Positions 1 through 64,000 of a stretch of 64,000 nucleotides of DNA are shown one piece after another. Every line of letters starts with the position of its first letter. Positions within the stretch are counted from its first letter, which is position 1. Under the pieces are notes generated by a model that was given only the letters and a program-made list of their open reading frames with translations, was not told where the DNA came from and made no database searches. The translations under genes and the position numbers were made by a program. Origin of the DNA: Hymenobacter monticola (GTDB lineage: Bacteria > Bacteroidota > Bacteroidia > Cytophagales > Hymenobacteraceae); assembly GCF_022811645.1 (NCBI RefSeq), contig NZ_CP094534.1:1240001-1304000 (forward strand). The letters run 5' to 3'.

Positions 1-121
1 AAGTGAACGTGCGTGTCATTTCAGCCTTCACAGCCGGGACGAAAGGTTGAGGGTCAGCGTCTTTTTTGGAACAACCCGTGGCTAGTACAACTGTCAGGAA
101 AAGGGCAGTAAGCGTTTTCAT
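1..121 (-). CDS. Putative lipoprotein, C-terminus outside the window
   Basis: Reading the minus strand from an ATG at 121 gives an open frame of 40 codons that runs off the left edge. It begins MKTLTALFLTVVLATGCSKK, which is a typical lipoprotein signal: a short basic start, a hydrophobic core and a lipobox-like ATGC followed by a polar stretch. The product is therefore expected to be exported and lipidated on the first cysteine. No domain can be recognised in the visible part. It lies just downstream of mltD on the same strand, with a 95-base gap. The reading is inferred from the signal alone, so a random open frame cannot be fully excluded. Confidence 0.6.
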   Translation of the reverse strand, partial: MKTLTALFLTVVLATGCSKKDADPQPFVPAVKAEMTRTFT

Positions 122-216
122 ATTTTGCAGAAAAAGATGAGTCTCCTGGCTGTTTGCAAGCCGTGTGCCACTTCCCGCAAATAGTTCCCGGCGGCTCAAT
201 AAAAAGTTAGCTTTAC

Positions 217-2370
217 TTAACTCTGCGGCACCAGCAGCTTTTGGCCCAGCTTCACCTCGTCAGAAGTGAGGTGGTTGACTTCGCGAAGCTGCTGCACGCT
301 CACCCCAAACCGGCGCGAAATGTTGAACAGCGTGTCGCCGGGCTGCACCAAATGCACTTTGGAGGCCAGGTCGTGCTTGCTCAGCGTGGCTTTGGGCGCG
401 GCAGCTACTTCCTTCGCCGCCGGCTTGGCATGCTTGCGCGGCGCTTCAGCTACGGCTTCCACCTCGGCCGGCGCGCTGAACTCCAGCCGCTGGCCCATGG
501 TCACATTTTCGGAAGGCAGCTTGTTCCAGGCCACCAGTTGCGCCACGCTCACGCCGTGCTCGCGGGCCAGCTTGGTCAGGTTATCGCCCCGGCGCACGGT
601 GTAGGGCCCATTGTTGGGCGTTTCTTCCGCTCCCGGAGCAGTTTCGACGGCCACTTCCGGCTCTGCGGCCACAGCGGCTTTGGCTTCGTTGCGCCTGGCC
701 TCGGCGGCTTGCGTCTGGGCCAGACGGCGGGCGGCCACGCGGGCCTGGGCTTCCGCCGCGGCTTGCTGAATAGCCTGCCGCTGCCGAATGGCTACCAGCC
801 GGGCTTCCTGCTGCTTTTCCTGCTTAATCAGTTCCTGCACCCGGGTCACTTCCCGGGCATTGGCGTCGGCCTGCTCTTTGCGGGCTAAAGCCTCCTCGGC
901 CGAAACCAGCGGACGCACTGGGCGCGGCGCGGCGGCAATGGCTTCCACCGGCGCTTTGGGCGTGCTGGGGGCGGCCGTGGGCAGGGGCACGAAAATGACC
1001 AGCTGCTTGCCCGGCTTGAGGGCCTTGCCTTTGGGTAGCTCGTTCCAGCGGCGCAGCTGGCTTTGGCTCACCTCAAACCGCTCGGCCAAGCTGGCTAGCG
1101 TTTCGCCTTTCTTCACCTTGTGCGGCACCCGCCGGAAACGGGGCGCAGCCGCCTCATCCCTGGCCCGCGGGCCATCGGTGGCGGCCAGCAGCTGCTTGCT
1201 CACCCAGGGCTCCACGCCTTCCAGACGGGGCGGCAGCGCGGCCAGCGGGCGCGGCAGCTCGGCCGTGGGCTGGCAGTAGTCCAGCAAGGTGTTGCGGTCG
1301 ACATCGCCCAGATGCTCCGCCGCCGAGGCCGGAAACCGCACCACGTAGGAGCGGTAGCCGGCGGGCAGGGCCGCGCGCCGCAGCTCGGGGTTGAAGCGGG
1401 TGAGAAACAGGGAATCCTCGTAGCCGCAGGCGCGGCTCAGGCGGCGCAGGTCGAAGGCGCGGCCGCGCAGGCCCAGCGTGTCCATGGCCTCGGCGTATTG
1501 GTAGCGCAGCTTGTCGGTGCGCAGGCCGTGGGCCTCGGCGTACTTCATACTGTACATGATGGCCGTGAAGGTGGGCACGTAGTTGCGCGTTTCGGCGGGC
1601 ATGTGCGGGTATAGGTCCCAGAAGGTCTTTTTGCCGGTGCGGCGCATCACGCGCTGCACGCTGCCCGCGCCCCAGTTGTAGGCGGCCAGCACCAGCTCCC
1701 AGTCGTGAAACACGCCGTAGAGGTAGCGCAGGTGCTTGCAGGCAGCCTCGGTGGCCTTTTCGGGGGCCATGCGCTCGTCAATCCACTCGTCGCGCACCAG
1801 GCGCAGGTCGCCGGCCGTGGGGCCCATAAACTGCCAGAGGCCGGTGGCGCCCACCGGCGACTTGGCCGTCGGAATCAGGGCCGACTCCACCACGGCCAGG
1901 TACTTCAGGTCGGTGGGCAGGTTGTACTTGGCGAGGTACTTCTCAAAGAGCGGGAAATAGAGGTTTTCGCGCTCCAGCACGCGCTGCAGGTAGCTGCGGT
2001 TGCGGGCCGTGAACAGGGTCACGTAGGCCATCACCGCGTTGTTGAACTGGTGGGGCACGTCGGTTTCGAAGCAGCCCACCCGGTCGCACACTAGGTCGCG
2101 CAGGGTGGGCGGGGTGCGCAGCCACTGCAGCCGGGCCGAGTCGACCTGCACGGGCGCGGCCACCAGCGAGTCGGGTTGCAGCTCCAGGCGCACCCGCACG
2201 GTATCGCCCAACAGCGCTGGCAGCGTGGTGCTTATCTGGCCGGTCGAGTCCGACGCCGGCACCTGCTGGGCCATGGCTTTGGGCAGGGGCAACAGCAGCC
2301 CCAGCAGCCCCAGGCCCAGCCAGCGGCGGCGATGGCGGAGCATTTTTGCGTGCTTAATCCCTTGCTTCAT
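217..2370 (-). CDS. mltD: LysM-containing lytic murein transglycosylase (MltD-like)
   Basis: Predicted exported peptidoglycan lytic transglycosylase of 717 residues. A signal sequence (RHRRRWLGLGLLGLLLPLP) lies near residues 12-30, so initiation at the internal Met10 is equally possible. The SLT domain covers about residues 125-290; Glu162 in AVVESALIP is the expected catalytic acid, followed by SPVGATGLWQFM, the family signature. Three LysM modules follow, near residues 428-470, 590-635 and 672-717, each with the usual Y/H-x-V-x-x-G-[DE]-x-L start. The linker between LysM1 and LysM2 is long, alanine-rich and probably coiled coil (about 480-585). Known MltD proteins cleave the glycan chain with 1,6-anhydro product formation, and the LysM modules hold the enzyme on the wall. 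It is a stand-alone gene. Confidence 0.93.
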   Translation of the reverse strand: MKQGIKHAKMLRHRRRWLGLGLLGLLLPLPKAMAQQVPASDSTGQISTTLPALLGDTVRVRLELQPDSLVAAPVQVDSARLQWLRTPPTLRDLVCDRVGCFETDVPHQFNNAVMAYVTLFTARNRSYLQRVLERENLYFPLFEKYLAKYNLPTDLKYLAVVESALIPTAKSPVGATGLWQFMGPTAGDLRLVRDEWIDERMAPEKATEAACKHLRYLYGVFHDWELVLAAYNWGAGSVQRVMRRTGKKTFWDLYPHMPAETRNYVPTFTAIMYSMKYAEAHGLRTDKLRYQYAEAMDTLGLRGRAFDLRRLSRACGYEDSLFLTRFNPELRRAALPAGYRSYVVRFPASAAEHLGDVDRNTLLDYCQPTAELPRPLAALPPRLEGVEPWVSKQLLAATDGPRARDEAAAPRFRRVPHKVKKGETLASLAERFEVSQSQLRRWNELPKGKALKPGKQLVIFVPLPTAAPSTPKAPVEAIAAAPRPVRPLVSAEEALARKEQADANAREVTRVQELIKQEKQQEARLVAIRQRQAIQQAAAEAQARVAARRLAQTQAAEARRNEAKAAVAAEPEVAVETAPGAEETPNNGPYTVRRGDNLTKLAREHGVSVAQLVAWNKLPSENVTMGQRLEFSAPAEVEAVAEAPRKHAKPAAKEVAAAPKATLSKHDLASKVHLVQPGDTLFNISRRFGVSVQQLREVNHLTSDEVKLGQKLLVPQS

Positions 2371-2860
2371 AGCACTAAGGTAGGTGATAGGTAAAGAACT
2401 TGTAGAGATGAACGCAAAAAATCAGCAGACGTTGCCCCACGGCCGTTTGCGCTTCCATCTAATCTGCTTGGCGCTCTACCGGTAGTCAGCAGTATGAGAT
2501 GAGAGCCGTGTACCCGCCTGCCTGGGCGGCTACGTCACCGGTCGTCGCGCTTTGGCTGCTGACCGGTGAGCTGGGTTGGCTTAGGCCAATGCTGCTTTCC
2601 GCCAATGTCTTTATCGGCAATTTTTTAAGGCAACTACGCCTGGGCTATTCTGCACCCAGATAGCCCAAAGGCACTTTAGCAAAAAAATTAGAATTATACA
2701 ATATCACATTAGCATATGCCTAGTCACTACGCCCCCCATTTTGCCCTTGCATGGGCCTGGCCGGTGCGTCCTCCTTTGCAGCAGGCCCGGCTGCCAGCTG
2801 GCTGGCCTGGCTGAAACCGCGGCGACCTACCTTGCCGGCCACATCAATCCTTTTTCCTTT
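2371..2860. other. Gene-free interval between mltD and the barrel-like paralogues
   Basis: This 490-base interval separates divergent genes and should hold both promoters. No convincing coding frame was found. An inverted repeat with 9-base arms and a 17-base loop lies at 2535-2543 and 2561-2569. The stretch near 2680-2720 is clearly AT-rich compared with its surroundings. The box TACCTTAG just upstream of mltD on the minus strand differs from the TAnnTTTG consensus at one base. Confidence 0.5.
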
Positions 2861-3616
2861 ATGCCCCACGCTTTTCCTTTCCCAATCCTGGCGGCGCTGC
2901 TGAGCCTAAGCGGCCCGCTGGCCGCCGCCGCCCAAGCCCCGGCAGCTACCACCGCCCCCGCCGACACGGCCCGCGCCTACCGCCACCACTTGGGCCTGAC
3001 GGCCAGCCCCGTGCTGGAGGGCTTCTTCCGCAACAACCGCGCCCTGCCCCTGGGCCTGCTCTACAAGCGTCAGGTGGCGCCCCGCCGCGCCTGGCGCTTC
3101 GGCGCCGTTTTTTCCCAAAACTACACCCAGCGCTACGACCCCCAGCCCAAAACCAATAATGCCTACACCCTGCAAAACCTGGCCCTGGGCCTGTACGCCG
3201 GCCACGAATGGCAGCGCCCGCTCGCCAAGCGCTGGGTGGCCTACGCCGGGCTGGACGTGGGCGCCGGGTACAGCCGTGTCAAAGAAGAAAAAGACTTGCA
3301 GCGCTTCGTTACGATGAACGGCGCGGATGTGATATGGGCGGATAATGAGTTTTTCACATTTATCACTTACTCCGGTTTGGTTCGTCCACTGGTGGGGGTC
3401 CGCTACCAACTTATGCCCTACCTGTACGCCAGCGCGGAAGCCGCCGTGCAATTCACCTATTCGCACACCAGCCTTAATTCACGAATAAGAACGACGCGCA
3501 CCGATACCGGAGAGTTAATAGTGGAAGGAAAAGGCACCTACAAAGAATACTTCTTTCAAACCTCGTTCCGACCCATTCAGCAGGTGACGCTGCACTATAT
3601 GTTTGGCCGCCGATAA
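2861..3616 (+). CDS. Hypothetical secreted beta-barrel-like protein, tandem paralogue 1
   Basis: A 251-residue protein starting at the ATG at 2861; the open frame extends further upstream, but only this start gives a clean signal peptide (ALLSLSGPLAAAAQA). The mature part has alternating hydrophobic and polar residues with many Tyr, Phe and Arg, and ends in an aromatic strand (VTLHYMFGRR), as in small outer-membrane beta barrels. It is clearly homologous to the next gene; both share DTAR-x-YRHHLGLTASPV and AVFSQ-x-YTQRYDPQPK. The function is not recognised. The membrane location is inferred from composition only. Confidence 0.75.
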   Translation: MPHAFPFPILAALLSLSGPLAAAAQAPAATTAPADTARAYRHHLGLTASPVLEGFFRNNRALPLGLLYKRQVAPRRAWRFGAVFSQNYTQRYDPQPKTNNAYTLQNLALGLYAGHEWQRPLAKRWVAYAGLDVGAGYSRVKEEKDLQRFVTMNGADVIWADNEFFTFITYSGLVRPLVGVRYQLMPYLYASAEAAVQFTYSHTSLNSRIRTTRTDTGELIVEGKGTYKEYFFQTSFRPIQQVTLHYMFGRR

Positions 3617-3655
3617 ACGGCTTCGAGCCTCTTTTTCGCTCTCTTCCTAAACCGC

Positions 3656-4378
3656 ATGAAGTTCCTTTTCCTGCTGGGCCTGAGTTGCCCGCTGGCCGTA
3701 GCCGCGCAGGCCACAGCGGCGGCCCCCGCCGACACGGCCCGTTACTACCGCCACCACCTGGGCCTGACGGCCAGCCCCGTGCTCGAGGGCTTTTTCCGCA
3801 ACAACCGCAGCCTACCGGTGGGCCTGCTCTACAAGCGCCAGGCCGCCCCCCACCGCGCTTGGCGCGTCGGCGCCGTTTTCAGCCAAACCTACACCCAGCG
3901 CTACGACCCCCAGCCCAAAACCAACAACGCCTACTCAACCCTCCGTTACAGTATAGAGACTTACGCCGGGGTAGAGGCATTAAAACCGCTGGCTAAGCAC
4001 TGGGTCGCATTTGCTGGCGTTGATGCCGGGGTCGGCTACAACCACTACCGCTACGACCAAGAGGAACAACGCCCTGGTAGTATCAATGGAGTAAGCGTGG
4101 TGCTGGCAGACAAAAGCCGCACTTACGACAACACCAAACAGGTCTTTGTCAGGCCCCTGTTGGGAATAAGATACCACCTGCTGCCTTACCTCTACACGAG
4201 TGCTGAAACCACGCTGAATATTTCTTATGGCTTGCGTGTAGCGGAAGTCAACGGTGCAACCTCCCGGACCGATACTGGCGAGGAGATAGAGCGCGGCAGC
4301 GGCTCATACAAAGAGCGATTTGCGCAAGTCTACCTTCTGCCTATCAGCAGAATAGGAATTCACTTCCTTTTTAATTGA
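3656..4378 (+). CDS. Hypothetical secreted beta-barrel-like protein, tandem paralogue 2
   Basis: A 240-residue protein with a short signal peptide (FLLGLSCPLAVAAQA) and the same conserved amino-terminal block as the gene before it, 39 bases upstream. The first 95 or so mature residues are nearly identical between the two. The remainder is divergent but keeps matching landmarks such as VRPLLGIRYHLLPYLY against VRPLVGVRYQLMPYLY. The terminal strand (IGIHFLFN) is again aromatic. This indicates a tandem duplication followed by divergence of the carboxy half. The function is unknown; an outer-membrane barrel is the most likely fold. Confidence 0.75.
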   Translation: MKFLFLLGLSCPLAVAAQATAAAPADTARYYRHHLGLTASPVLEGFFRNNRSLPVGLLYKRQAAPHRAWRVGAVFSQTYTQRYDPQPKTNNAYSTLRYSIETYAGVEALKPLAKHWVAFAGVDAGVGYNHYRYDQEEQRPGSINGVSVVLADKSRTYDNTKQVFVRPLLGIRYHLLPYLYTSAETTLNISYGLRVAEVNGATSRTDTGEEIERGSGSYKERFAQVYLLPISRIGIHFLFN

Positions 4379-4414
4379 AAATTACCCTTTACCAAAACCA
4401 TTTAAGAACTTCTC

Positions 4415-6397
4415 ATGAAAAAAATCGACCTCTTTAGTAGACTGTCCAGTATTATGGCGGCTTTTCTTTTACTACTAGGCGCATGCGGTGCTTATGCTCA
4501 ATCATTCCGCACATACAACACCCCAGTTTGCCCAGGGCAAACTGAGGTGTACACGCTGGAGAACATTCCGACTGGCTACCGTTTGAACGGCCCCACAGCT
4601 TCTGGCGGCTTTTTAAGCAACACGCCAACCATTACCAATGGCACGGCTACGTTCACTGTTCGTTGGTATAACGTGAATAGCGGCTCAGTGAATCCACGGG
4701 TAGAGAAGCCGGATGGCGTAGATGCGAGCGGCAATACTATTTGGCGTGACGTGCAGATTACTTCTCCGTCCGTCGGCATCAAGAGCGTGGCCGGTCGGAC
4801 GCCATTGCCTTTCAATAATGGCAGCACCGTCGACTTGCCCCTGTGCGGCGGCGCGCAAACCGTCACGCTCACCCTGCCGCAGGAGTTCTACACCGGCGCA
4901 CCCTCCGTGCCCATTACCGACTACGCCTGGTACGTGCCGGCTCCTTTCACGGTAGCGGGCGTGCCGCTGGCCAACGGCTTCAGCCCGGCCCGCTATCTGA
5001 GTGGCCGCAGCCTGACCATCAACGTACCGGCCGGCCAGTTCAACGCCGAGGTGCGGGTGGCGATGTACGTGCGCGACTGCAACGAAAACACCGCTTATGG
5101 CAACGCGCCCGCCACTCTGGTCAGCTTCGACCAGCGCATCACCGTCCGCCGCGTGCTACCCGTGGTGACCAGCATCACGCCCTCGCGTGCACGCGTTACC
5201 TGCGGTGACCAACGCCCCCTGACGCTGACGGCGGCGGCCAGTCAGGCCGGGGCATCTTCCTTTAGCTGGACGCTGCCCTCGGGCTGGAGCTTTGCGCCCG
5301 GCACCGCCACCACCGGGGCCACGGTGTCGGTGGTGCCACCCGGCGGGCAGCCAGCCGGCGGCGGCACCACGTTCAGCGGTACGGTTTCGGCCATCTATAC
5401 CTGCGTGAGTCCGTCTTACGCAACCGCGGCAGCTTCCTTTTCCATTGACTACAGCAACCAGGTGGCCCAGCCCACCATCACCGTACCCACGGCTACCGGC
5501 AACCCGCCGCTGTTCTGTTACGGTGAGTCGTTCACGGCCTCGGCCGATGGGCCGGGCGGCGCGCAGTTCACCTGGAGCGGCCCGCCCGGCGTGACCTTCA
5601 CGCCGCAGGTGAGCGGGCCCGGCCAATCCGTGCGGGTGGACCTGCCCTACGCCAACTACGGCTACGGCGACATCACCGTGAGCGTGACGGCCGGCAATGC
5701 CACCTTCAACTGTCAGGCCAGCGTGCCCGCCACTCAGAAAATTGTGCTGCACCGCGCCGTGCTCGACTACGCCACCAACCCCGTGCGCCTGCAAGTGGGC
5801 TCCGACACCGGCTACAACAACGGCGCCCCGCCCTCCGACTACCCCGGCGCGCCCTCCTACCTGCCCGTGCAGTGCAACACGCGCACCTGGCTGCGCCTCT
5901 ACGGCAATCTGCTCGACTACTATGGCAACCCGCTCACCGGTTTCCATTGGAACGTGAACGGGCAGGAACCCGCCAACTCGGCCGGCCAGACCACGGTGCT
6001 CGTGCCGCTGGGCGGCAGCCAGGGCGCCCAGGTGTGCCTGACTGTCCTCAACCGCTGCGGCGTGGATGAGTACTACTGCTGGCAAATTCCCACCTACGGC
6101 GACTGCGGCGGCGGGGGCGGCCCCATCGACCCCGAGCCCTGCGTGGAGTGTGGCCGCCAGGCCCCCACCGCCGCCTACCCCAACCCCGCCGATGCCGACC
6201 TGACCGTGCCGGTGCCCGCCGGGGCCCACGGCGCGGTGCGCCTGCTCAATGCCCAGGGCCGGCCGGTGCGACAGGCGCCCGTTCGCGGCAGCCGCGTGGT
6301 GCTTGACGTGCGCGCCCTGCCCAACGGCCTCTACTACCTGGAAGTGCCTTCGGCCGGCGGCGCGCCCCGCCGCCAGCAGATGCAGGTGCAGCACTAG
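4415..6397 (+). CDS. PKD-like multidomain protein with type IX secretion sorting domain
   Basis: A 660-residue secreted protein. A signal peptide (MAAFLLLLGACGAYAQ) lies within the first 30 residues. The body has several Ig/PKD-like repeats, recognisable by the FSWTLPSGWSF and FTWSGPPGVTF type of segment and paired cysteines. A Gly- and Cys-rich linker near residue 565 leads to a carboxy-terminal block of about 75 residues beginning AAYPNPADADLTV and containing LPNGLYYLEV. This is the classic type A sorting domain, which directs export across the outer membrane by the type IX system and then removal and surface anchoring. The gene follows the two barrel-like genes by 36 bases and ends at a strong terminator. 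It may be an adhesin or matrix protein; the ligand is unknown. Confidence 0.85.
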   Translation: MKKIDLFSRLSSIMAAFLLLLGACGAYAQSFRTYNTPVCPGQTEVYTLENIPTGYRLNGPTASGGFLSNTPTITNGTATFTVRWYNVNSGSVNPRVEKPDGVDASGNTIWRDVQITSPSVGIKSVAGRTPLPFNNGSTVDLPLCGGAQTVTLTLPQEFYTGAPSVPITDYAWYVPAPFTVAGVPLANGFSPARYLSGRSLTINVPAGQFNAEVRVAMYVRDCNENTAYGNAPATLVSFDQRITVRRVLPVVTSITPSRARVTCGDQRPLTLTAAASQAGASSFSWTLPSGWSFAPGTATTGATVSVVPPGGQPAGGGTTFSGTVSAIYTCVSPSYATAAASFSIDYSNQVAQPTITVPTATGNPPLFCYGESFTASADGPGGAQFTWSGPPGVTFTPQVSGPGQSVRVDLPYANYGYGDITVSVTAGNATFNCQASVPATQKIVLHRAVLDYATNPVRLQVGSDTGYNNGAPPSDYPGAPSYLPVQCNTRTWLRLYGNLLDYYGNPLTGFHWNVNGQEPANSAGQTTVLVPLGGSQGAQVCLTVLNRCGVDEYYCWQIPTYGDCGGGGGPIDPEPCVECGRQAPTAAYPNPADADLTVPVPAGAHGAVRLLNAQGRPVRQAPVRGSRVVLDVRALPNGLYYLEVPSAGGAPRRQQMQVQH

Positions 6398-6445
6398 CGG
6401 CAGCCGGGTATCATGGCCTGGTTTGCTCTGATGCCCACCAGCCAC

Positions 6446-6483
6446 AAAAAAGCGTCCCGGCTTCGCAACCGGGACGCTTTTTT
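6446..6483. terminator. Bidirectional intrinsic terminator
   Basis: A perfect GCGTCCCGG/CCGGGACGC stem with a 7-base loop is flanked by runs of A and T on both sides. It separates the convergent T9SS cargo gene and gatA and can terminate both. Confidence 0.92.
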
Positions 6484-6545
6484 CATTTAATCAACCGTAG
6501 CGCGAAGCGGGCTTGCGAAACGAGGAAGGGCGCTGAAGCCAGCTG

Positions 6546-7976
6546 TTACGCCGACACTTCTTCCGTGAGCGCGCTGGCAAAGGCCAGCAAATCAGCCTCG
6601 CGGAAGGCGCCGGCCATCACCTGCAGGCCGATGGGCAGGCCGGCGGCATCCTCCCCTACCGGCACCGAGATGGCGGGTACGCCGGCCAATGAAGCCTGCA
6701 CCGTGAAAATATCAGCCAAGTACATCGAAACCGGGTCCTGCTTCTCGCCGATTTTGAAAGCCGTGGTGGGCGTGGTGGGCAACACCAGAAAATCGTACTG
6801 GCGCAGCAGCTCGTCGGTTTTTTCCTTGATGAGCCGGCGCACGCGCTGGGCTTTGGTGTAATAAGCGTCGTAGTAGCTGGCGCTGAGCACGAAGGTGCCG
6901 AGCAGAATGCGCCGCTGCACCTCGGCCCCGAAGCCCTGGGCCCGGCTCTTCTTGTAGAGCGACTCCAAATCCGTGGCGTCCGGGGCGCGGTAGCCATACT
7001 TCACGCCGTCGAAGCGGCCCAGGTTGGAGCTGGCTTCGGCGGTGGTGAGGATGTAGTAGGTCGGAATCATGTAGTCGAGGTAGGGAAACTCCACGGCTTC
7101 CACCACGTGGCCCTGGCCGCGCAGCAGCTCCAGCTGCGTTTCCAGCGCCGCCTTGATTTCCGGGTTCAGCCCCTCGTTGTCCACGGCATCGGCAATGTAG
7201 CCGATGCGGTAGTGCGGCGCGGGCGTGAGCTGCTGACTGTAGGCGGGCACTTCACGCTGGCTGGCGGTGCTGTCCATGCCGTCGGGGCCGGCCATTACTT
7301 CCAACAGCAGGGCCGCGTCGGCCACCGAGCGGGTGATGGGCCCAATCTGGTCGAACGACGAGGCGAAGGCCACCAGCCCGTAGCGCGAGATGCGCGAATA
7401 GGTAGGCTTGAAGCCCACCACCCCGCAAAACGCCGCCGGCTGACGCACCGAGCCGCCCGTATCCGACCCAATCGAGGCCAGGCACATATCGGCCTGCACA
7501 GCCACCGCCGAGCCGCCCGAAGAGCCGCCGGGCACCCGCGCGGGGTCCACAGCGTTGCGGGCCGGGCCGAAGTAGGAGGTTTCGTTTGAGCCGCCCATGG
7601 CAAATTCGTCGCAGTTCTGGCGGCCGATGAGGATGGCGTCGGCATCGAGCAGGCGCTGCACGGCCGTGCCGGTGAAGAGCGACTTGAAGCCGTCGAGCAT
7701 CAGGCTGCTGCTTTGCAGCGAGTGGCCAGCGTAGGCCAGCACGTCCTTCAGGCCAATGACCATGCCGGCCAGCGGCCCGGCGGTGCCGGCGGCCAGCTTG
7801 GCGTCCACGGCGTCGGCCTGGGCGCGGGCCTCGTCGGGCCACACTTCCAGGAAGGCGTTGAGGGTGGGGTTCTGGCGCTCGATGTTGCCCAGATAATACT
7901 CAACGAGCTGCCGGCAGGACGTAGTGCCCGCCGCCAGCTCGCTACGAACTTCGGATAAAGACTGAAAACGCTTCAA
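6546..7976 (-). CDS. gatA: Asp-tRNA(Asn)/Glu-tRNA(Gln) amidotransferase subunit A
   Basis: A 476-residue member of the amidase-signature family with the normal GatA length. GatA releases ammonia from glutamine so that the GatCAB complex can amidate mischarged Glu-tRNA(Gln) or Asp-tRNA(Asn) in the cytoplasm. The Ser-cisSer-Lys triad can be placed at Lys77 (GLKDV), Ser152 (PGGSSGGSAVA) and Ser176 (GSDTGGSVRQPA). Subunits B and C are not in the window, which is common in this phylum. A TAnnTTTG box lies 24 bases upstream of the start, inside the end of the tatA gene. Confidence 0.97.
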   Translation of the reverse strand: MKRFQSLSEVRSELAAGTTSCRQLVEYYLGNIERQNPTLNAFLEVWPDEARAQADAVDAKLAAGTAGPLAGMVIGLKDVLAYAGHSLQSSSLMLDGFKSLFTGTAVQRLLDADAILIGRQNCDEFAMGGSNETSYFGPARNAVDPARVPGGSSGGSAVAVQADMCLASIGSDTGGSVRQPAAFCGVVGFKPTYSRISRYGLVAFASSFDQIGPITRSVADAALLLEVMAGPDGMDSTASQREVPAYSQQLTPAPHYRIGYIADAVDNEGLNPEIKAALETQLELLRGQGHVVEAVEFPYLDYMIPTYYILTTAEASSNLGRFDGVKYGYRAPDATDLESLYKKSRAQGFGAEVQRRILLGTFVLSASYYDAYYTKAQRVRRLIKEKTDELLRQYDFLVLPTTPTTAFKIGEKQDPVSMYLADIFTVQASLAGVPAISVPVGEDAAGLPIGLQVMAGAFREADLLAFASALTEEVSA

Positions 7977-7999
7977 ACTACTTGCAGATTAGGTGCGCC

Positions 8000-8007
8000 C
8001 AAAGTTA
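8000..8007 (-). promoter_or_regulatory. -7 box of the gatA promoter (TAACTTTG)
   Basis: An exact match to the Bacteroidota TAnnTTTG -7 consensus, read on the minus strand, 24 bases before the gatA start. No TTG is visible at the usual -33 distance. It overlaps the stop region of the upstream tatA gene. Confidence 0.5.
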
Positions 8008-8481
8008 GGCATCAGCGCTAGGACTGGCATTGGCCGGAATGTAGGGCTGCCGGGGCTGGGTGCCTTCGGGCGCCAGGTTGGGTGGCAGCTGCGAGGCCAC
8101 GGGCGGGGCGGGCTCCTCGGTTTTGTGCGTGATGGGGTGCTCGGGGGTGGTAGCGGTGGTAGGAGCTACGTAAGCCGGCGTGGCCCAAGGGTCGAAACCG
8201 GAGCCGGACTCGGCGTCGGCCACCGGCAGCGGGGCCGGGTATTGGTTCTGGGCGCCGTAGGGCTGCTGGGGCGGGTAGTTGTTCTGCTGAGCGTAGTTAT
8301 TGGGCTGGGCCGGCTGGCCGGCCTGCTCAAACTCGCGCCGGATTTCCGTGCTGGCGTCTTTGAACTCCCGAATGCCTTTGCCCAGGCCGCGCGCTAACTC
8401 TGGAATTTTATTGGCCCCAAAGAAAATGAGGATGACCACCAGAATCAGTATCACCTCGGAACCGCCGATATCACCAAACAT
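8005..8481 (-). CDS. tatA: Sec-independent translocase TatA/E-like protein, second copy
   Basis: A 158-residue protein starting at the ATG at 8481. The amino terminus (GGSEVILILVVILIFFGANK) is the single TatA membrane helix, followed by IPELARGLGKGIREFK, the typical amphipathic helix. The remaining 100 residues are a polar tail rich in Pro, Gln, Asn and Tyr. TatA forms the size-variable pore element of the twin-arginine pathway and works with TatC, which lies near 62.2-63.1 kb. The tail has no recognised domain and is much longer than the minimal TatA. A longer frame running upstream to 8835 is a shadow of the first tatA. The 43-base gap suggests co-transcription with that gene. Confidence 0.9.
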   Translation of the reverse strand: MFGDIGGSEVILILVVILIFFGANKIPELARGLGKGIREFKDASTEIRREFEQAGQPAQPNNYAQQNNYPPQQPYGAQNQYPAPLPVADAESGSGFDPWATPAYVAPTTATTPEHPITHKTEEPAPPVASQLPPNLAPEGTQPRQPYIPANASPSADA

Positions 8482-8524
8482 AAGACGTGTGTTTAAATGC
8501 TTAAAGTCAGAAGGAAGCCAACCA

Positions 8525-8857
8525 CTATTGGCGCGGCTGCGTCGTGGGGTCGTTGGGGTTATAGGCCGGCGGCGCAGGCTGCTGGTAGCCTTGCTGCGGA
8601 TAGCCCTGTTGGGGCTGCTGCGGGTAGCCCTGCTGCGGGTAGGGCGGCTGCACGGGCGGGGCCGTGGGCTGGTCGCGGTACTGCGGCTGCTGTTCTTCGG
8701 GGCGGGTGCTGGCGTCCTTGAACTCGCGCACGCCCTGGCCCATGCCGCGGAAAAGCTCCGGAATGCGCTTGGCGCCAAACAGCAGGATGATGACGAACAG
8801 AATAAGCAGCATTTCGGTGGTGCCGAAGCTGCCAATCAAAAACAGGGGATGATGCAT
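8525..8857 (-). CDS. tatA: Sec-independent translocase TatA/E-like protein, first copy
   Basis: A 110-residue TatA paralogue with a periplasmic tip and membrane helix (TTEMLLILFVIILLFGAKR), followed by IPELFRGMGQGVREFK. The tail holds tandem GYPQQ-type repeats at about residues 75-95, with PPYPQQGYPQQPQQGYPQQ as the core. This composition is like that of intrinsically disordered, self-associating segments. Whether the two copies act as TatA and TatB or TatE cannot be decided from sequence, because Bacteroidota usually lack a clear TatB. It is first in a two-gene unit with the other tatA. Confidence 0.92.
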   Translation of the reverse strand: MHHPLFLIGSFGTTEMLLILFVIILLFGAKRIPELFRGMGQGVREFKDASTRPEEQQPQYRDQPTAPPVQPPYPQQGYPQQPQQGYPQQGYQQPAPPAYNPNDPTTQPRQ

Positions 8858-8929
8858 GAGGGCGTGGGCGCCGGGGCCCGGTTAGAATGATAAAGGAGGA
8901 TATACGCAGCCAAACGCGTTTTGGAGTAT

Positions 8930-8937
8930 CAAAGATA
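8930..8937 (-). promoter_or_regulatory. -7 box of the tatA promoter (TATCTTTG)
   Basis: An exact TAnnTTTG match on the minus strand, giving a leader of roughly 65 bases to the first tatA. No good -33 TTG is visible. Confidence 0.5.
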
Positions 8938-9026
8938 CCGGATAGTGGGTGTTTGCCGGATGAAGCGATGTTTTCGCGGGTAAAACCAGATTATCGGCCG
9001 GGTGAATATCAGAGTTGGACGGTTTC

Positions 9027-9059
9027 TTGGTTCCTTACATGAAGACTTAATTAGCTTTG
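9027..9059 (+). promoter_or_regulatory. Bacteroidota-type promoter for the GAF-LytTR gene
   Basis: TTG at 9027-9029 and TAGCTTTG at 9052-9059 are separated by 22 bases, within the known 17-23 base range for TTG/TAnnTTTG promoters. Transcription would start near 9066. This rules out the GTG at 9002 as the normal start of the downstream gene and favours the GTG at 9134. Confidence 0.7.
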
Positions 9060-9133
9060 TTAAGTTTATCACGCTGAGCCAGCTTATCGCCTACGGCCCA
9101 GGTGAGATTGTTTACTTTTTGCCCCTTTCCGCT

Positions 9134-10078
9134 GTGAAATCATCCAAATACGCCACGCCGGCCGATGCCGACCTACGTCAGGTAAACGAGGCGGAGCGCC
9201 TGGAAGCGCTGCACAGCTACCAAGTGCTGGACACGGCCTCCGAGCAGGTGTTCAACGACATCGCGCAGCTGGCGGCTTTCATTTGCGGCACGCCCATCTC
9301 GCTGGTGTCCCTGATTGACGGCGAGCGGCAGTGGTTCAAGGCCCGGGTGGGCCTGCAGGTGCAGGAAACTCCGCGCGAACACGCCTTCTGCCAGTACGCC
9401 ATGCGGGCTGATAACGTGTACGAAGTACATGATGCCACCACCGACGCCCGCTTTGCCCACAACCCCCTGGTGACCGGCGACCCCAACATCCGCTTCTACG
9501 CCGGCGCGCCGCTGCTCTCGCCCGAGGGCCAGCCGCTGGGCACGCTCTGCGCTATCGACACCATTCCGCGCGAGCTCACCACCGACCAGCGTGACGCCCT
9601 CCGCATCCTGGCCCGCCAGGTAATGGCCCACCTGGAGCTGCGCCGCATCCGGGTGCAGCTCGAAGACGAGAAGCAGAAGCTCGACGGCGTGCTGCGCATG
9701 GCCAACAACACCGGCGACGGCCTTTATGCCAACACCCGCGCCGAAATCTTCGTGAAGCAGGACCAGCGCCTGGTGCGCGTGCCCACCGCCGACCTGCAGT
9801 ACGTGGAAGCCCTGGGCGACTACGTGAACCTGCACACCACCCGCGAGCGGCTCACGATGTACGGCACCATGAAAGACTTGGAAACCAAGCTCCCCGTACG
9901 CGACTTTGCCCGGGTGCACCGCAAGTACATTGTGCGCCTCGACCGCATTGTGGCCATCGAGGGCGACGTGGCCCTGCTCGACAGTGTGCGCGACGGCAGC
10001 ACGGCGCGCGCCGCCGTGCGCGTGCCCATTGGCAGCTCCTACAAGGCGGGCCTGCTGGGGCGCCTGAACCTGGTGTAG
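9134..10078 (+). CDS. GAF domain protein with LytTR DNA-binding domain
   Basis: A 314-residue cytoplasmic regulator if it starts at the GTG at 9134. Residues 15-165 form a GAF sensor domain (SLIDGERQWFKA and FYAGAPLLSPEG-x-PLGTLC are typical). A short helical linker follows, and then a LytTR domain at about 215-310, seen from LQYVEALGDYVNLH and FARVHRKYIVRLDRI. LytTR domains bind direct repeats upstream of target genes. The protein joins a small-molecule or redox sensor directly to DNA binding, with no receiver domain or partner kinase next to it. The ligand is unknown. The gene stands alone between two non-coding regions. Confidence 0.85.
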   Translation: MKSSKYATPADADLRQVNEAERLEALHSYQVLDTASEQVFNDIAQLAAFICGTPISLVSLIDGERQWFKARVGLQVQETPREHAFCQYAMRADNVYEVHDATTDARFAHNPLVTGDPNIRFYAGAPLLSPEGQPLGTLCAIDTIPRELTTDQRDALRILARQVMAHLELRRIRVQLEDEKQKLDGVLRMANNTGDGLYANTRAEIFVKQDQRLVRVPTADLQYVEALGDYVNLHTTRERLTMYGTMKDLETKLPVRDFARVHRKYIVRLDRIVAIEGDVALLDSVRDGSTARAAVRVPIGSSYKAGLLGRLNLV

Positions 10079-10331
10079 AACGGCGCTTGCTGTGCCGAAT
10101 TAGCTTGCGCCTAGCCTACCGAGTCATTCGCCGTGCCAAAGGCGCCATTCACCGAGTTGCCCCGATAACAATTCGGCGCAACTCCCAATTTTGAATCGGT
10201 TATCGGTTGCAGCAAGCCCAAAGGCCGCTTCTGCCGACAGCTAAGTTTGTTTTCATAGCTCAGAAAGACACCGCGCTTTGCTCGGTGTTTTTTTTTGCCC
10301 AGGGGACCCGTTGTTTCAAGTGACCCGCCTG
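10079..10331. other. Non-coding tail after the GAF-LytTR gene
   Basis: About 250 bases with no convincing gene. A small frame on the minus strand at 10111-10371 has no recognisable features. The interval ends with the intrinsic terminator at 10266-10296. Confidence 0.5.
10266..10296 (+). terminator. Intrinsic terminator after the GAF-LytTR gene
   Basis: ACACCG and CGGTGT pair around a 9-base loop and are followed by a run of nine T. It lies about 190 bases after the stop codon. Confidence 0.65.
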
Positions 10332-10515
10332 TTATTGCGAGCATTCCGCGCATCAAGCGGCGACGAAGCAATCCGTCCTGTCAACATCAGACAATTCCTT
10401 TTACCAGAAAGCCCCGGCACTGTGCAGTACCGGGGCTTTTTACATGACGTTGTCACATTAGTAGGTTGGTCGCTGAGAACAGGACGGATTGCTTCGGCTG
10501 CGCTTCGCAATGACA
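10332..10515. repeat. Composite palindromic repeat with internal terminator, copy 1
   Basis: Outer arms carry the 18-base CGAAGCAATCCGTCCTGT at 10364-10381 and its exact complement at 10479-10496. Further out, ATTGCGA pairs with TCGCAAT. In the centre, TTTACCAGAAAGCCCCGG opens a GCCCCGG/CCGGGGC terminator hairpin ending at about 10441. A second copy with the same order of parts lies at 59768-59947, so this is an interspersed element and not a one-off palindrome. Confidence 0.85.
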
Positions 10516-10533
10516 GGCGGGGTGTGCCCGCGG

Positions 10534-12111
10534 CTACTTATGCCCCAGCCAGTTTTCCGGGTTGAGGTTGGCCGAGTTGTGCCACACCTGGAACTGCACT
10601 TCGGACGTGCCCTCCGAATTGGTGGCTACCGTGCCAATGACTTCGCGGGCACTCACGCGCTGGCCCTCGTGCACGCTCACCGAGCGCAGCTTGGCATACA
10701 CCGTGAAGAAGTCGCCGTGCTGAATCATGACGATGGTATTCATGCCGGCGATATTGGCAATGGTGAGCACCTTGCCGTCGAAGCAGGAGCGCACTTCCTC
10801 GCCGGCGGCGGTCTGGATGTCAACGCCGCGGTTTTCCACCGTTACGTGTTTCAGCACGGGGTGGGGGTGGCGGCCGAAGTGCTGGCTGATGAAGCCGCGG
10901 CTCACAGGCCAGGGCAGCCGGCCGCGGTTGCCGGAAAAGGACGACGAGGCCAGGGCCGTTTCGGGCGTGAGGGCAATGCGCACGGCCCGGCGGTCGGCAG
11001 CCTTTTCGGCAGCGGTTTCGGGGGCGTCGCTTTCCGGCGAGGCGGTATCGTTGTCGGAGTCGCCGGTTTCCTCGGTTGAGGCGCTGGCTGTTTCGCGGCG
11101 CGGGCGGGCGGGGCCGGCACCACCGGCGGCATTGCGGGCAGCAGATGCCCGGCGGGCTTCGCGGGCAGCGGCCAGTGCGGCCTGGCGGCGCGCCGCCAAG
11201 CGGGCGGCGCGCGCCGCCCGGGCAATCTCCTCGCGCACTCGCTCGGCAATGAGGTTGTCGAGCCGGTTCACCGCCTGGCGGCGTTCTTCCAGCTCCTGGC
11301 GCAAGCCCTGCTCCTGCTGGCTGAGCTGCTGCACCATCTCGTCTTCCTTCGATTTGAGGGTAAGCAGGTTGCGGTTTTCGTTCAGCTGATTGTTCAGCAG
11401 GCTGCTCTTGCGCTTCTGCTGCTGCGTGAGGCCCGAGAGCTGCTGGTGCAGCCGGTACTGCGTGCCCATGATGCGAGCGGCCTGCCGCTGCCGCTCCTCG
11501 GTGTACTGGCGGATGTAGCGCAGGCGCAGCGCAAACTGGTTGAACGACTCCGAGGCAAACAGGAACATCAGCCGGTTGAAGCCGTTGGCCGTTTTCGAGG
11601 CCGTGTAGAGCAGGCGGGCGTATTCGCCCTTCAGCTCGCGCAGGTTTTTCTGGGTTTGCAGCACCTGCGTGGCCGTTTGCTGCACGTTGGTTTCGATGCC
11701 GTGCAGCTGGGTCGAAATGCCCTGAATAACCTGCTTCTTCTCCGTCAGCTTTTCTTTGATAACGTTGAGCTGGCCCAGGCTGGCCTTTTTCTTTTCCTGC
11801 GTCTGGTTCAAGGCTTGGCTCGTAGCCTGAATCTGACGCAGGTTGGCCAGCCGCTCGCGCTCCAGCTGCTCCTTGGTTTTAGTGCGGGCCGGATTGGCAG
11901 TCCGAGTGCGGGTTTTGCTGGTCCGGGTTTTGGCTTTCGACTGGCTGGTTTTGGCCGGCTGTTTCTTTTTGCGCTGCTGCGCGGCTACCGGCAGTGCCAG
12001 CCACACGCCGAGCAGGCACAGCAACAGGCACCGCACGTAGCCGCGCCGCGCCGGTCGCCCGGCCGCCATCAACGTTACAGAATCAGCCTTTCCTAAAAGT
12101 CTACGCTTCAC
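10534..12111 (-). CDS. envC: EnvC-like coiled-coil protein with degenerate M23/LytM domain
   Basis: Up to 525 residues; Met15 at 12069 is an alternative start that puts the signal sequence (YVRCLLLCLLGVWLALPVAA) closer to the amino terminus. Residues 60-310 are a long charged coiled coil and 310-375 an Ala- and acid-rich linker. The carboxy-terminal LytM domain (about 395-520) has the M23 fold signature but lacks zinc ligands: position 427 reads NRGVD where active enzymes have H-x-G-x-D, and VQFQVW replaces the final H-x-H. E. coli EnvC is likewise non-enzymatic and activates amidases for septal splitting; the same role is inferred here. It is last in the minus-strand envelope block, 24 bases after the DUF4292 gene. 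Confidence 0.88.
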   Translation of the reverse strand: MKRRLLGKADSVTLMAAGRPARRGYVRCLLLCLLGVWLALPVAAQQRKKKQPAKTSQSKAKTRTSKTRTRTANPARTKTKEQLERERLANLRQIQATSQALNQTQEKKKASLGQLNVIKEKLTEKKQVIQGISTQLHGIETNVQQTATQVLQTQKNLRELKGEYARLLYTASKTANGFNRLMFLFASESFNQFALRLRYIRQYTEERQRQAARIMGTQYRLHQQLSGLTQQQKRKSSLLNNQLNENRNLLTLKSKEDEMVQQLSQQEQGLRQELEERRQAVNRLDNLIAERVREEIARAARAARLAARRQAALAAAREARRASAARNAAGGAGPARPRRETASASTEETGDSDNDTASPESDAPETAAEKAADRRAVRIALTPETALASSSFSGNRGRLPWPVSRGFISQHFGRHPHPVLKHVTVENRGVDIQTAAGEEVRSCFDGKVLTIANIAGMNTIVMIQHGDFFTVYAKLRSVSVHEGQRVSAREVIGTVATNSEGTSEVQFQVWHNSANLNPENWLGHK

Positions 12112-12135
12112 CGGGCACCAGTCAAAAATCCCTAC

Positions 12136-12915
12136 TTATTTCTGACGCTTGTAGCCCTTGGGCACGGCAAAGGGAAACGACAGCCGCTCGCGCCCCACGT
12201 TCACCTTGCTGTAGTTGATGGCGGCCGTGACGGCACCCGCCGACGGCTGCTGCGCCTGAATAAAAACCGAGTTGGCGAAAGGTAGGTTACCGGGCTCTTC
12301 CAGGGGCTTGAAATCGGTGTAGTCCACGGTCAGGTTGCGCTGGGTAGCGGCGTCGCTCACCTTCATCTGCTGCACGCGGCCGGTACCGGCCTGCAGCAGG
12401 CGTTCCACCAGCACGCCGGCCAGCGGGTAGCTCACGCGCTGGCGGTCAGCTTCCTCGTTGGTGATGGTGGGCGTGGTGCCGGCGGGCGCGGGCAGGTAGT
12501 CGCCCAACAGTATGGCCTGCATTTGGGCAAAGCTCACGGGCACGTTCAGCAGCTTGCTCAGGTAATCGTAGCCGCCGGTGAAGTAGGTTTTTTCCAGCTT
12601 GTTCACCACTCGCACCGAGTCGGGGGTGAGCACAGCGCGCACGCCTTCCACGCCCAGCAGCCCGGCCGTGACCCAGATAATGCTGTCGCGGCGCATGCGC
12701 AGGGAAATGTTGGCGCCCTGCTTGTTGCCCTTCATGTTGATTTGCGCCTTGCCCTTGGCGTTCAAGAAAAGAAAGGAGGTGTTGGTGGCGCGCACCGTGG
12801 GCTCGGCCACGGCCACCGAGGTGCCGGGGCCTTTGGTAGAAACAACGGGCGTCGCTTTGCGGGCGCAGCCACCCAAAAGCAGCCCCAGGGCCAGCAGCAA
12901 GGAAATTTTATTCAT
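12136..12915 (-). CDS. DUF4292 lipoprotein
   Basis: A 259-residue lipoprotein with the signal MNKISLLLALGLLLGGCARK and lipidated Cys17. The body matches the DUF4292 family of Bacteroidota, with repeated short beta strands such as LFLNAKGKAQINM and ISLRMRRDSIIWV. These proteins resemble LolA/LolB-like open barrels, and a role in envelope lipid or lipoprotein handling has been guessed but is not shown. The start overlaps the end of the TPR gene by 8 bases, which indicates translational coupling. Its position between a TPR protein and an EnvC-like protein is conserved in the phylum. Confidence 0.88.
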   Translation of the reverse strand: MNKISLLLALGLLLGGCARKATPVVSTKGPGTSVAVAEPTVRATNTSFLFLNAKGKAQINMKGNKQGANISLRMRRDSIIWVTAGLLGVEGVRAVLTPDSVRVVNKLEKTYFTGGYDYLSKLLNVPVSFAQMQAILLGDYLPAPAGTTPTITNEEADRQRVSYPLAGVLVERLLQAGTGRVQQMKVSDAATQRNLTVDYTDFKPLEEPGNLPFANSVFIQAQQPSAGAVTAAINYSKVNVGRERLSFPFAVPKGYKRQK

Positions 12916-14728
12916 AAAGTTTGTGGTCTTTCAGTTTGCGCTCCAGCAGGTCGGAGGTACCGCCGGCTTTGCGGGCGCGCTGCCATTCCACCACGGCCTT
13001 TTCCTTGTCGCCGAGCTGGTACAATACGTCGCCGTAGTGCTCGATGATGGAACCGTCTTTGGTGGTTTGCATGGCTTTGTCCAACGCCGCTTTGGCGCCA
13101 GCATAGTCTTTCTGTTTGTACAGCACCCAGGCGTAGGTGTCGAGGTAGGTGTCGTTGTCGGGAAACTGCTTCACCACCTTGCCCGACATCTGCTTGGCCT
13201 TGTCGAGCTTCTCGCCGCGCAACGACAGGAAATAGCTGTAGTTGTTGAGCACCTGCACGTTGTTGGGGTCGCTGTTCAGCGCCGACTCATACGCCGCATC
13301 CGACTTCTCGTAGAGGCGCATCTCGTGGTAGGCATCGCCCAGCTGCGCGTCAAACTGGCCCAGCAGCTCGGGGTTGTTTGCCACCAGCTTGCGGCCGTGC
13401 TCCAGGGCCTTCACGCCCTTCTGGGGCTGCTTTTTCAGTAAATGCGCCGCGCCGTTGTAAAACCACAGCGACGACTGGTTGGGAAATAGCTCCAGTGCCC
13501 GGTCGGTGTGGGCCAGCAGCGAGTCGGTTTGATTCAGCTCCGCGTCGATGAGCACCACCTGCTGCCAGAGCTGGAACTTGGAATTGTCGTAGCGCAGGGC
13601 TTTCAAATACGTGTCGCGGGCGTCCTTTTTGTGGTCGGTCAGCGTCTGAATGTCGCCGGCCACGGCGTAGGATTTGGCGTCCTTGGGGTAAGCCTTGATG
13701 GTTTCGGCCGCCAGGTCGCGCGCCAGCTGGTTCACCGATTCCTTGGGACTGGGCAGCTGCTTGATGTAGCCCACCAGAATGCGCACCCGCTCGTCGATGT
13801 CCAGCGCGGGGCTGGCGAAGGCCTGCTTGAGCTGCTGGGCCGCCTCGTCGGGCTGGTTTTGCTGCTGGTACACCTGGGCCAGAATCATGTGGGCCTGGGG
13901 GTTGCCGGGGTCGAGGCGCAGGGCCTGCTGGGCCACGCGCACGGCATCGGGCAGGCGGTTGTTGCTGGCGTACATCTCGGCCTGGGCCAGCACGTAGCGG
14001 CTTTCGGTCGGGTTGGCCTTGATGAGCTTTTCACCCTCGGCCAGGGCCAGGTCCAGCTTGTTCTGCTTGAGAAAAATCTGCTGCTTTTTAAACGAAATCT
14101 CATCTACCTGCCCAAACTCCTTCTCGGCCTGCTCAAGCGTGGCCAGGGCCTCGGGCAGCTTGTTCTGGGCCAAGTACAGGTCGGCCAGGTTAAACAGGTA
14201 ATTACCCGAGTTGGGCACCTGCTTGATGAGGGCGGCGTAGGTCTTGGTGGCGTTGTCGTACTGCTTCTGGCTGGCCTGAATCTGGGCCAGCAGCAGGTAG
14301 TAATAGGCGTTTTTCGAGTCAAGGCGGATGGAGGCCTCGGCGTAGTTGGTGGCGTCGCGCAGGTTGCCGCTCAGCAGGTTGGCCTCGGCTATCTTGTAGT
14401 TGACGGCCGCATTGTCGGGGTTTAGGGCGTAGGCTTTCAGCAGCTGCTCCAGCCCCTTGTTGTAGTCCTCCAACAGTACATACTTCACCCCTTCCACAAA
14501 CAGCGCCTCGCTCATCTCGCGCTCGCGCTCCGTGAGGGGCGGCGCGGCGGCACGCTTGGCCTTGGCCTCGGCTAGTTTCTTGTCGAGTTCGCGCTGCTCT
14601 TTTTCCAGGGCGCGCTGCTCTTTGCGGCTCAGCTTAGCGGGCGGCTGGGGCGCACCTTCCGTGGCTTGGGCGTGGCCCAGGGCCACCGTTCCCATCCAAA
14701 GCAGCAGACTTAGAGCAACTTGACGCAT
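12908..14728 (-). CDS. Tetratricopeptide repeat protein, exported
   Basis: A 606-residue protein starting at the ATG at 14728, which gives a good signal peptide (MRQVALSLLLWMGTVALGHA). A charged helix (residues 25-60, rich in Lys and Glu) precedes a solenoid of roughly 14 TPR units across residues 70-590, seen from repeated segments such as ALNPDNAAVNYKIAEANL and LRLDPGNPQAHMILAQVY. TPR arrays are protein-binding scaffolds. The gene is coupled to the DUF4292 gene by an 8-base overlap, so the two products probably act together in the periplasm. Frames starting upstream at 14830 run into the intergenic palindrome and are not credible. Confidence 0.88.
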   Translation of the reverse strand: MRQVALSLLLWMGTVALGHAQATEGAPQPPAKLSRKEQRALEKEQRELDKKLAEAKAKRAAAPPLTEREREMSEALFVEGVKYVLLEDYNKGLEQLLKAYALNPDNAAVNYKIAEANLLSGNLRDATNYAEASIRLDSKNAYYYLLLAQIQASQKQYDNATKTYAALIKQVPNSGNYLFNLADLYLAQNKLPEALATLEQAEKEFGQVDEISFKKQQIFLKQNKLDLALAEGEKLIKANPTESRYVLAQAEMYASNNRLPDAVRVAQQALRLDPGNPQAHMILAQVYQQQNQPDEAAQQLKQAFASPALDIDERVRILVGYIKQLPSPKESVNQLARDLAAETIKAYPKDAKSYAVAGDIQTLTDHKKDARDTYLKALRYDNSKFQLWQQVVLIDAELNQTDSLLAHTDRALELFPNQSSLWFYNGAAHLLKKQPQKGVKALEHGRKLVANNPELLGQFDAQLGDAYHEMRLYEKSDAAYESALNSDPNNVQVLNNYSYFLSLRGEKLDKAKQMSGKVVKQFPDNDTYLDTYAWVLYKQKDYAGAKAALDKAMQTTKDGSIIEHYGDVLYQLGDKEKAVVEWQRARKAGGTSDLLERKLKDHKLYE

Positions 14729-14780
14729 ATACAACAAAACCGGACCTGGGGCCCGGCTCACGAATTTACGGGAAAACAAA

Positions 14781-14946
14781 GGGAGTGAGGGAGCAAGGAA
14801 GAATGGAAGAAGACAGAAAACCAGAAGCATAGAAGCGCGCCCATAGGCACATTGGCTAGAAACGCCAGACGCTCAGAATAATTTCAATGCGCCTTCTCTA
14901 TGCTGCTTTTTCCTTTCTCCCCTTCTTCCTTGCTCCCCCACTCCCC
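14781..14946. repeat. Long imperfect purine/pyrimidine palindrome
   Basis: The purine-rich arm at 14781-14838 (containing GGGAGCAAGGAAGAA and GCATAGAAG) is the imperfect complement of the pyrimidine-rich arm at 14889-14946 (CTTCTCTATGC and TTCTTCCTTGCTCCC). It fills the gap between the nucleotidyltransferase and TPR genes, which are on the same strand. Its sequence is unlike the other palindromes in the window. Confidence 0.75.
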
Positions 14947-14952
14947 CTCACA

Positions 14953-15963
14953 TCACACCCGCAGCTGGTTATAATCGCCGAGGCTTAGGTCGTCGGGCGT
15001 GCCGGTCACGCCGGCGTGGTTGCCAATCATCGAGTTGGTGATAACGGCGTTCAGCACCGAAGCCGACTGCTGCACGATGGAGTTCGACAGGCGCGAGTCG
15101 CGCACGTTGGCGTGGTCGCCCAGGCTCACGTGCGGCCCCACCACCGAGTCCGTCACGATGGCGTTTTCACCAATGTACACCGGCTCAATGAGTACCGAGT
15201 TGGTGATTTTGGCCGATGAGGCCACCAGTGACTCGCCGCGCTCCTTGAGGTACTCCAGGTAGCGCTGGTTGGTGAACACCGTGGCGTCCTTATTGCCGCA
15301 GTCGAGCCACTCGGTCACGCGGCCGGGCACGAACACCGTACCTTTGTTTTTCATGTTCTCAAGGGCGTTGGTGAGCTGGTACTCGCCTTTGTCCTTGATG
15401 TCGTTGTCGAGCAGGTACTGCAGCTCGCTACGCAGGTACTCGCCGTCCTGGAAGTAGTAGATACCGATGATGGCGAGATCCGATACGAATTCCTGAGGCT
15501 TCTCCACAAACTCCGTAATCTGGCCTTGCTCGTTCAGCTTCACCACGCCGAAGGGCTTGGGGTCGTCCACCTTCTGCACCCAAATGGTGCCGGGCACGCT
15601 GGAATCGAGGGTAAAGTCTGCTTTGAACAGCGTATCAGCGAAAGCTACCACCACCGGGCCGCTCAGCGACTCTTTGGCGCAGAGGATGGCGTGGGCCGTG
15701 CCCAGCGGCTCGTCCTGGTACACGATGGTACCCTTGGCGCCTACCGATTCGGCAATTTTCACCAGGTTTTTCTCCACTTCAGCGCCGAAGCGCCCGATGA
15801 TGAAAGCCACTTCGTCCACCGGCTCGCCGCACACTTTGGCAATGTCCTCCACGAGGCGCTGCACAATGGGCTTGCCCGCAATCGGAATCAGGGGTTTGGG
15901 AACGGTGAGGGTGTGGGGGCGCATGCGCTTGCCCATGCCGGCCATCGGGACGATGATTTTCAT
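14953..15963 (-). CDS. Sugar-phosphate nucleotidyltransferase
   Basis: A 336-residue cytoplasmic enzyme that should activate a sugar 1-phosphate with an NTP. The amino terminus MKIIVPMAGMGKRMRPHT is a variant of the G-x-G-x-R-[LM]-x-P-x-T nucleotide-binding loop, followed by PKPLIPIAGKPI. Metal- and sugar-binding landmarks FADTLF and VEKPQEF are visible. The carboxy third (about 245-330) has the hexapeptide-like pattern of a left-handed beta helix (VLIEPVYIGENAIV, SVVGPHVSLGDHANV). The substrate (glucose, mannose or other) cannot be assigned. Its neighbours, a flippase and dut, make a surface-glycan role likely. Confidence 0.9.
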   Translation of the reverse strand: MKIIVPMAGMGKRMRPHTLTVPKPLIPIAGKPIVQRLVEDIAKVCGEPVDEVAFIIGRFGAEVEKNLVKIAESVGAKGTIVYQDEPLGTAHAILCAKESLSGPVVVAFADTLFKADFTLDSSVPGTIWVQKVDDPKPFGVVKLNEQGQITEFVEKPQEFVSDLAIIGIYYFQDGEYLRSELQYLLDNDIKDKGEYQLTNALENMKNKGTVFVPGRVTEWLDCGNKDATVFTNQRYLEYLKERGESLVASSAKITNSVLIEPVYIGENAIVTDSVVGPHVSLGDHANVRDSRLSNSIVQQSASVLNAVITNSMIGNHAGVTGTPDDLSLGDYNQLRV

Positions 15964-16088
15964 GTGTTGTGTAGTAGTCAGGTATTTATAAAGTTCGTTC
16001 AGCGTGCACAGGCATCGGCCGCGCCCGCCCGGCAGCCGTTTGACGGCCCGAAGCTAGGGCCTGCCCGCCAACAACCGATTGCCGGATG

Positions 16089-16526
16089 TTAGCTTTTTCC
16101 TGTACTGCCATACCCACCCGCGCCCCGTTGGGTTGCGCTCAAGGTTTCGGCAGGCTGCCAAGCGATGGTTTCGTGCTTGGCAACCACCAGCTGGGCAATG
16201 CGTTCGCCGTCGTTCACCACGAACGGTTCGTTCGACAAATTCACCAGCAGCACCCGGATTTCGCCGCGGTAATCCGCGTCAATGGTACCCGGGCTGTTCA
16301 CAATGCCGATGCCGTGCTTCACGGCCAGGCCGCTGCGGGGCCGCACCTGCGCCTCGTAGCCTACCGGAATTTCCAGGCTCAGGCCCGTAGGAATGAGTTG
16401 CCGCTCCAAGGGTTTCAATGTGATAGGGCCATCCACCAGGTGGGCCCGCAAATCGAGGCCGGCGGCGTGGGGCGTCTGGTATTCGGGCAGCGGGTGGCCC
16501 GACTGGTTGATGACGGGAATTAGCAT
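16089..16526 (-). CDS. dut: dUTP pyrophosphatase
   Basis: A 145-residue trimeric dUTPase of normal length. It hydrolyses dUTP to dUMP and pyrophosphate, keeping uracil out of DNA and supplying dTMP synthesis. All five motifs are present: [25 protein letters not shown] with the catalytic Asp, ERIAQLVV, and the P-loop-like tail GAGGYGSTG. It lies between the flippase and nucleotidyltransferase genes, as is usual in this phylum. Confidence 0.97.
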
Positions 16527-16598
16527 AGTCGAAAGAAAGTTGAACGGCGCCGCCGAGCCGCGAAGAAAACATGGGGTTTGTGCCCGATAAGCTTGTGT

Positions 16599-18110
16599 TT
16601 AGGTGGCATTGGTTGCCCGCGCCCGTTGCGGCCGCTCTACCAGGTACAGCGCGGCCAAGAATAGCGCCGTTAGGCCCGCGTGCCAGGCGTGGCGCGCCCA
16701 CCACCCCTGCGGGGAGATGAACCAGCCCAGCGCCACCAGCCCCACGGCAAACAGCAGCCACAGCCCCAGCCGCAACGCCGGATACGGCACCGGGAAATGC
16801 CGCTCGCCCAACCGCCAGCACAATATGGCCATCATAAAGTAGCAGGCCAGTGTGGCCAGGGCCGAACCCATGTAGCCCAGCACCGGAATCAGCAGGAAGT
16901 TGAGCACGATGGTGAGCACCGCGCCACCCGCGCCGATGTAGGTGCCGAAGTAAGTTTTATCCGTGAGTTTAAACCACACCGACAGATTGTAATACACGCC
17001 CAGAAACAGGTTAGCCAGCAACAGCACCGGCACCACGGCAATGCCCTGCAGGTACTCCGGACGCTTCAGAAATTGCCCGGCAATGTCTTCTACATTCAGG
17101 CTGATGCCCACGAAGATAACTGCACAGCACAGCGTAAACCACTTCAAAATGAGCGCGAACGTAGCCGGCGAGTTCTTCTCCGTGCTCTGCGAGAAGAAGA
17201 ACGGTTCGGCTGCGTAGCGGAAGGCCTGAATGACCAGCTGCATAAAGATGCTCAGCTTGTAGCACGCACCGTAGATGCCCACCGCCGTGAGGCTGCTCTG
17301 GCCCGGGTAGAAATTGTCGGGCAGCCACTTGGGCAGCAGAATGCGGTCCAGCGTCTCGTTCACCATGCCGGCCAGCCCCATCAGCATCAGCGGGAAGGCG
17401 TAGGCCAGCAGCGGCTTCAGGAAATCCAGGTTCAGCCGGAAGCGGAAGTCCAGCAGCTCACGGCCCAGCAGTAGCAGCGTGAGGCCGCTAGCCACCAAGT
17501 TGCTCAGAAACACGTAGCCTACGCCCGTCGTGGGGTCATACACCCGCGCCACCAGCGGCTGCAGGGCCGGCAGCCACTTGCCGCTCATCACGGCCGGGCA
17601 CAGCACGATGAAAAACAGGTTCAACGCCACGTTCACCACAATGCCGGCCAGCTTGATGCCGGCAAACTTGCGCGCTTTGTTTTCCAAACGCAGCCGGGCA
17701 AACGGGATGGCCGTCAGCGCATCGAGCCCCAGAATCAGCGCCACCCAATAAGCGTATTCATCGTGCCCCGGCGGAATCTCCAGCAGCGCCAGCAGCGGCC
17801 GCGCCAGCAGCATCAGCAGCACCGTGAGGCCTGCCGTGCTCAGCAGCAGCAGGCTTAGCACCCGGTCGTACAGGTCCTTGCGGTCGGTGCCCGGGCGGTT
17901 GGCGAAGCGGAAATACGTGGTTTCCATGCCGTAGGTAAACACCACGTTCAGAAACGACACGTAGGCGTACAGCCCCGTCACCACCCCGTATTCGGCCGCC
18001 GCAAACGCCGCCGTGTAAAACGGCACCAGCAGATAGGTGAGCACCCGGCCCACAATGCTGCTCACGCCATACACCGCCGTTTGCGAGGCCAGTCTTTTCG
18101 CTACACTCAT
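16599..18110 (-). CDS. Polysaccharide biosynthesis flippase (MATE/Wzx superfamily)
   Basis: A 503-residue inner-membrane protein with 12-14 predicted helices. It starts MSVAKRLASQTAVYGVSSIV, a typical polysaccharide-synthase (RfbX) opening. Such proteins move lipid-linked oligosaccharides across the cytoplasmic membrane. It heads the envelope block, 72 bases before dut. The substrate is unknown; the conserved neighbours suggest a core envelope function more than a variable O-antigen cluster. Confidence 0.9.
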   Translation of the reverse strand: MSVAKRLASQTAVYGVSSIVGRVLTYLLVPFYTAAFAAAEYGVVTGLYAYVSFLNVVFTYGMETTYFRFANRPGTDRKDLYDRVLSLLLLSTAGLTVLLMLLARPLLALLEIPPGHDEYAYWVALILGLDALTAIPFARLRLENKARKFAGIKLAGIVVNVALNLFFIVLCPAVMSGKWLPALQPLVARVYDPTTGVGYVFLSNLVASGLTLLLLGRELLDFRFRLNLDFLKPLLAYAFPLMLMGLAGMVNETLDRILLPKWLPDNFYPGQSSLTAVGIYGACYKLSIFMQLVIQAFRYAAEPFFFSQSTEKNSPATFALILKWFTLCCAVIFVGISLNVEDIAGQFLKRPEYLQGIAVVPVLLLANLFLGVYYNLSVWFKLTDKTYFGTYIGAGGAVLTIVLNFLLIPVLGYMGSALATLACYFMMAILCWRLGERHFPVPYPALRLGLWLLFAVGLVALGWFISPQGWWARHAWHAGLTALFLAALYLVERPQRARATNAT

Positions 18111-18117
18111 TTAGGGA

Positions 18118-18230
18118 ATGTTGAGTTTTGAGTGTTGAGGGTTGAATGAGTTGGTCATTAAGCGAAGTTGGCTAGCCTTGGCTCTGCTTTCTCCAAATAC
18201 TCAACATTCAAAACTCAACATTCAACCCTA
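18118..18230. repeat. Low-complexity intergenic palindrome (TTGAGTTTTGA type)
   Basis: ATGTTGAGTTTTGAGTGTTG near 18119-18138 is the near complement of the segment ending with CAAAACTCAACATTCAACCC near 18230. It fills the gap between the enoyl-CoA hydratase and flippase genes, both on the minus strand, and touches the stop of the first. Confidence 0.7.
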
Positions 18231-19019
18231 TTTACCAGTGAACACCGCCGCGCGCTTTTCTACAAACGCCGTGGTGCCCTCCTTGAAATCCTCGCTGTCG
18301 AAGGCCCGGCCGAACGCCTCGGCTTCGGCCTTGTAGCCGTCGGTGCCTTTGGCGTAGTGCGCGTTCACGCATTCCAGCGTCATACCCACGGCCAGCGGGG
18401 CCTTGCCCAGAATTTTGGTCAGCAGCTGCTGGCAGAAGGGCAGCAGCTCGGCCGGCGCCACCACGTGGTTCACCAGGCCGAGGCGCAGGGCCTCGTCGGC
18501 CTTCACCATATCGGCCGTCAGCAGCAACTCAATGGCCTTGCCCTTGCCGATGAGCTGGGGCAGGCGCTGCGTGCCACCGTAGCCAGGCAGCAAGCCCAGG
18601 TTCACCTCGGGCTGGCCGAAGCGGGCGTTGTCCGAAGCCACGCGCATGTGGCAGGCCATGGCCAGCTCGCAGCCGCCACCCAGCGCGAAGCCGTTCACGG
18701 CCGCCACCACCGGCTTGGTGCTTTCCTCGATGCGGCAGAACGCCTCCTGGCCCCGCTCCGAGGCGCGGGCCGCCTGCGCGGGCGTGAGGGCCGCCAGCTC
18801 GGCAATGTCGGCCCCAGCCACGAAGGCCTTGTCGCCGCTTCCGGTCAGAATGATGCCGCGCACGGCCACATCGTTCAGCGCCTGCTGCACGGCCGCGTCG
18901 ATGTCGGCAATGGTGGCCGCGTTCAGCGCATTGAGCTTGCTGGGGCGGTTGATAGTGAGGGTGAGGATGCCGCTGGCGGCGTCGAGGTCGTAAAGCAGGT
19001 TTTCGAACGAAGCAGACAT
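18228..19019 (-). CDS. Enoyl-CoA hydratase/isomerase family protein
   Basis: A 263-residue crotonase-fold enzyme starting at the ATG at 19019 (MSASFENLLYDL). The oxyanion-hole segments KAFVAGADIAEL and VNGFALGGGCELAMACH are present, as is FGQPEVNLGLLPGYGGTQRL. Both glutamates used for hydration, in GGCELA and QPEVNLG, are conserved, so 2-enoyl-CoA hydration in fatty-acid or short-chain acyl-CoA turnover is the best guess. It is a single gene. A TATCTTTG box lies 33 bases before the start. Confidence 0.92.
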   Translation of the reverse strand: MSASFENLLYDLDAASGILTLTINRPSKLNALNAATIADIDAAVQQALNDVAVRGIILTGSGDKAFVAGADIAELAALTPAQAARASERGQEAFCRIEESTKPVVAAVNGFALGGGCELAMACHMRVASDNARFGQPEVNLGLLPGYGGTQRLPQLIGKGKAIELLLTADMVKADEALRLGLVNHVVAPAELLPFCQQLLTKILGKAPLAVGMTLECVNAHYAKGTDGYKAEAEAFGRAFDSEDFKEGTTAFVEKRAAVFTGK

Positions 19020-19052
19020 AACGAAAAGAAGGCGGGTTTGACTTGGCCCCGC

Positions 19053-19060
19053 CAAAGATA
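19053..19060 (-). promoter_or_regulatory. -7 box of the enoyl-CoA hydratase promoter (TATCTTTG)
   Basis: An exact TAnnTTTG match on the minus strand, which supports the ATG at 19019 over starts further upstream. Confidence 0.5.
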
Positions 19061-19139
19061 GCGCCCCGGGCCGCTGGGGCTGGTCGGGCCAGCACCGGGG
19101 TTGAACGCCGTTTCACCCCAGCCGACCGAAATCAACCAC

Positions 19140-19167
19140 TTGTTACCGCCGGAAACATTCACCTTTG
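19140..19167 (+). promoter_or_regulatory. Candidate mscL promoter
   Basis: TTG at 19140-19142 and CACCTTTG at 19160-19167 are 17 bases apart; the -7 box has one mismatch to TAnnTTTG. The leader would be about 75 bases. Confidence 0.5.
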
Positions 19168-19249
19168 CCAATATAATGTCGCTATGTATTTGCTTTTAAA
19201 TAAGTAGCTTTAGCGCAAACTCTTTTTTCACCCTTCAATCCCTACTGCT

Positions 19250-19687
19250 ATGGGCTTCGTCTCCGAATTCAAAGAATTTATCTCCAAGGGCAACGTGCTC
19301 GACCTCGCGGTCGGTGTCATCATCGGCAGCGCGTTCGGCAAAATCGTGACCTCGCTCACCGACGACATCATCATGCCCGTGCTGAGCGTCTTCACCAGCG
19401 GCATCAACTTCAACGAGAAGTTCTTCACCCTTGACGGCAAGCACTACGACACCCTGAAAGCCGCCCAGGATGCCAAAGCCGCTACCATTGCCTACGGCAA
19501 CTTTATCAACGCTGTCATTTATTTCCTCATCATTGCCTTCGTTATCTTTTGGGTCGTGAAGGCCGCCAACAGCATCAAGAAGAAGCCGGTGGAAGTGACG
19601 GCCGCGCCCGCCACCCCGCCGCCCCCCACCACCGACCAGCAACTGCTCATGGAAATCCGTGACGCCCTGCGCACCGGCCGCGTTTAA
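19250..19687 (+). CDS. mscL: Large-conductance mechanosensitive channel
   Basis: A 145-residue inner-membrane channel that opens under membrane tension to release solutes during hypo-osmotic shock. The amino terminus MGFVSEFKEFISKGNVLDLA followed by VGVIIGSAFGKIVTSLTDD is the MscL signature for the S1 helix and pore-lining TM1. TM2 is near residues 85-105 (FINAVIYFLIIAFVIFWVVK). The periplasmic loop is somewhat long. A short basic and Pro-rich linker leads to the usual carboxy-terminal helix (LLMEIRDAL). It is a single gene with its own terminator. Confidence 0.97.
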   Translation: MGFVSEFKEFISKGNVLDLAVGVIIGSAFGKIVTSLTDDIIMPVLSVFTSGINFNEKFFTLDGKHYDTLKAAQDAKAATIAYGNFINAVIYFLIIAFVIFWVVKAANSIKKKPVEVTAAPATPPPPTTDQQLLMEIRDALRTGRV

Positions 19688-19715
19688 GAAAATCGGCCGT
19701 TCCACTCAACCAGAA

Positions 19716-19751
19716 AAAACCGCTGTCCACCGTGCTGTGGGCAGCGGTTTT
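19716..19751 (+). terminator. Intrinsic terminator of mscL
   Basis: AAAACCGCTG pairs with CAGCGGTTTT, and the inner CCAC pairs with GTGG. The stem is followed by T-rich sequence. Confidence 0.88.
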
Positions 19752-19927
19752 ATATTTTTAGCTCAAGTTTAGGTTTTAAACTTGGCCAGTAATTTGCCGA
19801 TTCAAAATAAGTTACGAACTTAGGCCCGACTTACGGCCGAATGTGCAAAATTGCATCATTCAGTGAACCACCCCTCGCTTCCAGCCGTTAAGTCGCAACC
19901 CTCCTCCACCCCTCCCCTTCACCTCAT

Positions 19928-20380
19928 ATGAAATTCTTCTTTGCTGCCGCCCTGCTCAGCGGGCTAAATTTCGGTGCAACGTCCGTTGCTCAGGCCCAAA
20001 CCGGCCCCGCTTTCCCCGCTTCCGGTAAAGGCAGCAGCGAAGCCAATGCCCGCAGCATCTCGGGCACCAACGCCATGGAACTGGCCCGCAACCAGCGCCG
20101 CGCCGCCATGACGCCCGAAGAAATCAAGCGCGACCAGCAGCTTGAGCTCCTCGAAGCCCGCACCGGCAACACCAGCTTCGGCGGCCGCAACGGTGGTCCC
20201 GAGCGCCAATTCGATTCCAACCGCAGCGGTGGCGGCTTTATGGTGAAGAAGTTCAAAGGCAAGGCTGGTTTCATGGAGCAGAAGCGTGGCCAGAGCCACC
20301 CCATCGGCGGCTCCAACCCGGCCGGCAAGCCCTTGGTGCACAAGCACAAGAACACCAAAAAGAAGTTCCTTTTCTTCTAG
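19928..20380 (+). CDS. Small hypothetical secreted protein
   Basis: A 150-residue protein with a signal peptide (FFAAALLSGLNFGATSVAQA). The mature part is hydrophilic and rich in Gly, Asn, Arg and Lys, ending in a very basic stretch (VHKHKNTKKKFLFF). No domain is recognised. A helical, charged segment (MELARNQRRAAMTPEEIKR) is the only regular element seen. The gene has a strong terminator directly after it and codon use like its neighbours, so it is likely to be real. Confidence 0.75.
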   Translation: MKFFFAAALLSGLNFGATSVAQAQTGPAFPASGKGSSEANARSISGTNAMELARNQRRAAMTPEEIKRDQQLELLEARTGNTSFGGRNGGPERQFDSNRSGGGFMVKKFKGKAGFMEQKRGQSHPIGGSNPAGKPLVHKHKNTKKKFLFF

Positions 20381-20399
20381 AAATCAATGGTTATAAATG

Positions 20400-20435
20400 A
20401 AAAGCCCTGACTGCTAATCCAGTCGGGGCTTTTCT
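20400..20435 (+). terminator. Intrinsic terminator of the small secreted protein gene
   Basis: AAAAGCCCTGACTG and CAGTCGGGGCTTTT form a 14-base stem with one wobble, ending in TTTTC. Confidence 0.9.
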
Positions 20436-20519
20436 TATGGTCATTGCTTGGCGCATTGAGTTTGCAACAGTAGCCCCTACCCAGCTAGCAACACCTGAGA
20501 CAGCAATTGCTACTAAAAC

Positions 20520-20552
20520 AAAGCCCCGGCTGCACAATGCAGCCGGGGCTTT
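20520..20552 (-). terminator. Intrinsic terminator of the rimP-nusA-infB operon
   Basis: A perfect 15-base stem AAAGCCCCGGCTGCA with a 3-base loop lies 25 bases past infB. On the minus strand it is followed by TGTTTTAG. Confidence 0.88.
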
Positions 20553-20576
20553 TCACCTTTGCAGGTTGCGCTTGCC

Positions 20577-23500
20577 TTACAGCGTGCGCTTGATTTCCTT
20601 TTCTTCGAAGCCTTCGATGTTGTCGCCTTCCTGCAGCTCGTTGAAGCCTTTGATGGATATACCGCACTCGTAGCCCTGGCGCACTTCGCTCACGTCGTCT
20701 TTGAAACGCTTGAGGTCCTGAATGTCGCCGGTGTGCAGCACGATGCCGTCGCGCACCACGCGCACCTTGGTTTTGCGGGTCATGGTGCCTTCCGTCATCA
20801 TACAGCCGGCAATGGTGCCCACTTTGGTGATGTTGAATACCTGACGTACCTCGGCGTTAGCCACTACCACTTCCTGCACCGTCGGGGCCAGCATGCCTTC
20901 CATGGCATCTTTCACCTCATTGATGGCGTTGTAAATGATGGAGTACAGGCGAATGTCAATCTGCTCGTTCTCAGCCAGCTTACGGGCGCTCTGCGAGGGA
21001 CGCACCTGGAAGCCGATGATAATGGCGTCGGAAGCCGAAGCCAGCAGCACGTCGCTTTCCGAAATGGCGCCCACCCCTTTCGAGAGGATATTCACCTTCA
21101 CTTCCGGCGTGCTCAGTTTGAGCAGCGAGTCGGAGAGTGCTTCCACCGAGCCGTCCACGTCGCCCTTCACCAAGATGTTGAGTTCCTTAAACGAACCGAT
21201 GGCCAAGCGGCGACCGATTTCGTCCAGCGTGATGTGCTTCTTGGTCCGGATGGTTTGCTCGCGGGCCAGCTGCAGGCGCTGCGTGGCGATTTCGCGGGCT
21301 TCGCGCTCCGTCTCCATCACCTGGAGACGGTCACCGGCCTGCGGGGCACCGGTCAGGCCAAGCACCTGCACCGGCGTAGCGGGCGGCGCGGTCTTCATCT
21401 TCTTGCCGCGGTGGTCGGTCATGGCCTTCACGCGGCCGAAGTGCGGGCCGGCCAGAATCACGTCGCCCACGTTCAGCGTACCGGTTTGCACCAGTACGGT
21501 AGTCACGTAGCCACGGCCTTTGTCCAGCGAGGCTTCGATTACGGTGCCGATAGCGCCGCGGTCGGGGTTGGCTTTCAGGTCGAGTAATTCGGCTTCGAGC
21601 AGCACCTTCTCGAGCAGGTCATCAATACCAATGCCCGATTTGGCCGAAACCTCCTGGCTCTGGTATTTGCCGCCCCATTCTTCCACCAAAATGTTAATCT
21701 GGGAAAGCTCCTCGCGGATTTTCTCGGGGTTGGCGGCCGGCTTGTCAATCTTGTTGAGGGCGATGATAATCGGTACCCCAGCAGCTTGCGCGTGGTTGAT
21801 GGCTTCCTTGGTCTGCGGCATCACCGAGTCGTCGGCCGCTACCACGATGATGGCGATGTCCGTCACCTTGGCACCACGGGCACGCATGGCCGTAAAGGCT
21901 TCGTGACCAGGCGTATCGAGAAAAGTGATGGGCTGGCCCGACTTGGTTTTCACCTCGTAGGCACCAATGTGCTGCGTGATGCCGCCGGCTTCGCCCTTAG
22001 CCACACTCGCGTCGCGGATGTAGTCAAGCAGCGACGTTTTGCCATGGTCGACGTGGCCCATGATGGTCACGATGGGAGCGCGCGGACGCAGGTCCTCTTC
22101 GGCATCGCCGGCGTCTACATCGATTTCCTCTTCCTCGGCCGATAGGAACTCCACGTCAAAGCCGAATTCGTCGGCAATCACGGTAATAGCTTCGGCGTCG
22201 AGGCGCTGGTTGATGGACACGAACATGCCCATGCCCAGGCACACCTTGATTACCTCGTTCACATTCACGTCCATCAGCGAGGCCAGGTCATTGGCCGAGA
22301 TGAATTCGGTGAGCTTGAGGGTCTTGGCGTCGAGCTCGTTCTGTGCGCGCAGGGCCTCGCGGTCCTCTGCAAGCATGCTGCGCTTGTCGCGGCGATACTT
22401 GGCGCGGTTGGCCTGGCCGGTGGCTTTGTTGCCGCCGAGCTTAGCCAGCGTGGCCTTAATCTGCTCCTGAATTTGCTTTTCAGCTTGTTCCGGCGTGAGA
22501 GCGGGCGCATTCGGACGCGGCGCCGACTGACCGGGGCGCTGACCGGGGCCGCCGGGACGGTTGCCGCCCTGGCCACCACCGGGGCGGTTGCCCTGGTAGC
22601 CACTACCCTGGCCGCCCTGACCACCGGCCGGACGGTTGCCCTGGTAACCAGGGCTGGGTGGTGACGTGGTGCTGCCGGGAGGGCCGGGCAGGCGCGTGCG
22701 CTTCTTCTGGCCGGGGCCGGCGGGCAAGCCACGCTTGCTCACGTCCGACGATGCAATGGGGCGGGGGCCACGGCCACCCGGTCCGCGCCGGTCATTATTA
22801 ATAGAAGACAAGTCGATTTTGCCGAGTACCGTGAGGCCTTTCAGCGTGTCCGACTTGGCCACAATGGTGCTGGTGTCTTCCGGTGCTGCAGGCGTTTCGG
22901 CCGGGGCAGGTGCCGCAGCAGCGGGCGCGGCGGGCGCAGCAGCTACTGGAGCAGCCGGGGCAGGCGCCGGTGACGGAGCTGCGGGCTGAGGAGCCGGAGC
23001 GGGTTCGGCTTTTGCAACCGGCTGCGGCGCTACCGGAGCAGCCGGAGCGGGAGCAGGTGCTTCCACTTTGGGCGTAGCGGGTGCGGGCGTTTCACCCTTT
23101 AGAGCAGCGGGGGCAGGAACCGGAGCGGCCGGGGCAGCGGCGGCCGGAACCGGGGCGGCAGCGGGCCGGGGCGGCACCACACGGCCTTTGCTGTCCAGCT
23201 CGATTTTACCCAGCACTTTCAGGCCGGGCGCCGAAGCAGGAGCTTGGGCAGCCGGCGTGGGGGCTGGTGCAGGCGCAGCGGGAGCGGCCGCCGGAGCAGC
23301 AGCTACCGGAGCAACGGGCGCAGCCGGCTTGGGTGCGGGGGCCGGGGTGGCCACCGGAGCCGGGCGCGGGGCCGGCGCGGGCGCTGGCTTGGGGGCCGCT
23401 TCGAGGTCGCTCTGGCGCTTGGCCTGAATGACTTTCTGCGCCTCCTGCCGGTCGTGGGCAGACGCAGCGAATTCTTTCTCAAGCGAAGCAACTTGCTCAC

Positions 23501-23630
23501 CAGTCAGTTTGGTGGTGGGCTTGTTCTCAACTTGTATGCCTTTTTTGGCCAGGGCCTCGACCACCCTGTCCATACCAATGTTCAGGTCTTTGGCCGCCTG
23601 TTGTAGCCGTTTCGGGGTTGCTTCCGCCAT
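20577..23630 (-). CDS. infB: Translation initiation factor IF-2
   Basis: A 1017-residue protein from the ATG at 23630 ([20 protein letters not shown]). IF-2 is the GTPase that brings fMet-tRNA to the 30S subunit and promotes subunit joining. An IF2-N domain at residues 1-60 is followed by about 300 residues of Ala/Pro-rich low complexity (80-370) and a Gly/Arg-rich stretch. The G domain begins at residue 525 with [15 protein letters not shown], then DTPGHEAF and NKIDKP, followed by domains 2, 3 and the fMet-tRNA-binding carboxy terminus. It is the last gene of rimP-nusA-infB. Starts upstream of 23630 lie before the TACCTTTG box and are unlikely. Confidence 0.97.
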
Positions 23631-23666
23631 TCTATCTGTTACTCGCGTACGATACGCTTCTAAGTG

Positions 23667-23674
23667 CAAAGGTA
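23667..23674 (-). promoter_or_regulatory. -7 box of an internal promoter for infB (TACCTTTG)
   Basis: An exact TAnnTTTG match on the minus strand, 36 bases before the infB start. It suggests that infB can be transcribed apart from rimP-nusA. No TTG lies at the ideal -33 distance. Confidence 0.5.
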
Positions 23675-23688
23675 TTACATTAAATCTT

Positions 23689-23726
23689 GCCAGCAGGGGG
23701 CAAATCGTACCTGCTGGCACGATTTG
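23689..23726 (-). promoter_or_regulatory. Interleaved inverted repeats between nusA and infB
   Basis: GCCAGCAGG (23689-23697) pairs with CCTGCTGGC (23710-23718), and CAAATCGT (23701-23708) pairs with ACGATTTG (23719-23726). The order A-B-A'-B' means the two stems cross, so RNA could form either hairpin, or a tight pseudoknot. It sits in the nusA-infB spacer just upstream of the infB -7 box. There is no T run, so it is not a plain terminator. Confidence 0.6.
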
Positions 23727-23755
23727 TTACCCTTGCCGTACCGGCCGCGCGGCCG

Positions 23756-25198
23756 TCATTGGGCTGGCTCGGCGGGAGAGCCTGCGCCCGCTTCCTCAGT
23801 CGTTGCTTCGTTTTCGGTGTTCAGCACCGAGTGTTCGGCCGCCGTAGCGGTGGCCGAAGCGTGCGTTACGGCAGCTTCCTCGTTGGCATTATCGCCCGTT
23901 TTACCGGCGGCAACGCGGTTTTTGGCCGCTTCCAGGGTGCTGTCGTCGAGGTCCTCGTCGTCGGCAAATTCCTGACGGATGATGCGGTACACGTCGTCCA
24001 CCATTTCTTCTTCGAGCTCCGTGCGGCGCACGATGTCGTCTTTCTTCACCGCCAATACGGCGCGACCGGTATCGAGGCCAATTTTCTTGAGCTCGGCCAG
24101 TACCCAGGGTTCGATTTCGTCCTGGAATTCGTCCAGCGAGATGTCTTCCTCGTAGTCGGTGGCTTCGCGGAACACGTCGATTTCCATGCCTACGAGGCGG
24201 CTGGCCAGCTTGATGTTGGCGCCGCCGCGGCCGATGGCCAGGCTCACCTGGTCGGGCTTCATGAATACGGAAACCCGGCCGTTTTCCTGGTTTATCTTCA
24301 TAGAACCCACCTTGGCCGGCGATAGTGCCCGCGCAATATAGAGTTCCAGATTATCGGTGTAGTTGATGATGTCGATGTTCTCGTTTTCGAGCTCGCGCAC
24401 CACCGGGTGGATGCGGCTGCCCTTCATGCCCACGCAGGCACCCACGGGGTCGATGCGCTCGTCATAGCTTTCTACGGCCACTTTGGCGCGCTCGCCGGGC
24501 TCGCGCACCACGTTTTTGATGGTGATGAGGCCGTCGTAAATCTCGGGCACTTCCAGTTCAAACAAGCGCTCTAAGAAAGCCGGCGCGGCGCGCGAAAGAA
24601 TGATTTTCGGCGTGCCGTTGATGACTTCCACGCGGTGCACCACGGCGCGCACGGTGTCGCCCTTGCGGAACCGGTCCTTGGGGATTTGCTCGCCTTTCGG
24701 CATCACCAGCTCGTTGTCGTCTTTGTCCATGATGAGGGCCTCGCGGCTCCACACTTGGTACACTTCGCCGGTCACGATTTCGCCCACCTGGTCCTTGTAT
24801 TTCTGGTACAGGTTGTCGCGCTCCAGGTCCTTCACGCGCTGAATCAGCGTCTGGCGGGCCATGAGCACGGCGCGACGGCCGAAATCCTCCAGCTTCACGC
24901 CTTCGGCCACGGATTCGCCTACTTCGAAGTCGGGCTCGATTTTCTGGGCTTCGGACAGCGGAATTTTGTCGTGGTCCCAGATATCCTCCGAGTTGTCGTC
25001 CACGATTTCGCGGTTGCGCCAGATTTCGAGGTCGCCGTTGTCGGGGTTGATGATGACGTCGAAGTTTTCGTCCTGGTCGTACTTCTTCCGAATCATGGTG
25101 CGAAACACGTCGTCCAGGATGCTCATCATCGTGGGCCGGTCGATGTTTTTGCTCCGGGCAAATTCGCCGAAGGATTCAATGAGTTCGTGGCTGTTCAT
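23756..25198 (-). CDS. nusA: Transcription termination/antitermination factor NusA
   Basis: A 480-residue protein that binds RNA polymerase and controls pausing, intrinsic termination and antitermination. The amino-terminal polymerase-binding domain is at about 1-130 (starting MNSHELIESFGEFARSKNI), then S1 (about 130-205), and two KH domains to about 345 (VGACVGMKGSRIHPVVREL and LAIGRGGANIKLA carry the GxxG loops). The tail is acidic to residue 435 and then low complexity, longer than in many relatives. It lies between rimP and infB, the order found across bacteria. Confidence 0.97.
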   Translation of the reverse strand: MNSHELIESFGEFARSKNIDRPTMMSILDDVFRTMIRKKYDQDENFDVIINPDNGDLEIWRNREIVDDNSEDIWDHDKIPLSEAQKIEPDFEVGESVAEGVKLEDFGRRAVLMARQTLIQRVKDLERDNLYQKYKDQVGEIVTGEVYQVWSREALIMDKDDNELVMPKGEQIPKDRFRKGDTVRAVVHRVEVINGTPKIILSRAAPAFLERLFELEVPEIYDGLITIKNVVREPGERAKVAVESYDERIDPVGACVGMKGSRIHPVVRELENENIDIINYTDNLELYIARALSPAKVGSMKINQENGRVSVFMKPDQVSLAIGRGGANIKLASRLVGMEIDVFREATDYEEDISLDEFQDEIEPWVLAELKKIGLDTGRAVLAVKKDDIVRRTELEEEMVDDVYRIIRQEFADDEDLDDSTLEAAKNRVAAGKTGDNANEEAAVTHASATATAAEHSVLNTENEATTEEAGAGSPAEPAQ

Positions 25199-25204
25199 TT
25201 TTTG

Positions 25205-25292
25205 AGCTGTTAGCTAATAGCTGTTGGCTAGTAGCTTTTTTTGAATGGAACAGAACGTCAGCTAACAGCTAGAGGCTATCAGCTAACAGCTT
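25205..25292. repeat. Intergenic palindrome built from AGCTGTTAGCTAATAGC-like units
   Basis: AGCTGTTAGCTAATAGC at 25205 is the complement of the right arm ending GCTATCAGCTAACAGCT near 25291. Within each arm the unit AGCTAACAGCT is repeated. It fills nearly the whole rimP-nusA gap, so it should be transcribed within the operon. It has no match elsewhere in the window. Confidence 0.75.
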
Positions 25293-25295
25293 AAA

Positions 25296-25766
25296 TTACT
25301 TAAAGGAAATAACAACCTTGGCTTCCTTAATGTCCCCGAAGGAATAAAAAGCGGCGGGCAGGGTGGTTTTCTTGGTTTTTTGCTTGATGACTTCTTCGAT
25401 TTCGACGCCCTCGGGCGTAGCGGCGGTGAGGGTGCCGGTTTTCTCGGTGCCGTCGTTCAGCTTCAGGGCCAGCGAGCGGCCGATGTGGCGTGCGTACTGG
25501 CGCGGGTCGATGAGAGGCTGGTCGGCGCCGGGGCTGGTGACTTCGAGCGAGTAGGCCGACTCTTCGCCGTAGTGCTCGTCGATGCGGCGGGCCAGGCGGC
25601 GGCTGATGGTGGCGCACTCGTTGATACCCAGGCCGGTGGGACCGTCGAGGATGACGGTGACTTTGGGCAGCACCGAATCGGAAACGGTGAGGCCCACGAG
25701 AAACAGCTCCTGGTCGCCCATGGCGTCGTGGAGCATTTCCAGCAGCAGGTTACGGTCGAAACGCAT
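25296..25766 (-). CDS. rimP: Ribosome maturation factor RimP
   Basis: A 156-residue protein from the ATG at 25766 (MRFDRNLLLEML). RimP is needed for late maturation of the 30S subunit. The amino-terminal alpha/beta domain shows TVILDGPTGLGINECATISRRL and SLEVTSPGADQPL, which are family signatures, and an SH3-like carboxy domain follows (LALKLNDGTEKTGTL). Length is normal. It is the first gene of the operon, with a clear promoter and a terminator-like hairpin in its leader. Confidence 0.95.
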   Translation of the reverse strand: MRFDRNLLLEMLHDAMGDQELFLVGLTVSDSVLPKVTVILDGPTGLGINECATISRRLARRIDEHYGEESAYSLEVTSPGADQPLIDPRQYARHIGRSLALKLNDGTEKTGTLTAATPEGVEIEEVIKQKTKKTTLPAAFYSFGDIKEAKVVISFK

Positions 25767-25786
25767 AGAATTTGAAACAAGCGGGC

Positions 25787-25817
25787 AAAAAAAGAGGGGA
25801 CTGCGCGTCCCCTCTTT
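25787..25817 (-). terminator. Intrinsic terminator in the rimP leader, candidate attenuator
   Basis: On the minus strand AAAGAGGGGAC and GTCCCCTCTTT form a perfect 11-base stem with a 5-base loop, running straight into seven T. It ends 20 bases before the rimP start and begins about 20 bases after the predicted transcription start. No minus-strand gene lies upstream, because the next gene at 26050 is divergent, so it can only act on the rimP transcript itself. Confidence 0.85.
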
Positions 25818-25842
25818 ATCAGATTGAATACCAACTTCGGGG

Positions 25843-25873
25843 CAAAGGTACGACAATGCGGGGCGGAAAGCAA
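25843..25873 (-). promoter_or_regulatory. Promoter of the rimP-nusA-infB operon
   Basis: On the minus strand TTG (25873-25871) and TACCTTTG (25850-25843) are spaced by 20 bases, a full match to the TTG-N17-23-TAnnTTTG consensus. The leader is about 70 bases and holds the hairpin at 25787-25817. Confidence 0.78.
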
Positions 25874-25985
25874 GGCAGGGCCACAGGAGGCCATTCGAGC
25901 CTGCTTTTGATGCTTCGCGTTGGTACACACCAGCTATTTAAAGAAAGTGCTGACTTACCATGACTTTATCAAACTTGACTTCCAC

Positions 25986-26017
25986 TTGGGTAGTTTGGTA
26001 GTGGGTCCGCACCTTTG
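25986..26017 (+). promoter_or_regulatory. Candidate promoter of the DUF2911 gene
   Basis: TTG at 25986-25988 and CACCTTTG at 26010-26017 are 21 bases apart, with one mismatch in the -7 box. It diverges from the rimP promoter. Confidence 0.5.
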
Positions 26018-26049
26018 GGAGCACATTCTCACCTTTTTACTTTTCACTT

Positions 26050-26625
26050 ATGCAAACCCGTCAACTGTTTCGCCATCTCGTTTTAGGCTTTGCCGCGGCC
26101 CTTACTACTAGCGCTGCCCATGCGCAGGCTACCCCAGCAACTCCGGCCACGCCTGCAACCCCAGCGATGCCGGCCACGCCAGCTAAAGAAAAGCCAAGCC
26201 CGGCTGCTACGGCAACGGGCAAAATCGGCAGCGCCGACGTGACGGTGAACTACAGCAGCCCCGGCGTGAAGGGCCGCACCATTTTTGGTGGCCTGGAGAA
26301 GTACGGCAAGGTGTGGCGCGCCGGGGCCAACGAGGCTACCACGGTGGAGTTCAGCAAGGACGTGAAGGTGGAAGGCAAGACGCTGCCGGCCGGCAAGTAT
26401 GGTTTCTTCGTGATTCCGGCCGAGAGCGGTCAATGGACGGTGATTTTTAATAAGACATTTAACCAGTGGGGCGCTTTCAAGTACGACGAGAAGCAGGACG
26501 CCCTGCGTGTGATGGTGACGCCCCGCAAAAGCGCCAGCCTGACCGAGCGGCTGGTGTATGAGGTGAAGTCGCCCGGCCTGGTGCTGCGCTGGGAAAACAT
26601 TGAGTTGCCGGTGGCTATTAAATAA
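26050..26625 (+). CDS. DUF2911 secreted protein
   Basis: A 191-residue protein with a signal peptide ([17 protein letters not shown]), then a Pro/Ala/Thr linker with ATPATP repeats at about 27-45. The DUF2911 domain follows, with the hallmarks [29 protein letters not shown] and [12 protein letters not shown]. This family is common in Bacteroidota and has no proven function. It is expected in the periplasm or on the cell surface. It is a single gene, followed by a palindromic repeat. Confidence 0.92.
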
Positions 26626-26636
26626 CCGTATGGCAT

Positions 26637-26713
26637 GAGTACCCCGAAGCGCTGCTTCGGCCCGTATGAACGTCATTGTTCTAACGGGCCGAAGCAGGAG
26701 CTTCGGGGTACTC
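26637..26713. repeat. Palindromic repeat of the GTACCCCGAAGC family, copy 1
   Basis: The left arm at 26637-26665 begins GAGTACCCCGAAGC and contains CTGCTTCGGCCCGT; the right arm at 26684-26713 is its complement. Each arm also has an inner GAAGC/GCTTC pair. A related copy lies at 57442-57510. Confidence 0.85.
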
Positions 26714-26727
26714 GTTTTAGCGGCGCG

Positions 26728-26735
26728 TACTTTTG
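26728..26735 (+). promoter_or_regulatory. -7 box of the selD promoter (TACTTTTG)
   Basis: An exact TAnnTTTG match 24 bases before the selD start, directly after the palindromic repeat. Confidence 0.5.
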
Positions 26736-26759
26736 GCGCCTTCCCCAAACTGACATTTT

Positions 26760-27797
26760 ATGGACTACAAACTCACCCAATACAGCCACGGCGCGGGCTG
26801 CGGCTGCAAAATCGCGCCGGCGGTGCTCGACCAAATGCTGCACACCAGCATTGCGCAGCCCCAGCACCCCAAGCTGCTGGTAGGCAATGCCAGCCGCGAC
26901 GATGCGGCCGTGTTCGACATCGGCGGGGGCCAGGCGGTGATTTCGACCACCGACTTCTTCATGCCCATCGTGGACGATGCGTACGACTTCGGCCGCATTG
27001 CCTCGGCCAACGCCATTTCGGACGTGTACGCCATGGGTGGGCGGCCGCTGCTGGCCATTGCCGTGCTGGGCTGGCCCGTGGACAAGCTGCCGCCCGAGGT
27101 GGCGCGCCGCGTGCTGGAGGGCGCCCGCAGCATCTGCGCCGAAGCTGGCATTCCGCTGGCTGGCGGCCATAGCATCGACTCGCCGGAGCCCATTTTTGGG
27201 CTGGCCGTGACGGGCATGGTCGATATCAAAGACCTGAAGCAAAACGACACGGCCACGGCCGGCTCGGAGCTTTTCCTGACCAAGCCGCTCGGCGTGGGCA
27301 TTCTAACGACGGCCCAGAAGAAAGGAATTTTACGTGATGAAGATGCGGCCTTGGCCCCGGCCCAGATGATGCAGCTGAATAAGATTGGGGCCGAGCTGAG
27401 CAAGCTCCCGGCCGTGACGGCCCTGACCGACGTGACGGGCTTCGGCCTGCTGGGCCATTTGGCCGAGGTGTGCGAAGGCAGCCACCTCACGGCCGAAATC
27501 GACTTCACGAAGGTGCCCCGCATTGCAGCGGCCGAGTCTTATTTGAAGCAGGGCAGCGTGCCCGGCGGCACCAACCGCAACTGGGCCAGCTACGGCCATA
27601 AGGTTGGTCAGATTACCGACGAGCAGCGCGCCTGGCTGTGCGACCCGCAGACATCAGGCGGGCTGCTGGTATGCGTGGAGCCCGGCGGGCGCGCGGCGGT
27701 GGAGGCCGTGTTTGAAAAGCACGGGCTGGCGTTGGAAAGCTTCGGGCACCTGCGCCAGCATCAGGAAGGCGAGGCTTGGGTGCAGGTAAGCGCCTAG
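26760..27797 (+). CDS. selD: Selenide, water dikinase
   Basis: A 345-residue SelD that makes selenophosphate from selenide and ATP, the donor for selenocysteine and selenouridine. The amino terminus [14 protein letters not shown] carries the catalytic pair Cys14 and Lys17, which match Cys17 and Lys20 of the E. coli enzyme. [21 protein letters not shown] and [12 protein letters not shown] are further hallmarks. The first position is Cys, not Sec. No selA, selB or selenouridine synthase gene is in the window, so which selenium pathway it serves is open. It is 12 bases upstream of a small membrane-protein gene. Confidence 0.97.
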
Positions 27798-27809
27798 GCA
27801 AGACGTTGA

Positions 27810-28403
27810 ATGAAGTTCTCCTTCCTCCGTCCGCTGCTTGAGGCGGCCGTGGTCCTGTTGCTGGTGCTGGGCGCGGCGCGGTGGGTAAGCGGGCTGTTTT
27901 CCAAGCGCACCCACGTGTACCGGGCCACGGCAGCGCGCCAGCTGCGCCTGCTGTTCTGGCCGTTGCTGGCGCTGGGCGCGGGGCTGAGCGTGCTGCCGGC
28001 GGTGGCTGTGGGCGACCAGCCGGCCAGCGGGTTTGAATGGGCCCTAACGGGCGGGTTTCTGGTGTTTACCTTGCTGCTGAGCGGCCCGGCGTTGCTGCTG
28101 CACCTGCGCTATTGGACCCTCAACCACGAAACCACGCTGGTTTTTCAGCCCGCTGAAAACCGATTTGAAGTGTATGAAGCGGGGCTGCGGCTACCATTTG
28201 AGCGGCGCGATTTGGCCTGCATCGAACGGGTGACGTGCCGAGCCCAGCGCACCTTTTGGGCGCGCTACGACTACCTACAGTTGCACTTAGCGGATGGACG
28301 CGTCATTACCCTCACCTCGCTGCTCACCGAGCTGGAGCCGCTGGCTGGCTTTCTGCGAAGTGTGCCCACTGAGCGGCGTGCTGCCTATTGGTGCTGGGTG
28401 TAG
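27810..28403 (+). CDS. Hypothetical membrane protein with PH-like tail
   Basis: A 197-residue protein with three hydrophobic segments near residues 7-28, 45-65 and 80-100, followed by a soluble part from about residue 105. That part alternates short strands (TTLVFQPAENRFEVYEAGLRL, LQLHLADGRVITLTSL) in a way that resembles bacterial PH domains. No family could be named. It begins 12 bases after selD on the same strand and may share its transcript, but no functional link to selenium is known. Confidence 0.65.
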   Translation: MKFSFLRPLLEAAVVLLLVLGAARWVSGLFSKRTHVYRATAARQLRLLFWPLLALGAGLSVLPAVAVGDQPASGFEWALTGGFLVFTLLLSGPALLLHLRYWTLNHETTLVFQPAENRFEVYEAGLRLPFERRDLACIERVTCRAQRTFWARYDYLQLHLADGRVITLTSLLTELEPLAGFLRSVPTERRAAYWCWV

Positions 28404-28426
28404 AGGATGACAGCCGAGTAAACACG

Positions 28427-29836
28427 TTACTTCTTTCGGTATAACCCCGGCGTGCCCGTCGGCTCATATGGACCAAAGACGCCGGGCAGCAACTGTTTGA
28501 GGCGCGGCACGTGGCGGCCTTGGTCGAGCAGATAGGTGGGCAGGTTTTCGCCCATCTTCTGGGCTATGCGCACCACAGCGGCGTACTCGTTGAGGTGGCC
28601 AAAATCGGCTTGCGAGAGCGACCAGTCGAGGTAGGGCGTGGCGGGATGGTTGTGGAAGTAGGCCCGGTCATCGGGGCCGAGGATGAGCAGGCTCTGGTCG
28701 TGAAGGGTCGCGTAGCGCGGGTCCGGCGCCAGGCCGAAGCGGCTTTCGGCGGGCATGTTCAGCAGGCTTTCGAGGCGGGGCACGTGTGCCCGGTAGCGCA
28801 GCACCACGGCCGCATTGATGATGAGCAGCAGCAGCAGTTCCTGCAACAACGGCCGGGGGCTGCGCTGCCACAAAAACAGGCTGAAGTAGGCCAGCGGCGT
28901 GAGCAGCAGCACCAGCACGCCCGGCGCCGTGCCGCGCTCCACAGCGGCCGTGGCAATGGCCACCACCAGCCACACCAGCATCAATTGCCGAAACTTGGCC
29001 TGAAACACCAGCCCCAACGACGTGCCCAGCGAGCGCAGCAGCGCCAACGCCAGCACCACGCCCGGCACAATAAGCAGGCGCAACTGCAAGCCCGCCGGCA
29101 GCCCGCTGGCAATCAAATCGGTGAGACCTGGCTGCAGGTGAAACTGCACGAACCCCGGCAACGCCCCGGTGTAGAAAAAAAACGTGGCCACCAGCGCGTA
29201 CGGGAAGAAAAACCCGCACAGCAGCAGCAAGGAGCTCCGAAAAGAATTAGCCGCGAAAATCACCACCGCAAACAAGCCTACCACCAGAAACAAAGCCAGC
29301 GGCAGGTAGCACAGTGCCCCCAACCCAATCAGAAAGCCCGCCCGAAACAGGCGGCGGTTGTCGTAGCCCTCGCGCGAGGTGGGCAGCAGGGCGCTCAGGG
29401 CAAACACCACGAACGTGTTGCCCAGCAGCAGCGGCGACAGTGCATCCAGGTCGGTGCTGATGCTGCCCACCAGCAGGTAGGTGAGGGCGGCCAGGTAGCC
29501 GCGCTCGGGGTGCACGTCGTAGCGGTTGAACACGAGGTTGAGCCGCAGTGCCTGCACCAACAAGAGCAGCAGCGCCACCACCCTGTAGAGCCACACCGGC
29601 CGGGCCAGCACGGCCTCGAGCCCCCCAAAAATGGCTGCTGCCAACGGCGCGGTGCCGTCGTAGAGGTCGCGGTAAGGCAGGGCGCCGCCGTGCAGGCGCT
29701 CGCCCACCAGCAGGGCGCGCAACTCGGCGGCCGTCACGGGCAGGCCCGCCCACAGCAGCGGCAGGCGCAGGGCCAGCACCAGTATCAGCAGGGCCAGCAG
29801 CTGGGCAGGCAGGGAGCTTTTAAAAAAGCGGAGCAA
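28427..29836 (-). CDS. Polytopic membrane protein, DUF6427-like
   Basis: A 469-residue protein with about 10-12 predicted transmembrane helices. It begins MLRFFKSSLPAQLLALLILV and has ERLHGGALPYRDLYDGTAPL in the first periplasmic loop, which resembles a Bacteroidota membrane family (DUF6427) found in gliding and envelope gene surroundings. A soluble carboxy-terminal region of about 110 residues follows the last helix. The loop after TM1 recalls GT-C glycosyltransferases, but the catalytic acidic motif is not evident. Function is not known. Confidence 0.65.
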   Translation of the reverse strand: MLRFFKSSLPAQLLALLILVLALRLPLLWAGLPVTAAELRALLVGERLHGGALPYRDLYDGTAPLAAAIFGGLEAVLARPVWLYRVVALLLLLVQALRLNLVFNRYDVHPERGYLAALTYLLVGSISTDLDALSPLLLGNTFVVFALSALLPTSREGYDNRRLFRAGFLIGLGALCYLPLALFLVVGLFAVVIFAANSFRSSLLLLCGFFFPYALVATFFFYTGALPGFVQFHLQPGLTDLIASGLPAGLQLRLLIVPGVVLALALLRSLGTSLGLVFQAKFRQLMLVWLVVAIATAAVERGTAPGVLVLLLTPLAYFSLFLWQRSPRPLLQELLLLLIINAAVVLRYRAHVPRLESLLNMPAESRFGLAPDPRYATLHDQSLLILGPDDRAYFHNHPATPYLDWSLSQADFGHLNEYAAVVRIAQKMGENLPTYLLDQGRHVPRLKQLLPGVFGPYEPTGTPGLYRKK

Positions 29837-29851
29837 GCGTTATGGTATGAA

Positions 29852-29960
29852 GGAGGGTATGGGGCAGGAGTTGCTGGCAAAGGTATTCTTTGGCTGCAAG
29901 CCTGACCCACATTGCTGTCATCCAATTTCAAACTCCTACCCTCTTACACCCATACCCTCC
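29852..29960. repeat. Intergenic inverted repeat between divergent genes
   Basis: GGAGGGTATGGG (29852-29863) pairs with CCCATACCCTCC (29949-29960); both arms lie in larger, loosely complementary purine- and pyrimidine-rich tracts. It occupies the divergent gap before rbfA. Confidence 0.6.
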
Positions 29961-29978
29961 TACCCTAAATCGCCACGT

Positions 29979-29986
29979 ATCTTTGC
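29979..29986 (+). promoter_or_regulatory. -7 box of the rbfA promoter (TATCTTTG)
   Basis: An exact TAnnTTTG match only 8 bases before the rbfA ATG, implying a very short leader. Confidence 0.55.
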
Positions 29987-29994
29987 TAGTCATT

Positions 29995-30414
29995 ATGGAA
30001 AGCAAACGACAACAAAAAATGGCCAGCCTGCTGCAGCAGGAGTTGGCCGCCGTGCTGCAGCGCGACTTGCCGCACCTGTTTGGGGGCGGCTTGGCGCCCA
30101 GCATCAGCGCCGTGAAGGTGACGCCTGACCTGGGCCAGGCCCGCGTGTACCTCAGCCTGCTGCTGGGCAACGACGCCGCCGACCGCCTGGAAATCATCAA
30201 GGACAACGCCAAAGAAATTCGCCATGCCCTGGCCAAGCGTATCCGCCAAACGGCCCGCGTGGTGCCCGAGCTCATCTTCTTCCACGACGACAGCGCCGCC
30301 TACGCCGCCCACATGGACCAGGTGCTCGGTACCCTCGACATTCCGCCTGCCCCCAAAGACAGCAACGAAAACGACGACGACGACAAACCCGCCCGCCCGC
30401 GCCTTTTCAATTAG
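29995..30414 (+). CDS. rbfA: Ribosome-binding factor A
   Basis: A 139-residue protein from the ATG at 29995 (MESKRQQKMASLLQQELAAV). RbfA binds the immature 30S subunit and helps 16S rRNA 5'-end processing, notably in the cold. The KH-like core shows ISAVKVTPDLGQARVYLSLL and RHALAKRIRQTARVVPELIF. The tail is acidic (NENDDDD). Frames starting upstream at 29890 lie before the -7 box and are not expected to be translated. Confidence 0.93.
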   Translation: MESKRQQKMASLLQQELAAVLQRDLPHLFGGGLAPSISAVKVTPDLGQARVYLSLLLGNDAADRLEIIKDNAKEIRHALAKRIRQTARVVPELIFFHDDSAAYAAHMDQVLGTLDIPPAPKDSNENDDDDKPARPRLFN

Positions 30415-30415
30415 C

Positions 30416-30506
30416 AAATGGGTAAGTGAGTAAATGAGTAAAGTGCCCTGACGCGCCATGCGGTTGGCCACTTTACTCATTTACTCACTTACTCACTTAC
30501 CCATTT
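30416..30506. repeat. Low-complexity palindrome of AAATGAGT-like units
   Basis: The left arm at 30416-30445 (containing GTAAGTGAGTAAATGAG) is the complement of the right arm at 30469-30506 (CTCATTTACTCACTTAC), which has one extra unit. It fills the rbfA-methyltransferase gap. Confidence 0.75.
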
Positions 30507-30512
30507 ACCGAC

Positions 30513-31322
30513 TTGTACTACGACCCGATTAAGAAGACGCTCGGCCAGGTTTTCAACCGCACGCCGTGGCTGCGCCGCCTGTTTTACCACCTGCTCGATT
30601 TGCTGCTGCTGCGTACCTGGCACGTGCACCGCGAGCTGCGCCGCTGGGCCAAGGGCCGTACCCAGGAGCCGCTGAATATCCTAGATGCCGGGTCCGGCTA
30701 CGGCCAGTACACCTACTGGATGAGCGGCCTGAGCGACAAGTGGAACATTCTGGCCGTGGACGTGAAGGAAGACCAAGTGGCCGACTCAAACGCGTTTTTC
30801 CGCCAACTTGGGCGGCGCAACGTGCAATTCGCCGTGCAGGATTTGGTGCTGTATCAGGAGCCCAACTCCTTCGATTTGGCCCTGTCCGTCGACGTGATGG
30901 AGCACATTCTGGAAGACGTGGAGGTGTTTCGCAACATCCACGCTTCGCTCAAGGACGGCGGCATGCTGCTCATTTCGACCCCTAGCGACCAGGGCGGCTC
31001 CGACGTGCACGACGACGGCGAAACCAGCTTCATCGAGGAGCACGTGCGCGACGGCTACAACATCCGCGAAATCCAGCAGAAGCTCACTACGGCCGGTTTT
31101 GAGCGCGTGGAAGCCCGCTATTCCTACGGCGAGCCCGGCCAGATTTCGTGGCGCCTGAGCATGAAGTACCCCATTTTGATGCTCGGCAAGTCGCGCCTGT
31201 TTTTTATCCTCCTGCCGTTCTATTACTTGGTGGTGTTTCCCTTCTGCCTGCTGCTGAATTGGTTTGACGCCCGCACCACCCACGACTCCGGCACCGGCCT
31301 CATTGTGAAAGCCTGGAAATAG
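30513..31322 (+). CDS. Class I SAM-dependent methyltransferase
   Basis: A 269-residue protein, apparently starting at TTG (MYYDPIKKTLGQVFNRTPWL), as no ATG or GTG lies nearby in frame. Motif I is NILDAGSGYGQYTYW; the acidic residue after strand 2 is in AVDVKEDQ; motif post-I is FDLALSVDVMEHI. The carboxy end has a hydrophobic helix pair (FFILLPFYYLVVFPFCLLL), suggesting membrane attachment. It resembles methyltransferases of lipid or quinone type, but the substrate is unknown. It follows rbfA across a palindrome. Confidence 0.85.
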   Translation: MYYDPIKKTLGQVFNRTPWLRRLFYHLLDLLLLRTWHVHRELRRWAKGRTQEPLNILDAGSGYGQYTYWMSGLSDKWNILAVDVKEDQVADSNAFFRQLGRRNVQFAVQDLVLYQEPNSFDLALSVDVMEHILEDVEVFRNIHASLKDGGMLLISTPSDQGGSDVHDDGETSFIEEHVRDGYNIREIQQKLTTAGFERVEARYSYGEPGQISWRLSMKYPILMLGKSRLFFILLPFYYLVVFPFCLLLNWFDARTTHDSGTGLIVKAWK

Positions 31323-31425
31323 CGCCAACGCGCCGGGTCCGGCAAGCGTTAGCCCGTATTCAATAGTTTTACCCGAAATTGCTTTCCTTCCGACAGCCCG
31401 CTTCTCTGCCCGCTAACCCCCATTT

Positions 31426-32658
31426 GTGAGAGTTCCCCTCCTCATTGCCCGGCGCTACTTCCGCTCGAAGAACAAGCGCAACATCATCACCATCATTTCC
31501 AACATTTCGATGATTGGCGTGGCGGTGGGCACCATGGCGCTCATCATTGTGCTGTCGGTGTTCAACGGGCTGGAGGACTTGGTGCGCACGCTCTACGGCA
31601 AGTCGGACCCCAACCTCGTGATTTCGGCTGCCAAAGGCAAGGCTTTCCCGGTAGACCGTGCTTTCCTGGTGAAGCTGGAAAACACGCCCGGCGTGGCCCT
31701 GCTCACCGAAGTCATCGAGGACAACGCCCTGCTGCAGTACCACGACCGCCAGATGGTGGTGAAAATGCGCGGCCTTTCGGACAACTACTTCGGCCAGAGC
31801 CAGATTGACGCCAACATTCGGGAGGGCGACCACCGCCTGCGCCGCGACAGCCTGGAGCTGGCCCTGGTGGGCGCCGGTGTGCAGCACGAACTCAGCATTA
31901 CGCTGAATAACCGCTTGGCGCCTATGCGCCTGCTCTACCCACGCAACACGCCTGGCAAAAAAGCCCTCAGCACCGACCCCAGCAACGCATTCAACGAAGA
32001 AGACCTGATTGCGGGCGGCGTGTTCCTCATCGAACAGCACATCGACGACAGCTACATTTTCGTGCCCCTCGAATTTGCCCAGCGCCTGTTGGGCTACAGC
32101 AACCGCCGCACGGCCCTCTACGTGAAGGTGGGCCAGAGCTTCGAGATTGAGCAGGTGAAAAACCAGTTGCGCAAGATGCTCGGCCCCGAATTCAAGGTGC
32201 AGGACTCCGACGAGCAGCACGTGAGCTTGTTCAAGGCCATCAAGGTGGAAAAGCTGTTCGTTTTCATCACCTTCACGCTCATTCTGCTCATTGCCTCGCT
32301 CAACATCTTTTTCTCGCTCTCGATGCTCGTCATCGACAAGAAAAAGGACATTGCGGTGCTGCTGGCCATGGGCGCCAGCCAGAAAACGGTGCGCCGCACC
32401 TTCCTCTACGTGGGCGCTATTGTGGCCTTGGTGGGCGCGGCCACGGGCCTCGTGCTGGGCGTGACCCTGTGCTGGCTGCAGCAACGCTTCGGCTTTGTGA
32501 GCATGGGCATGGCCACGAGCGTGGTGGACGCCTACCCGGTGAAAATGCAGGCTTCGGACATTGTTTTCACGTGCATGTCCATCATTTTCATCACGCTGGC
32601 CGTGAGCATCCGGCCAGCCCTGAACGCCAGCCGCCTGGACGTGCGCGAGAATTTATAA
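31426..32658 (+). CDS. ABC transporter permease of the LolC/LolE (FtsX) family
   Basis: A 410-residue inner-membrane protein starting at GTG (RVPLLIARRYFRSKNKRNII). The four-helix FtsX plan is clear: TM1 at about 24-48, a large periplasmic domain of about 220 residues, then three helices near 280-305, 325-350 and 375-395. In Bacteroidota such proteins are annotated as lipoprotein-releasing permeases, acting with a LolD ATPase to load lipoproteins onto LolA. No ATPase gene is adjacent, so the lipoprotein role rests on family similarity. Confidence 0.88.
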   Translation: MRVPLLIARRYFRSKNKRNIITIISNISMIGVAVGTMALIIVLSVFNGLEDLVRTLYGKSDPNLVISAAKGKAFPVDRAFLVKLENTPGVALLTEVIEDNALLQYHDRQMVVKMRGLSDNYFGQSQIDANIREGDHRLRRDSLELALVGAGVQHELSITLNNRLAPMRLLYPRNTPGKKALSTDPSNAFNEEDLIAGGVFLIEQHIDDSYIFVPLEFAQRLLGYSNRRTALYVKVGQSFEIEQVKNQLRKMLGPEFKVQDSDEQHVSLFKAIKVEKLFVFITFTLILLIASLNIFFSLSMLVIDKKKDIAVLLAMGASQKTVRRTFLYVGAIVALVGAATGLVLGVTLCWLQQRFGFVSMGMATSVVDAYPVKMQASDIVFTCMSIIFITLAVSIRPALNASRLDVRENL

Positions 32659-32777
32659 GCCCGGCCGCATCCTGGCGGGCCAACGCCCGTAAGCGCTAAG
32701 CCGCCCCCGAGGCCGCAAAATTCTGCCGTGCACATTTCCGCTTTCGGCCCTAACTTGCGCCTTCCGCGTGCCCGGCT

Positions 32778-35756
32778 ATGAAAGTATCTACCGCAGAACC
32801 GTTTCAAATCGTTTACTCGCTCTTCGAGCACGAGTTCCTCGGCCACTTGTTTGCGGCCTACGTGGTGCAGCTCGGGCCCCGGGGCCAGCTCACGCTGCAG
32901 CACCAGACGGTGTCGGGCAAAAACGCCCACGAATTTGCCGCTGGCCTCGACGCCACCGATTTTGAGCTGGTAGAGCTTTGCGACCAGATTCAGCAGGAAG
33001 CGGTGGTGAAGGAATTCTGGCCCCGCAAAATCGCCACGGCCGAGTTTTTCCTCAAAACTTATAACGCCGAAAAGGGCGACAAGCCGCTGCAGGAAGTTAT
33101 TTCCAAGCACGTGCAGGCCCGCATGGGGGCCATTCTGGCGCGGCTGGCAGGCAAGTGCGTGTTCATCATGGGCCGCGACGGTGAGCCGACCTGGAAAGAA
33201 ATTGCCTTGGCGCCAGCCAAGGCATCCATCCTCTTTCACTTCCGCCGCAACGAGGAAGGCACGCACTATTTTCCCACCATTCAGTACCAGGGCCAGAAGC
33301 TCGATTTTCAGTATAAAGATGCCGTGCTGGTGTGCCTGCAGCCCGCCTGGCTGCTGCTAAACGACCTGCTCTACTCCTTCCGCACCGAGGTGGATGGTAA
33401 GAAGCTACTCCCATTCTTGAAGAAGAAATTCATCGTGGTGCCCCGCAACGTGGAAGAAAGCTACTTCCAGAAGTTTGTGGCGCCGCTCATGGAGTCGTTC
33501 GAGGTGCACGCCCGCGGCTTCGACATCCGCTCGGAGCGCTACGTGGCGCGGCCCCGCCTCACGTTCAGCGACACCCTGCCCGCCGCGCCTGCACCCGAAG
33601 CGCCCGTGCGCCCGCCCGGGCCGCCGCGCCGGGGCCGCATTCCGCTGCCCAAGCCCGCGGCGCCCCTGCTCACCGGCGCCGAAACCGAGCAGATTCACTT
33701 CGAGTTGAGCTTCCGCTACGGCCCACACCTCATGCCGCTGGGCACCAACAAGCCCGTGAGCGTGCACCTGGAGAAAACGGCCGACAGCTACGTGTTCCAC
33801 CGCCTGCTACGCAACCCCGAGCAGGAGCAAGCAACCGTGGAGGAGCTGCGCGCCCGCCACCTCACCGTGGAAAACGGCCATGCCACCCTGCCCAAAGCCG
33901 AGGCTTTCAAGTGGCTGCACGACAACACCCCCGCCCTGGCTGAGCTGGGCTACACCGTAGAAGCCGCCGACTCGGCCACTAAAAGCTACTTCATCGGGCC
34001 CACCAGCGTGCACGTGGGCATTCAGGAAGCTGGCGACTGGTTTGATGTGCGCGGCACCGTGCGCTTCGGCGACATTGAGGTCCCGTTTATCCGGCTGCGC
34101 GGGCACATTTTGCAGCGCCGCCGCGAGTTCAAGCTGCCCAACGGCCAGATTGCCATCATTCCCGAAGAGTGGTTTACGGATTACCTGGAGCTGTTTGCCT
34201 TTGGCGAAGAAACAGAGGAGGGCCTGAATCTGCGCCGCCACCACCTGGCCCTGGTGGCCGATTTGCAAAGCAACGAGCTGGCCACGGTGCGCATGGGCCG
34301 CAAGCTGGAAAAGCTGCGCGACTTTGCCGAGGTGGAAGACCATCCGCTGCCGCTGGGCTTCCACGGCGAACTGCGCCCCTACCAAAAGGCCGGCTACAAC
34401 TGGCTGCGCTTCGTGCAGGACTTCCATTTCGGCGGCTGCCTGGCCGACGACATGGGGCTTGGCAAGACCATTCAGACGCTGGCCATGCTGCAGCACCGCC
34501 ACGAAAGCGGTGAAAACCAGGGGGCTGCCTCGCTGTTGGTGCTGCCCACGTCGCTGGTGTTCAACTGGCTGACGGAGGCCGAAAAGTTCACGCCCGACCT
34601 GCGCATTTTGGCTTACACCGGCACCTACCGCGACAAAAACCCCGACCGGTTTGCCGACTACGACGTGGTGCTGACCAGCTACGGCATCGTGCGGCTCGAT
34701 ACCGAGCTGCTGGCCAGCTACAAATTCGACTACGTGATTCTGGACGAGTCGCAGGCCATCAAAAACCCGTCGAGCACCACCTCGCAGGCCGTGCGGCAGC
34801 TGCGCTCCAAGCATCGGCTCATCCTCACGGGTACGCCGGTGGAAAACAGCACCATGGACTTGTGGTCTCAGATGTCGTTCATCAACCCTGGCTTGCTGGG
34901 CACGCAGGCGTTTTTCCGTAAGGAATTCCTTAAGCCCATTGAGAAGCACCAGGACGAAGGGCGTACCCGCCGCCTGCATGCCCTCATCAAGCCGTTTATT
35001 CTGCGCCGACACAAGGCCCAAGTGGCCAAGGAGCTGCCCGAAAAGACCGAGCAGCTCAGCTACTGCCCCATGACGGAAGAGCAGGCCCACGCCTACGAAG
35101 AAACTAAGAGCTTCTACCGCAACAAGATTCTGCAGAACCTGGACGAGCACGGCCCGGCCAGCACGCAGTTTCTGCTGCTGCAGGGCCTCACGCGCCTGCG
35201 CCAGATTGCCAACCATCCACGCCTAGCCGACGAGAACTACACCGGCGAGTCGGGCAAGCTGCGCGAGGTGCTGCGCATGATTCGCAACGTGGTGGCCGAG
35301 GGACACAAGGTATTGGTTTTTAGCCAGTTTGTGCAGCACCTGGCGCTGGTGCGGGCGGCGCTTGATGAGCGGCAAATGGAATACGCCTACCTCGACGGCG
35401 CGACCCGCGACCGGCCCGCCGAGGTGGCCCGCTTCCAGGAAAACGAGGACCTGCGCATCTTCCTCATCAGCCTGAAAGCCGGCGGCGTGGGCCTTAACCT
35501 CACCGCGGCCGACTACGTGTTCATCCTCGACCCCTGGTGGAACCCCGCCGTGGAAGCCCAAGCCGTGGACCGCGCCCACCGCATCGGCCAGCTCCGGCCG
35601 GTTTTCACCTACAAATTCATCTCGCAGGGCACGGTGGAAGAGAAAATCCTGGCCTTGCAACGGCGCAAGCTGGCTTTGGTGAGCGAGTTGATTGCGACAG
35701 ACGAGGCTGTTATAAAGCACCTCACGCGCGCTGATATAGAGGAACTACTGGGGTAA
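32778..35756 (+). CDS. SNF2-family DEAD/DEAH-box helicase
   Basis: A 992-residue protein. About 530 residues of unassigned amino-terminal sequence precede the two RecA-like lobes. The motifs are CLADDMGLGKTIQTLAML (I), ILDESQAIKNPSS (II, DESQ form), ILTGTPVENSTMDLW (III), then VLVFSQFVQHL, YLDGATRDR, SLKAGGVGLNLT and DRAHRIGQ (VI). SNF2 ATPases move along DNA and remodel bound proteins; bacterial members such as RapA recycle RNA polymerase, but this protein lacks RapA-specific features that could be recognised. No nuclease or methylase lies nearby, so a restriction or defence role is not indicated. Confidence 0.93.
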   Translation: MKVSTAEPFQIVYSLFEHEFLGHLFAAYVVQLGPRGQLTLQHQTVSGKNAHEFAAGLDATDFELVELCDQIQQEAVVKEFWPRKIATAEFFLKTYNAEKGDKPLQEVISKHVQARMGAILARLAGKCVFIMGRDGEPTWKEIALAPAKASILFHFRRNEEGTHYFPTIQYQGQKLDFQYKDAVLVCLQPAWLLLNDLLYSFRTEVDGKKLLPFLKKKFIVVPRNVEESYFQKFVAPLMESFEVHARGFDIRSERYVARPRLTFSDTLPAAPAPEAPVRPPGPPRRGRIPLPKPAAPLLTGAETEQIHFELSFRYGPHLMPLGTNKPVSVHLEKTADSYVFHRLLRNPEQEQATVEELRARHLTVENGHATLPKAEAFKWLHDNTPALAELGYTVEAADSATKSYFIGPTSVHVGIQEAGDWFDVRGTVRFGDIEVPFIRLRGHILQRRREFKLPNGQIAIIPEEWFTDYLELFAFGEETEEGLNLRRHHLALVADLQSNELATVRMGRKLEKLRDFAEVEDHPLPLGFHGELRPYQKAGYNWLRFVQDFHFGGCLADDMGLGKTIQTLAMLQHRHESGENQGAASLLVLPTSLVFNWLTEAEKFTPDLRILAYTGTYRDKNPDRFADYDVVLTSYGIVRLDTELLASYKFDYVILDESQAIKNPSSTTSQAVRQLRSKHRLILTGTPVENSTMDLWSQMSFINPGLLGTQAFFRKEFLKPIEKHQDEGRTRRLHALIKPFILRRHKAQVAKELPEKTEQLSYCPMTEEQAHAYEETKSFYRNKILQNLDEHGPASTQFLLLQGLTRLRQIANHPRLADENYTGESGKLREVLRMIRNVVAEGHKVLVFSQFVQHLALVRAALDERQMEYAYLDGATRDRPAEVARFQENEDLRIFLISLKAGGVGLNLTAADYVFILDPWWNPAVEAQAVDRAHRIGQLRPVFTYKFISQGTVEEKILALQRRKLALVSELIATDEAVIKHLTRADIEELLG

Positions 35757-35936
35757 GTCACTTGCGCGCTGTAATAATTCATCCGCGCAGCACCCTTCAT
35801 TTTTTAATATGCATTAATAAAGATTATATTTAACCTTTTGGTTTTTTTATTTTTAAATTGTTGATATTTGTGCCCGCCTTTCTCTTTTGTATAAAGAGTT
35901 ATTAAGTTCATGCACTGCTCTCTGATTACGCCAACC

Positions 35937-36506
35937 ATGACGCCTACTGACTCTTTGCTTTGGTGGCCGCGGTTGGTTGTTGCTATACTCGTGCTGTTGG
36001 CAGGTCATCAAGTGCATGCGCAACCTACTAGAAAGCTACCTGAGAAAAGGACTGTAACGCCCTCCACGGCTCCACAACCGTCGAACCAGTTGTCAGCGTT
36101 CAAAACGGAGGAAGCCCTCCGAATGCTACTCCGCGCCGATTCGATAGCCTCCCAACGCCAACGAGCCAAATTAGGACCTGAGTCGAGCGGTCTGGTAGTG
36201 GACCAGACCATCACCAAAATAGGCCACGACTTCTACGACCAGTTTTACAGCCGGTGGGAAGCCCCAGCCGGCATCAGCGACTTCACTGTCATTGTGGGCG
36301 AGAAACCTTCGCGTGGCAATAACGCCATCATCACGGTAACCGTCAACGACGAAGAACTGCTGGAATTTCCCTTGCAGGGCAAAGAAGACTTGGTTGCCGA
36401 AGCATCCCAGCAAGCAGTTGAATACGCAGCAAATTCGCTGCAGCAAGCCCAATATCTTAGCCAACAGTTGGAGAGTGGCAACAAGCAGCCCCTTGAATCC
36501 TACTAG
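35937..36506 (+). CDS. csgE: Curli assembly factor CsgE
   Basis: A 189-residue protein from the ATG at 35937; a start at 35910 is possible. A signal segment (WWPRLVVAILVLLAGHQVHA) is followed by a 70-residue linker absent from the shorter enterobacterial CsgE. The CsgE core is at about 85-180: QTITKIGHDFYDQFYSRW and DFTVIVGEKPSRGNNAIITV are the family hallmarks. In E. coli, CsgE caps the CsgG channel on the periplasmic side and delivers curlin. It opens the csgE-csgF-csgG run, with short gaps of 31 and 45 bases. The upstream region is strongly AT-rich. Confidence 0.93.
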   Translation: MTPTDSLLWWPRLVVAILVLLAGHQVHAQPTRKLPEKRTVTPSTAPQPSNQLSAFKTEEALRMLLRADSIASQRQRAKLGPESSGLVVDQTITKIGHDFYDQFYSRWEAPAGISDFTVIVGEKPSRGNNAIITVTVNDEELLEFPLQGKEDLVAEASQQAVEYAANSLQQAQYLSQQLESGNKQPLESY

Positions 36507-36537
36507 CCTTTTCTCCTTCCCTTTAACATCCTACCTT

Positions 36538-36963
36538 ATGAAACAAATATTGACTCTTCTTGGCATCATTACCTCGTTGCTATTAGGCCAATGCGCTCAA
36601 GCACAAGACTTTGTGTATGAACCCAAAAACCCTGCTTTCGGCGGCGGCAACACCTTCAACTACTCGTGGCTGCTGAGTTCGGCCCAGGCGCAATCCACCA
36701 TTGTAGACCCAGCCACCAAAACCACGGCCGCCACCCAAGACCCGTTGGCTAGTTTCACTGCCAGCCTCAACCAGCAGGTGCTGGCACAGTTAAGCAGCCG
36801 CCTCATTGCCAACCAATTTGGTCAAGGTGCCATCAAGCCCGGCAATTACACCGTTGGCAATTATCAAATTCAAATCACGCCCGGTGCAAGCGGCATCGGT
36901 GTGCAAGTCACCGACACTTCCACCGGTAACCAAACCACTATTACTATCCCGAACGGCTTCTAA
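36538..36963 (+). CDS. csgF: Curli assembly factor CsgF
   Basis: A 141-residue secreted protein from the ATG at 36538, with a signal peptide (LTLLGIITSLLLGQCAQA). The mature start DFVYEPKNPAFGGG and the following LLSSAQAQ match the channel-binding amino-terminal peptide of E. coli CsgF, which plugs into the CsgG pore and forms a second constriction. The rest (GNYQIQITPGASGIGVQVTD) matches the exposed carboxy domain that couples secretion to nucleation by CsgB. Confidence 0.95.
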   Translation: MKQILTLLGIITSLLLGQCAQAQDFVYEPKNPAFGGGNTFNYSWLLSSAQAQSTIVDPATKTTAATQDPLASFTASLNQQVLAQLSSRLIANQFGQGAIKPGNYTVGNYQIQITPGASGIGVQVTDTSTGNQTTITIPNGF

Positions 36964-37008
36964 GTCTGGATGGTACAGCAAATTTTTATTTCTTTTCCTA
37001 GTATTTAC

Positions 37009-38421
37009 ATGCTCCTGCGTCGATTGCTGACGGCCGCAGTGCTCCTGTTACCGGCAGGGCTCGGCGGCTGCGCTTCTTATTTTCACCAAACTTTTATAAA
37101 CCCCGAACCGGCTCGGCTCGGGGCCGAAGTAAACGGGAACGAACTCTGGCGCCACTTGCCCCCCGCTCGGCAGCGGGTGGTGGTCGCGGTTTATAAATTC
37201 CGTGACCAAACCGGGCAGTACAAGCCCCAAGCGAACGGCTCGAGCTTTTCGACAGCCGTGACTCAGGGCGCCACTACTATCTTATTGCGAGCCTTGGAGG
37301 AGTCGCAATGGTTTGACCCTATCGAGCGAGAAAACCTAGGCAATTTGCTGAACGAACGCAAAATCATTCGTTCCACGCGCGATGAGTACGCTCAGCAAAC
37401 CGGCCAGCGCCAACCCAACCTGCCGCCTTTGCTTTTTGCGGGCATCATCTTGGAAGGCGGCATCATCTCCTACGATTCCAACATCATTACCGGCGGGGCT
37501 GGCCTGCGCTATTTTGGGGCAGGCGCTTCGGGCCAGTACCGCCAAGACCGGGTAACGGTTTACCTGCGGGCCATCAGCACTAATACGGGCAAGATTTTAA
37601 AGACGGTCTATACGTCGAAGACAATTCTTTCTCAGCAGGTCGACGCCAGTTTGTTTCAATTCGTCGCCTTCAAGCGCCTGCTCGAAACCGAAACGGGTTT
37701 CACTTACAACGAGCCCAGCGAAATGGCTGTGAAAGACGCCATTGAAAAATCCGTACAGTCGCTAATTTACGAGGGCTTACTGGTCAACATCTGGGCCTCG
37801 GCGGATACGGCTGCTACCCGGAGCCTGCCTATACAAGCATACTTGCGCGAAAAACAAGAAAACCTATCAATTGACCCATTGGGCCGGCAAACCACTTTCC
37901 GCCGCCGGCCGCTGGGCGTTGGCTTCAATGGAGCGGTGCAGCTTTATCAAGGTGATTATGCTTTGCCTCAGTATCGGGCTGCCGGCGAATTGACCTTGCG
38001 CTACCGCTTGGGCGATGGGTACTTTAGCACATTTTTGAACGTAGGGCGGGGCGCACTAGCCGCGGGCCCCAACGGAAACTATTTCACCCAGCGGTTCAAT
38101 TACGCCGACGTAGGCCTGTTAGCTTGCCTGTTTCCATACGACCGGTTCTCGCCTTACGTGCTTGCGGGCGTCGGAGCATCGTCCAAAAGCTTTTCGAACT
38201 TTAGCAGTTCCAATAACCTGGTGCCGCAAGCGGTGGTAGGTGTGGGGGCCGAATTTTTAGTATCGTCAAAGCTTGGCATTCAAGCAGGTATCGATAACCA
38301 TTTTTACCTCAACGACCGCATCGACCAAGTCGTGCAAGGGCGTTATAACGACTCCTACTGGGGGGGGCGATTGGGCTTAAACCTTTACATTGGTAAGGCC
38401 AAGTCAAAAAATTATTTATAA
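37009..38421 (+). CDS. csgG: Curli secretion channel CsgG with extra C-terminal barrel-like domain
   Basis: A 470-residue outer-membrane lipoprotein from the ATG at 37009; the lipobox gives lipidated Cys21 (LGGCASYF). Residues 35-265 match CsgG: VVVAVYKFRDQTGQYKP, NLLNERKIIRSTR, ILEGGIISYDSN and GLRYFGAGA. CsgG forms a nonameric ungated pore for curlin. Two oddities are visible. The constriction loop reads KPQANGSSFSTAV, where E. coli has Tyr51, Asn55 and Phe56; only Phe is kept and one residue is added. About 170 extra residues (300-470) follow, with amphipathic strands and an end like that of small outer-membrane barrels (GGRLGLNLYIGKA). The E. coli protein ends near residue 262 of the mature form. 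Confidence 0.93.
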   Translation: MLLRRLLTAAVLLLPAGLGGCASYFHQTFINPEPARLGAEVNGNELWRHLPPARQRVVVAVYKFRDQTGQYKPQANGSSFSTAVTQGATTILLRALEESQWFDPIERENLGNLLNERKIIRSTRDEYAQQTGQRQPNLPPLLFAGIILEGGIISYDSNIITGGAGLRYFGAGASGQYRQDRVTVYLRAISTNTGKILKTVYTSKTILSQQVDASLFQFVAFKRLLETETGFTYNEPSEMAVKDAIEKSVQSLIYEGLLVNIWASADTAATRSLPIQAYLREKQENLSIDPLGRQTTFRRRPLGVGFNGAVQLYQGDYALPQYRAAGELTLRYRLGDGYFSTFLNVGRGALAAGPNGNYFTQRFNYADVGLLACLFPYDRFSPYVLAGVGASSKSFSNFSSSNNLVPQAVVGVGAEFLVSSKLGIQAGIDNHFYLNDRIDQVVQGRYNDSYWGGRLGLNLYIGKAKSKNYL

Positions 38422-38568
38422 AAAATAAGGAATTTATTCAATAAGTTAATCTCCTGATTTTCAATACGGGTGCTTTTTTAAGTTCAGCTTCAAGGCTAGG
38501 TATAGTTATACATTTATTTGAAGAATATAACTATTATCACAATGGATTAAATTTTTTTTATTGGAGCG

Positions 38569-38601
38569 TTTGGATTTGAGAATATTCTGATTTTAACTTT
38601 G
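38569..38601 (+). promoter_or_regulatory. Promoter of the curlin genes
   Basis: TTTG at 38569-38572 and TAACTTTG at 38594-38601 are 21 bases apart, a full consensus match. The leader to csgA1 is about 60 bases. The 248-base interval between csgG and csgA1 is very AT-rich. Confidence 0.78.
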
Positions 38602-38669
38602 TCTTGTTCCCATCAGAACACAATTCAATCTTAGACTCCAAACATTTTCCCATCCTTCATTTCAATACA

Positions 38670-39692
38670 ATGAAAAAGCTTACCCTCCTCGTTGGTGCCG
38701 CCCTGCTGGTGAGCGCCGCCCACGCCCAAGTGCGCACCTCGGCCCCCACCACGAACCCGACGGCCCCCACCACGCGCACGGCCCCCACCACGGCCATGAC
38801 CGCCGCCGGCACCCCCCAAGCCATCGCCCGCCCCGACCGCGCCACCGCCTCCACCATCGACAACGACTCCTACGTGCAGCAAGTAGGCGATGGCCAGCAG
38901 GCCGTGGTGAGCCAGACCGGCACCGGTCGCAACACCGCCGACATCCTACAAAGCCCCAGCGCTGTAACCGCTGCAGGCGTTACCAACGACCGCAACTTTG
39001 CTTCGCAAACGCAGGTGTCGACTGGCATGAAGACCAGCGCCGACCAGAACATTGCCAATATCCGCCAGCACGGCGCTACCAGTGCTGCTTTGCAAAGCCA
39101 GAATGGCACTCGCAACGTAGGCGATATCCAACAGGGCAACTACGGCCCGGCTTACCACAGCGAGTCTAACTACGCTAGCCAGACGCAGACGGGCAACGAT
39201 AACAGCGCTAATATCTATCAGAATACCAATTCCAGTGCCGCAGGCACGGGCGCAGGCCAAAACTCAGCCGTGCAAACCCAAACGGCTAATGGCAACCGTG
39301 CTTATGCCTTGCAGGAAAAAACCAACAACACATTGGTTCAAACCCAGTCGGCAGCTTCCAACAATGCTGATACCCGGCAGTACGGTACCGACAGCTATGC
39401 CAAGCAAGAACAGTCGGGGGTTGGCAACCGTGCTTCTATCCTTCAAGGAGATGACTTGGGCGCATCAGGCTCTTCCAACCAAGCCATCCAAATGCAGAGC
39501 TCGGGCAATAACGACGCCCGCATAGTGCAAAAGACGAGCGACAGCTACGCTCGCCAGGAGCAAAGCGTAGGCAGCGGCAACTTTGCCGACACCTATCAGG
39601 GCGGCGCAATTGGTACCAACGCTTCGTACAACATGACCACGCAGACCGGCAGCAACAACACCGTTTACGTGACCCAGGGCGCGGCTCGCTAA
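38670..39692 (+). CDS. csgA: Curlin major subunit, copy 1
   Basis: A 340-residue curlin from the ATG at 38670. After a signal peptide (LTLLVGAALLVSAAHA) comes a Thr/Pro/Ala-rich segment of about 35 residues, which is likely to be the channel-targeting part. From about residue 58 there are around ten curlin repeats of the Q-x-G-x4-N-x-A-x3-Q type, e.g. YASQTQTGNDNSANIYQ and YAKQEQSGVGNRASILQ. Such repeats stack as an amyloid beta solenoid outside the cell. The protein is more than twice as long as E. coli CsgA. Its first 290 bases are nearly identical to csgA copy 3. Confidence 0.9.
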   Translation: MKKLTLLVGAALLVSAAHAQVRTSAPTTNPTAPTTRTAPTTAMTAAGTPQAIARPDRATASTIDNDSYVQQVGDGQQAVVSQTGTGRNTADILQSPSAVTAAGVTNDRNFASQTQVSTGMKTSADQNIANIRQHGATSAALQSQNGTRNVGDIQQGNYGPAYHSESNYASQTQTGNDNSANIYQNTNSSAAGTGAGQNSAVQTQTANGNRAYALQEKTNNTLVQTQSAASNNADTRQYGTDSYAKQEQSGVGNRASILQGDDLGASGSSNQAIQMQSSGNNDARIVQKTSDSYARQEQSVGSGNFADTYQGGAIGTNASYNMTTQTGSNNTVYVTQGAAR

Positions 39693-39698
39693 TTTTTA

Positions 39699-39739
39699 GC
39701 GCCCCTGTTGTCTTCTTTCAGTTAGGGCAACAGGGGCGC
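39699..39739 (+). terminator. Intercistronic hairpin after csgA copy 1
   Basis: GCGCCCCTGTTG and CAACAGGGGCGC form a perfect 12-base stem with a 17-base loop, 7 bases after the stop. The T run that follows is weak, so partial termination or 3'-end protection is likely. Confidence 0.7.
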
Positions 39740-39815
39740 ACTTGATTTTAGCACTGGCTAGCTAGCCATGCCGGCAACTAAATGCTTCACCAATTCCCGC
39801 TCTCACTTCCTTAAC

Positions 39816-40850
39816 ATGAAAAAGCTTACCCTCCTCGTTGGTGCCGCCCTGCTGGTGAGCGCCGCCCACGCCCAAGTGCGCACCTCGGCCCCCACCACGA
39901 ACCCGACGGCCCCCACCACGCGCACGGCCCCCACCACGGCCATGACCGCCGCCGGCACCCCCCAAGCCATCGCCCGCCCGGCCGTTGGCGGTGCCACTAG
40001 CGCCACCAGCCCCATCGACAACGACTCCTACGTGCAACAAGTGGGAGACAACCAGCAGGCCGTGGTGAGCCAAACCGGCACCGGCCGCAACTCTGCCGAT
40101 ATCGACCAGAGCCCCAGTTCCGTGGTGAGCAGCGCTACGGGCGCAATCCGGGACAACAACTTCGCTTCACAAACCCAGGTATCTACCGGGACCAAAGCGA
40201 GTGCCCGGAACGTGGCTGTGATTGGCCAGCACGGTGCCACCAGCGCTGCCATCCAAGAGCAGAACGGCACAGGTAACGTTGGGCAAATCTCGCAAGGCGG
40301 AATGGGCGTGCATAGCGAAGACAACTATGCTAAGCAAACCCAAAGCGCCTCTGGCAACAGCGCCAAAATTGACCAAAACACGACTACCAGTTCCAATGCT
40401 GGCAACCCGGCTGGCGATAACTCGGCTACGCAAACGCAAACTGCCAGCAACAACCGCGCTTACGTTAATCAGCTGTATTACAACAACGTCTCGGAACAGT
40501 CTCAATCCGGCGAATCCAACAGCGCGACGGCTACCCAATGGGGGCATGACAACTACGTGAAGCAGGACCAGTCAGGTTCATCGAACAAAGCTTCTATTTC
40601 GCAGAGAGCTTCTAGTGGATTGGGTGCGGAGAAAAACCAAGCCATTCAAATTCAGAGCGCGAGCTCTGGCGATGCAATCATCGCCCAAAAGACAGCCAAC
40701 AACTTTGCCAGCCAGAACCAAAGCGGTGGCATTGGTAACTACGCCGACACCTACCAGGGCGGCATTACCGGAACCAATTCCTCATACAGCGTAAGCACGC
40801 AGACCGGCAGCAACAACACCGTTTACGTGACCCAGGGCGCAGCTCGCTAA
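39816..40850 (+). CDS. csgA: Curlin major subunit, copy 2
   Basis: A 344-residue curlin from the ATG at 39816. The first 54 residues, covering the signal peptide and Thr/Pro-rich segment, are identical to copy 1, also in DNA. It then departs (AVGGATSATSPIDND) and carries about ten repeats, e.g. NYAKQTQSASGNSAKIDQ. The last 44 bases before the terminal codons are again identical to copy 1. No separate promoter was seen, so it probably depends on read-through from copy 1. Confidence 0.9.
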   Translation: MKKLTLLVGAALLVSAAHAQVRTSAPTTNPTAPTTRTAPTTAMTAAGTPQAIARPAVGGATSATSPIDNDSYVQQVGDNQQAVVSQTGTGRNSADIDQSPSSVVSSATGAIRDNNFASQTQVSTGTKASARNVAVIGQHGATSAAIQEQNGTGNVGQISQGGMGVHSEDNYAKQTQSASGNSAKIDQNTTTSSNAGNPAGDNSATQTQTASNNRAYVNQLYYNNVSEQSQSGESNSATATQWGHDNYVKQDQSGSSNKASISQRASSGLGAEKNQAIQIQSASSGDAIIAQKTANNFASQNQSGGIGNYADTYQGGITGTNSSYSVSTQTGSNNTVYVTQGAAR

Positions 40851-40888
40851 TCCGTAGTCTTTGCTTCACACCAGAATGCAAAGGACAA

Positions 40889-40933
40889 GTGCGCCAAGTA
40901 CAAGGCTATTCAAAAGCTTAGTGCTTGGCGCAC
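40889..40933 (+). terminator. Intercistronic hairpin after csgA copy 2
   Basis: GTGCGCCAAG (40889-40898) pairs with CTTGGCGCAC (40924-40933). There is no T run, so it may be an RNA-stability element. Confidence 0.6.
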
Positions 40934-40973
40934 CTAGGGTTATCCCACTATCGTTTTTCGCTTCACACATTTC

Positions 40974-42038
40974 ATGAAAAAACTTACCCTCCTCGTTGGT
41001 GCCGCCCTGCTGGTGAGCGCCGCCCACGCCCAAGTGCGCACCTCGGCCCCCACCACGAACCCGACGGCCCCCACCACGCGCACGGCCCCCACCACGGCCA
41101 TGACCGCCGCCGGCACCCCCCAAGCCATCGCCCGCCCCGACCGCGCCACCGCCTCCACCATCGACAACGACTCCTACGTGCAGCAAGTAGGCGATGGCCA
41201 GCAGGCCGTGGTGAGCCAGACCGGCACCGGCCGCAACACCGCCGACATCCAGCAAAGCCCCAGTGGCTTGTCTACGCTACTCCCTGGTGTTAACGGTGGC
41301 AACTTTGCTTCGCAGACGCAGGTGTCCACGGGTTCAAAAGCCAGCGCAGACCAGAACATCGCCAACATTCGTCAATACGGTATCACCAGCGCCGCCATTC
41401 AGGAGCAAGGTGGTATCCGCAACACGGCGGTTATCCAACAGGGCAGCAGGGTACCCAATGGCCAATTCGGTATCGGAACGGCCAGCCAGCATGACTATGC
41501 CAGTCAGAAACAGACCGGCAATGACAACATGGGCCAGATTTATCAGAACAACACCAACGGCATTTCTGACAATTCGGCTACGCAGGACCAAAAAGGCAAC
41601 CATAACAACGCAATGGCGACCCAAGACTTCAGCAACCACATTTCGGTGCAGAAGCAAGGTGGTGCTGCCGGTGGCACAGGCGATTACAATAACGCCTCGG
41701 TAGCTCAGAAAGGCCAAAGCAACTACGCCAGCCAAGACCAGCAAGGCAGCTATAACAAAGCCAAAATCACACAAAACGCGCCTACGACCAGCGTGTTGGC
41801 TAGCTACTTCAACGGCGTCGGTAACAACCAAGCTACCCAGTTGCAGGTTGGCAACAACAACGAGGGCATCATTGACCAGTCGACGAGCTATAACTACGCT
41901 TCACAAAGCCAGACTCTTGGCAACAACAACTACGCCGAAACACTGCAGCGTGGCACCAACGGCATCAACTCGGCCTACAGCACGGTTACCCAACAAGGCA
42001 GTAACAATACGGCGGTTGTACACCAAGGTGCTCAATAG
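40974..42038 (+). CDS. csgA: Curlin major subunit, copy 3
   Basis: A 354-residue curlin. The first 90 or so codons match copy 1 with only a few base changes. It then has about ten repeats, including YASQKQTGNDNMGQIYQ and YASQDQQGSYNKAKITQ. It ends in VVHQGAQ in place of the QGAAR end of copies 1 and 2. With the other two it forms a tandem array that could supply fibre subunits of slightly different surface. Confidence 0.9.
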   Translation: MKKLTLLVGAALLVSAAHAQVRTSAPTTNPTAPTTRTAPTTAMTAAGTPQAIARPDRATASTIDNDSYVQQVGDGQQAVVSQTGTGRNTADIQQSPSGLSTLLPGVNGGNFASQTQVSTGSKASADQNIANIRQYGITSAAIQEQGGIRNTAVIQQGSRVPNGQFGIGTASQHDYASQKQTGNDNMGQIYQNNTNGISDNSATQDQKGNHNNAMATQDFSNHISVQKQGGAAGGTGDYNNASVAQKGQSNYASQDQQGSYNKAKITQNAPTTSVLASYFNGVGNNQATQLQVGNNNEGIIDQSTSYNYASQSQTLGNNNYAETLQRGTNGINSAYSTVTQQGSNNTAVVHQGAQ

Positions 42039-42062
42039 CGTATACTGCTTATAGTGTATACT

Positions 42063-42101
42063 GCTTAAGGTAAAGTATTCTTAGAATACTTTACCTTAAG
42101 C
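42063..42101 (+). terminator. Very stable hairpin after csgA copy 3
   Basis: GCTTAAGGTAAAGTATTC and GAATACTTTACCTTAAGC form a perfect 18-base stem with a 3-base loop, with no T run. Just before it the 12-base GTATACTGCTTA occurs twice in direct order. A second stem, AAATATGCCA (42105-42114) with TGGCATATTT (42149-42158), follows. Confidence 0.75.
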
Positions 42102-42206
42102 ACCAAATATGCCAAGCTCCGGGCTTATCTTCGAGGTAAGTTGGGGCCTGGCATATTTAGCTTAGCTACAAAGGCCTTCATTCGTTAAAACTCTCTGACG
42201 GACACT

Positions 42207-42887
42207 ATGAAACTGCTTCATCCCGTTTTGTTGCTCATTTCGATTATGTCGTCCAGTGCGGCAATGGGCCAAACTATCCGCCCATCCAGCGAAGCAGCCA
42301 CTGCCGAACAGCGCTTGGCCGAGGACTTAGGCTTGGAACGGCTTCCCGACAATGCCATAATCCCTACGCCAGCCAATGGGCGAAACGTATCGACGTTGCA
42401 ACAAAATGGCCGCGATAATACTGCGGCAATCAACCAGCAAACTCTTTCTTCGCTGGGGAATCAAGCTTATGTTACCCAAGCTGGGGAATACAATGGGCTT
42501 AGCCTAATGCAAATGGGCGGAGGCAACATCGCCAACGTAACGCAAAACGGCAATAACAACAACGCTGAGTATACGCAAAACGGTCAGGGCAATTCTTCTA
42601 CGATTACGCAAAAGGGAAGAAACAACAGAATCCAGGGCCTGTCGGCCGAAAGCGAATTTCAGTTGCAGGGTGATTATAACACCATGAAAATCACGCAAGA
42701 GGGTTCCAACAATACGGTCAAGGGTGAAATCCGGGAGAACAGCCGGGTGTACGACATTCGCCAAAATGGCAACAACAACACCCTTACTCAGATAGAGACC
42801 AGCCCGCAAGCTCCGAAAGGCTACACAGTGGAAATGAAGGGGAGCGGAATCAATCTTACCATTCAGCAAGGCCGAGTAGGGCAATAA
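42207..42887 (+). CDS. csgB: Curlin nucleator-like protein (CsgB-like)
   Basis: A 226-residue secreted protein with signal peptide LLHPVLLLISIMSSSAAMGQ. It lacks the Thr/Pro-rich segment shared by the three curlins. After a 40-residue acidic spacer it has about seven curlin-type repeats, e.g. NIANVTQNGNNNNAEYTQ and SSTITQKGRNNRIQ. The carboxy end is more charged and less regular. By analogy with CsgB it is proposed as the surface-bound nucleator; the assignment rests on position, shorter repeat region and charge. Confidence 0.8.
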   Translation: MKLLHPVLLLISIMSSSAAMGQTIRPSSEAATAEQRLAEDLGLERLPDNAIIPTPANGRNVSTLQQNGRDNTAAINQQTLSSLGNQAYVTQAGEYNGLSLMQMGGGNIANVTQNGNNNNAEYTQNGQGNSSTITQKGRNNRIQGLSAESEFQLQGDYNTMKITQEGSNNTVKGEIRENSRVYDIRQNGNNNTLTQIETSPQAPKGYTVEMKGSGINLTIQQGRVGQ

Positions 42888-42917
42888 ACGATGCACCTTT
42901 ATGGGTCTTGACATCCT

Positions 42918-42957
42918 AAAAAGACCGATTGCACTATCGCGCAATTCGGTCTTTTTT
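42918..42957 (+). terminator. Intrinsic terminator of the curlin genes
   Basis: AAAAAGACCGA and TCGGTCTTTTT pair around an inner TTGC/GCAA stem and end in six T. This is the only strong terminator after csgA1 and marks the end of that transcript. Confidence 0.9.
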
Positions 42958-43005
42958 GACGTGGTGCCACTAACTCATTTTCAAAGAAAAGAACTGTTTG
43001 ACAAG

Positions 43006-43013
43006 TACATTTG
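43006..43013 (+). promoter_or_regulatory. -7 box of the csgH promoter (TACATTTG)
   Basis: An exact TAnnTTTG match after the curlin terminator. It supports the ATG at 43040 over the TTG at 42998 for the next gene. Confidence 0.5.
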
Positions 43014-43039
43014 TAACTTTCTTTCCCAACTCTTGCCTT

Positions 43040-43414
43040 ATGTTTTTCATATTGTTACTATTATCGGCCTTGCAGGAGCCAGAGCGCCCCGCTCCCTGCA
43101 AGGCCAGGCTTGAAATGCAACAGCAGGATGGATTGCTAACCGTTGTGGGTCATTGCCGCAATATGTTATCTACTTCCAGCAAGTACCGCTACGAATTATC
43201 GTTTTTGCGCGAAGGGAAAAACGGCCGCTCCCAGAATACGCAAGGAGGAGAGTTTGAACTGGGTCCGCAGCAAGACGTGTCGCTCTCGCGGACCTGTGTG
43301 AATGCTTCTCAACAAGATAGTTACCGCATACACCTTCGAGTACTGGACCTGCATGGCAACGTTGTAGCTCAAGATTCAGTGTTTCAACATTCTACTCCTG
43401 CAAATTCAAAATAG
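43040..43414 (+). CDS. csgH: CsgH-like curli chaperone
   Basis: A 124-residue protein from the ATG at 43040. A short hydrophobic start (MFFILLLLSALQ) is followed by an Ig-like beta domain of about 95 residues. The stretch KYRYELSFLREGKNGRSQ with TQGGEFELG resembles the CsgC/CsgH family, in which a small periplasmic Ig-fold protein prevents early amyloid formation by curlin. Two cysteines (CRN and RTC) could form a disulfide. It lies between the curlin genes and a propeller lipoprotein. The assignment rests on pattern memory and needs a profile search. Confidence 0.72.
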   Translation: MFFILLLLSALQEPERPAPCKARLEMQQQDGLLTVVGHCRNMLSTSSKYRYELSFLREGKNGRSQNTQGGEFELGPQQDVSLSRTCVNASQQDSYRIHLRVLDLHGNVVAQDSVFQHSTPANSK

Positions 43415-43434
43415 TTTTTTCGCATTTATCGCAT

Positions 43435-44997
43435 ATGAGCTTTTTACCTTTTGTGACGTGGCCCCGGGCGCTTGGGGTCTGCATGTCATTGATGTGTCTG
43501 ATTTTGCTAGGTGCTTGCCAAGACGACCTGGTTGAGCCTGCCTATTTCGGCTCCATTTCGGGGACAGTGCTTGACGCCCGTACGAACCTGCCATTGGCAA
43601 ATGCGTCGGTATCTACCAATCCGGCTACCAGCACATACGTCACCAACGCTCAAGGCAAATTTGAAATCAAAGACGTTCCGGCAGGTAAAGTATCGATTAC
43701 GATAACCAAGGCTGACTATCAACAGACGGTTTCTAACGTTACGGTTAGCGACAGCCAAAACGCCGATGTAACCATTCAATTGCTCAAGTCTACGTCATCT
43801 ACTACCGTCTCAGCTCCAGATAGGCCAGTGCCTGCAAATCAGACTACCGGTCTGCCCAATACTGTCCGCCTCGCGTGGCGGCCCGTGAATGCAGTAGCCA
43901 GTGACTCCCTGACTTATGAGGTATCGCTATTTGAAAGCAACAACACATCTGCTCGTACTGTCGCGCTAAAATCCCCCCGCGACACCACCGTAACGGTAAG
44001 TAACCTGCGCTACAATACCACCTATTTCTGGTATGTGACGGTTCGAAACCCTGCTGGGGCCTCAGCCCGCAGCCCTATTTGGACTTTTCAAACCGGCAAT
44101 ATTATCGACAACCGTTACTTATTTGTGCGTAAGGCGGGGAATAACAGCGACGTTTTCGCTGCCGACATAACTGGGGCCACTGTAACCCAACTTACTTTTA
44201 CAACAGCGCTGGAAGCGGCTCCCCAGCTTAATCCAAATCGAGACCTAATTGCTTACACTTCCAATGTTACAGGCGATTGGCAGCTGTACACCATGAATCG
44301 AGACGGGTCGAATCAGCGACAGATTACGTTCACCGGTTCCTTTGCGGTCAATAATGGGGGGCAAGCCGGTGCTTTCCGCTGGTCGCCGGATGGCTCCCAA
44401 TTGATTTACTGCAGTTCGGATAAGCTGTATCGCATCAACCGTGATGGACTAAGCCGTACGATTGTTGCCACAGCTCCTTTAGGCAAAACATTCCGTGAAT
44501 GTGACTGGACAGCCGAAAACGGGGGACATATTGTTGCGCAGGTTGTTGGAACCAATATTTACGACTCCGCTATCTACCTGTACGATGCCAATGGTACTCA
44601 GCAAGGCGCCGGAGCGTTCATTCCGGATACGCCTGGCCGCCTCGACTCTCCAAGCTTCAGCTTGGATGGGCGAAGCATAGTCTATACCCAGGACATCGCT
44701 CAGTTTGAATCTTCCATCACCGTTGGCCGGCAGATAAACGCGCATATATTTATCAAACGCCTTGACGGGTCCGCTACAGTAGATGTATCGGCGGGCATTA
44801 CCGGGTCTGGAACAACCACTGGTAAAACGAATGGTACCAATGATTTAACACCTCGCTTTTCTCCTACGGGGAGTAAATTAATCTTTGTGAATCAGGACAA
44901 CGACGGGGTCGCCACTCCGGAAATCTGGACTTGTAACCCTGATGGGAGTGGTCGCATCAAGTTGTTTGACAATGCTTCTATGCCTGACTGGAAGTAA
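43435..44997 (+). CDS. Lipoprotein with carboxypeptidase-regulatory, FN3-like and beta-propeller domains
   Basis: A 520-residue lipoprotein with lipobox LILLGAC (Cys27). Residues 38-115 form a carboxypeptidase-regulatory-like domain (ISGTVLDARTNLPLANASV, GKFEIKDVPAG). An FN3-like domain follows (about 130-215; RLAWRPVNAVASDSLTYEV, YNTTYFWYVTVRNPAG). The rest is a TolB/PD40-type propeller with repeats such as FRWSPDGSQLIYCS, SPSFSLDGRSIVYT and TPRFSPTGSKLIFV. It starts 20 bases after csgH and so belongs to the curli region. A role in anchoring or modulating the fibre at the surface is inferred from context only. Confidence 0.85.
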   Translation: MSFLPFVTWPRALGVCMSLMCLILLGACQDDLVEPAYFGSISGTVLDARTNLPLANASVSTNPATSTYVTNAQGKFEIKDVPAGKVSITITKADYQQTVSNVTVSDSQNADVTIQLLKSTSSTTVSAPDRPVPANQTTGLPNTVRLAWRPVNAVASDSLTYEVSLFESNNTSARTVALKSPRDTTVTVSNLRYNTTYFWYVTVRNPAGASARSPIWTFQTGNIIDNRYLFVRKAGNNSDVFAADITGATVTQLTFTTALEAAPQLNPNRDLIAYTSNVTGDWQLYTMNRDGSNQRQITFTGSFAVNNGGQAGAFRWSPDGSQLIYCSSDKLYRINRDGLSRTIVATAPLGKTFRECDWTAENGGHIVAQVVGTNIYDSAIYLYDANGTQQGAGAFIPDTPGRLDSPSFSLDGRSIVYTQDIAQFESSITVGRQINAHIFIKRLDGSATVDVSAGITGSGTTTGKTNGTNDLTPRFSPTGSKLIFVNQDNDGVATPEIWTCNPDGSGRIKLFDNASMPDWK

Positions 44998-45212
44998 GTC
45001 AAGAAATGGTTGGTCTGGTGCTCTACGCAAAATCATCGAACGCCTATTAGCATTAGCAAGCATACAAATGGGGTTGCTTCCTGGGTGATTGACCAATTCA
45101 ATAGCAGGGCTTACTCTGTTTGAAAAACTTAAATTACCTAGCGAAGGGGCTATTATACACAAAAGGGGATTATAATATCATTAAGGCGCTATTTACGTCC
45201 GACTACCTGCGT

Positions 45213-47189
45213 ATGAAGACCTTTCTGGCGCTGGTGCTGGCTGTTTTTCCCGTGTTGTTGCGTGCGCAGCCTGAAAAGCCAGCGCCTATATCTTACACCG
45301 ATGCCGAGGGCCGTTTCACGCTGACCTACCCCCGTACCTGGCAACTGCGGCCCAACGCCGGGGGCGCCGACGCAGCCTTCTATGCACCGGCCACCGGACA
45401 GCCTGTGCCGGCCGTGGTAACGGTAACGACCCGCCCCCTACCCAATGCGCTGAAAGACCGGCCCCTCATTGGCCCCGGTAGCCAGGACACGCTGTGGCAA
45501 AGCATTCGCCGCCTGCCACAGGCCCAGGTCATTCAACTGGACCAGAAAAACTATGGGCGCTACGAAGAGGTGCGCTACGACTACACCTACGCCCCCGGCC
45601 CGGGCCAGGCCGGCCGCCTGCACGTGGCGGGCCGCCGTCTGTGGCGCGTGGGTTACGAGTTTGTGGTAGAATACCGCGCGGCCACCAGCCAGGACGCCCG
45701 CGCCTTGCCCGAGGGCGAGCAGTTGCTCAATTCCTTTGCTTTCACCGACAAAGCTATTGTCAGTCGCCGATACACCGACCAGGTGTGCGATGGCAAGATG
45801 TACGGCATTGCGGCCATGAGCCACCGCACCGGGCAGTGGGAAGACGACTGCCGCACCATTCACGAGTTTTCGACCGATGACCTCTCGGACGGCGCCTTGG
45901 TGCACCGGAACGCACTGCCCTTTCAGTCTTACGCCCTAGCCAAGGGCTTCGACAACTGCCTGTATTCGGTGACGAAAGCACCCACCAACCAGTCGGAGCT
46001 GGTGTATCGCTACGACCCTACTACCCGGCGGGGGGCATACACCACCTGGCAGCTGCCAGCCCAGGGTTTCGACAACATCTGGATTTCGGCGGCGACGGAT
46101 GAGCGCGGCGACTTGTATTTCCTCTCCTCCGATGCCAATAAGTTGGTGAAGGTGAGCCCCGGTGACGGCGGCACCGTGACGTTGGTCTGGACCAAAGACC
46201 CCACGCAGCAGGCCGCTTACTACCCCGAAATTGCTTTTGACGGCGCGGGCACGCACGGCAATTTCTGCCTCGACGACGCCAACACCGTGTACATGGTGTA
46301 CAGCACCGACGGCTCGCTGGTGCGCGTGGATGTAAAAACCCAGCGCCCCGCACCCGAACTGCTGGCCATTACCGGCCTGCCCAAACGCGGCGGCTATAGC
46401 GACGTGCTGCTGCAAAACGACGAATCGGGCCGGCGCCGCCTGTTTCTGGCCGGCCCGCACGGCCTCTACCGGGTCAATCTAGCCCGGCGCAAGGCCAGCT
46501 ACGTGCGCCGGGGCACTTACACTGACCTCGCGGGCTGCAACCTGTTTCGGGTAACGTACCGGTCGGCCCCACCGCTGCCCACGGCCACGGTGCCCTGGCG
46601 CGGGCGCGTGTTGAACGCCGACACCTACCTGCCCCTCACGGCGGCCGAGCTGCGCATCGGCCGCGAAACGGCCTCGGCCGTGGTGCCGCTCTCGACCGAC
46701 GCGACGTTTTCCTACGGCAGTGCGACGCCGGGCAAGCCCTACTTCTACAAAGCACAGCTGCCTGGCTTCATCGACGCCGACAGCTCCTGGACGGTGGGCG
46801 CCGGCCCCACGGTGCACGACATTCTGCTGCGGCCCCTGGCCGTGGGCACCACCCTGCCGCTGGCCAATGTGCAGTTTGAGCAGGGCCAGGCCGTGCTGCT
46901 GCCCGGCTCGGCCCGCGCCCTCAACCAACTGGTGGAACTCATGACCGACAACCCGCGCCTCACCATTGAGGTGCGCGGCCACACCGACAACGTGGGCGAG
47001 CCCGCCAAGAACGTGGCCCTCAGCGAAGCCCGGGTAGCTGCCGTGAAAGCCTACCTCGTGGCCCACGGCGTGGCCGAAACCCGCATCACCGGCGTTGGCT
47101 TCGGCGGAGCCAAACCCGCCGCCAGCAATGCCCAGGAAGTCACCCGCAAGCTCAACCGGCGCGTCGAGTTTCGGGTGACAGGGGTATGA
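45213..47189 (+). CDS. OmpA-family protein with N-terminal propeller-like region
   Basis: A 658-residue exported protein from the ATG at 45213 (MKTFLALVLAVFPVLLRAQ). Residues 20-170 resemble a PsbP/DUF1795-like domain (YTDAEGRFTLTYPRTWQL). A region of about 300 residues then has propeller-like repeats (DNIWISAATDERGDLYFLSS, GLYRVNLAR). A short regulatory-like Ig domain lies near 460-540, and the OmpA peptidoglycan-binding domain is at about 555-655 (VEVRGHTDN-type motif, here IEVRGHTDNVGEPAKN, and LNRRVEFRV). The OmpA domain should hold the protein on the cell wall. Frames beginning at 45120 lack a signal peptide at their start. A link to the curli genes is possible but unproven; a 215-base gap separates them. 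Confidence 0.88.
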   Translation: MKTFLALVLAVFPVLLRAQPEKPAPISYTDAEGRFTLTYPRTWQLRPNAGGADAAFYAPATGQPVPAVVTVTTRPLPNALKDRPLIGPGSQDTLWQSIRRLPQAQVIQLDQKNYGRYEEVRYDYTYAPGPGQAGRLHVAGRRLWRVGYEFVVEYRAATSQDARALPEGEQLLNSFAFTDKAIVSRRYTDQVCDGKMYGIAAMSHRTGQWEDDCRTIHEFSTDDLSDGALVHRNALPFQSYALAKGFDNCLYSVTKAPTNQSELVYRYDPTTRRGAYTTWQLPAQGFDNIWISAATDERGDLYFLSSDANKLVKVSPGDGGTVTLVWTKDPTQQAAYYPEIAFDGAGTHGNFCLDDANTVYMVYSTDGSLVRVDVKTQRPAPELLAITGLPKRGGYSDVLLQNDESGRRRLFLAGPHGLYRVNLARRKASYVRRGTYTDLAGCNLFRVTYRSAPPLPTATVPWRGRVLNADTYLPLTAAELRIGRETASAVVPLSTDATFSYGSATPGKPYFYKAQLPGFIDADSSWTVGAGPTVHDILLRPLAVGTTLPLANVQFEQGQAVLLPGSARALNQLVELMTDNPRLTIEVRGHTDNVGEPAKNVALSEARVAAVKAYLVAHGVAETRITGVGFGGAKPAASNAQEVTRKLNRRVEFRVTGV

Positions 47190-47317
47190 GTCAGTAGTTA
47201 GTGAGTAACGGCTGGTAGCTGGTTATTGACTGCTACAGCTGAATGGCAAGCTATTGCCAACAATATTGCTCTGCCTGGCTTTAACTGCTAATCACTGGCC
47301 ACTATTCTTGTTCACTC

Positions 47318-47758
47318 ATGTTCCTCACTCTCAAAACCACCGTGCCGAAGTCGCCGGCCCAGGTGATGGCCGGTTTTACGCGGGCGCTGTTTGAGGCGTT
47401 GGCGCCCCCGTTCCCCACTATGCGGGTGCTGCAGTTCGACGGCTGCCGCACCGGCGACCAAGTGGAAATTGAACTGGATACGGTGGTGAAAAAGATGCGC
47501 TGGACGTCGCTAATTGTGGACGACGGCGTGCTGCCTGACGGCACTCATTTCTTCGTCGACGAAGGCCAGATGCTGCCGCCACCGCTGCGCTATTGGCGTC
47601 ACCGCCACTTATTGCAGCCGGGGCCCGGCGGCTCCTGCGTCATTGTAGATGCGCTGGAATACCGCACGGCCTCGCCCCTACTCGACCGGCTGCTGTACCC
47701 CGCCATGTGGGCGCAGTTTGCCTGGCGCCGGCCCATTTACCGGCGGTGGTTTAAGTAG
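47318..47758 (+). CDS. SRPBCC-family (START/Bet v1-like) protein
   Basis: A 146-residue cytoplasmic protein. It resembles the ligand-binding SRPBCC group found beside sugar epimerase-type genes: an early helix (PAQVMAGFTRALFEAL), a strand-rich centre (VEIELDTVVKKMRWTSLIV), and an ending helix with LLDRLLYPAMWAQFAWRR. Such proteins have a deep hydrophobic pocket; the ligand is unknown. It stands alone, preceded by a 128-base gap with loosely palindromic, low-complexity sequence. Confidence 0.75.
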   Translation: MFLTLKTTVPKSPAQVMAGFTRALFEALAPPFPTMRVLQFDGCRTGDQVEIELDTVVKKMRWTSLIVDDGVLPDGTHFFVDEGQMLPPPLRYWRHRHLLQPGPGGSCVIVDALEYRTASPLLDRLLYPAMWAQFAWRRPIYRRWFK

Positions 47759-47765
47759 CAATAGC

Positions 47766-47840
47766 AGCGCGAACTTTGTAGTTCGCGTGTCTAAATGGCA
47801 GCCAAACGGCATGGGGCACGCGAACTACAAAGTTCGCGCT
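47766..47840. repeat. Cruciform-type palindrome with nested arms
   Basis: The 24-base arm at 47766-47789 is the exact complement of 47817-47840. Each arm is itself a hairpin: CGCGAAC, TTTGTA, GTTCGCG. It lies between the convergent SRPBCC and GNAT genes. Confidence 0.85.
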
Positions 47841-47847
47841 ACTGCCG

Positions 47848-48318
47848 CTACAAATCCAGCACCATGCGCACGTCGCCGGGCTGCTCGGGCATCAGGGAAG
47901 CAGCGCGGAAGCCCAGCTTGTCGTAGAGCTTAAGGGCCGGCAGCAGGGTCGAAATGGTGAGGACTTCGACGCGGTGCGCGCCTAGCTGACGGGCTTTACC
48001 CAGCATGGCCTGGCCCAGCGCCCAGCCGATGCCGCGGCGCTGCGCTTTGGGCGCCACGGCCAGGCGGGCCAGCTCGTATACGCAGTCGTGCTCCTTCACG
48101 AGGGCGCAGGTGCCCACGATTTTGCCGTCGCACTCGGCCATCAGAATGTGGCCGCCGCGCTCCACAATGTACTGCTGCGGGTTTTCAACCGGCTTGCGGT
48201 CAGCGCCTTCGATGTAGAAGTAGCGGGTAATCCATTCGTAGTCCAACTCGTTGTTGAGCGTTTCGAAGGCGGCCCGGTGCGCGGGTTCAAAATCAATAAT
48301 GGAGACGCCGGTAGGCAT
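47848..48318 (-). CDS. GNAT-family N-acetyltransferase
   Basis: A 156-residue protein from the ATG at 48318 (MPTGVSIIDFEPAHRAAF). The acetyl-CoA-binding motif A is ELARLAVAPKAQRRGIGWAL with the Q/R-x-x-G-x-G core; motif B is LKLYDKLGFR. Such enzymes acetylate small molecules, peptides or proteins; the substrate is not predictable here. The start is 79 bases from that of the divergent rlmI-like gene. Confidence 0.88.
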   Translation of the reverse strand: MPTGVSIIDFEPAHRAAFETLNNELDYEWITRYFYIEGADRKPVENPQQYIVERGGHILMAECDGKIVGTCALVKEHDCVYELARLAVAPKAQRRGIGWALGQAMLGKARQLGAHRVEVLTISTLLPALKLYDKLGFRAASLMPEQPGDVRMVLDL

Positions 48319-48382
48319 TGGGTGGGATGGGGAAATAGCGGACGGAGAATAAGCGGCTGCAAAGTTCGCACCCAGCGGGCCG

Positions 48383-48390
48383 TACCTTTG
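48383..48390 (+). promoter_or_regulatory. -7 box of the rlmI promoter (TACCTTTG)
   Basis: An exact TAnnTTTG match only 7 bases before the ATG, so the transcript should be almost leaderless. Confidence 0.55.
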
Positions 48391-48397
48391 CAGGCCT

Positions 48398-49597
48398 ATG
48401 CTGAATCCTGCCACCATCGTCCTCAAAAACGGAAAAGACCACAGCCTGCGCCGCCGCCACCCCTGGGTGTTTTCGGGCGCCATTGCCCGCGTGAAAGGCG
48501 AAGCCCAAGAGGGCGACCCCGTGCGCGTCGAAGCCATCGACGGCGAGCTACTGGGCGTGGGCCACTTTTCGGGCGGCGGCTCCATTGCCGTGCGCATGCT
48601 CGATTTTGGGCAAAACGCCACGCTGCCCACTGCCGAATATTGGGAAGAAAAACTAGGCAACGCCTACCGCCTGCGCCAGCGCCTGGGCCTGACGGGCACG
48701 GCTGACACCAACGTGTTCCGGCTGGTGCACGCCGAGGGCGACGGCCTGCCCGGCCTCATCATCGACGTGTACGGCGACGTGGCCGTGGTGCAGGCCCATA
48801 GCATCGGCATGTACCGCGCCCGGCCCGAAATAGCCGCCGGCCTGCGCGCGGTGTTCGGCGACCGGCTGCGCGCCATCTACGATAAGAGCGCCGAAACCAT
48901 CCCCGGCAACGCCGCGCCCGACGCCAAGAACGGCTACCTCTTTGGCGAGAGCAACGGCACCGAGCATGTGGTGCAGGAAAACGGCCACCGCTTTGCCGTG
49001 GACTGGGAAACCGGCCAGAAAACCGGCTTCTTCATCGACCAGCGCGACAACCGCGACCTGCTGGCCCGCTACTCACCCGGCCGCCGGGTGCTGAATACGT
49101 TTTGCTACACCGGCGGCTTCTCGGTGTATGCGCTGGAGGCCGGCGCCGAGCTGGTGCACTCCGTGGACAGTAGCAAGAAAGCCATTGCCCTCACCGAGCG
49201 CAACGCCGAGCTAAGCCACCACGCCGACCGCCATGCCGCCTACGCCGACGACGTGCTGGGCTTTCTGAAAAACCACTCGGCCGAGTACGACCTGCTGGTG
49301 CTCGACCCGCCCGCCTTTGCCAAGCACATGGGCGCCCGTCACGCCGCCCTCATGGGCTACAAGCGCCTGAACGCGGCCGGCATTGCCCACCTGGCGCCGG
49401 GCGGGCTGCTGTTTACCTTCTCTTGCTCGCAGGTGGTGAGCCCCGAGCTATTCGAGGGCGCGGTGCTGGCCGCGGCCATCGAAGCCGGCCGGCCGGCGCG
49501 CATCCTGCACCGCCTCACCCAGCCCGCCGACCACCCGGTGAGCCTTTTCCATCCGGAAGGCGCCTACCTGAAGGGGCTGGTGCTGGCGGTGGAATAA
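48398..49597 (+). CDS. rlmI: 23S rRNA cytosine methyltransferase (RlmI-like)
   Basis: A 399-residue enzyme of the PUA-plus-Rossmann type that makes 5-methylcytosine in 23S rRNA. The PUA domain is at about 1-75 (DHSLRRRHPWVFSGAI), the linking EEHE-like domain is in the middle, and the SAM domain shows NTFCYTGGFSVYALEAGA (motif I), VDSSKKAI and LLVLDPPAFAKH (motif IV). The catalytic Cys is in FTFSCSQVVSPE. The exact target base is assumed from E. coli RlmI. Confidence 0.92.
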   Translation: MLNPATIVLKNGKDHSLRRRHPWVFSGAIARVKGEAQEGDPVRVEAIDGELLGVGHFSGGGSIAVRMLDFGQNATLPTAEYWEEKLGNAYRLRQRLGLTGTADTNVFRLVHAEGDGLPGLIIDVYGDVAVVQAHSIGMYRARPEIAAGLRAVFGDRLRAIYDKSAETIPGNAAPDAKNGYLFGESNGTEHVVQENGHRFAVDWETGQKTGFFIDQRDNRDLLARYSPGRRVLNTFCYTGGFSVYALEAGAELVHSVDSSKKAIALTERNAELSHHADRHAAYADDVLGFLKNHSAEYDLLVLDPPAFAKHMGARHAALMGYKRLNAAGIAHLAPGGLLFTFSCSQVVSPELFEGAVLAAAIEAGRPARILHRLTQPADHPVSLFHPEGAYLKGLVLAVE

Positions 49598-49620
49598 TGA
49601 ATTGACTTAATTCAGAACAC

Positions 49621-49709
49621 CTGTCATCCTGAGCGCAGCGAAGGACCTTCTCACGTTACCCCGATTCGTTCGGTTGTGAGAAGGTCCTTCGCTGCGCTCA
49701 GGATGACAG
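49621..49709. repeat. Palindromic repeat of the TCATCCTGAGCGCAGCGAAG family, copy A
   Basis: Perfect 34-base arms at 49621-49654 and 49676-49709 with a 21-base loop. It lies between the convergent rlmI and SPFH genes. Confidence 0.92.
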
Positions 49710-49739
49710 GCGTTTTTGCGTTTGCCCAAAACCCTACTT

Positions 49740-50636
49740 CTACTTATTCCCCGCTGCTCCCGGCGCGGGCATCTGCAGCAGGAACTGGCTGCCGCCGGCG
49801 CCGGAGGTGTAGGTGGGCACGTTGCTGCCGCCTTTTTCCCAGGCCTCAATCCAGCGCATCTGCACCAGCAGCGGCGTGAGCGACTGCTGCTGCTTTTCGT
49901 TGGCGTAGGCCTGGGCATCGGCGGCAATGCGGATGGCCTTGGCGCGGCCCTCGGCCTCGGCAATGTTGATGCGGGCCTGGGCCTCAGCCTGGCGGATGCG
50001 GTTTTCGGTTTGCAGGCCGGTTTGCACGGCGGTGTTTTTGGCGTCGATGGCGGCTTTGAGGCTGGCGGGCGGCTCCAGCTTGGTCGTGATTTGCTGCACG
50101 ATGAAGCCCAGATTCTGAAGCTGACTCACGAGGTTGGCTTTTACCTGGGCCTCGTAGCTGCCGCGGTTGCTGATGAGGCTATCGGCAGTGTAGCGGTTGG
50201 TGGCCACGCGGTAGGCCTCGTACACAGCGGTTTTCAGGAAGCCGTCTTCGATGGCGGGCAGCGGCCGGCGGTACTGCCGAAAAATGTCGTCTACCTTGTC
50301 GGATTGAATGTAGTAGTTGAGACTGGGCGCCACCCCGAAGCTGGAGCCGTCACGGCTTTGCACTTCAAACTCTTCGTATTCTTTGTGTTGGGTGTAAATG
50401 GGAAATTCGTGCACCGCGGTGCTCAGGGGGCTGTAAAATACCCAGCCCGTGGTGTAGGTGATGTCGTCGACGCCCCGGCTCGACCCGGCCAGGTTGACCT
50501 TGATGCCCACGTTGCCTGCATCAATGCGCTCGACTTTAATCAGGCTGCACCCACCGACCAGTACAAGAACGAACATGCCCAAGTAAAGCAGGGGCTTCAG
50601 CCAAAAGCGCCCGGGGTTGAGTTGATAATCGGCCAT
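49740..50636 (-). CDS. SPFH/prohibitin-family membrane protein
   Basis: A 298-residue protein from the ATG at 50636. A membrane segment lies at about 12-28 (LKPLLYLGMFVLVLVGGC); LVGGC looks like a lipobox but may simply be the end of the helix. The SPFH domain spans about 30-200 (VERIDAGNVGIKVNL, QSRDGSSFGVAPSLNYYI). A long Ala/Glu/Gln-rich coiled coil follows (about 205-265), as in prohibitins, which form ring scaffolds in membranes. The end is Gly/Ala-rich. A tiny membrane-protein gene lies 37 bases upstream on the same strand. Confidence 0.9.
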   Translation of the reverse strand: MADYQLNPGRFWLKPLLYLGMFVLVLVGGCSLIKVERIDAGNVGIKVNLAGSSRGVDDITYTTGWVFYSPLSTAVHEFPIYTQHKEYEEFEVQSRDGSSFGVAPSLNYYIQSDKVDDIFRQYRRPLPAIEDGFLKTAVYEAYRVATNRYTADSLISNRGSYEAQVKANLVSQLQNLGFIVQQITTKLEPPASLKAAIDAKNTAVQTGLQTENRIRQAEAQARINIAEAEGRAKAIRIAADAQAYANEKQQQSLTPLLVQMRWIEAWEKGGSNVPTYTSGAGGSQFLLQMPAPGAAGNK

Positions 50637-50673
50637 GTGATGCGTGCAGATAAAAAGGTGAAGGCAAGGAAAC

Positions 50674-50883
50674 TCAATAGCGCCACAGCGCGCGGCTGAC
50701 TTGGCGCAACGAAAGAACGACACCGGCGGCTAATAGCAGCAAGCCGAGCAGGCCGCAGCCCAGCAACCAGTCGGAAGGGCGGCTCAGCCAGTCGAGGCAG
50801 CGCGTGCCGGCCCAGGGCAGCAGGCCCAGATAAAACAGCAGCCAGAACGCGGGCCGCAGGGCGAGAGTGGTTTGGGCGGGCAT
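50674..50883 (-). CDS. Small hypothetical membrane protein
   Basis: A 69-residue protein with two hydrophobic helices (AFWLLFYLGLLPWAG and LLGCGLLGLLLLAAGVVLSL) and a basic end (RQVSRALWRY). It lies 37 bases upstream of the SPFH gene and may be its membrane partner. No family is recognised. The short length leaves some doubt, but composition and position favour a real gene. Confidence 0.6.
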   Translation of the reverse strand: MPAQTTLALRPAFWLLFYLGLLPWAGTRCLDWLSRPSDWLLGCGLLGLLLLAAGVVLSLRQVSRALWRY

Positions 50884-51039
50884 GGCGCGGGAGGTTTGAA
50901 AGGAGAGAAGGCTTCGCAGAGCTATATCGCGGGCTTTGGCGCCGCATTACAGATGCTGGCCGACGTAGCAGCAGGCCCCGCCCCCGCCCGAGGCCCTATT
51001 TTGCACGGCTTCAAAACATCTGCCCACCGTTTGCGCGTT

Positions 51040-52551
51040 ATGCCCTCAGTGTTTCGCAAAAAAACTTCTTCTGCTCCCAAACAACCCGTGGCCGTCATCG
51101 GCGCGGGCATTGCCGGCATTGCGGCGGCGGCGCGGCTGGCGGTGGCCGGGCATGCCGTCACGGTGTTTGAGGCGGGGCCCACGTTTGGGGGCAAAATGCA
51201 CCAGTTTGCGCTGCCGGGCGGCTACCGCTTCGATGCCGGGCCGTCGCTCTTCACGCTGCCGCAGCTGGTGGACGACATTTTTAGGCTGGCCGGCCGCACG
51301 CCCGCCGACTACTTTCGCTACGAGCGCCTCGACCCCATCACGCACTATTTCTTCGCCGACGGTACCCGCCTGCACGCCTGGGCCGACGCCGAGAAATTTG
51401 CGGCGGAGGTAGAAGCCAAGCTGGGCACCCCGGCCGCCGAGGTGACGAAATTTCTGCAGCGCGCGGGCCGGGCCTACGACGCCACGGCGGGCACCTTCCT
51501 GCACAAGTCGTTGCACAAGGCCGGCACCTACCTCAGCCCCGAAACGCTGAAGGCCGTGGGCGCCCTGCCGCAGCTGGGCCTGCTGGGCACCATGCACCAG
51601 CGCCACGAAAGCGCCTTTGGCCGCGACCCTCGCCTCGTGCAGCTTTTCGACCGCTACGCCACCTACAACGGCTCCGACCCCTACCAGGCGCCCGCCACGC
51701 TGAGCATGATACCGCACCTGGAGCACGGCATTGGGGCTTTTTATCCCGAAGGCGGCATCTACGCCATTGCCGAAAGCCTGGCGAAGCTGGCCACGGAATT
51801 CGGTGTGAAGTTCCGCTACAACGAGGCCGTGGAAGAAATCATCGCGGCCGAGAAGCGCGTGACGGGCGTGCGCACGGCGCAGGACGTGTACGACTTCGGC
51901 CGGGTGGTGAGCAACATGGACGTGGTGCCCACCTACCGCCGCCTACTGCCCCGCCAGCCCGCGCCCGAGCGCACGCTCGGCCAGCCCCGTTCTTCTTCGG
52001 CGCTGATTTTTTACTGGGGCATCAGCCGCGCGTTTCCGGAGCTGGACCTGCACAACATTTTTTTCTCGGCTGACTACAAAGCGGAATTCGACGCCATTTT
52101 TCAACAGAAGACGGTGGCCGATGACGTGACGGTGTACGTGAACATCACCTCCAAAAAAACGCCCACCGACGCCCCGCCCGGCCACGAAAACTGGTTTGTG
52201 ATGGTGAACGTGCCCCACGACCAGGGCCAGGACTGGGACGCCCTCACCCGAAAAACCCGCGCCGCCGTGCTCCGTAAGCTGAGCCAGGCGCTGGGCACGG
52301 CCGTGGAGCCGCTCATCGCTGCCGAGAAAGTGTGGACGCCCCCGGGCATTGCCGCCGATACCTCGTCGTTTGGCGGCGCGCTTTACGGCAGCTCCTCCAA
52401 CAACGCGCTGGCGGCCTTCCTGCGCCACCCCAATTTTTCGGGGCGGCTGGAGGGGCTGTACTTTTGCGGCGGCTCGGTGCACCCCGGCGGCGGCATTCCG
52501 CTCTGCCTGCTGTCGGCCAAAATCGTTTCGTCTTTAATTAATGATGCGTGA
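51040..52551 (+). CDS. crtD: CrtI/CrtD-family carotenoid desaturase
   Basis: A 503-residue FAD-dependent desaturase from the ATG at 51040. The FAD-binding fold is VAVIGAGIAGIAAAARLAVA, followed by the acidic VFEAG; the carboxy signature is LYFCGGSVHPGGGIPLC. It belongs to the phytoene-desaturase family. The cruF gene next to it suggests the 1-hydroxycarotenoid 3,4-desaturase type (CrtD), which acts after hydration of the lycopene or gamma-carotene end. CrtI itself cannot be excluded from sequence alone. Frames from 50872 extend into non-coding sequence. Confidence 0.88.
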   Translation: MPSVFRKKTSSAPKQPVAVIGAGIAGIAAAARLAVAGHAVTVFEAGPTFGGKMHQFALPGGYRFDAGPSLFTLPQLVDDIFRLAGRTPADYFRYERLDPITHYFFADGTRLHAWADAEKFAAEVEAKLGTPAAEVTKFLQRAGRAYDATAGTFLHKSLHKAGTYLSPETLKAVGALPQLGLLGTMHQRHESAFGRDPRLVQLFDRYATYNGSDPYQAPATLSMIPHLEHGIGAFYPEGGIYAIAESLAKLATEFGVKFRYNEAVEEIIAAEKRVTGVRTAQDVYDFGRVVSNMDVVPTYRRLLPRQPAPERTLGQPRSSSALIFYWGISRAFPELDLHNIFFSADYKAEFDAIFQQKTVADDVTVYVNITSKKTPTDAPPGHENWFVMVNVPHDQGQDWDALTRKTRAAVLRKLSQALGTAVEPLIAAEKVWTPPGIAADTSSFGGALYGSSSNNALAAFLRHPNFSGRLEGLYFCGGSVHPGGGIPLCLLSAKIVSSLINDA

Positions 52552-52562
52552 GCAATAATTTT

Positions 52563-52651
52563 CTGTCATCCTGAGCGCAGCAAAGGACCTTATTACGCTT
52601 GAACAACCCGTTTTTGCGTGGTAAGGTCCTTCGCTGCGCTCAGGATGACAG
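52563..52651. repeat. Palindromic repeat of the TCATCCTGAGCGCAGCGAAG family, copy B
   Basis: The same arms as copy A but imperfect: the left arm has GCAGCAAAGG where the right arm calls for GCAGCGAAGG. It lies in the crtD-cruF gap, between two genes on the same strand. Confidence 0.88.
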
Positions 52652-52677
52652 GCGCCGTTTACGCTTCAACTTCAAAC

Positions 52678-53361
52678 ATGCCTGATTTCACCGAGCCGCT
52701 TGCGGCCGCCACTAACCGCCGGCTTCGCGTAGCGCAGGGGCTGGTGCTGCTGTTTCACGTCACGGGCTTCATCGGGCTGGCTTTTTCGAAAGACCCGGAC
52801 TTTTACCTGCGGTTTACGCCGCTCACGCTGGGGCTGTCGGCCCTGCTGCTGCTGGGGTTTCAGCGGGGGCGCAACGCCAGCTTCTGGAGCTTCTGCATCA
52901 CGGTGATGCTGCTGGGCTTTATGGTTGAATTGATTGGGGTGAACAGCAACGGCCGGCTGTTTGGGCACTACACCTACGGCGACACGCTGGGCTTCAAGCT
53001 GTTCAACTCGCCGCCGTTTGTGGGCGTGCCACCGCTTATCGGCCTCAACTGGCTGGTAATGACTTATGTGTGCGGCATGCTGGCCGGCTACCTGCCGCTG
53101 CCCGAGCTGCCCCGCACCTTGCTGGCGGCCTTGCTCATGGTGGGGTTCGACGCCTGCCTGGAGCCGGTGGCCGGCACCTACGACTTCTGGCATTGGACGG
53201 CGAACATCATCCCGCTGCAAAACTTCCGCGACTGGTTTATCGTGGCCTGCATCCTGCAGATGTTTTTCAACCGGGCCCGCTTCCCCAAGTACAACCCGCT
53301 GGCTCCGACGGTGTACCTCACGCAGCTGTTGTTCTTTTTCCTACTGGGCGCATTGCAGTAG
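52678..53361 (+). CDS. cruF: CruF-like carotenoid 1,2-hydratase
   Basis: A 227-residue membrane protein from the ATG at 52678, with six or seven predicted helices. Motifs match the CruF/bacterioruberin hydratase family: MVELIGVNSNGRLFGHYTYG with conserved Glu and His, LNWLVMTYVCG, and LMVGFDACLEPVAGTYDFWHW. CruF adds water to the carotenoid psi end to give a 1-hydroxy group. With CrtD this would lead to 1-hydroxy-3,4-didehydro carotenoids such as those of the saproxanthin or flexixanthin type. Other carotenoid genes are not in the window. Confidence 0.88.
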   Translation: MPDFTEPLAAATNRRLRVAQGLVLLFHVTGFIGLAFSKDPDFYLRFTPLTLGLSALLLLGFQRGRNASFWSFCITVMLLGFMVELIGVNSNGRLFGHYTYGDTLGFKLFNSPPFVGVPPLIGLNWLVMTYVCGMLAGYLPLPELPRTLLAALLMVGFDACLEPVAGTYDFWHWTANIIPLQNFRDWFIVACILQMFFNRARFPKYNPLAPTVYLTQLLFFFLLGALQ

Positions 53362-53467
53362 GCCGAAGGATGGGCGCGGCAAACGTTGGGCTTTAGAAAA
53401 AACCGGGAATTAATGCGCTGGCATCTGCGGTTTTCGGGCCTTACTTCGCGTTGCTTTCCCGCCGCTC

Positions 53468-54082
53468 ATGTCCGACTTTACGCTTACCGCCGCCTCGCTC
53501 GAAGCGGCCATGCCCGTCTTTCACCGCTACGGCCTGCACGATGCCTCTGATGCGGTGCTGGCTACGGCCTTGCGCACCAGCGCGCCGGAGCTCACGGCGC
53601 AGTTTCCGAGCCGTGAGCTGCTGGTGCACCACGCCATCCTGGCCGACATGGAGCGGCAGAAGCGCGAGCACAAGGAACTGTACGCGCAGTATACCACGGC
53701 CGTGGAGCGCCTCTACGGCCTGCTGCAACTGGGCCTGCGCGACCTGGCCGCCGTGCCGGGCCAGTTTTACGTGGACTTGCAAACCGGCTTCCCGCAAACC
53801 TGGGACGCGGTGATGGACCACCTCAACAGCTACTCGGCCCCGCAGCTCCAGCAGCTGCTCAACGACGGCATTCGCAGCAAGCTCTTCCGGTCCGACATCA
53901 ATATTCAACTGGTTACCAAAGTATTGATTGAGCAGCTGAACATGCTACTCAACCCGCAGGTGTTCCCGCCCGACCGCTACAACATGCGCGAGGTGTTCCG
54001 CAGCATCTTCCTGTACTACATTCGCGGCATCTGCACCGACGACGGCGCGCGGATTGCAGCCGAGCATTTTGCCCGGCTGTAG
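53468..54082 (+). CDS. TetR-like regulatory protein with degenerate helix-turn-helix
   Basis: A 204-residue all-helical protein. The first 55 residues align with the TetR DNA-binding domain (LEAAMPVFHRYGLHDAS, then FPSRELLVHHAI), but the turn and recognition helix read TALRTSAPELTAQ and not the usual GVSKGTLYYH. The rest is a TetR-type ligand/dimer domain. It may bind an unusual operator or may have lost DNA binding. It lies 38 bases upstream of the M28 peptidase gene and 106 bases after cruF. Confidence 0.65.
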   Translation: MSDFTLTAASLEAAMPVFHRYGLHDASDAVLATALRTSAPELTAQFPSRELLVHHAILADMERQKREHKELYAQYTTAVERLYGLLQLGLRDLAAVPGQFYVDLQTGFPQTWDAVMDHLNSYSAPQLQQLLNDGIRSKLFRSDINIQLVTKVLIEQLNMLLNPQVFPPDRYNMREVFRSIFLYYIRGICTDDGARIAAEHFARL

Positions 54083-54119
54083 GTAGCCCGGTCCCGGCTG
54101 GGCGTAATTGACTGCACCC

Positions 54120-55847
54120 ATGCGTTTCTCCTCATTGCGCGGCTGGCTGGTGCCGGCCGCGGCGGGCCTGTTGCTGGCCAGCTGCCAGGGCAAAAATTCG
54201 GCGGATTCGGAAACGGATTCCCGCACGGTCATCCGCAACGAAAGTGTCTCGACTGACACGGCCAGCGTACCTACGCCGAACGACGGCATTACGCCGGCGC
54301 TGCTGGCCCGGCACATTAAGGTGCTGGCTTCGGATGAGTTTCAGGGGCGGCGGCCGTTCACGGTGGGCGAGGAAAAAACCACGAACTATCTAGCGGCCGA
54401 GTTTAAGAAGCTGGGGCTGAAACCGGGTGCTGGCGGCAGCTATTTTCAGGCCGTGCCGCTGGTCGAAATTGTGGGCACGCCCGACTCGGTGGCGACGGTG
54501 ACGGGCAACGGCAAAAGCCTGACGCTGAAGTACCGCGACGACTTCATGTTCCTCACCGAGTACGAGCAGCCTACGGTGGCCATCAAGAACTCGCCGCTGG
54601 TGTTTGCCGGCTACGGCGTGACGGCGCCCGAGTACGGCTGGGACGATTATGCGGGCCTCGACGTGAAAGGCAAAACCGTGGTGGTGCTCATCAACGACCC
54701 CGGCAACGCGGGCAACGACAGCACGCTGTTCAAGGGCAAAGCCATGACCTACTACGGCCGCTGGGGCTACAAATACGAGGAGGCCGCCCGCCACGGCGCC
54801 ACCGGCCTGCTCATCATCCACGACACCGCGCCCGCCTCCTACCCCTGGACGGTGGTGCAAAGCAGCAACGGCGGCGCCAAGCTGCGCCCCCAAACGGCTG
54901 ACAAAGGCGCCAGCAAAGTATCGCTCGAAGGCTGGATGACGCTGGACGCGGCCAAGCGTCTGTTCACCGCTGCCGGCCAGAACTACGACCAAGCTTATGC
55001 CGCCGCCAACAAGAAAGGCTTCAAAGGCTCGGCGCTGGGGCTGAATCTGACGACGACTATTCACAACAAAATCACGCGCAAAGCCTCGAAAAACGTGGTA
55101 GCGGTGCTGCCTGGCACTAAAGACCCTTCCGAATACATCATCTACTCGGCGCACTGGGACCACCTCGGCATCGGCAAAGCTATCAACGGCGACTCCATTC
55201 ACAACGGCGCGCTGGACAACGCCAGCGGCTGCGCGGCTTTGCTGGCCATCGCCAACGGCTTCCGGCAAGCCAAGGAAAAGCCGCAGCGCAGCATCGTTTT
55301 CCTGGCCGTGACAGGCGAAGAGCAGGGCCTGCTGGGCTCCGATTACTACGCCCAGCACCCGCTGTTCCCGGTGGCCAGCACCGTGGCCGACATCAACATG
55401 GACGAGCTGCTGGCCTTCGGGCCGATGCGCGACGTGACCATCACCGGCTACGGCCAGTCGGAACTCGACGAGTACGCCCGCGCCGCCGCCAAGGAGCAAA
55501 ACCGCTACATCATTCCCTACCAGCACCCCGAAACCGGCAGCTTCTACCGCTCCGACCATTTTAGCTTCGCCAAGGTGGGCATCCCGGCCCTCTACGCCAG
55601 CGGGCAGTACGAGAGCCGCCTGCACGGCAAAGCCTACGCCGAGCAGCAGCGCAAGGATTTTGAGGAGAAAAACTACCACCAGCCCTCCGACGAATACGAC
55701 CCCAGCTGGGACCTGCGCGGCGCCGCCCAGGATGCCCGCCTGCTCTTCCGCGTGGGCCAGAAGCTGGCCGGTGAAACCACTTTCCCGAAGTGGAAGGAGA
55801 GTTCGGAGTTTAAGGCCACGCGGGAGAAGAGCATGGCCGGGAAATAA
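54120..55847 (+). CDS. M28-family metallopeptidase with PA domain, lipoprotein
   Basis: A 575-residue lipoprotein from the ATG at 54120; lipobox LLLASC gives lipidated Cys21. A PA insert (about 145-250) contains VFAGYGVTAPEYGWDDYAG. The zinc site residues can be placed in IYSAHWDHLG, GALDNASGCAALL, AVTGEEQGLLGSDYY, NMDELL and YRSDHFSFAK, so both metal ions should be bound. M28 enzymes are aminopeptidases, or carboxypeptidases in some branches. It should act outside the cytoplasm on peptides. Confidence 0.93.
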   Translation: MRFSSLRGWLVPAAAGLLLASCQGKNSADSETDSRTVIRNESVSTDTASVPTPNDGITPALLARHIKVLASDEFQGRRPFTVGEEKTTNYLAAEFKKLGLKPGAGGSYFQAVPLVEIVGTPDSVATVTGNGKSLTLKYRDDFMFLTEYEQPTVAIKNSPLVFAGYGVTAPEYGWDDYAGLDVKGKTVVVLINDPGNAGNDSTLFKGKAMTYYGRWGYKYEEAARHGATGLLIIHDTAPASYPWTVVQSSNGGAKLRPQTADKGASKVSLEGWMTLDAAKRLFTAAGQNYDQAYAAANKKGFKGSALGLNLTTTIHNKITRKASKNVVAVLPGTKDPSEYIIYSAHWDHLGIGKAINGDSIHNGALDNASGCAALLAIANGFRQAKEKPQRSIVFLAVTGEEQGLLGSDYYAQHPLFPVASTVADINMDELLAFGPMRDVTITGYGQSELDEYARAAAKEQNRYIIPYQHPETGSFYRSDHFSFAKVGIPALYASGQYESRLHGKAYAEQQRKDFEEKNYHQPSDEYDPSWDLRGAAQDARLLFRVGQKLAGETTFPKWKESSEFKATREKSMAGK

Positions 55848-55861
55848 GGCTGGTAAATCGA

Positions 55862-55948
55862 CTGTCATGCTAACGCAGTGAAGCACCTTATCACGCCAGA
55901 ACAACTTGTTCAGATGTGATAAGGTGCTTCACTGCGTTAGCATGACAG
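55862..55948. repeat. Palindromic repeat, covarying variant (TCATGCTAACGCAGTGAAGC), copy C
   Basis: Perfect 33-base arms at 55862-55894 and 55916-55948. Compared with copy A several bases differ, and each change is matched by a compensating change in the other arm. It lies between convergent genes. Confidence 0.9.
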
Positions 55949-55951
55949 GAG

Positions 55952-57424
55952 CTATTTTAGCTCTAGTAGCGGCGCCTTCGCATCCAGGTGCCCCTGCTTC
56001 TCCAGCAGCTTGGCGGCGGCGGTGAGTTGGGTAGGGTCGTGGGCATTAACGAGGACGAGCGGGCCGCTGGGGCCGGTGGTGCTCAGCACAAAGTTTTGCT
56101 CGGGGCGCAGGCGCTGCTTGCGCAGGGCGGGCAGGTTTTCGCGCAGGTATTTGAGGGTGGCCCTGTGGTCGTTCGTGATGAGGATGACGGGCAGCACCTC
56201 GCCGCTTTGGGCCCGGGCCAGGGCTTTGGCCGAGTTCAGGATGGGCGTGGTGGAATAGGTAAACGTGCTCCGAAACCGGTCGCGGAACGGCTGCACGGTG
56301 GCCTGGAAGTCGTCGGCATTGGTCCAATAGAGCACGTTCCGAAACAGGTTCACGTAGCTAGTGGCGGCCTGTGGGAACGTCTGGTCGAAGAGGCCAATGG
56401 CTTGGTTGACGAAGGCGCTGTCGATGGCCTGGCCGCGCTCCACGTATCTAGTCATCAGCGGGTAGAGGGCTTTGGCGTAGCGGTTGATGTAGTCGTCGAA
56501 GTACCACTCACCGCTTTCGGGCCGGCCTTTTTGCTGGGCGTAAATCCACTCACCGGCCACCGTGGCAAAGGCTTCCTCCATGAGGTTGTAGGCGTAGCGG
56601 CCGTTGGGCGAGGGGTGGTGCAGGTACCAGCCTTCGAGCTGCTGCTGCAGGCCCAGCCGCTGCTGCGCCGAAAGGCTGTGGCTCATTTCGTGAAACACCA
56701 CGGCCGTGCCGTCCACCAACATGCGCGAGGTGGGGCGGCAGTCAAGCAGCACCAGGTTGCCGGTAGCCGTGGCGTGGTTGGTGAATACCAGGTCGCCCAT
56801 GCCCGGCTTGGCGTCGAGCTGCGGGGTGAGGAGCACGCGGTAGGGCAGCGCATCGGGCCACACGCTGCCATAGAAAGTGCGCAGCTGCCCAAACTTCTGC
56901 ATGAGTTGGCTTTTGGCCAGAAACTCGGCGTAGGCGGGGCGCAGCTGGGCCAGTTCGGCGGCGTAGGGCTGCCAGGCCAGGGTATCGAAGGCGGGCGTGA
57001 AGTAGCGGTACACGCTGTCGAGGCTCACCAGCACCTCGTTGGGCAGCAGGCCGGCCGTGCGGCGCTGCAGGTCGGGCAGGTCTTGGGCGTCGGCGCTGGC
57101 GGCCAGGTAAGTGGGCACAATGGAGCCCACGCTGCCCAAGCGCCCGGCCGGGTAGCCGTCGCGGTCGAAGCCGGGGTCGCGGTCGAGGTTTTGGTAGCGG
57201 CGCAGCCAGCGGCGGGCGGCGGGCGTGTTGAAGCGGCTGGCCTCAAACGCCTTCCGGCTTCCCCGGTAGGTGTTGCTGCCGCCGGCCAGCGTTTCCACAA
57301 AGCGCACCAGCGCGTGGGTGCGGCTCACCTCCACGGTGACGACCGGGCCGGGACTGGTTGGTAAAGGTTGCGCCCAGACGGGCTGGGTAGCAAGTACCAG
57401 CAGTAGCAAGGCCAGAAGCTTCAT
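55952..57424 (-). CDS. Hypothetical secreted protein with HExxH motif
   Basis: A 490-residue protein from the ATG at 57424, with signal peptide MKLLALLLLVLATQPVWA. Near residue 257 it has VVFHEMSHSLS, a HExxH zinc-protease motif, and about 35 residues later NLMEEAFATVAGEW, where a Glu could be the third ligand as in gluzincins. No family could be named. The carboxy 100 residues (LPVILITNDHRATLKYLREN) look like a separate alpha/beta part. It is likely an exported peptidase of unknown target. Confidence 0.75.
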   Translation of the reverse strand: MKLLALLLLVLATQPVWAQPLPTSPGPVVTVEVSRTHALVRFVETLAGGSNTYRGSRKAFEASRFNTPAARRWLRRYQNLDRDPGFDRDGYPAGRLGSVGSIVPTYLAASADAQDLPDLQRRTAGLLPNEVLVSLDSVYRYFTPAFDTLAWQPYAAELAQLRPAYAEFLAKSQLMQKFGQLRTFYGSVWPDALPYRVLLTPQLDAKPGMGDLVFTNHATATGNLVLLDCRPTSRMLVDGTAVVFHEMSHSLSAQQRLGLQQQLEGWYLHHPSPNGRYAYNLMEEAFATVAGEWIYAQQKGRPESGEWYFDDYINRYAKALYPLMTRYVERGQAIDSAFVNQAIGLFDQTFPQAATSYVNLFRNVLYWTNADDFQATVQPFRDRFRSTFTYSTTPILNSAKALARAQSGEVLPVILITNDHRATLKYLRENLPALRKQRLRPEQNFVLSTTGPSGPLVLVNAHDPTQLTAAAKLLEKQGHLDAKAPLLELK

Positions 57425-57441
57425 GGAGCTAAAGTAGAACG

Positions 57442-57510
57442 AGTACCCCGAAGCTCCGCTTCGGCTCGCGTCTGCATCGTTCAACGCGCCGAAGCAGAGC
57501 TTCGGGGTAC
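57442..57510. repeat. Palindromic repeat of the GTACCCCGAAGC family, copy 2
   Basis: The left arm starts GTACCCCGAAGCTC; the right arm ends GAGCTTCGGGGTAC. Flanking GCTAAAG and CTTTAGC extend the pairing. Related to the copy at 26637-26713. Confidence 0.85.
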
Positions 57511-57520
57511 ACGTGCTGCT

Positions 57521-57952
57521 TTAGCCTAACAATAGCCAGCCCAACAGCCCCGCCCGCACCGTCCAGGCCAAAGTTCTTATCCAGTTGGTGCGCGTGAGGC
57601 CATCGATGGCGATGTATTCGAAGCCCTTTTCGAGGCGGTTGTGGAAGGGCACGGAAATGAAAAACGTGGCCGCCCACACCAGCCCCACCAGCCCCAGGCT
57701 CCACCAGCCCGCGCCGCCGGGCAGAGCGGCGCGCCCGGCCCAGGCCAGCCACAGGGCCAGCCCCAATTCCACTACCATCGGAGCCATTACCACATAGCCC
57801 ATGCGACGCGTGTGGGCCGCGTGGAAGGCCACCCACGCCTCCTTCGGCACCAGCCCAAAGCTGGGGTAATGCACTACCTGCACCGTCCAGATGAGGCCAG
57901 TGAGGTAGGCCGCCGCGGCGAAATTGAGCAATAGCAATAGGTGGAGCGACAT
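57521..57952 (-). CDS. Four-helix hypothetical membrane protein
   Basis: A 143-residue protein from the ATG at 57952 (MSLHLLLLLNFAAAAYLTGL), with four hydrophobic helices at about 5-25, 52-72, 83-103 and 128-142. A conserved-looking loop HYPSFGLVPKEAWVAFHAAH and FHNRLEKGFE recall DUF1772-like proteins. The frame continues upstream as a long antisense reading of gapN; that extension is not real. Confidence 0.7.
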   Translation of the reverse strand: MSLHLLLLLNFAAAAYLTGLIWTVQVVHYPSFGLVPKEAWVAFHAAHTRRMGYVVMAPMVVELGLALWLAWAGRAALPGGAGWWSLGLVGLVWAATFFISVPFHNRLEKGFEYIAIDGLTRTNWIRTLAWTVRAGLLGWLLLG

Positions 57953-58111
57953 GAGCGGAAAAATTATTTCAAGCGAAACATAGCGGTTTACGGGGGCAAG
58001 CGCGGTACGCAAACGTTCCCGTAAAGAAACCCGCTGCAGTGGGCCGACAGGGCAACATTTCCGTACCCTTACGCTTGTGCGTAGGTTCGCACCGCACTTT
58101 TTGCCCTGATT

Positions 58112-59746
58112 ATGGCTGTAAGCACCGAAACCCTGACCCAACTGTTCCCGCCCGACGCGGCGGTCATTCCCGAAGCCTGGCGCCTGCCCGAGCCCCTGCA
58201 CCAGCGCGAATACCTGCTCGACGGCGAACTGCGCGAGTGGGCCGGCCCCACCCAGGAAGTCATCTCGCCCATGTTCGAGCGTCAGCCCGACGGCTCGCTC
58301 CAGCCCCGCGTCATCGGCTCCTACCCGCTGCTCGACGAGGCCGAAGCTCTCAAGGCCCTCGATGCCGCCGTGCGCGCCTACGACCACGGCCGCGGCGAGT
58401 GGCCCACCATGAGCGTGGCCGACCGCATTGCGGCCGTGGAGAAATTCACCCGCCTCATCGTGGCCCGCAAGACCGAAATCGTGAAGCTGCTGCTCTGGGA
58501 AATCGGCAAGTCGACCGGCGACTCCGAAAAGGAGTTCGACCGCACCGTCGACTACATCCGCAACACCATTGATGCTCTCAAGGACATGGACCGTGACTCG
58601 TCGCGCTTCACCATCACCGAAGGCATCATCGGCCAGATTCGGCGCTCGCCGCTGGGCGTGGTGCTCTGCATGGGCCCCTTCAACTACCCGCTGAACGAGA
58701 CGTTCTGCATGCTCATCCCGGCCCTCATCATGGGCAACACCGTCCTTTTCAAACCTCCGAAACACGGTGCCCTGCTCCACTACCCGCTGCTGCAGGCTTT
58801 CACCGAAGCCTTCCCCAAGGGCGTGGTGAACACCGTGTATGGCCGCGGCAACACCGTGGTGCCGGCCCTCATGGCTTCGGGCAAGATTGATGCGCTGGGC
58901 CTCATCGGCAGCAGCCGCGTGGCCGACTCGCTCAAGAAAATGCACCCCAAGAGCAACCGCCTGCGCGCCATTCTGGGCCTCGACGCCAAGAACGCCGCCA
59001 TCGTGATGCCCGACGCCGACCTCGACGTGGCCGTGAAGGAGGCCGTGCTCGGCGCGCTCAGTTTCAACGGCCAGCGCTGCACTGCCCTCAAGATGTTCCT
59101 GGTGCACGACAGCATTGCAGACACGTTTGTGGAGCGCCTCGCCACCGAAATTAACAAGCTGAAGCCCGGCATGCCTTGGGATGCGGGTGTGAACATCACG
59201 CCCCTTCCCGAGCCGCAAAAGCCGAGCTACCTGGCCGAAGTCATTGCCGATGCTCAAGCCAAAGGCGCCCGCGTGGTGAACGAAGGCGGCGGCACCGCCA
59301 GCGGCCCGCTGGTGTACCCCGCCCTGCTCTACCCCGTGCAAGAAGGCATGAAAGTGTGGCGCGAGGAACAGTTCGGCCCGGTGGTGCCGGTGGCCCGCTT
59401 CGCCCAGGTGGACGAGGCCATTCAGTACATCATCGACTCTGACCACGGCCAGCAGGTGAGCATCTTCGGCTCCGAATCGGAGGAAGTGGCCAGCCTCGTT
59501 GACCAGCTGGTGAACCAGGTGAGCCGCGTGAACATCAACGCCCAGTGCCAGCGCGGCCCCGACACCTTCCCCTTCACCGGGCGCAAGGACTCGGCCGAGG
59601 GTACCCTCTCGGTGTACGACGCGCTGCGCTCGTTCAGCATCCGCACCGTGGTAGCCACCAAGATGACGGATGCTAACAAGCACCTGCTGAACGAAATCGT
59701 GGACGGCCAGGAAAGCAGCTTTCTGAGCACCCGCTTCATTCTGTAG
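58112..59746 (+). CDS. gapN: Aldehyde dehydrogenase family, NADP-dependent glyceraldehyde-3-phosphate dehydrogenase type
   Basis: A 544-residue cytoplasmic enzyme. GapN oxidises glyceraldehyde 3-phosphate straight to 3-phosphoglycerate, making NADPH and bypassing the ATP-forming step. The catalytic Cys323 is in FNGQRCTALK; FNYPLNET and FKPPKH are cofactor-site segments, and EEQFGPVVPV is a family motif. One point is odd: the usual ELGGK block that carries the general-base Glu reads GLDAK here, so the base is shifted or replaced. The subfamily name is from overall resemblance. It is a single gene. Confidence 0.85.
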   Translation: MAVSTETLTQLFPPDAAVIPEAWRLPEPLHQREYLLDGELREWAGPTQEVISPMFERQPDGSLQPRVIGSYPLLDEAEALKALDAAVRAYDHGRGEWPTMSVADRIAAVEKFTRLIVARKTEIVKLLLWEIGKSTGDSEKEFDRTVDYIRNTIDALKDMDRDSSRFTITEGIIGQIRRSPLGVVLCMGPFNYPLNETFCMLIPALIMGNTVLFKPPKHGALLHYPLLQAFTEAFPKGVVNTVYGRGNTVVPALMASGKIDALGLIGSSRVADSLKKMHPKSNRLRAILGLDAKNAAIVMPDADLDVAVKEAVLGALSFNGQRCTALKMFLVHDSIADTFVERLATEINKLKPGMPWDAGVNITPLPEPQKPSYLAEVIADAQAKGARVVNEGGGTASGPLVYPALLYPVQEGMKVWREEQFGPVVPVARFAQVDEAIQYIIDSDHGQQVSIFGSESEEVASLVDQLVNQVSRVNINAQCQRGPDTFPFTGRKDSAEGTLSVYDALRSFSIRTVVATKMTDANKHLLNEIVDGQESSFLSTRFIL

Positions 59747-59767
59747 CGGGTTGGCGGATTGGTGGGT

Positions 59768-59947
59768 TGTCATTGCGAGGCATATCCGAAGCAATCCGTC
59801 CTGTCAAAGCCAGACCCACTCCTAAGTGACAAAGCCTTTTTTACCAGAAAGCCCCGGCGCCGCAGTGGTGCCGGGGCTTTCTCATTTCACGAGGTTAGTC
59901 GCTGAGAACAGGACGGATTGCCACGGGCTGCGCCCTCGCAATGACAG
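59768..59947. repeat. Composite palindromic repeat with internal terminator, copy 2
   Basis: It has the same parts as the copy at 10332-10515: GAAGCAATCCGTCCTGTC, TTTACCAGAAAGCCCCGGC, CCGGGGCTTT and CGCTGAGAACAGGACGG, in the same order. The outer pairs GTCATTGCGAGG/CTCGCAATGAC and a flanking GGTGGGTT/AACCCACC make the palindrome longer. It lies between the convergent gapN and histidine-kinase genes. Confidence 0.88.
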
Positions 59948-59978
59948 AAATCCACCAACCCACCAATACACTAGTCCA

Positions 59979-61934
59979 CTACTTCGCCACCGGCAGGCTC
60001 ACGGTCACGTTGGTGCCCGCGCCGGGCCGGCTCTGGATGACGAGGGTGCCGCCGTGGCGGTGCACGAAGGCCCGGCACAGCGCCAGGCCCAGGCCCAGGC
60101 CGGCGGCGCGCGGCTTGGGCGTGGGCGTAGGTTCGGGCAGGGCGGGGCCACTCATGAGCGCGGCCACGGTGGCGGCGCTCATGCCCGGCCCGGTGTCGGT
60201 GCAGCTGATGAGCACCATTTGAGGGTCGTCGGGGTCGGGGGCAGCTTCGAGGTGCACGTGGCCGCCGGTGGGCATGAACTTGAGGGCGTTGCCCACCAGG
60301 TTGCGCAGGATGGTGCGGGCCATGTTGCGGTCCACCATCAGGCGCAGGCCATCGGGGGCAGCCATGGTGATGTGCTGCCAGCTGGCAGCAGCCGTGGTTT
60401 GGTACAGCGCCTGGCACTCGGCAAAAAGCTCGGCCACCGGAATGGGCGTGGGCCGGCACTCCAGCTCACCGGTCTGGCTCACGGCCCAGTTCAGCACGTT
60501 GTCGAGCAGGTGGTTGAGGCTGTCGGCGGCCTGGCGCACCATGGCGGGCAGGCGGGCCAGGCCGGCCTGGTCGTTTTGGGCAATGTAAGAGTCGATGAGG
60601 CTGGTGACGCCGGCGAAGGCCGTGACCGGCCCGCGCAGGTCGTGGGCCACAATGGCGTAGAGCTTGTCTTTAAACGAAGCCACGCTGCGCAGCTCCACCG
60701 AAACTTTTTCCAAATCCCGGTTTTTGGCGGCCAGCTCGGAGCGGCTGCGGCGCAGGTTGCGGTAGAAATACGCGGCCACCAGCAGCGCCAGCGTGAGCAC
60801 CACCACGGCCCCAATCAGCACGCGGCTGTACTCCACCTGCACGTCGTGCTGAACCGTGAGCTGGCGCAGGCGCCGCGCCCGCTCCTGGGCTTCGGAACTG
60901 ACCTGCGCCGCGGCCAGCGTTTGGGCCGTTTGGCGGTTGTTGAGCGTGTCGTTCAGCTCCACGTAGCGCTGGTTCCACTCGTAGGCCTGCTTGTAGTTTT
61001 CGCGGTCGGCGGCCTCGGCCGAGAGGATGCTGTAGGCATCGAGCACGCGTTCCAAGTAGTTGCTTTGGCGGGCCAGCCGCAGGGCTTCGCGGGCGGCAGC
61101 ATCGGTGCGCTCGGGCTCGCCCATCTGGATGTGGTACATCGCCAGCATGACGAGTTGGTTGGCCTGGCTGCGCAGGGCGTGCTGCCGGCGGCTGATGGCC
61201 AGCGCCTGCGTCAGTAAGCGCTTCACGCGGCCCATGTTGCCCGCCCGCATCTGATAGGTGGCCAGGCTCGAAAGGTAGTTGGCTTCGGCGGTCGAGTCGG
61301 CTTCGCGGCGGGCCAGGCCCAGGGCCAGCGAGTCGTAGTGCAGCGCCTGCGGCAGCTGCTGCCGGAAAAAATACAAGCCGCCCACGTTGCCCAGCAGCCG
61401 CATGCGGGTGCCGGGCTTCACGCCCGGCTGGCTGGCCAGCCGCAGGGCCTTGCGGTAGTGCCGCCAGGCCGTGGTGGAGTCGCGCCGCTCGTGGTACACG
61501 CTGCCCTGCGCGGTGTAGGTCCGGGCCAGGCCGTCCACGTCTTTGAGGCGGCGCGCCAGGTCCTGCGCTTCGGTGAGCAGGCTCAGGGCCTCAGCGCCGT
61601 TCGAGAGGTTGGCGTAGCAGCTGGCCAGCACCAGCAGGCTGCGCAGCAGCGGCGGGCCCTGCTGGTCGGCGGGCAGCGTGCGCGCCAAGGCCACGGCGGC
61701 TTCGCCGTAGGGCAGGGCGCGGGCGGGCTGCTCGTTGTGCAGCGCGTAGCACAGCGCGTTGAGCAGGCGCAGGCGCGCGGTGTCCGGCAGGGTTGTGGCC
61801 AGTTTTTGCCGCAGGGCTTCGGTGCGCGCCGGCAGGGGCTGGTCGGCGGTCTGCGCATGGGCAGGCCGCGCCAGCAAGCCAAAGGCAAGCAGCCAAAACA
61901 GCAAAAATCCGAGCCGGGTCATGAATGACTGCAT
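59979..61934 (-). CDS. TPR-containing sensor histidine kinase
   Basis: A 651-residue kinase from the ATG at 61934; Met at 61922 is an alternative. The signal region is TRLGFLLFWLLAFGLLARPA. A periplasmic TPR sensor covers about 30-355, one transmembrane helix is near 378-398 (VLIGAVVVLTLALLVAAYFY), then a coiled coil and HisKA domain with His431 in VAHDLRGPV. The HATPase domain shows NLVGNALKF (N box), DTGPGM (G1) and GLGLGLALCRAF (G2). The design is common in Bacteroidota. No response regulator is next to it, so its partner is unknown. Confidence 0.92.
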   Translation of the reverse strand: MQSFMTRLGFLLFWLLAFGLLARPAHAQTADQPLPARTEALRQKLATTLPDTARLRLLNALCYALHNEQPARALPYGEAAVALARTLPADQQGPPLLRSLLVLASCYANLSNGAEALSLLTEAQDLARRLKDVDGLARTYTAQGSVYHERRDSTTAWRHYRKALRLASQPGVKPGTRMRLLGNVGGLYFFRQQLPQALHYDSLALGLARREADSTAEANYLSSLATYQMRAGNMGRVKRLLTQALAISRRQHALRSQANQLVMLAMYHIQMGEPERTDAAAREALRLARQSNYLERVLDAYSILSAEAADRENYKQAYEWNQRYVELNDTLNNRQTAQTLAAAQVSSEAQERARRLRQLTVQHDVQVEYSRVLIGAVVVLTLALLVAAYFYRNLRRSRSELAAKNRDLEKVSVELRSVASFKDKLYAIVAHDLRGPVTAFAGVTSLIDSYIAQNDQAGLARLPAMVRQAADSLNHLLDNVLNWAVSQTGELECRPTPIPVAELFAECQALYQTTAAASWQHITMAAPDGLRLMVDRNMARTILRNLVGNALKFMPTGGHVHLEAAPDPDDPQMVLISCTDTGPGMSAATVAALMSGPALPEPTPTPKPRAAGLGLGLALCRAFVHRHGGTLVIQSRPGAGTNVTVSLPVAK

Positions 61935-61945
61935 AAGTGCGTAGT

Positions 61946-61953
61946 CAAAGATA
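61946..61953 (-). promoter_or_regulatory. -7 box of the histidine-kinase promoter (TATCTTTG)
   Basis: An exact TAnnTTTG match on the minus strand 11 bases before the chosen start. Confidence 0.5.
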
Positions 61954-62186
61954 CACACAACCCGGCCAACTTTCACGCTTTAATGCTATTTCAAGGTATT
62001 ACAGCTTGCCAATCTTTGAGCTAGCGCGATTCGTGAAATACGGCTGAAACAACCCCAGCAGCGCATTTATATTGCTTATTGCTGGCGAACTTCTGCTGCA
62101 AAATTTATTTTCATGCAGGTTGATGCAATTTTTCGCGCCAGACTGCGTCTATGCGGGCAGCCAACTTGCACGGCAGATTAGTCCTA

Positions 62187-63056
62187 TTAAGCTGCCCCTT
62201 GCCCGGCCTGCTCGCGGGCCAGCTTGGCGTTGAGGCGGGCGGCGTCGCCGCGGCGCACCACGCGGGCAATGTGAATACTGAGCTCGTAAAGCAGCAGGAT
62301 GGGGATGGTAACGATGATTTGGGCCGAGATGTCGGGCGGGGTGATGATGGCCGCGATGATGAGGATGACCACAATGGCGTGCTTGCGGTACATCTGCATG
62401 AGCTCGGGCGACACGATGCCGGCCTTGGCCAGGAAAAACACTATCATGGGCAGCTCGAACACGAACGCGCACGAGAGGCTCATGGTGCTTAGCGTGCTGA
62501 TGTAGCTCTGCATGTCCATCTGGTTTTCGATGCTGGCGTCTACTGTGTAGTTGGCCAGGAACTGGATGCTGAGCGGCGCGGCGATGTAGTAGCCAAACAG
62601 CAGACCCAGAATAAACAGCACCGACACAAAGAACACTGCCCCCTGCGAATTGGCCCGCTCGTGCGGGTACAGGCCGGGCTTCACGAAGCGCCAAAGCTCC
62701 CAAAACAGGTACGGGAACGTGAGGCAGATGCCCGCCATGAAGGAAGTGCTGATGTGCATGGTGAGCTGGCCGCTCATTTGCCGGTTCTGAATCACGAAGC
62801 CGATTTTATCAATGCACAAGTCCGGGGCGTGCACCCAGGCCCCGAACTTGCAGAACATCTGGTAGGTCCAGAAATCGGGCCGCGAAGGACCCAAAATCAC
62901 GTCGTGAAACAGGAAATCCTTGGCAAAAAATGCGGCAGTCGTGAACACCACCACCGCAATGGCCGCCCGGATGATGTGCCAGCGCAACGCCTCCAGGTGG
63001 TCAATGAAGGACATTTCGTGCGGTTCGCCCGAGAGGTTAGGTTGTTGAGGTTGCAC
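62187..63056 (-). CDS. tatC: Twin-arginine translocase subunit TatC
   Basis: A 289-residue inner-membrane protein with six helices. It recognises the twin-arginine signal and recruits TatA. Hallmarks: EMSFIDHLEALRWHIIRA at the amino end, FMAGICLTFPYLFWELWRFVKPGLYPHER with the conserved first-loop residues, and IIAAIITPPDISAQIIV. The stretch between TM1 and TM2 is longer than in E. coli and includes two cysteines (MFCKFGAW and DLCID). Its tatA partners lie at 8.0-8.9 kb. Confidence 0.96.
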   Translation of the reverse strand: MQPQQPNLSGEPHEMSFIDHLEALRWHIIRAAIAVVVFTTAAFFAKDFLFHDVILGPSRPDFWTYQMFCKFGAWVHAPDLCIDKIGFVIQNRQMSGQLTMHISTSFMAGICLTFPYLFWELWRFVKPGLYPHERANSQGAVFFVSVLFILGLLFGYYIAAPLSIQFLANYTVDASIENQMDMQSYISTLSTMSLSCAFVFELPMIVFFLAKAGIVSPELMQMYRKHAIVVILIIAAIITPPDISAQIIVTIPILLLYELSIHIARVVRRGDAARLNAKLAREQAGQGAA

Positions 63057-63089
63057 GGAGGGAAATCAGGGGATTTAAGGAACAGAGGT

Positions 63090-63212
63090 AAAATCGTTTG
63101 TCATCCTGAGCGCAGCGAAGGACCTTATCACGCCTGTAGCAAGCAGGTAATTACTGCTAGTCGTTCAGCTGTGATAAGGTCCTTCGCTGCGCTCAGGATG
63201 ACAAACGATTTT
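63090..63212. repeat. Palindromic repeat of the TCATCCTGAGCGCAGCGAAG family, copy D
   Basis: Perfect 42-base arms at 63090-63131 and 63171-63212, the longest copy, with AAAATCGTTTG and CAAACGATTTT as extra ends and a 39-base loop. It fills the glyA-tatC gap. Confidence 0.92.
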
Positions 63213-63229
63213 ATTACCTACGTAAAAAG

Positions 63230-64000
63230 CTACGCAAACAGCGGGTAGTCCTGCAGCCAGGCGTTCACGCGCTGGCGCACCTGGCCGATGCGGGTGTCGT
63301 TGTCGTGGTTCATCAGGGTTTCGTCAATCAGCTCCACGATGCGCTGCATGTCCGACTCGCCCAGGCCGCGGGTAGTTACGGCGGCCGAGCCAATGCGGAT
63401 GCCGCTGGTCACGAAAGGCGACTTGTCGTCGAAGGGCACCATGTTTTTGTTGATGGTGATGTCGGCGCGCACCAGGGTGTTTTCGGCCAGCTTGCCGCTG
63501 AGGCCCTTCGAGCGCAGGTCAATCAGCATGAGGTGGTTGTCGGTGCCGCCCGAGATGATGTCGTAGCCCAGGGCCACGAAGCCTTTGGCCAGTGCCTGCG
63601 CGTTGCGGGCCACCTGCTGGGTGTAGGTTTTGAAGTCGTCGGTCAGCGCCTCGCCGAAGGCCACGGCCTTGGCCGCAATGACGTGCTCCAGCGGGCCGCC
63701 CTGGGTGCCGGGGAACACGGCGCCGTCGAGCACGGCCGACATGGGCCGGATTTCGCCCTTTGGCGTTTTCAGGCCGAAGGGGTTTTCAAAGTCCTTGCCC
63801 AGCATGATGAGGCCGCCGCGCGGGCCGCGCAGGGTTTTGTGCGTGGTGGTGGTCACGATGTGGCAGTGGTCGAAGGGCGAGTTCAACAGGCCTTTGGCGA
63901 TGAGGGCCGAAGGGTGCGAAATGTCGGCCAGCAGCAGGGCGCCTACCTCGTCGGCGGCTTCGCGCAGGGCGGCGTAGTTCCAGTCGCGCGAGTAGGCCGA
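63230..64000 (-). CDS. glyA: Serine hydroxymethyltransferase, N-terminus outside the window
   Basis: The frame runs to the right edge without a start; 256 carboxy-terminal residues are visible, beginning [20 protein letters not shown]. The PLP-binding Lys is in [29 protein letters not shown] and [15 protein letters not shown] are further hallmarks. GlyA converts serine and tetrahydrofolate to glycine and 5,10-methylene-tetrahydrofolate. A Met start at 63886 would remove the active-site part and is not real. Confidence 0.96.

Follow-up and report, generated by a model that had tools for sequence, protein, structure and literature searches.

Curli Systems Described So Far

Curli are the sticky amyloid fibres of biofilms and the textbook functional amyloid, with a list of parts that comes mostly from E. 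coli. The enterobacterial system is encoded by csgBAC and csgDEFG. The locus analysed here lies in a window of 64,000 nucleotides of Hymenobacter monticola DNA and shares with that system CsgE, CsgF, CsgG, curlin-repeat proteins and a CsgC-like chaperone, which in this case is CsgH. Unlike the enterobacterial genes, those of the present locus form a one-strand cluster with no CsgD-type domain in the window. The CsgG protein has an added C-terminal barrel, there are three large curlins, and a lipoprotein is added.

Bacteroidetes curli loci were described by Dueholm et al. 2012 (PMC3521004) and, in the excerpts of that survey, share with the present one the phylum, csgE, csgF and csgG, and the curlins. 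A Bacteroidetes sub-family of CsgH had already been reported by 2016, according to excerpts of Taylor et al. (PMC4838910). The excerpts of these two papers mention neither the lipoprotein nor the CsgG barrel, and the word 'lipoprotein' is absent from the main text of the former. No description of such a lipoprotein with curli was found in the open-licence literature taken without supplements, which is weak evidence of absence.

Outside curli, TolB shares only the propeller with this protein, which differs in being lipidated. BtuG, in excerpts of its description (PMC10404256), is a propeller surface lipoprotein acting as a lid on the BtuB barrel. By analogy only, the curli lipoprotein may likewise be a surface propeller protein pairing with an outer-membrane barrel in Bacteroidota. 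BtuG, in contrast, has seven blades and serves vitamin B12 import, whereas here the closest fold is the TolB propeller, with an exporter as the presumed partner.

Genes of the Locus

The cluster belongs to the Bacteroidota type of curli (type VIII secretion) loci. It contains the CsgG pore family, CsgE and CsgF, and curlin-repeat subunits; the fibres are predicted from the genes only. The original prediction, made from the same DNA, had named csgE, csgF, csgG, three curlins, a csgB-like gene, a csgH-like gene and a lipoprotein, and all were confirmed on the + strand at the positions given below. The secretion genes are csgE (35937..36506, 189 aa; Pfam PF10627, 6e-24), csgF (36538..36963, 141 aa; PF10614, 3e-43) and csgG (37009..38421, 470 aa; PF03783, 1e-63). 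The last is the single match to the CsgG family in the whole genome at E 0.001 and encodes a lipoprotein with an extra C-terminal domain. According to AlphaFold2 and Foldseek, residues 302-461 (37912..38391, + strand) form an 8-strand outer-membrane barrel with pLDDT mostly 82-95 and a lowest value of 65. The structural matches are NspA (1p4t, TMt 0.77), OmpA, OmpX and OmpW. Only this barrel was used from the full-length CsgG model, in which much of residues 20-240 has pLDDT < 50.

Three curlins follow, with 340 aa (38670..39692), 344 aa (39816..40850) and 354 aa (40974..42038), and then a csgB-like curlin of 226 aa (42207..42887), all on the + strand. PF07012 curlin repeats are above the Pfam cut-off in three of these four curlin-family genes, namely curlin 2 (9e-5), curlin 3 (8e-8) and the csgB-like gene (3e-10). 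Curlin 1 has 13 QX10Q matches and is recognised only by the NCBIfam CsgB (6.5e-10) and CsgA models, both under their cut-offs. The csgB-like product scores 50.8 bits (1.5e-13) with the curated CsgB model, under the cut-off of 165. Its membership of the curlin-repeat family stands, and the name csgB is not established beyond that family. In excerpts of the 2012 survey (PMC3521004), CsgA and CsgB are distinguishable only in Gammaproteobacteria.

The csgH gene most likely starts at ATG 43040 and encodes 124 aa (43040..43414, + strand). Its identification was borne out by the curated CsgH model NF041112 of NCBIfam (52.1 bits, cut-off 35). In Pfam, the product stays under the cut-off of PF21112 (20.3 vs 27) and is just over that of CsgC, PF10610 (26.8 vs 25). 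The mature part has three distant cysteines and no CxC; widely spaced cysteines without C-x-C separate CsgH from CsgC in excerpts of the 2016 work (PMC4838910). The pI of CsgH is 7.95, compared with 5.3-6.5 for the curlins, a difference of the same sign as that published for CsgC/CsgH (same excerpts).

A terminator-like hairpin is located between the csgB-like gene and csgH (42918..42957, + strand; -18.6 kcal/mol, z -4.64), and none of 200 shuffles was equally stable. Because of this strong hairpin, csgH and the lipoprotein gene may constitute a short operon of their own. The consensus terminator scan placed the hairpin on the - strand only and gave 14 sites in total vs 13.0 expected. TAnnTTTG boxes 5' of curlin 1 (38594..38601, + strand) and 5' of csgH (43006..43013, + strand) are pattern matches only, two in 11 kb being the chance expectation. 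That the window lacks a csgD-like regulator, as predicted, is true as far as LuxR-type DNA-binding domains are concerned; GerE has 13 matches genome-wide and none inside the window.

The downstream OmpA-domain gene (45213-47189) was considered as a core part and rejected, since it stands beside the lipoprotein in only four of 17 other Hymenobacter loci, 11 of which had a 1.5 kb flank only. These four (L004-L007) are the closest relatives, and wider stretches returned the same four genomes again.

Structure of the Lipoprotein

The lipoprotein gene (43435..44997, + strand, 520 aa) begins 20 bases 3' of csgH and is named from its Pfam domains and its association with csg genes. The carboxypeptidase-regulatory, FN3-like and propeller parts expected in its product correspond to matches to CarbopepD_reg_2 (3e-15), fn3 (1.2e-6) and PD40 (8e-19). 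The N-terminal segment (43516..43797, + strand) comprises the lipid-anchor (lipobox) cysteine at residue 28, an acidic stretch resembling an export signal, and the transthyretin-like CarbopepD_reg domain. The FN3-like domain occupies residues 129-220 (43819..44094, + strand), with W148, Y197 and W199 invariant across 23 aligned sequences. Residues 225-520 (44107..44994, + strand) make up a TolB-like beta-propeller, for which TolB propellers are the best structural matches. The TolB equivalog model TIGR02800 gives 68 bits against a cut-off of 343 and is matched only in its propeller part, so that the protein is not a TolB equivalog. Sources annotate family members as 'TolB protein' or 'carboxypeptidase regulatory-like domain-containing protein'. 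The structure model of the lipoprotein has pTM 0.56, too low to fix the domain arrangement.

The term 'propeller lipoprotein' applies to the long form. The propeller is absent from 17 of the 50 relatives outside Hymenobacter, the short forms, and for this reason it cannot be the core function. The lipid anchor and the transthyretin-like domain make up the constant part, and the whole N-terminal signature (lipid cysteine, acidic stretch, CarbopepD_reg domain) is common to long and short forms. After the lipid cysteine, position +3 is acidic in 21 and +4 in 18 of the 23 aligned sequences, as raw counts. In its minimal published form, the surface-export signal consists of one residue that is positive or polar and then two acidic residues (excerpts of PMC5080379). 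Among 29 listed CsgG proteins, inspected by eye, none has an acidic residue just after its cysteine. Judging from such sequence features, the curli lipoprotein is likely anchored in the outer membrane and exposed at the cell surface.

Distribution and Gene Order

The association of the lipoprotein with curli genes, as read from the genomes compared, is well supported. Profile search of 101 Hymenobacter genomes found csgF and the full-length lipoprotein together in 55 and both absent in 46. For 55 of the 56 csgF copies, the lipoprotein gene follows on the same strand at a distance of 3.4-6.5 kb. Fragments only are retained in three of the 46 csgF-negative genomes, in two of them beside a csgE gene or its remnant (G029, G043). 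Scoring covered the top 14 candidates of each genome in the Hymenobacter sample, the top six in the order sample and the top three in the class sample. In the order sample (241 genomes, best six candidates per genome), every one of the 28 csgF genomes has a match to profile A1, and the three csgF-negative genomes that match are the relic G043 and two propeller-only cases (64-71 bits). In the class sample (395 genomes, best three candidates per genome), all 12 csgF genomes reach at least 233 bits, and 11 csgF-negative genomes match with at most 79 bits.

The 59 csg loci read outside Hymenobacter comprise 52 with barrel-type and seven with short CsgG. The lipoprotein was found in the stretch read for 50 of the 52 barrel-type loci, and in the other two genomes it adjoins curlins at another site. 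The seven short-CsgG loci all lack it; since all seven belong to one family (f103), the covariation of barrel and lipoprotein amounts to one contrast. The recurrence with csg genes, proposed as a check on the original prediction, was thus found in 55 of 55 Hymenobacter csgF genomes and in the genomes of all 52 barrel-type loci outside. This co-occurrence with csgF and barrel-type CsgG, in same-strand curli clusters, supports the view of the lipoprotein as a curli-associated factor.

The two genomes without the lipoprotein in the stretch read, G869 and G791, were considered as true exceptions (barrel CsgG without lipoprotein) and set aside, as a short family member adjoins curlins elsewhere in both. 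In G791, whose assembly is fragmented, it is on a different contig, and in G869 (locus L131) its neighbours are curlins and a csgE-like gene, with csgF and csgG located elsewhere. The short form of L092 reaches 63 bits only, and unrelated single domains score as high as 79 bits; weak-scoring short forms were counted because of their position in a curli cluster. Two genomes (G943, G766) were left out, with CsgF matches at E 5e-4, under the cut-off, within frames of 594 and 1451 aa. A single-protein contig scan with the lipoprotein used strict exact peptide patterns, is uninformative on absence, and gave one distant MAG fragment (L002, 33 percent), not counted either way. This fragment holds a short family-like ORF near the contig end, where csg queries gave no other match. 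In the short-CsgG genome G839 (L130), a 438-aa frame sums to 89 bits over its whole length against the profile. The separate match in this frame covers the propeller part only (44.5 bits), and the frame is taken for a probable TolB.

The lipoprotein gene starts at most 250 bp from csgG in 32 of the 50 loci outside Hymenobacter, with a 4-base overlap in L059 and L070. In the other 18 (L049, L057 and 16 from other classes) it closes the curlin run or comes after csgH, following a curlin-family gene in 15 and csgH in three (L095, L102, L105, another class). The place after csgH therefore recurs in Hymenobacter and these three loci as one arrangement of several. A tie of the lipoprotein to csgH alone was rejected, as only in those three loci outside Hymenobacter is csgH the first csg gene upstream of it, and five of the 55 Hymenobacter csg genomes keep the lipoprotein with no detectable csgH match. 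Genomes G040 and G062 lack csgF but show a csgH match, that of G062 being under the cut-off.

Proposed Role and Alternatives

The chances seem evenly balanced that the surface lipoprotein holds or organises the curli fibre at the CsgG exit. We infer a mechanism in which the lipoprotein would plausibly sit at this exit, where the additional 8-strand barrel that CsgG has in Bacteroidota may be its docking site. The transthyretin-like domain would be its base, and the FN3 domain and the propeller, where present, would extend away from the cell and hold, cap or organise the fibre as it grows. Its role would resemble what CsgF and CsgB do at the surface of E. coli, with CsgH as the presumed periplasmic anti-aggregation chaperone. 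The lipoprotein may be an anchor or a receptor for the fibre, as the original prediction suggested. Docking on CsgG is not favoured by every locus: the gene order in the 18 loci mentioned and in L131 also fits a partner in the fibre.

A periplasm-facing assembly factor, which would guide the folding or insertion of the CsgG barrel or gate the pore from inside in a TolB-like manner, is unlikely. It would account for the tracking of the CsgG barrel by the lipoprotein, the TolB-like propeller and the position directly after csgG in 32 of 50 loci. TolB, however, is soluble in the periplasm, and the equivalog score is far under its cut-off. The propeller is also missing in 17 of the 50 relatives, and the residues after the lipid cysteine resemble the Bacteroidota surface-export signal, unlike those of CsgG.

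A surface receptor or adhesin that exploits the curli matrix, binding polysaccharide or another cell and merely co-expressed with curli, has a similarly low probability. FN3 and propeller modules are often ligand-binding, the gene ends the curlin run or follows csgH in Hymenobacter and the 18 loci above, and the terminator-like hairpin stands 5' of csgH in the window. Against this, the 46 csgF-negative Hymenobacter genomes have no full-length copy, and among the genomes without csgF in the order and class samples only the relic G043 has a comparable match (best six and three candidates per genome). Moreover, the constant part is the membrane-proximal domain and not the ligand-binding-like propeller.

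A generic CarbopepD_reg/PD40 lipoprotein that entered an ancestral operon by chance and was carried along is very improbable: CarbopepD_reg, FN3 and PD40 are generic and abundant in the phylum, and G869 and G937 have 44 and 39 profile matches at E 1e-6, but the lipoprotein stays with curli genes despite rearrangement (after csgG, curlins or csgH, and in L131 without csgF and csgG), is lost along with them save for the fragments in three of the 46 csgF-negative Hymenobacter genomes, and keeps one N-terminal signature in long and short forms alike.

Returning to a lipoprotein that holds the fibre at the CsgG exit, a wider version is conceivable and somewhat unlikely, namely that curli secretion in Bacteroidota is a distinct machine. 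With an 8-strand barrel on each CsgG subunit, accessory barrels would ring the pore, each able to hold a surface lipoprotein, and the resulting crown at the exit would receive the fibre and fix it to the cell. In this version the CsgG barrel and the lipoprotein would have had a joint origin, the propeller being added or lost later.

Significance for Bacteroidota Curli

The genomes compared suggest that Bacteroidota build curli with an extra part, of which no description was found in the literature searched. As the lipoprotein was found with every barrel-type curli locus sampled, this would mean an overlooked standing part, as far as that literature shows. The holding of the fibre at the Bacteroidota surface would become directly testable through the lipoprotein.

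The curli locus of the window

The curli locus at 35937-44997 carries, all on the forward strand, csgE, csgF, csgG, three curlin genes, a csgB-like curlin gene, csgH and the gene of a 520-residue lipoprotein (43435-44997), so that every member of the one-strand set named in the original prediction is present. The 20-base gap proposed between csgH and the lipoprotein gene was confirmed as well. The csgB-like gene and csgH are separated by a strong hairpin, and csgH probably forms a two-gene unit with the lipoprotein gene. A csgD-like regulator had been stated to be missing, and no LuxR-type domain was found within the window. The genome is Hymenobacter-like, judging by the named close relatives of the proteins in the window. 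The CsgG family has a single match across the genome. Genome-wide matches to the Pfam curlin repeat at E 0.01 were confined to the curli locus in an insensitive search that also missed curlins 1 and 2. The gene after the lipoprotein gene encodes an OmpA-domain protein (45213-47189); of 17 further Hymenobacter loci tested, four, from the closest relatives, have it next to the lipoprotein gene.

Curlin genes 1, 2 and 3 (38670-39692, 39816-40850 and 40974-42038) have 155-248 bp of identical DNA in common near their 5' ends. This part encodes the signal peptide and a Pro/Thr-rich leader, and the GC content is 0.70-0.72 over the first 240 bases versus 0.54-0.57 beyond. Past the leader the three genes agree mostly at 45-75 percent per window of comparison, and curlins 1 and 2 are similar once more at the 3' end. 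The identical DNA suggests either a recent gene conversion or a secretion leader common to the three genes.

Residues 302-461 of CsgG are predicted to form eight long strands and match NspA, OmpX and OmpA structurally. The NCBIfam CsgG model of the E. coli type (277 positions) matches the protein only up to residue 272. The same C-terminal barrel extension is found in 52 loci outside Hymenobacter and in 11 further Hymenobacter loci with csgG. The CsgG pore is a nonamer, and the accessory barrels may form a ring around it.

Occurrence of the lipoprotein with curli genes

Within Hymenobacter, the lipoprotein was matched in 58 of 101 genomes, with most of its length covered in 55; csgF was found in 55 and csgH in 52 (E 0.001 or better). 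The 55 genomes with a near-full-length lipoprotein are exactly the 55 csgF genomes (Fisher p 7e-30, relatedness ignored). The lipoprotein gene lies 3.4-6.5 kb downstream of csgF on the same strand for 55 of 56 csgF copies; the one that departs from this is the additional copy of G061, which stands on short contigs. For 49 of 53 csgH matches, 71-251 bp separate the match from that of the lipoprotein downstream. Five csgF genomes (G002, G009, G023, G080, G097) keep the lipoprotein, and no csgH was found in them. The other three matches, all in genomes negative for csgF, cover only a fragment of the lipoprotein: one stands at a contig end (L080), and in L061 (G029) and L062 (G043) the 3' part of the gene lies directly beside a csgE gene or its remnant, the scar of a lost and decayed curli locus. 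In L079 (G036), csgH occurs twice, upstream of csgE and again before the lipoprotein gene.

To reach beyond the genus, CsgF was sought in overlapping samples, with 28 hits in 241 genomes of the order, 12 in 395 of the class and 50 in 395 of the phylum, 45 of the latter over the cut-off. From these, 59 loci outside Hymenobacter were fetched (17 from the order sample, with a further 5 from that of the class and 37 from that of the phylum). A profile built solely from Hymenobacter sequences found the lipoprotein in 22/22 order and class loci. In 30 of the 37 phylum loci, CsgG is 450-531 aa long and aligns with the CsgG of the window through the barrel; profile A3, which contains none of the 37, found the lipoprotein within the stretch in 28 of these 30. 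For the two others, L099 and L107 (of which L107 breaks off at a contig end), the genome carries the lipoprotein next to curlins at another place (L131, L132). The weakest match counted (L092, 63 bits) lies 17 bases after a curlin. The remaining seven loci have a CsgG of 290-322 aa lacking the barrel and no lipoprotein within the stretch; across their genomes, the best scores were about 37-45 bits, each from one generic domain. Altogether, the lipoprotein is present in the stretch in 50 of 52 barrel-CsgG loci versus 0 of 7 short-CsgG loci (Fisher p 1e-7, relatedness ignored), which amounts to one contrast because all seven belong to one family. The recurrence with csg loci expected in the original prediction thus holds in the 55 csgF Hymenobacter genomes and in these 50 loci.

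The short-CsgG loci (L108, L109, L122-L126; family f103) also show a weak CsgF match. They possibly represent a curli type of the phylum that is older or was acquired separately.

With scoring limited to the best few candidates of each genome, profile A1 matched 28/28 csgF genomes of the order and otherwise only G043, the relic, and G144 and G211, where the propeller alone is matched at 64-71 bits. On the same basis, A3 gave at least 233 bits in 12/12 csgF genomes of the class; 11 others were matched, none above 79 bits.

Neighbourhood and forms of the lipoprotein

In 32 of the 50 loci outside Hymenobacter, no more than 250 bp lie between csgG and the start of the lipoprotein ORF; three of these ORFs overlap csgG by 85-161 bases, which is put down to taking the longest ORF start. 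In the other 18 it stands at the end of the curlins; the closest csg gene upstream is of the curlin family in 15 and csgH in three (L095, L102, L105, all f121). Therefore, the family accompanies curli genes as a set and has no one fixed neighbour. The curli cluster L131 (G869:C1:208000-226000), about 170 kb from the csgEFG of its genome, combines a csgE-like gene of its own with several curlins and a short lipoprotein; csgF and csgG matches were not found in it.

Thirty-three of these 50 lipoproteins are full length with the propeller and 17 are short. Short forms of family f19 retain the CarbopepD and FN3 domains; in seven tested from other classes, Pfam gives CarbopepD-type domains and a tail without further match. 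Long and short forms begin alike: the lipid cysteine is often followed by a residue that is polar or basic and by acidic ones, a G-x-hydrophobic motif comes next, and many sequences carry a T-T-x-P motif in the domain. The N-terminal pattern occurs in 61 of 63 sequences, Hymenobacter included, and acidic residues at the two tested positions in 43, both counts being rough, as several sequences were matched from an earlier cysteine. In an alignment of 23 lipoproteins, +3 is acidic in 21 and +4 in 18. Acidic residues at the corresponding positions were absent from 29 CsgG proteins compared. The Bacteroidetes surface signal is described as K-(D/E)2 or as acidic residues preceded by a polar one (PMC5080379).

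CsgH and earlier surveys

CsgH has already been reported in Bacteroidetes (Taylor 2016, PMC4838910), and the csgH of the window therefore adds a member to a known family. Families f74 and f42 include several loci (L071, L072, L073, L110, L116, L118, L121) where the gene in the csgE position encodes 238-254 aa, CsgH-like in the N-terminal half and CsgE in the C-terminal half. In the three f74 genes tested (L071, L072, L073), NF041112 gave 7.8e-7, 1.4e-5 and 0.05, below its 35-bit cut-off; a CsgH-CsgE fusion is probable. L112 and L113 belong to f74 too, but there csgH is a gene of its own.

Bacteroidetes curli loci were surveyed by Dueholm (2012, PMC3521004), and a 2025 review re-screened GTDB with known csg models and noted curli in Bacteroidota (PMC12822426); the word lipoprotein is absent from the main text of both. 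No description of the lipoprotein seen here was found in the literature searched, mostly outside subscription journals.

Proposed role

Within the phylum, the best working parallel is BtuG, a surface lipoprotein whose propeller caps the BtuB barrel (PMC10404256); this is likeness, not membership. In the preferred reading, the curli lipoprotein would be displayed on the surface and act at the CsgG exit, perhaps docked on the accessory barrel. What was observed is that it constantly occurs with curli genes, stands in their clusters, and has the fold and the signal-like motif described; its display, docking and hold on the fibre are inferred. L131, with curlins and without csgF or csgG, fits a partner of the fibre and a partner of the pore equally. 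At the exit, the lipoprotein may hold or organise the curli fibre.
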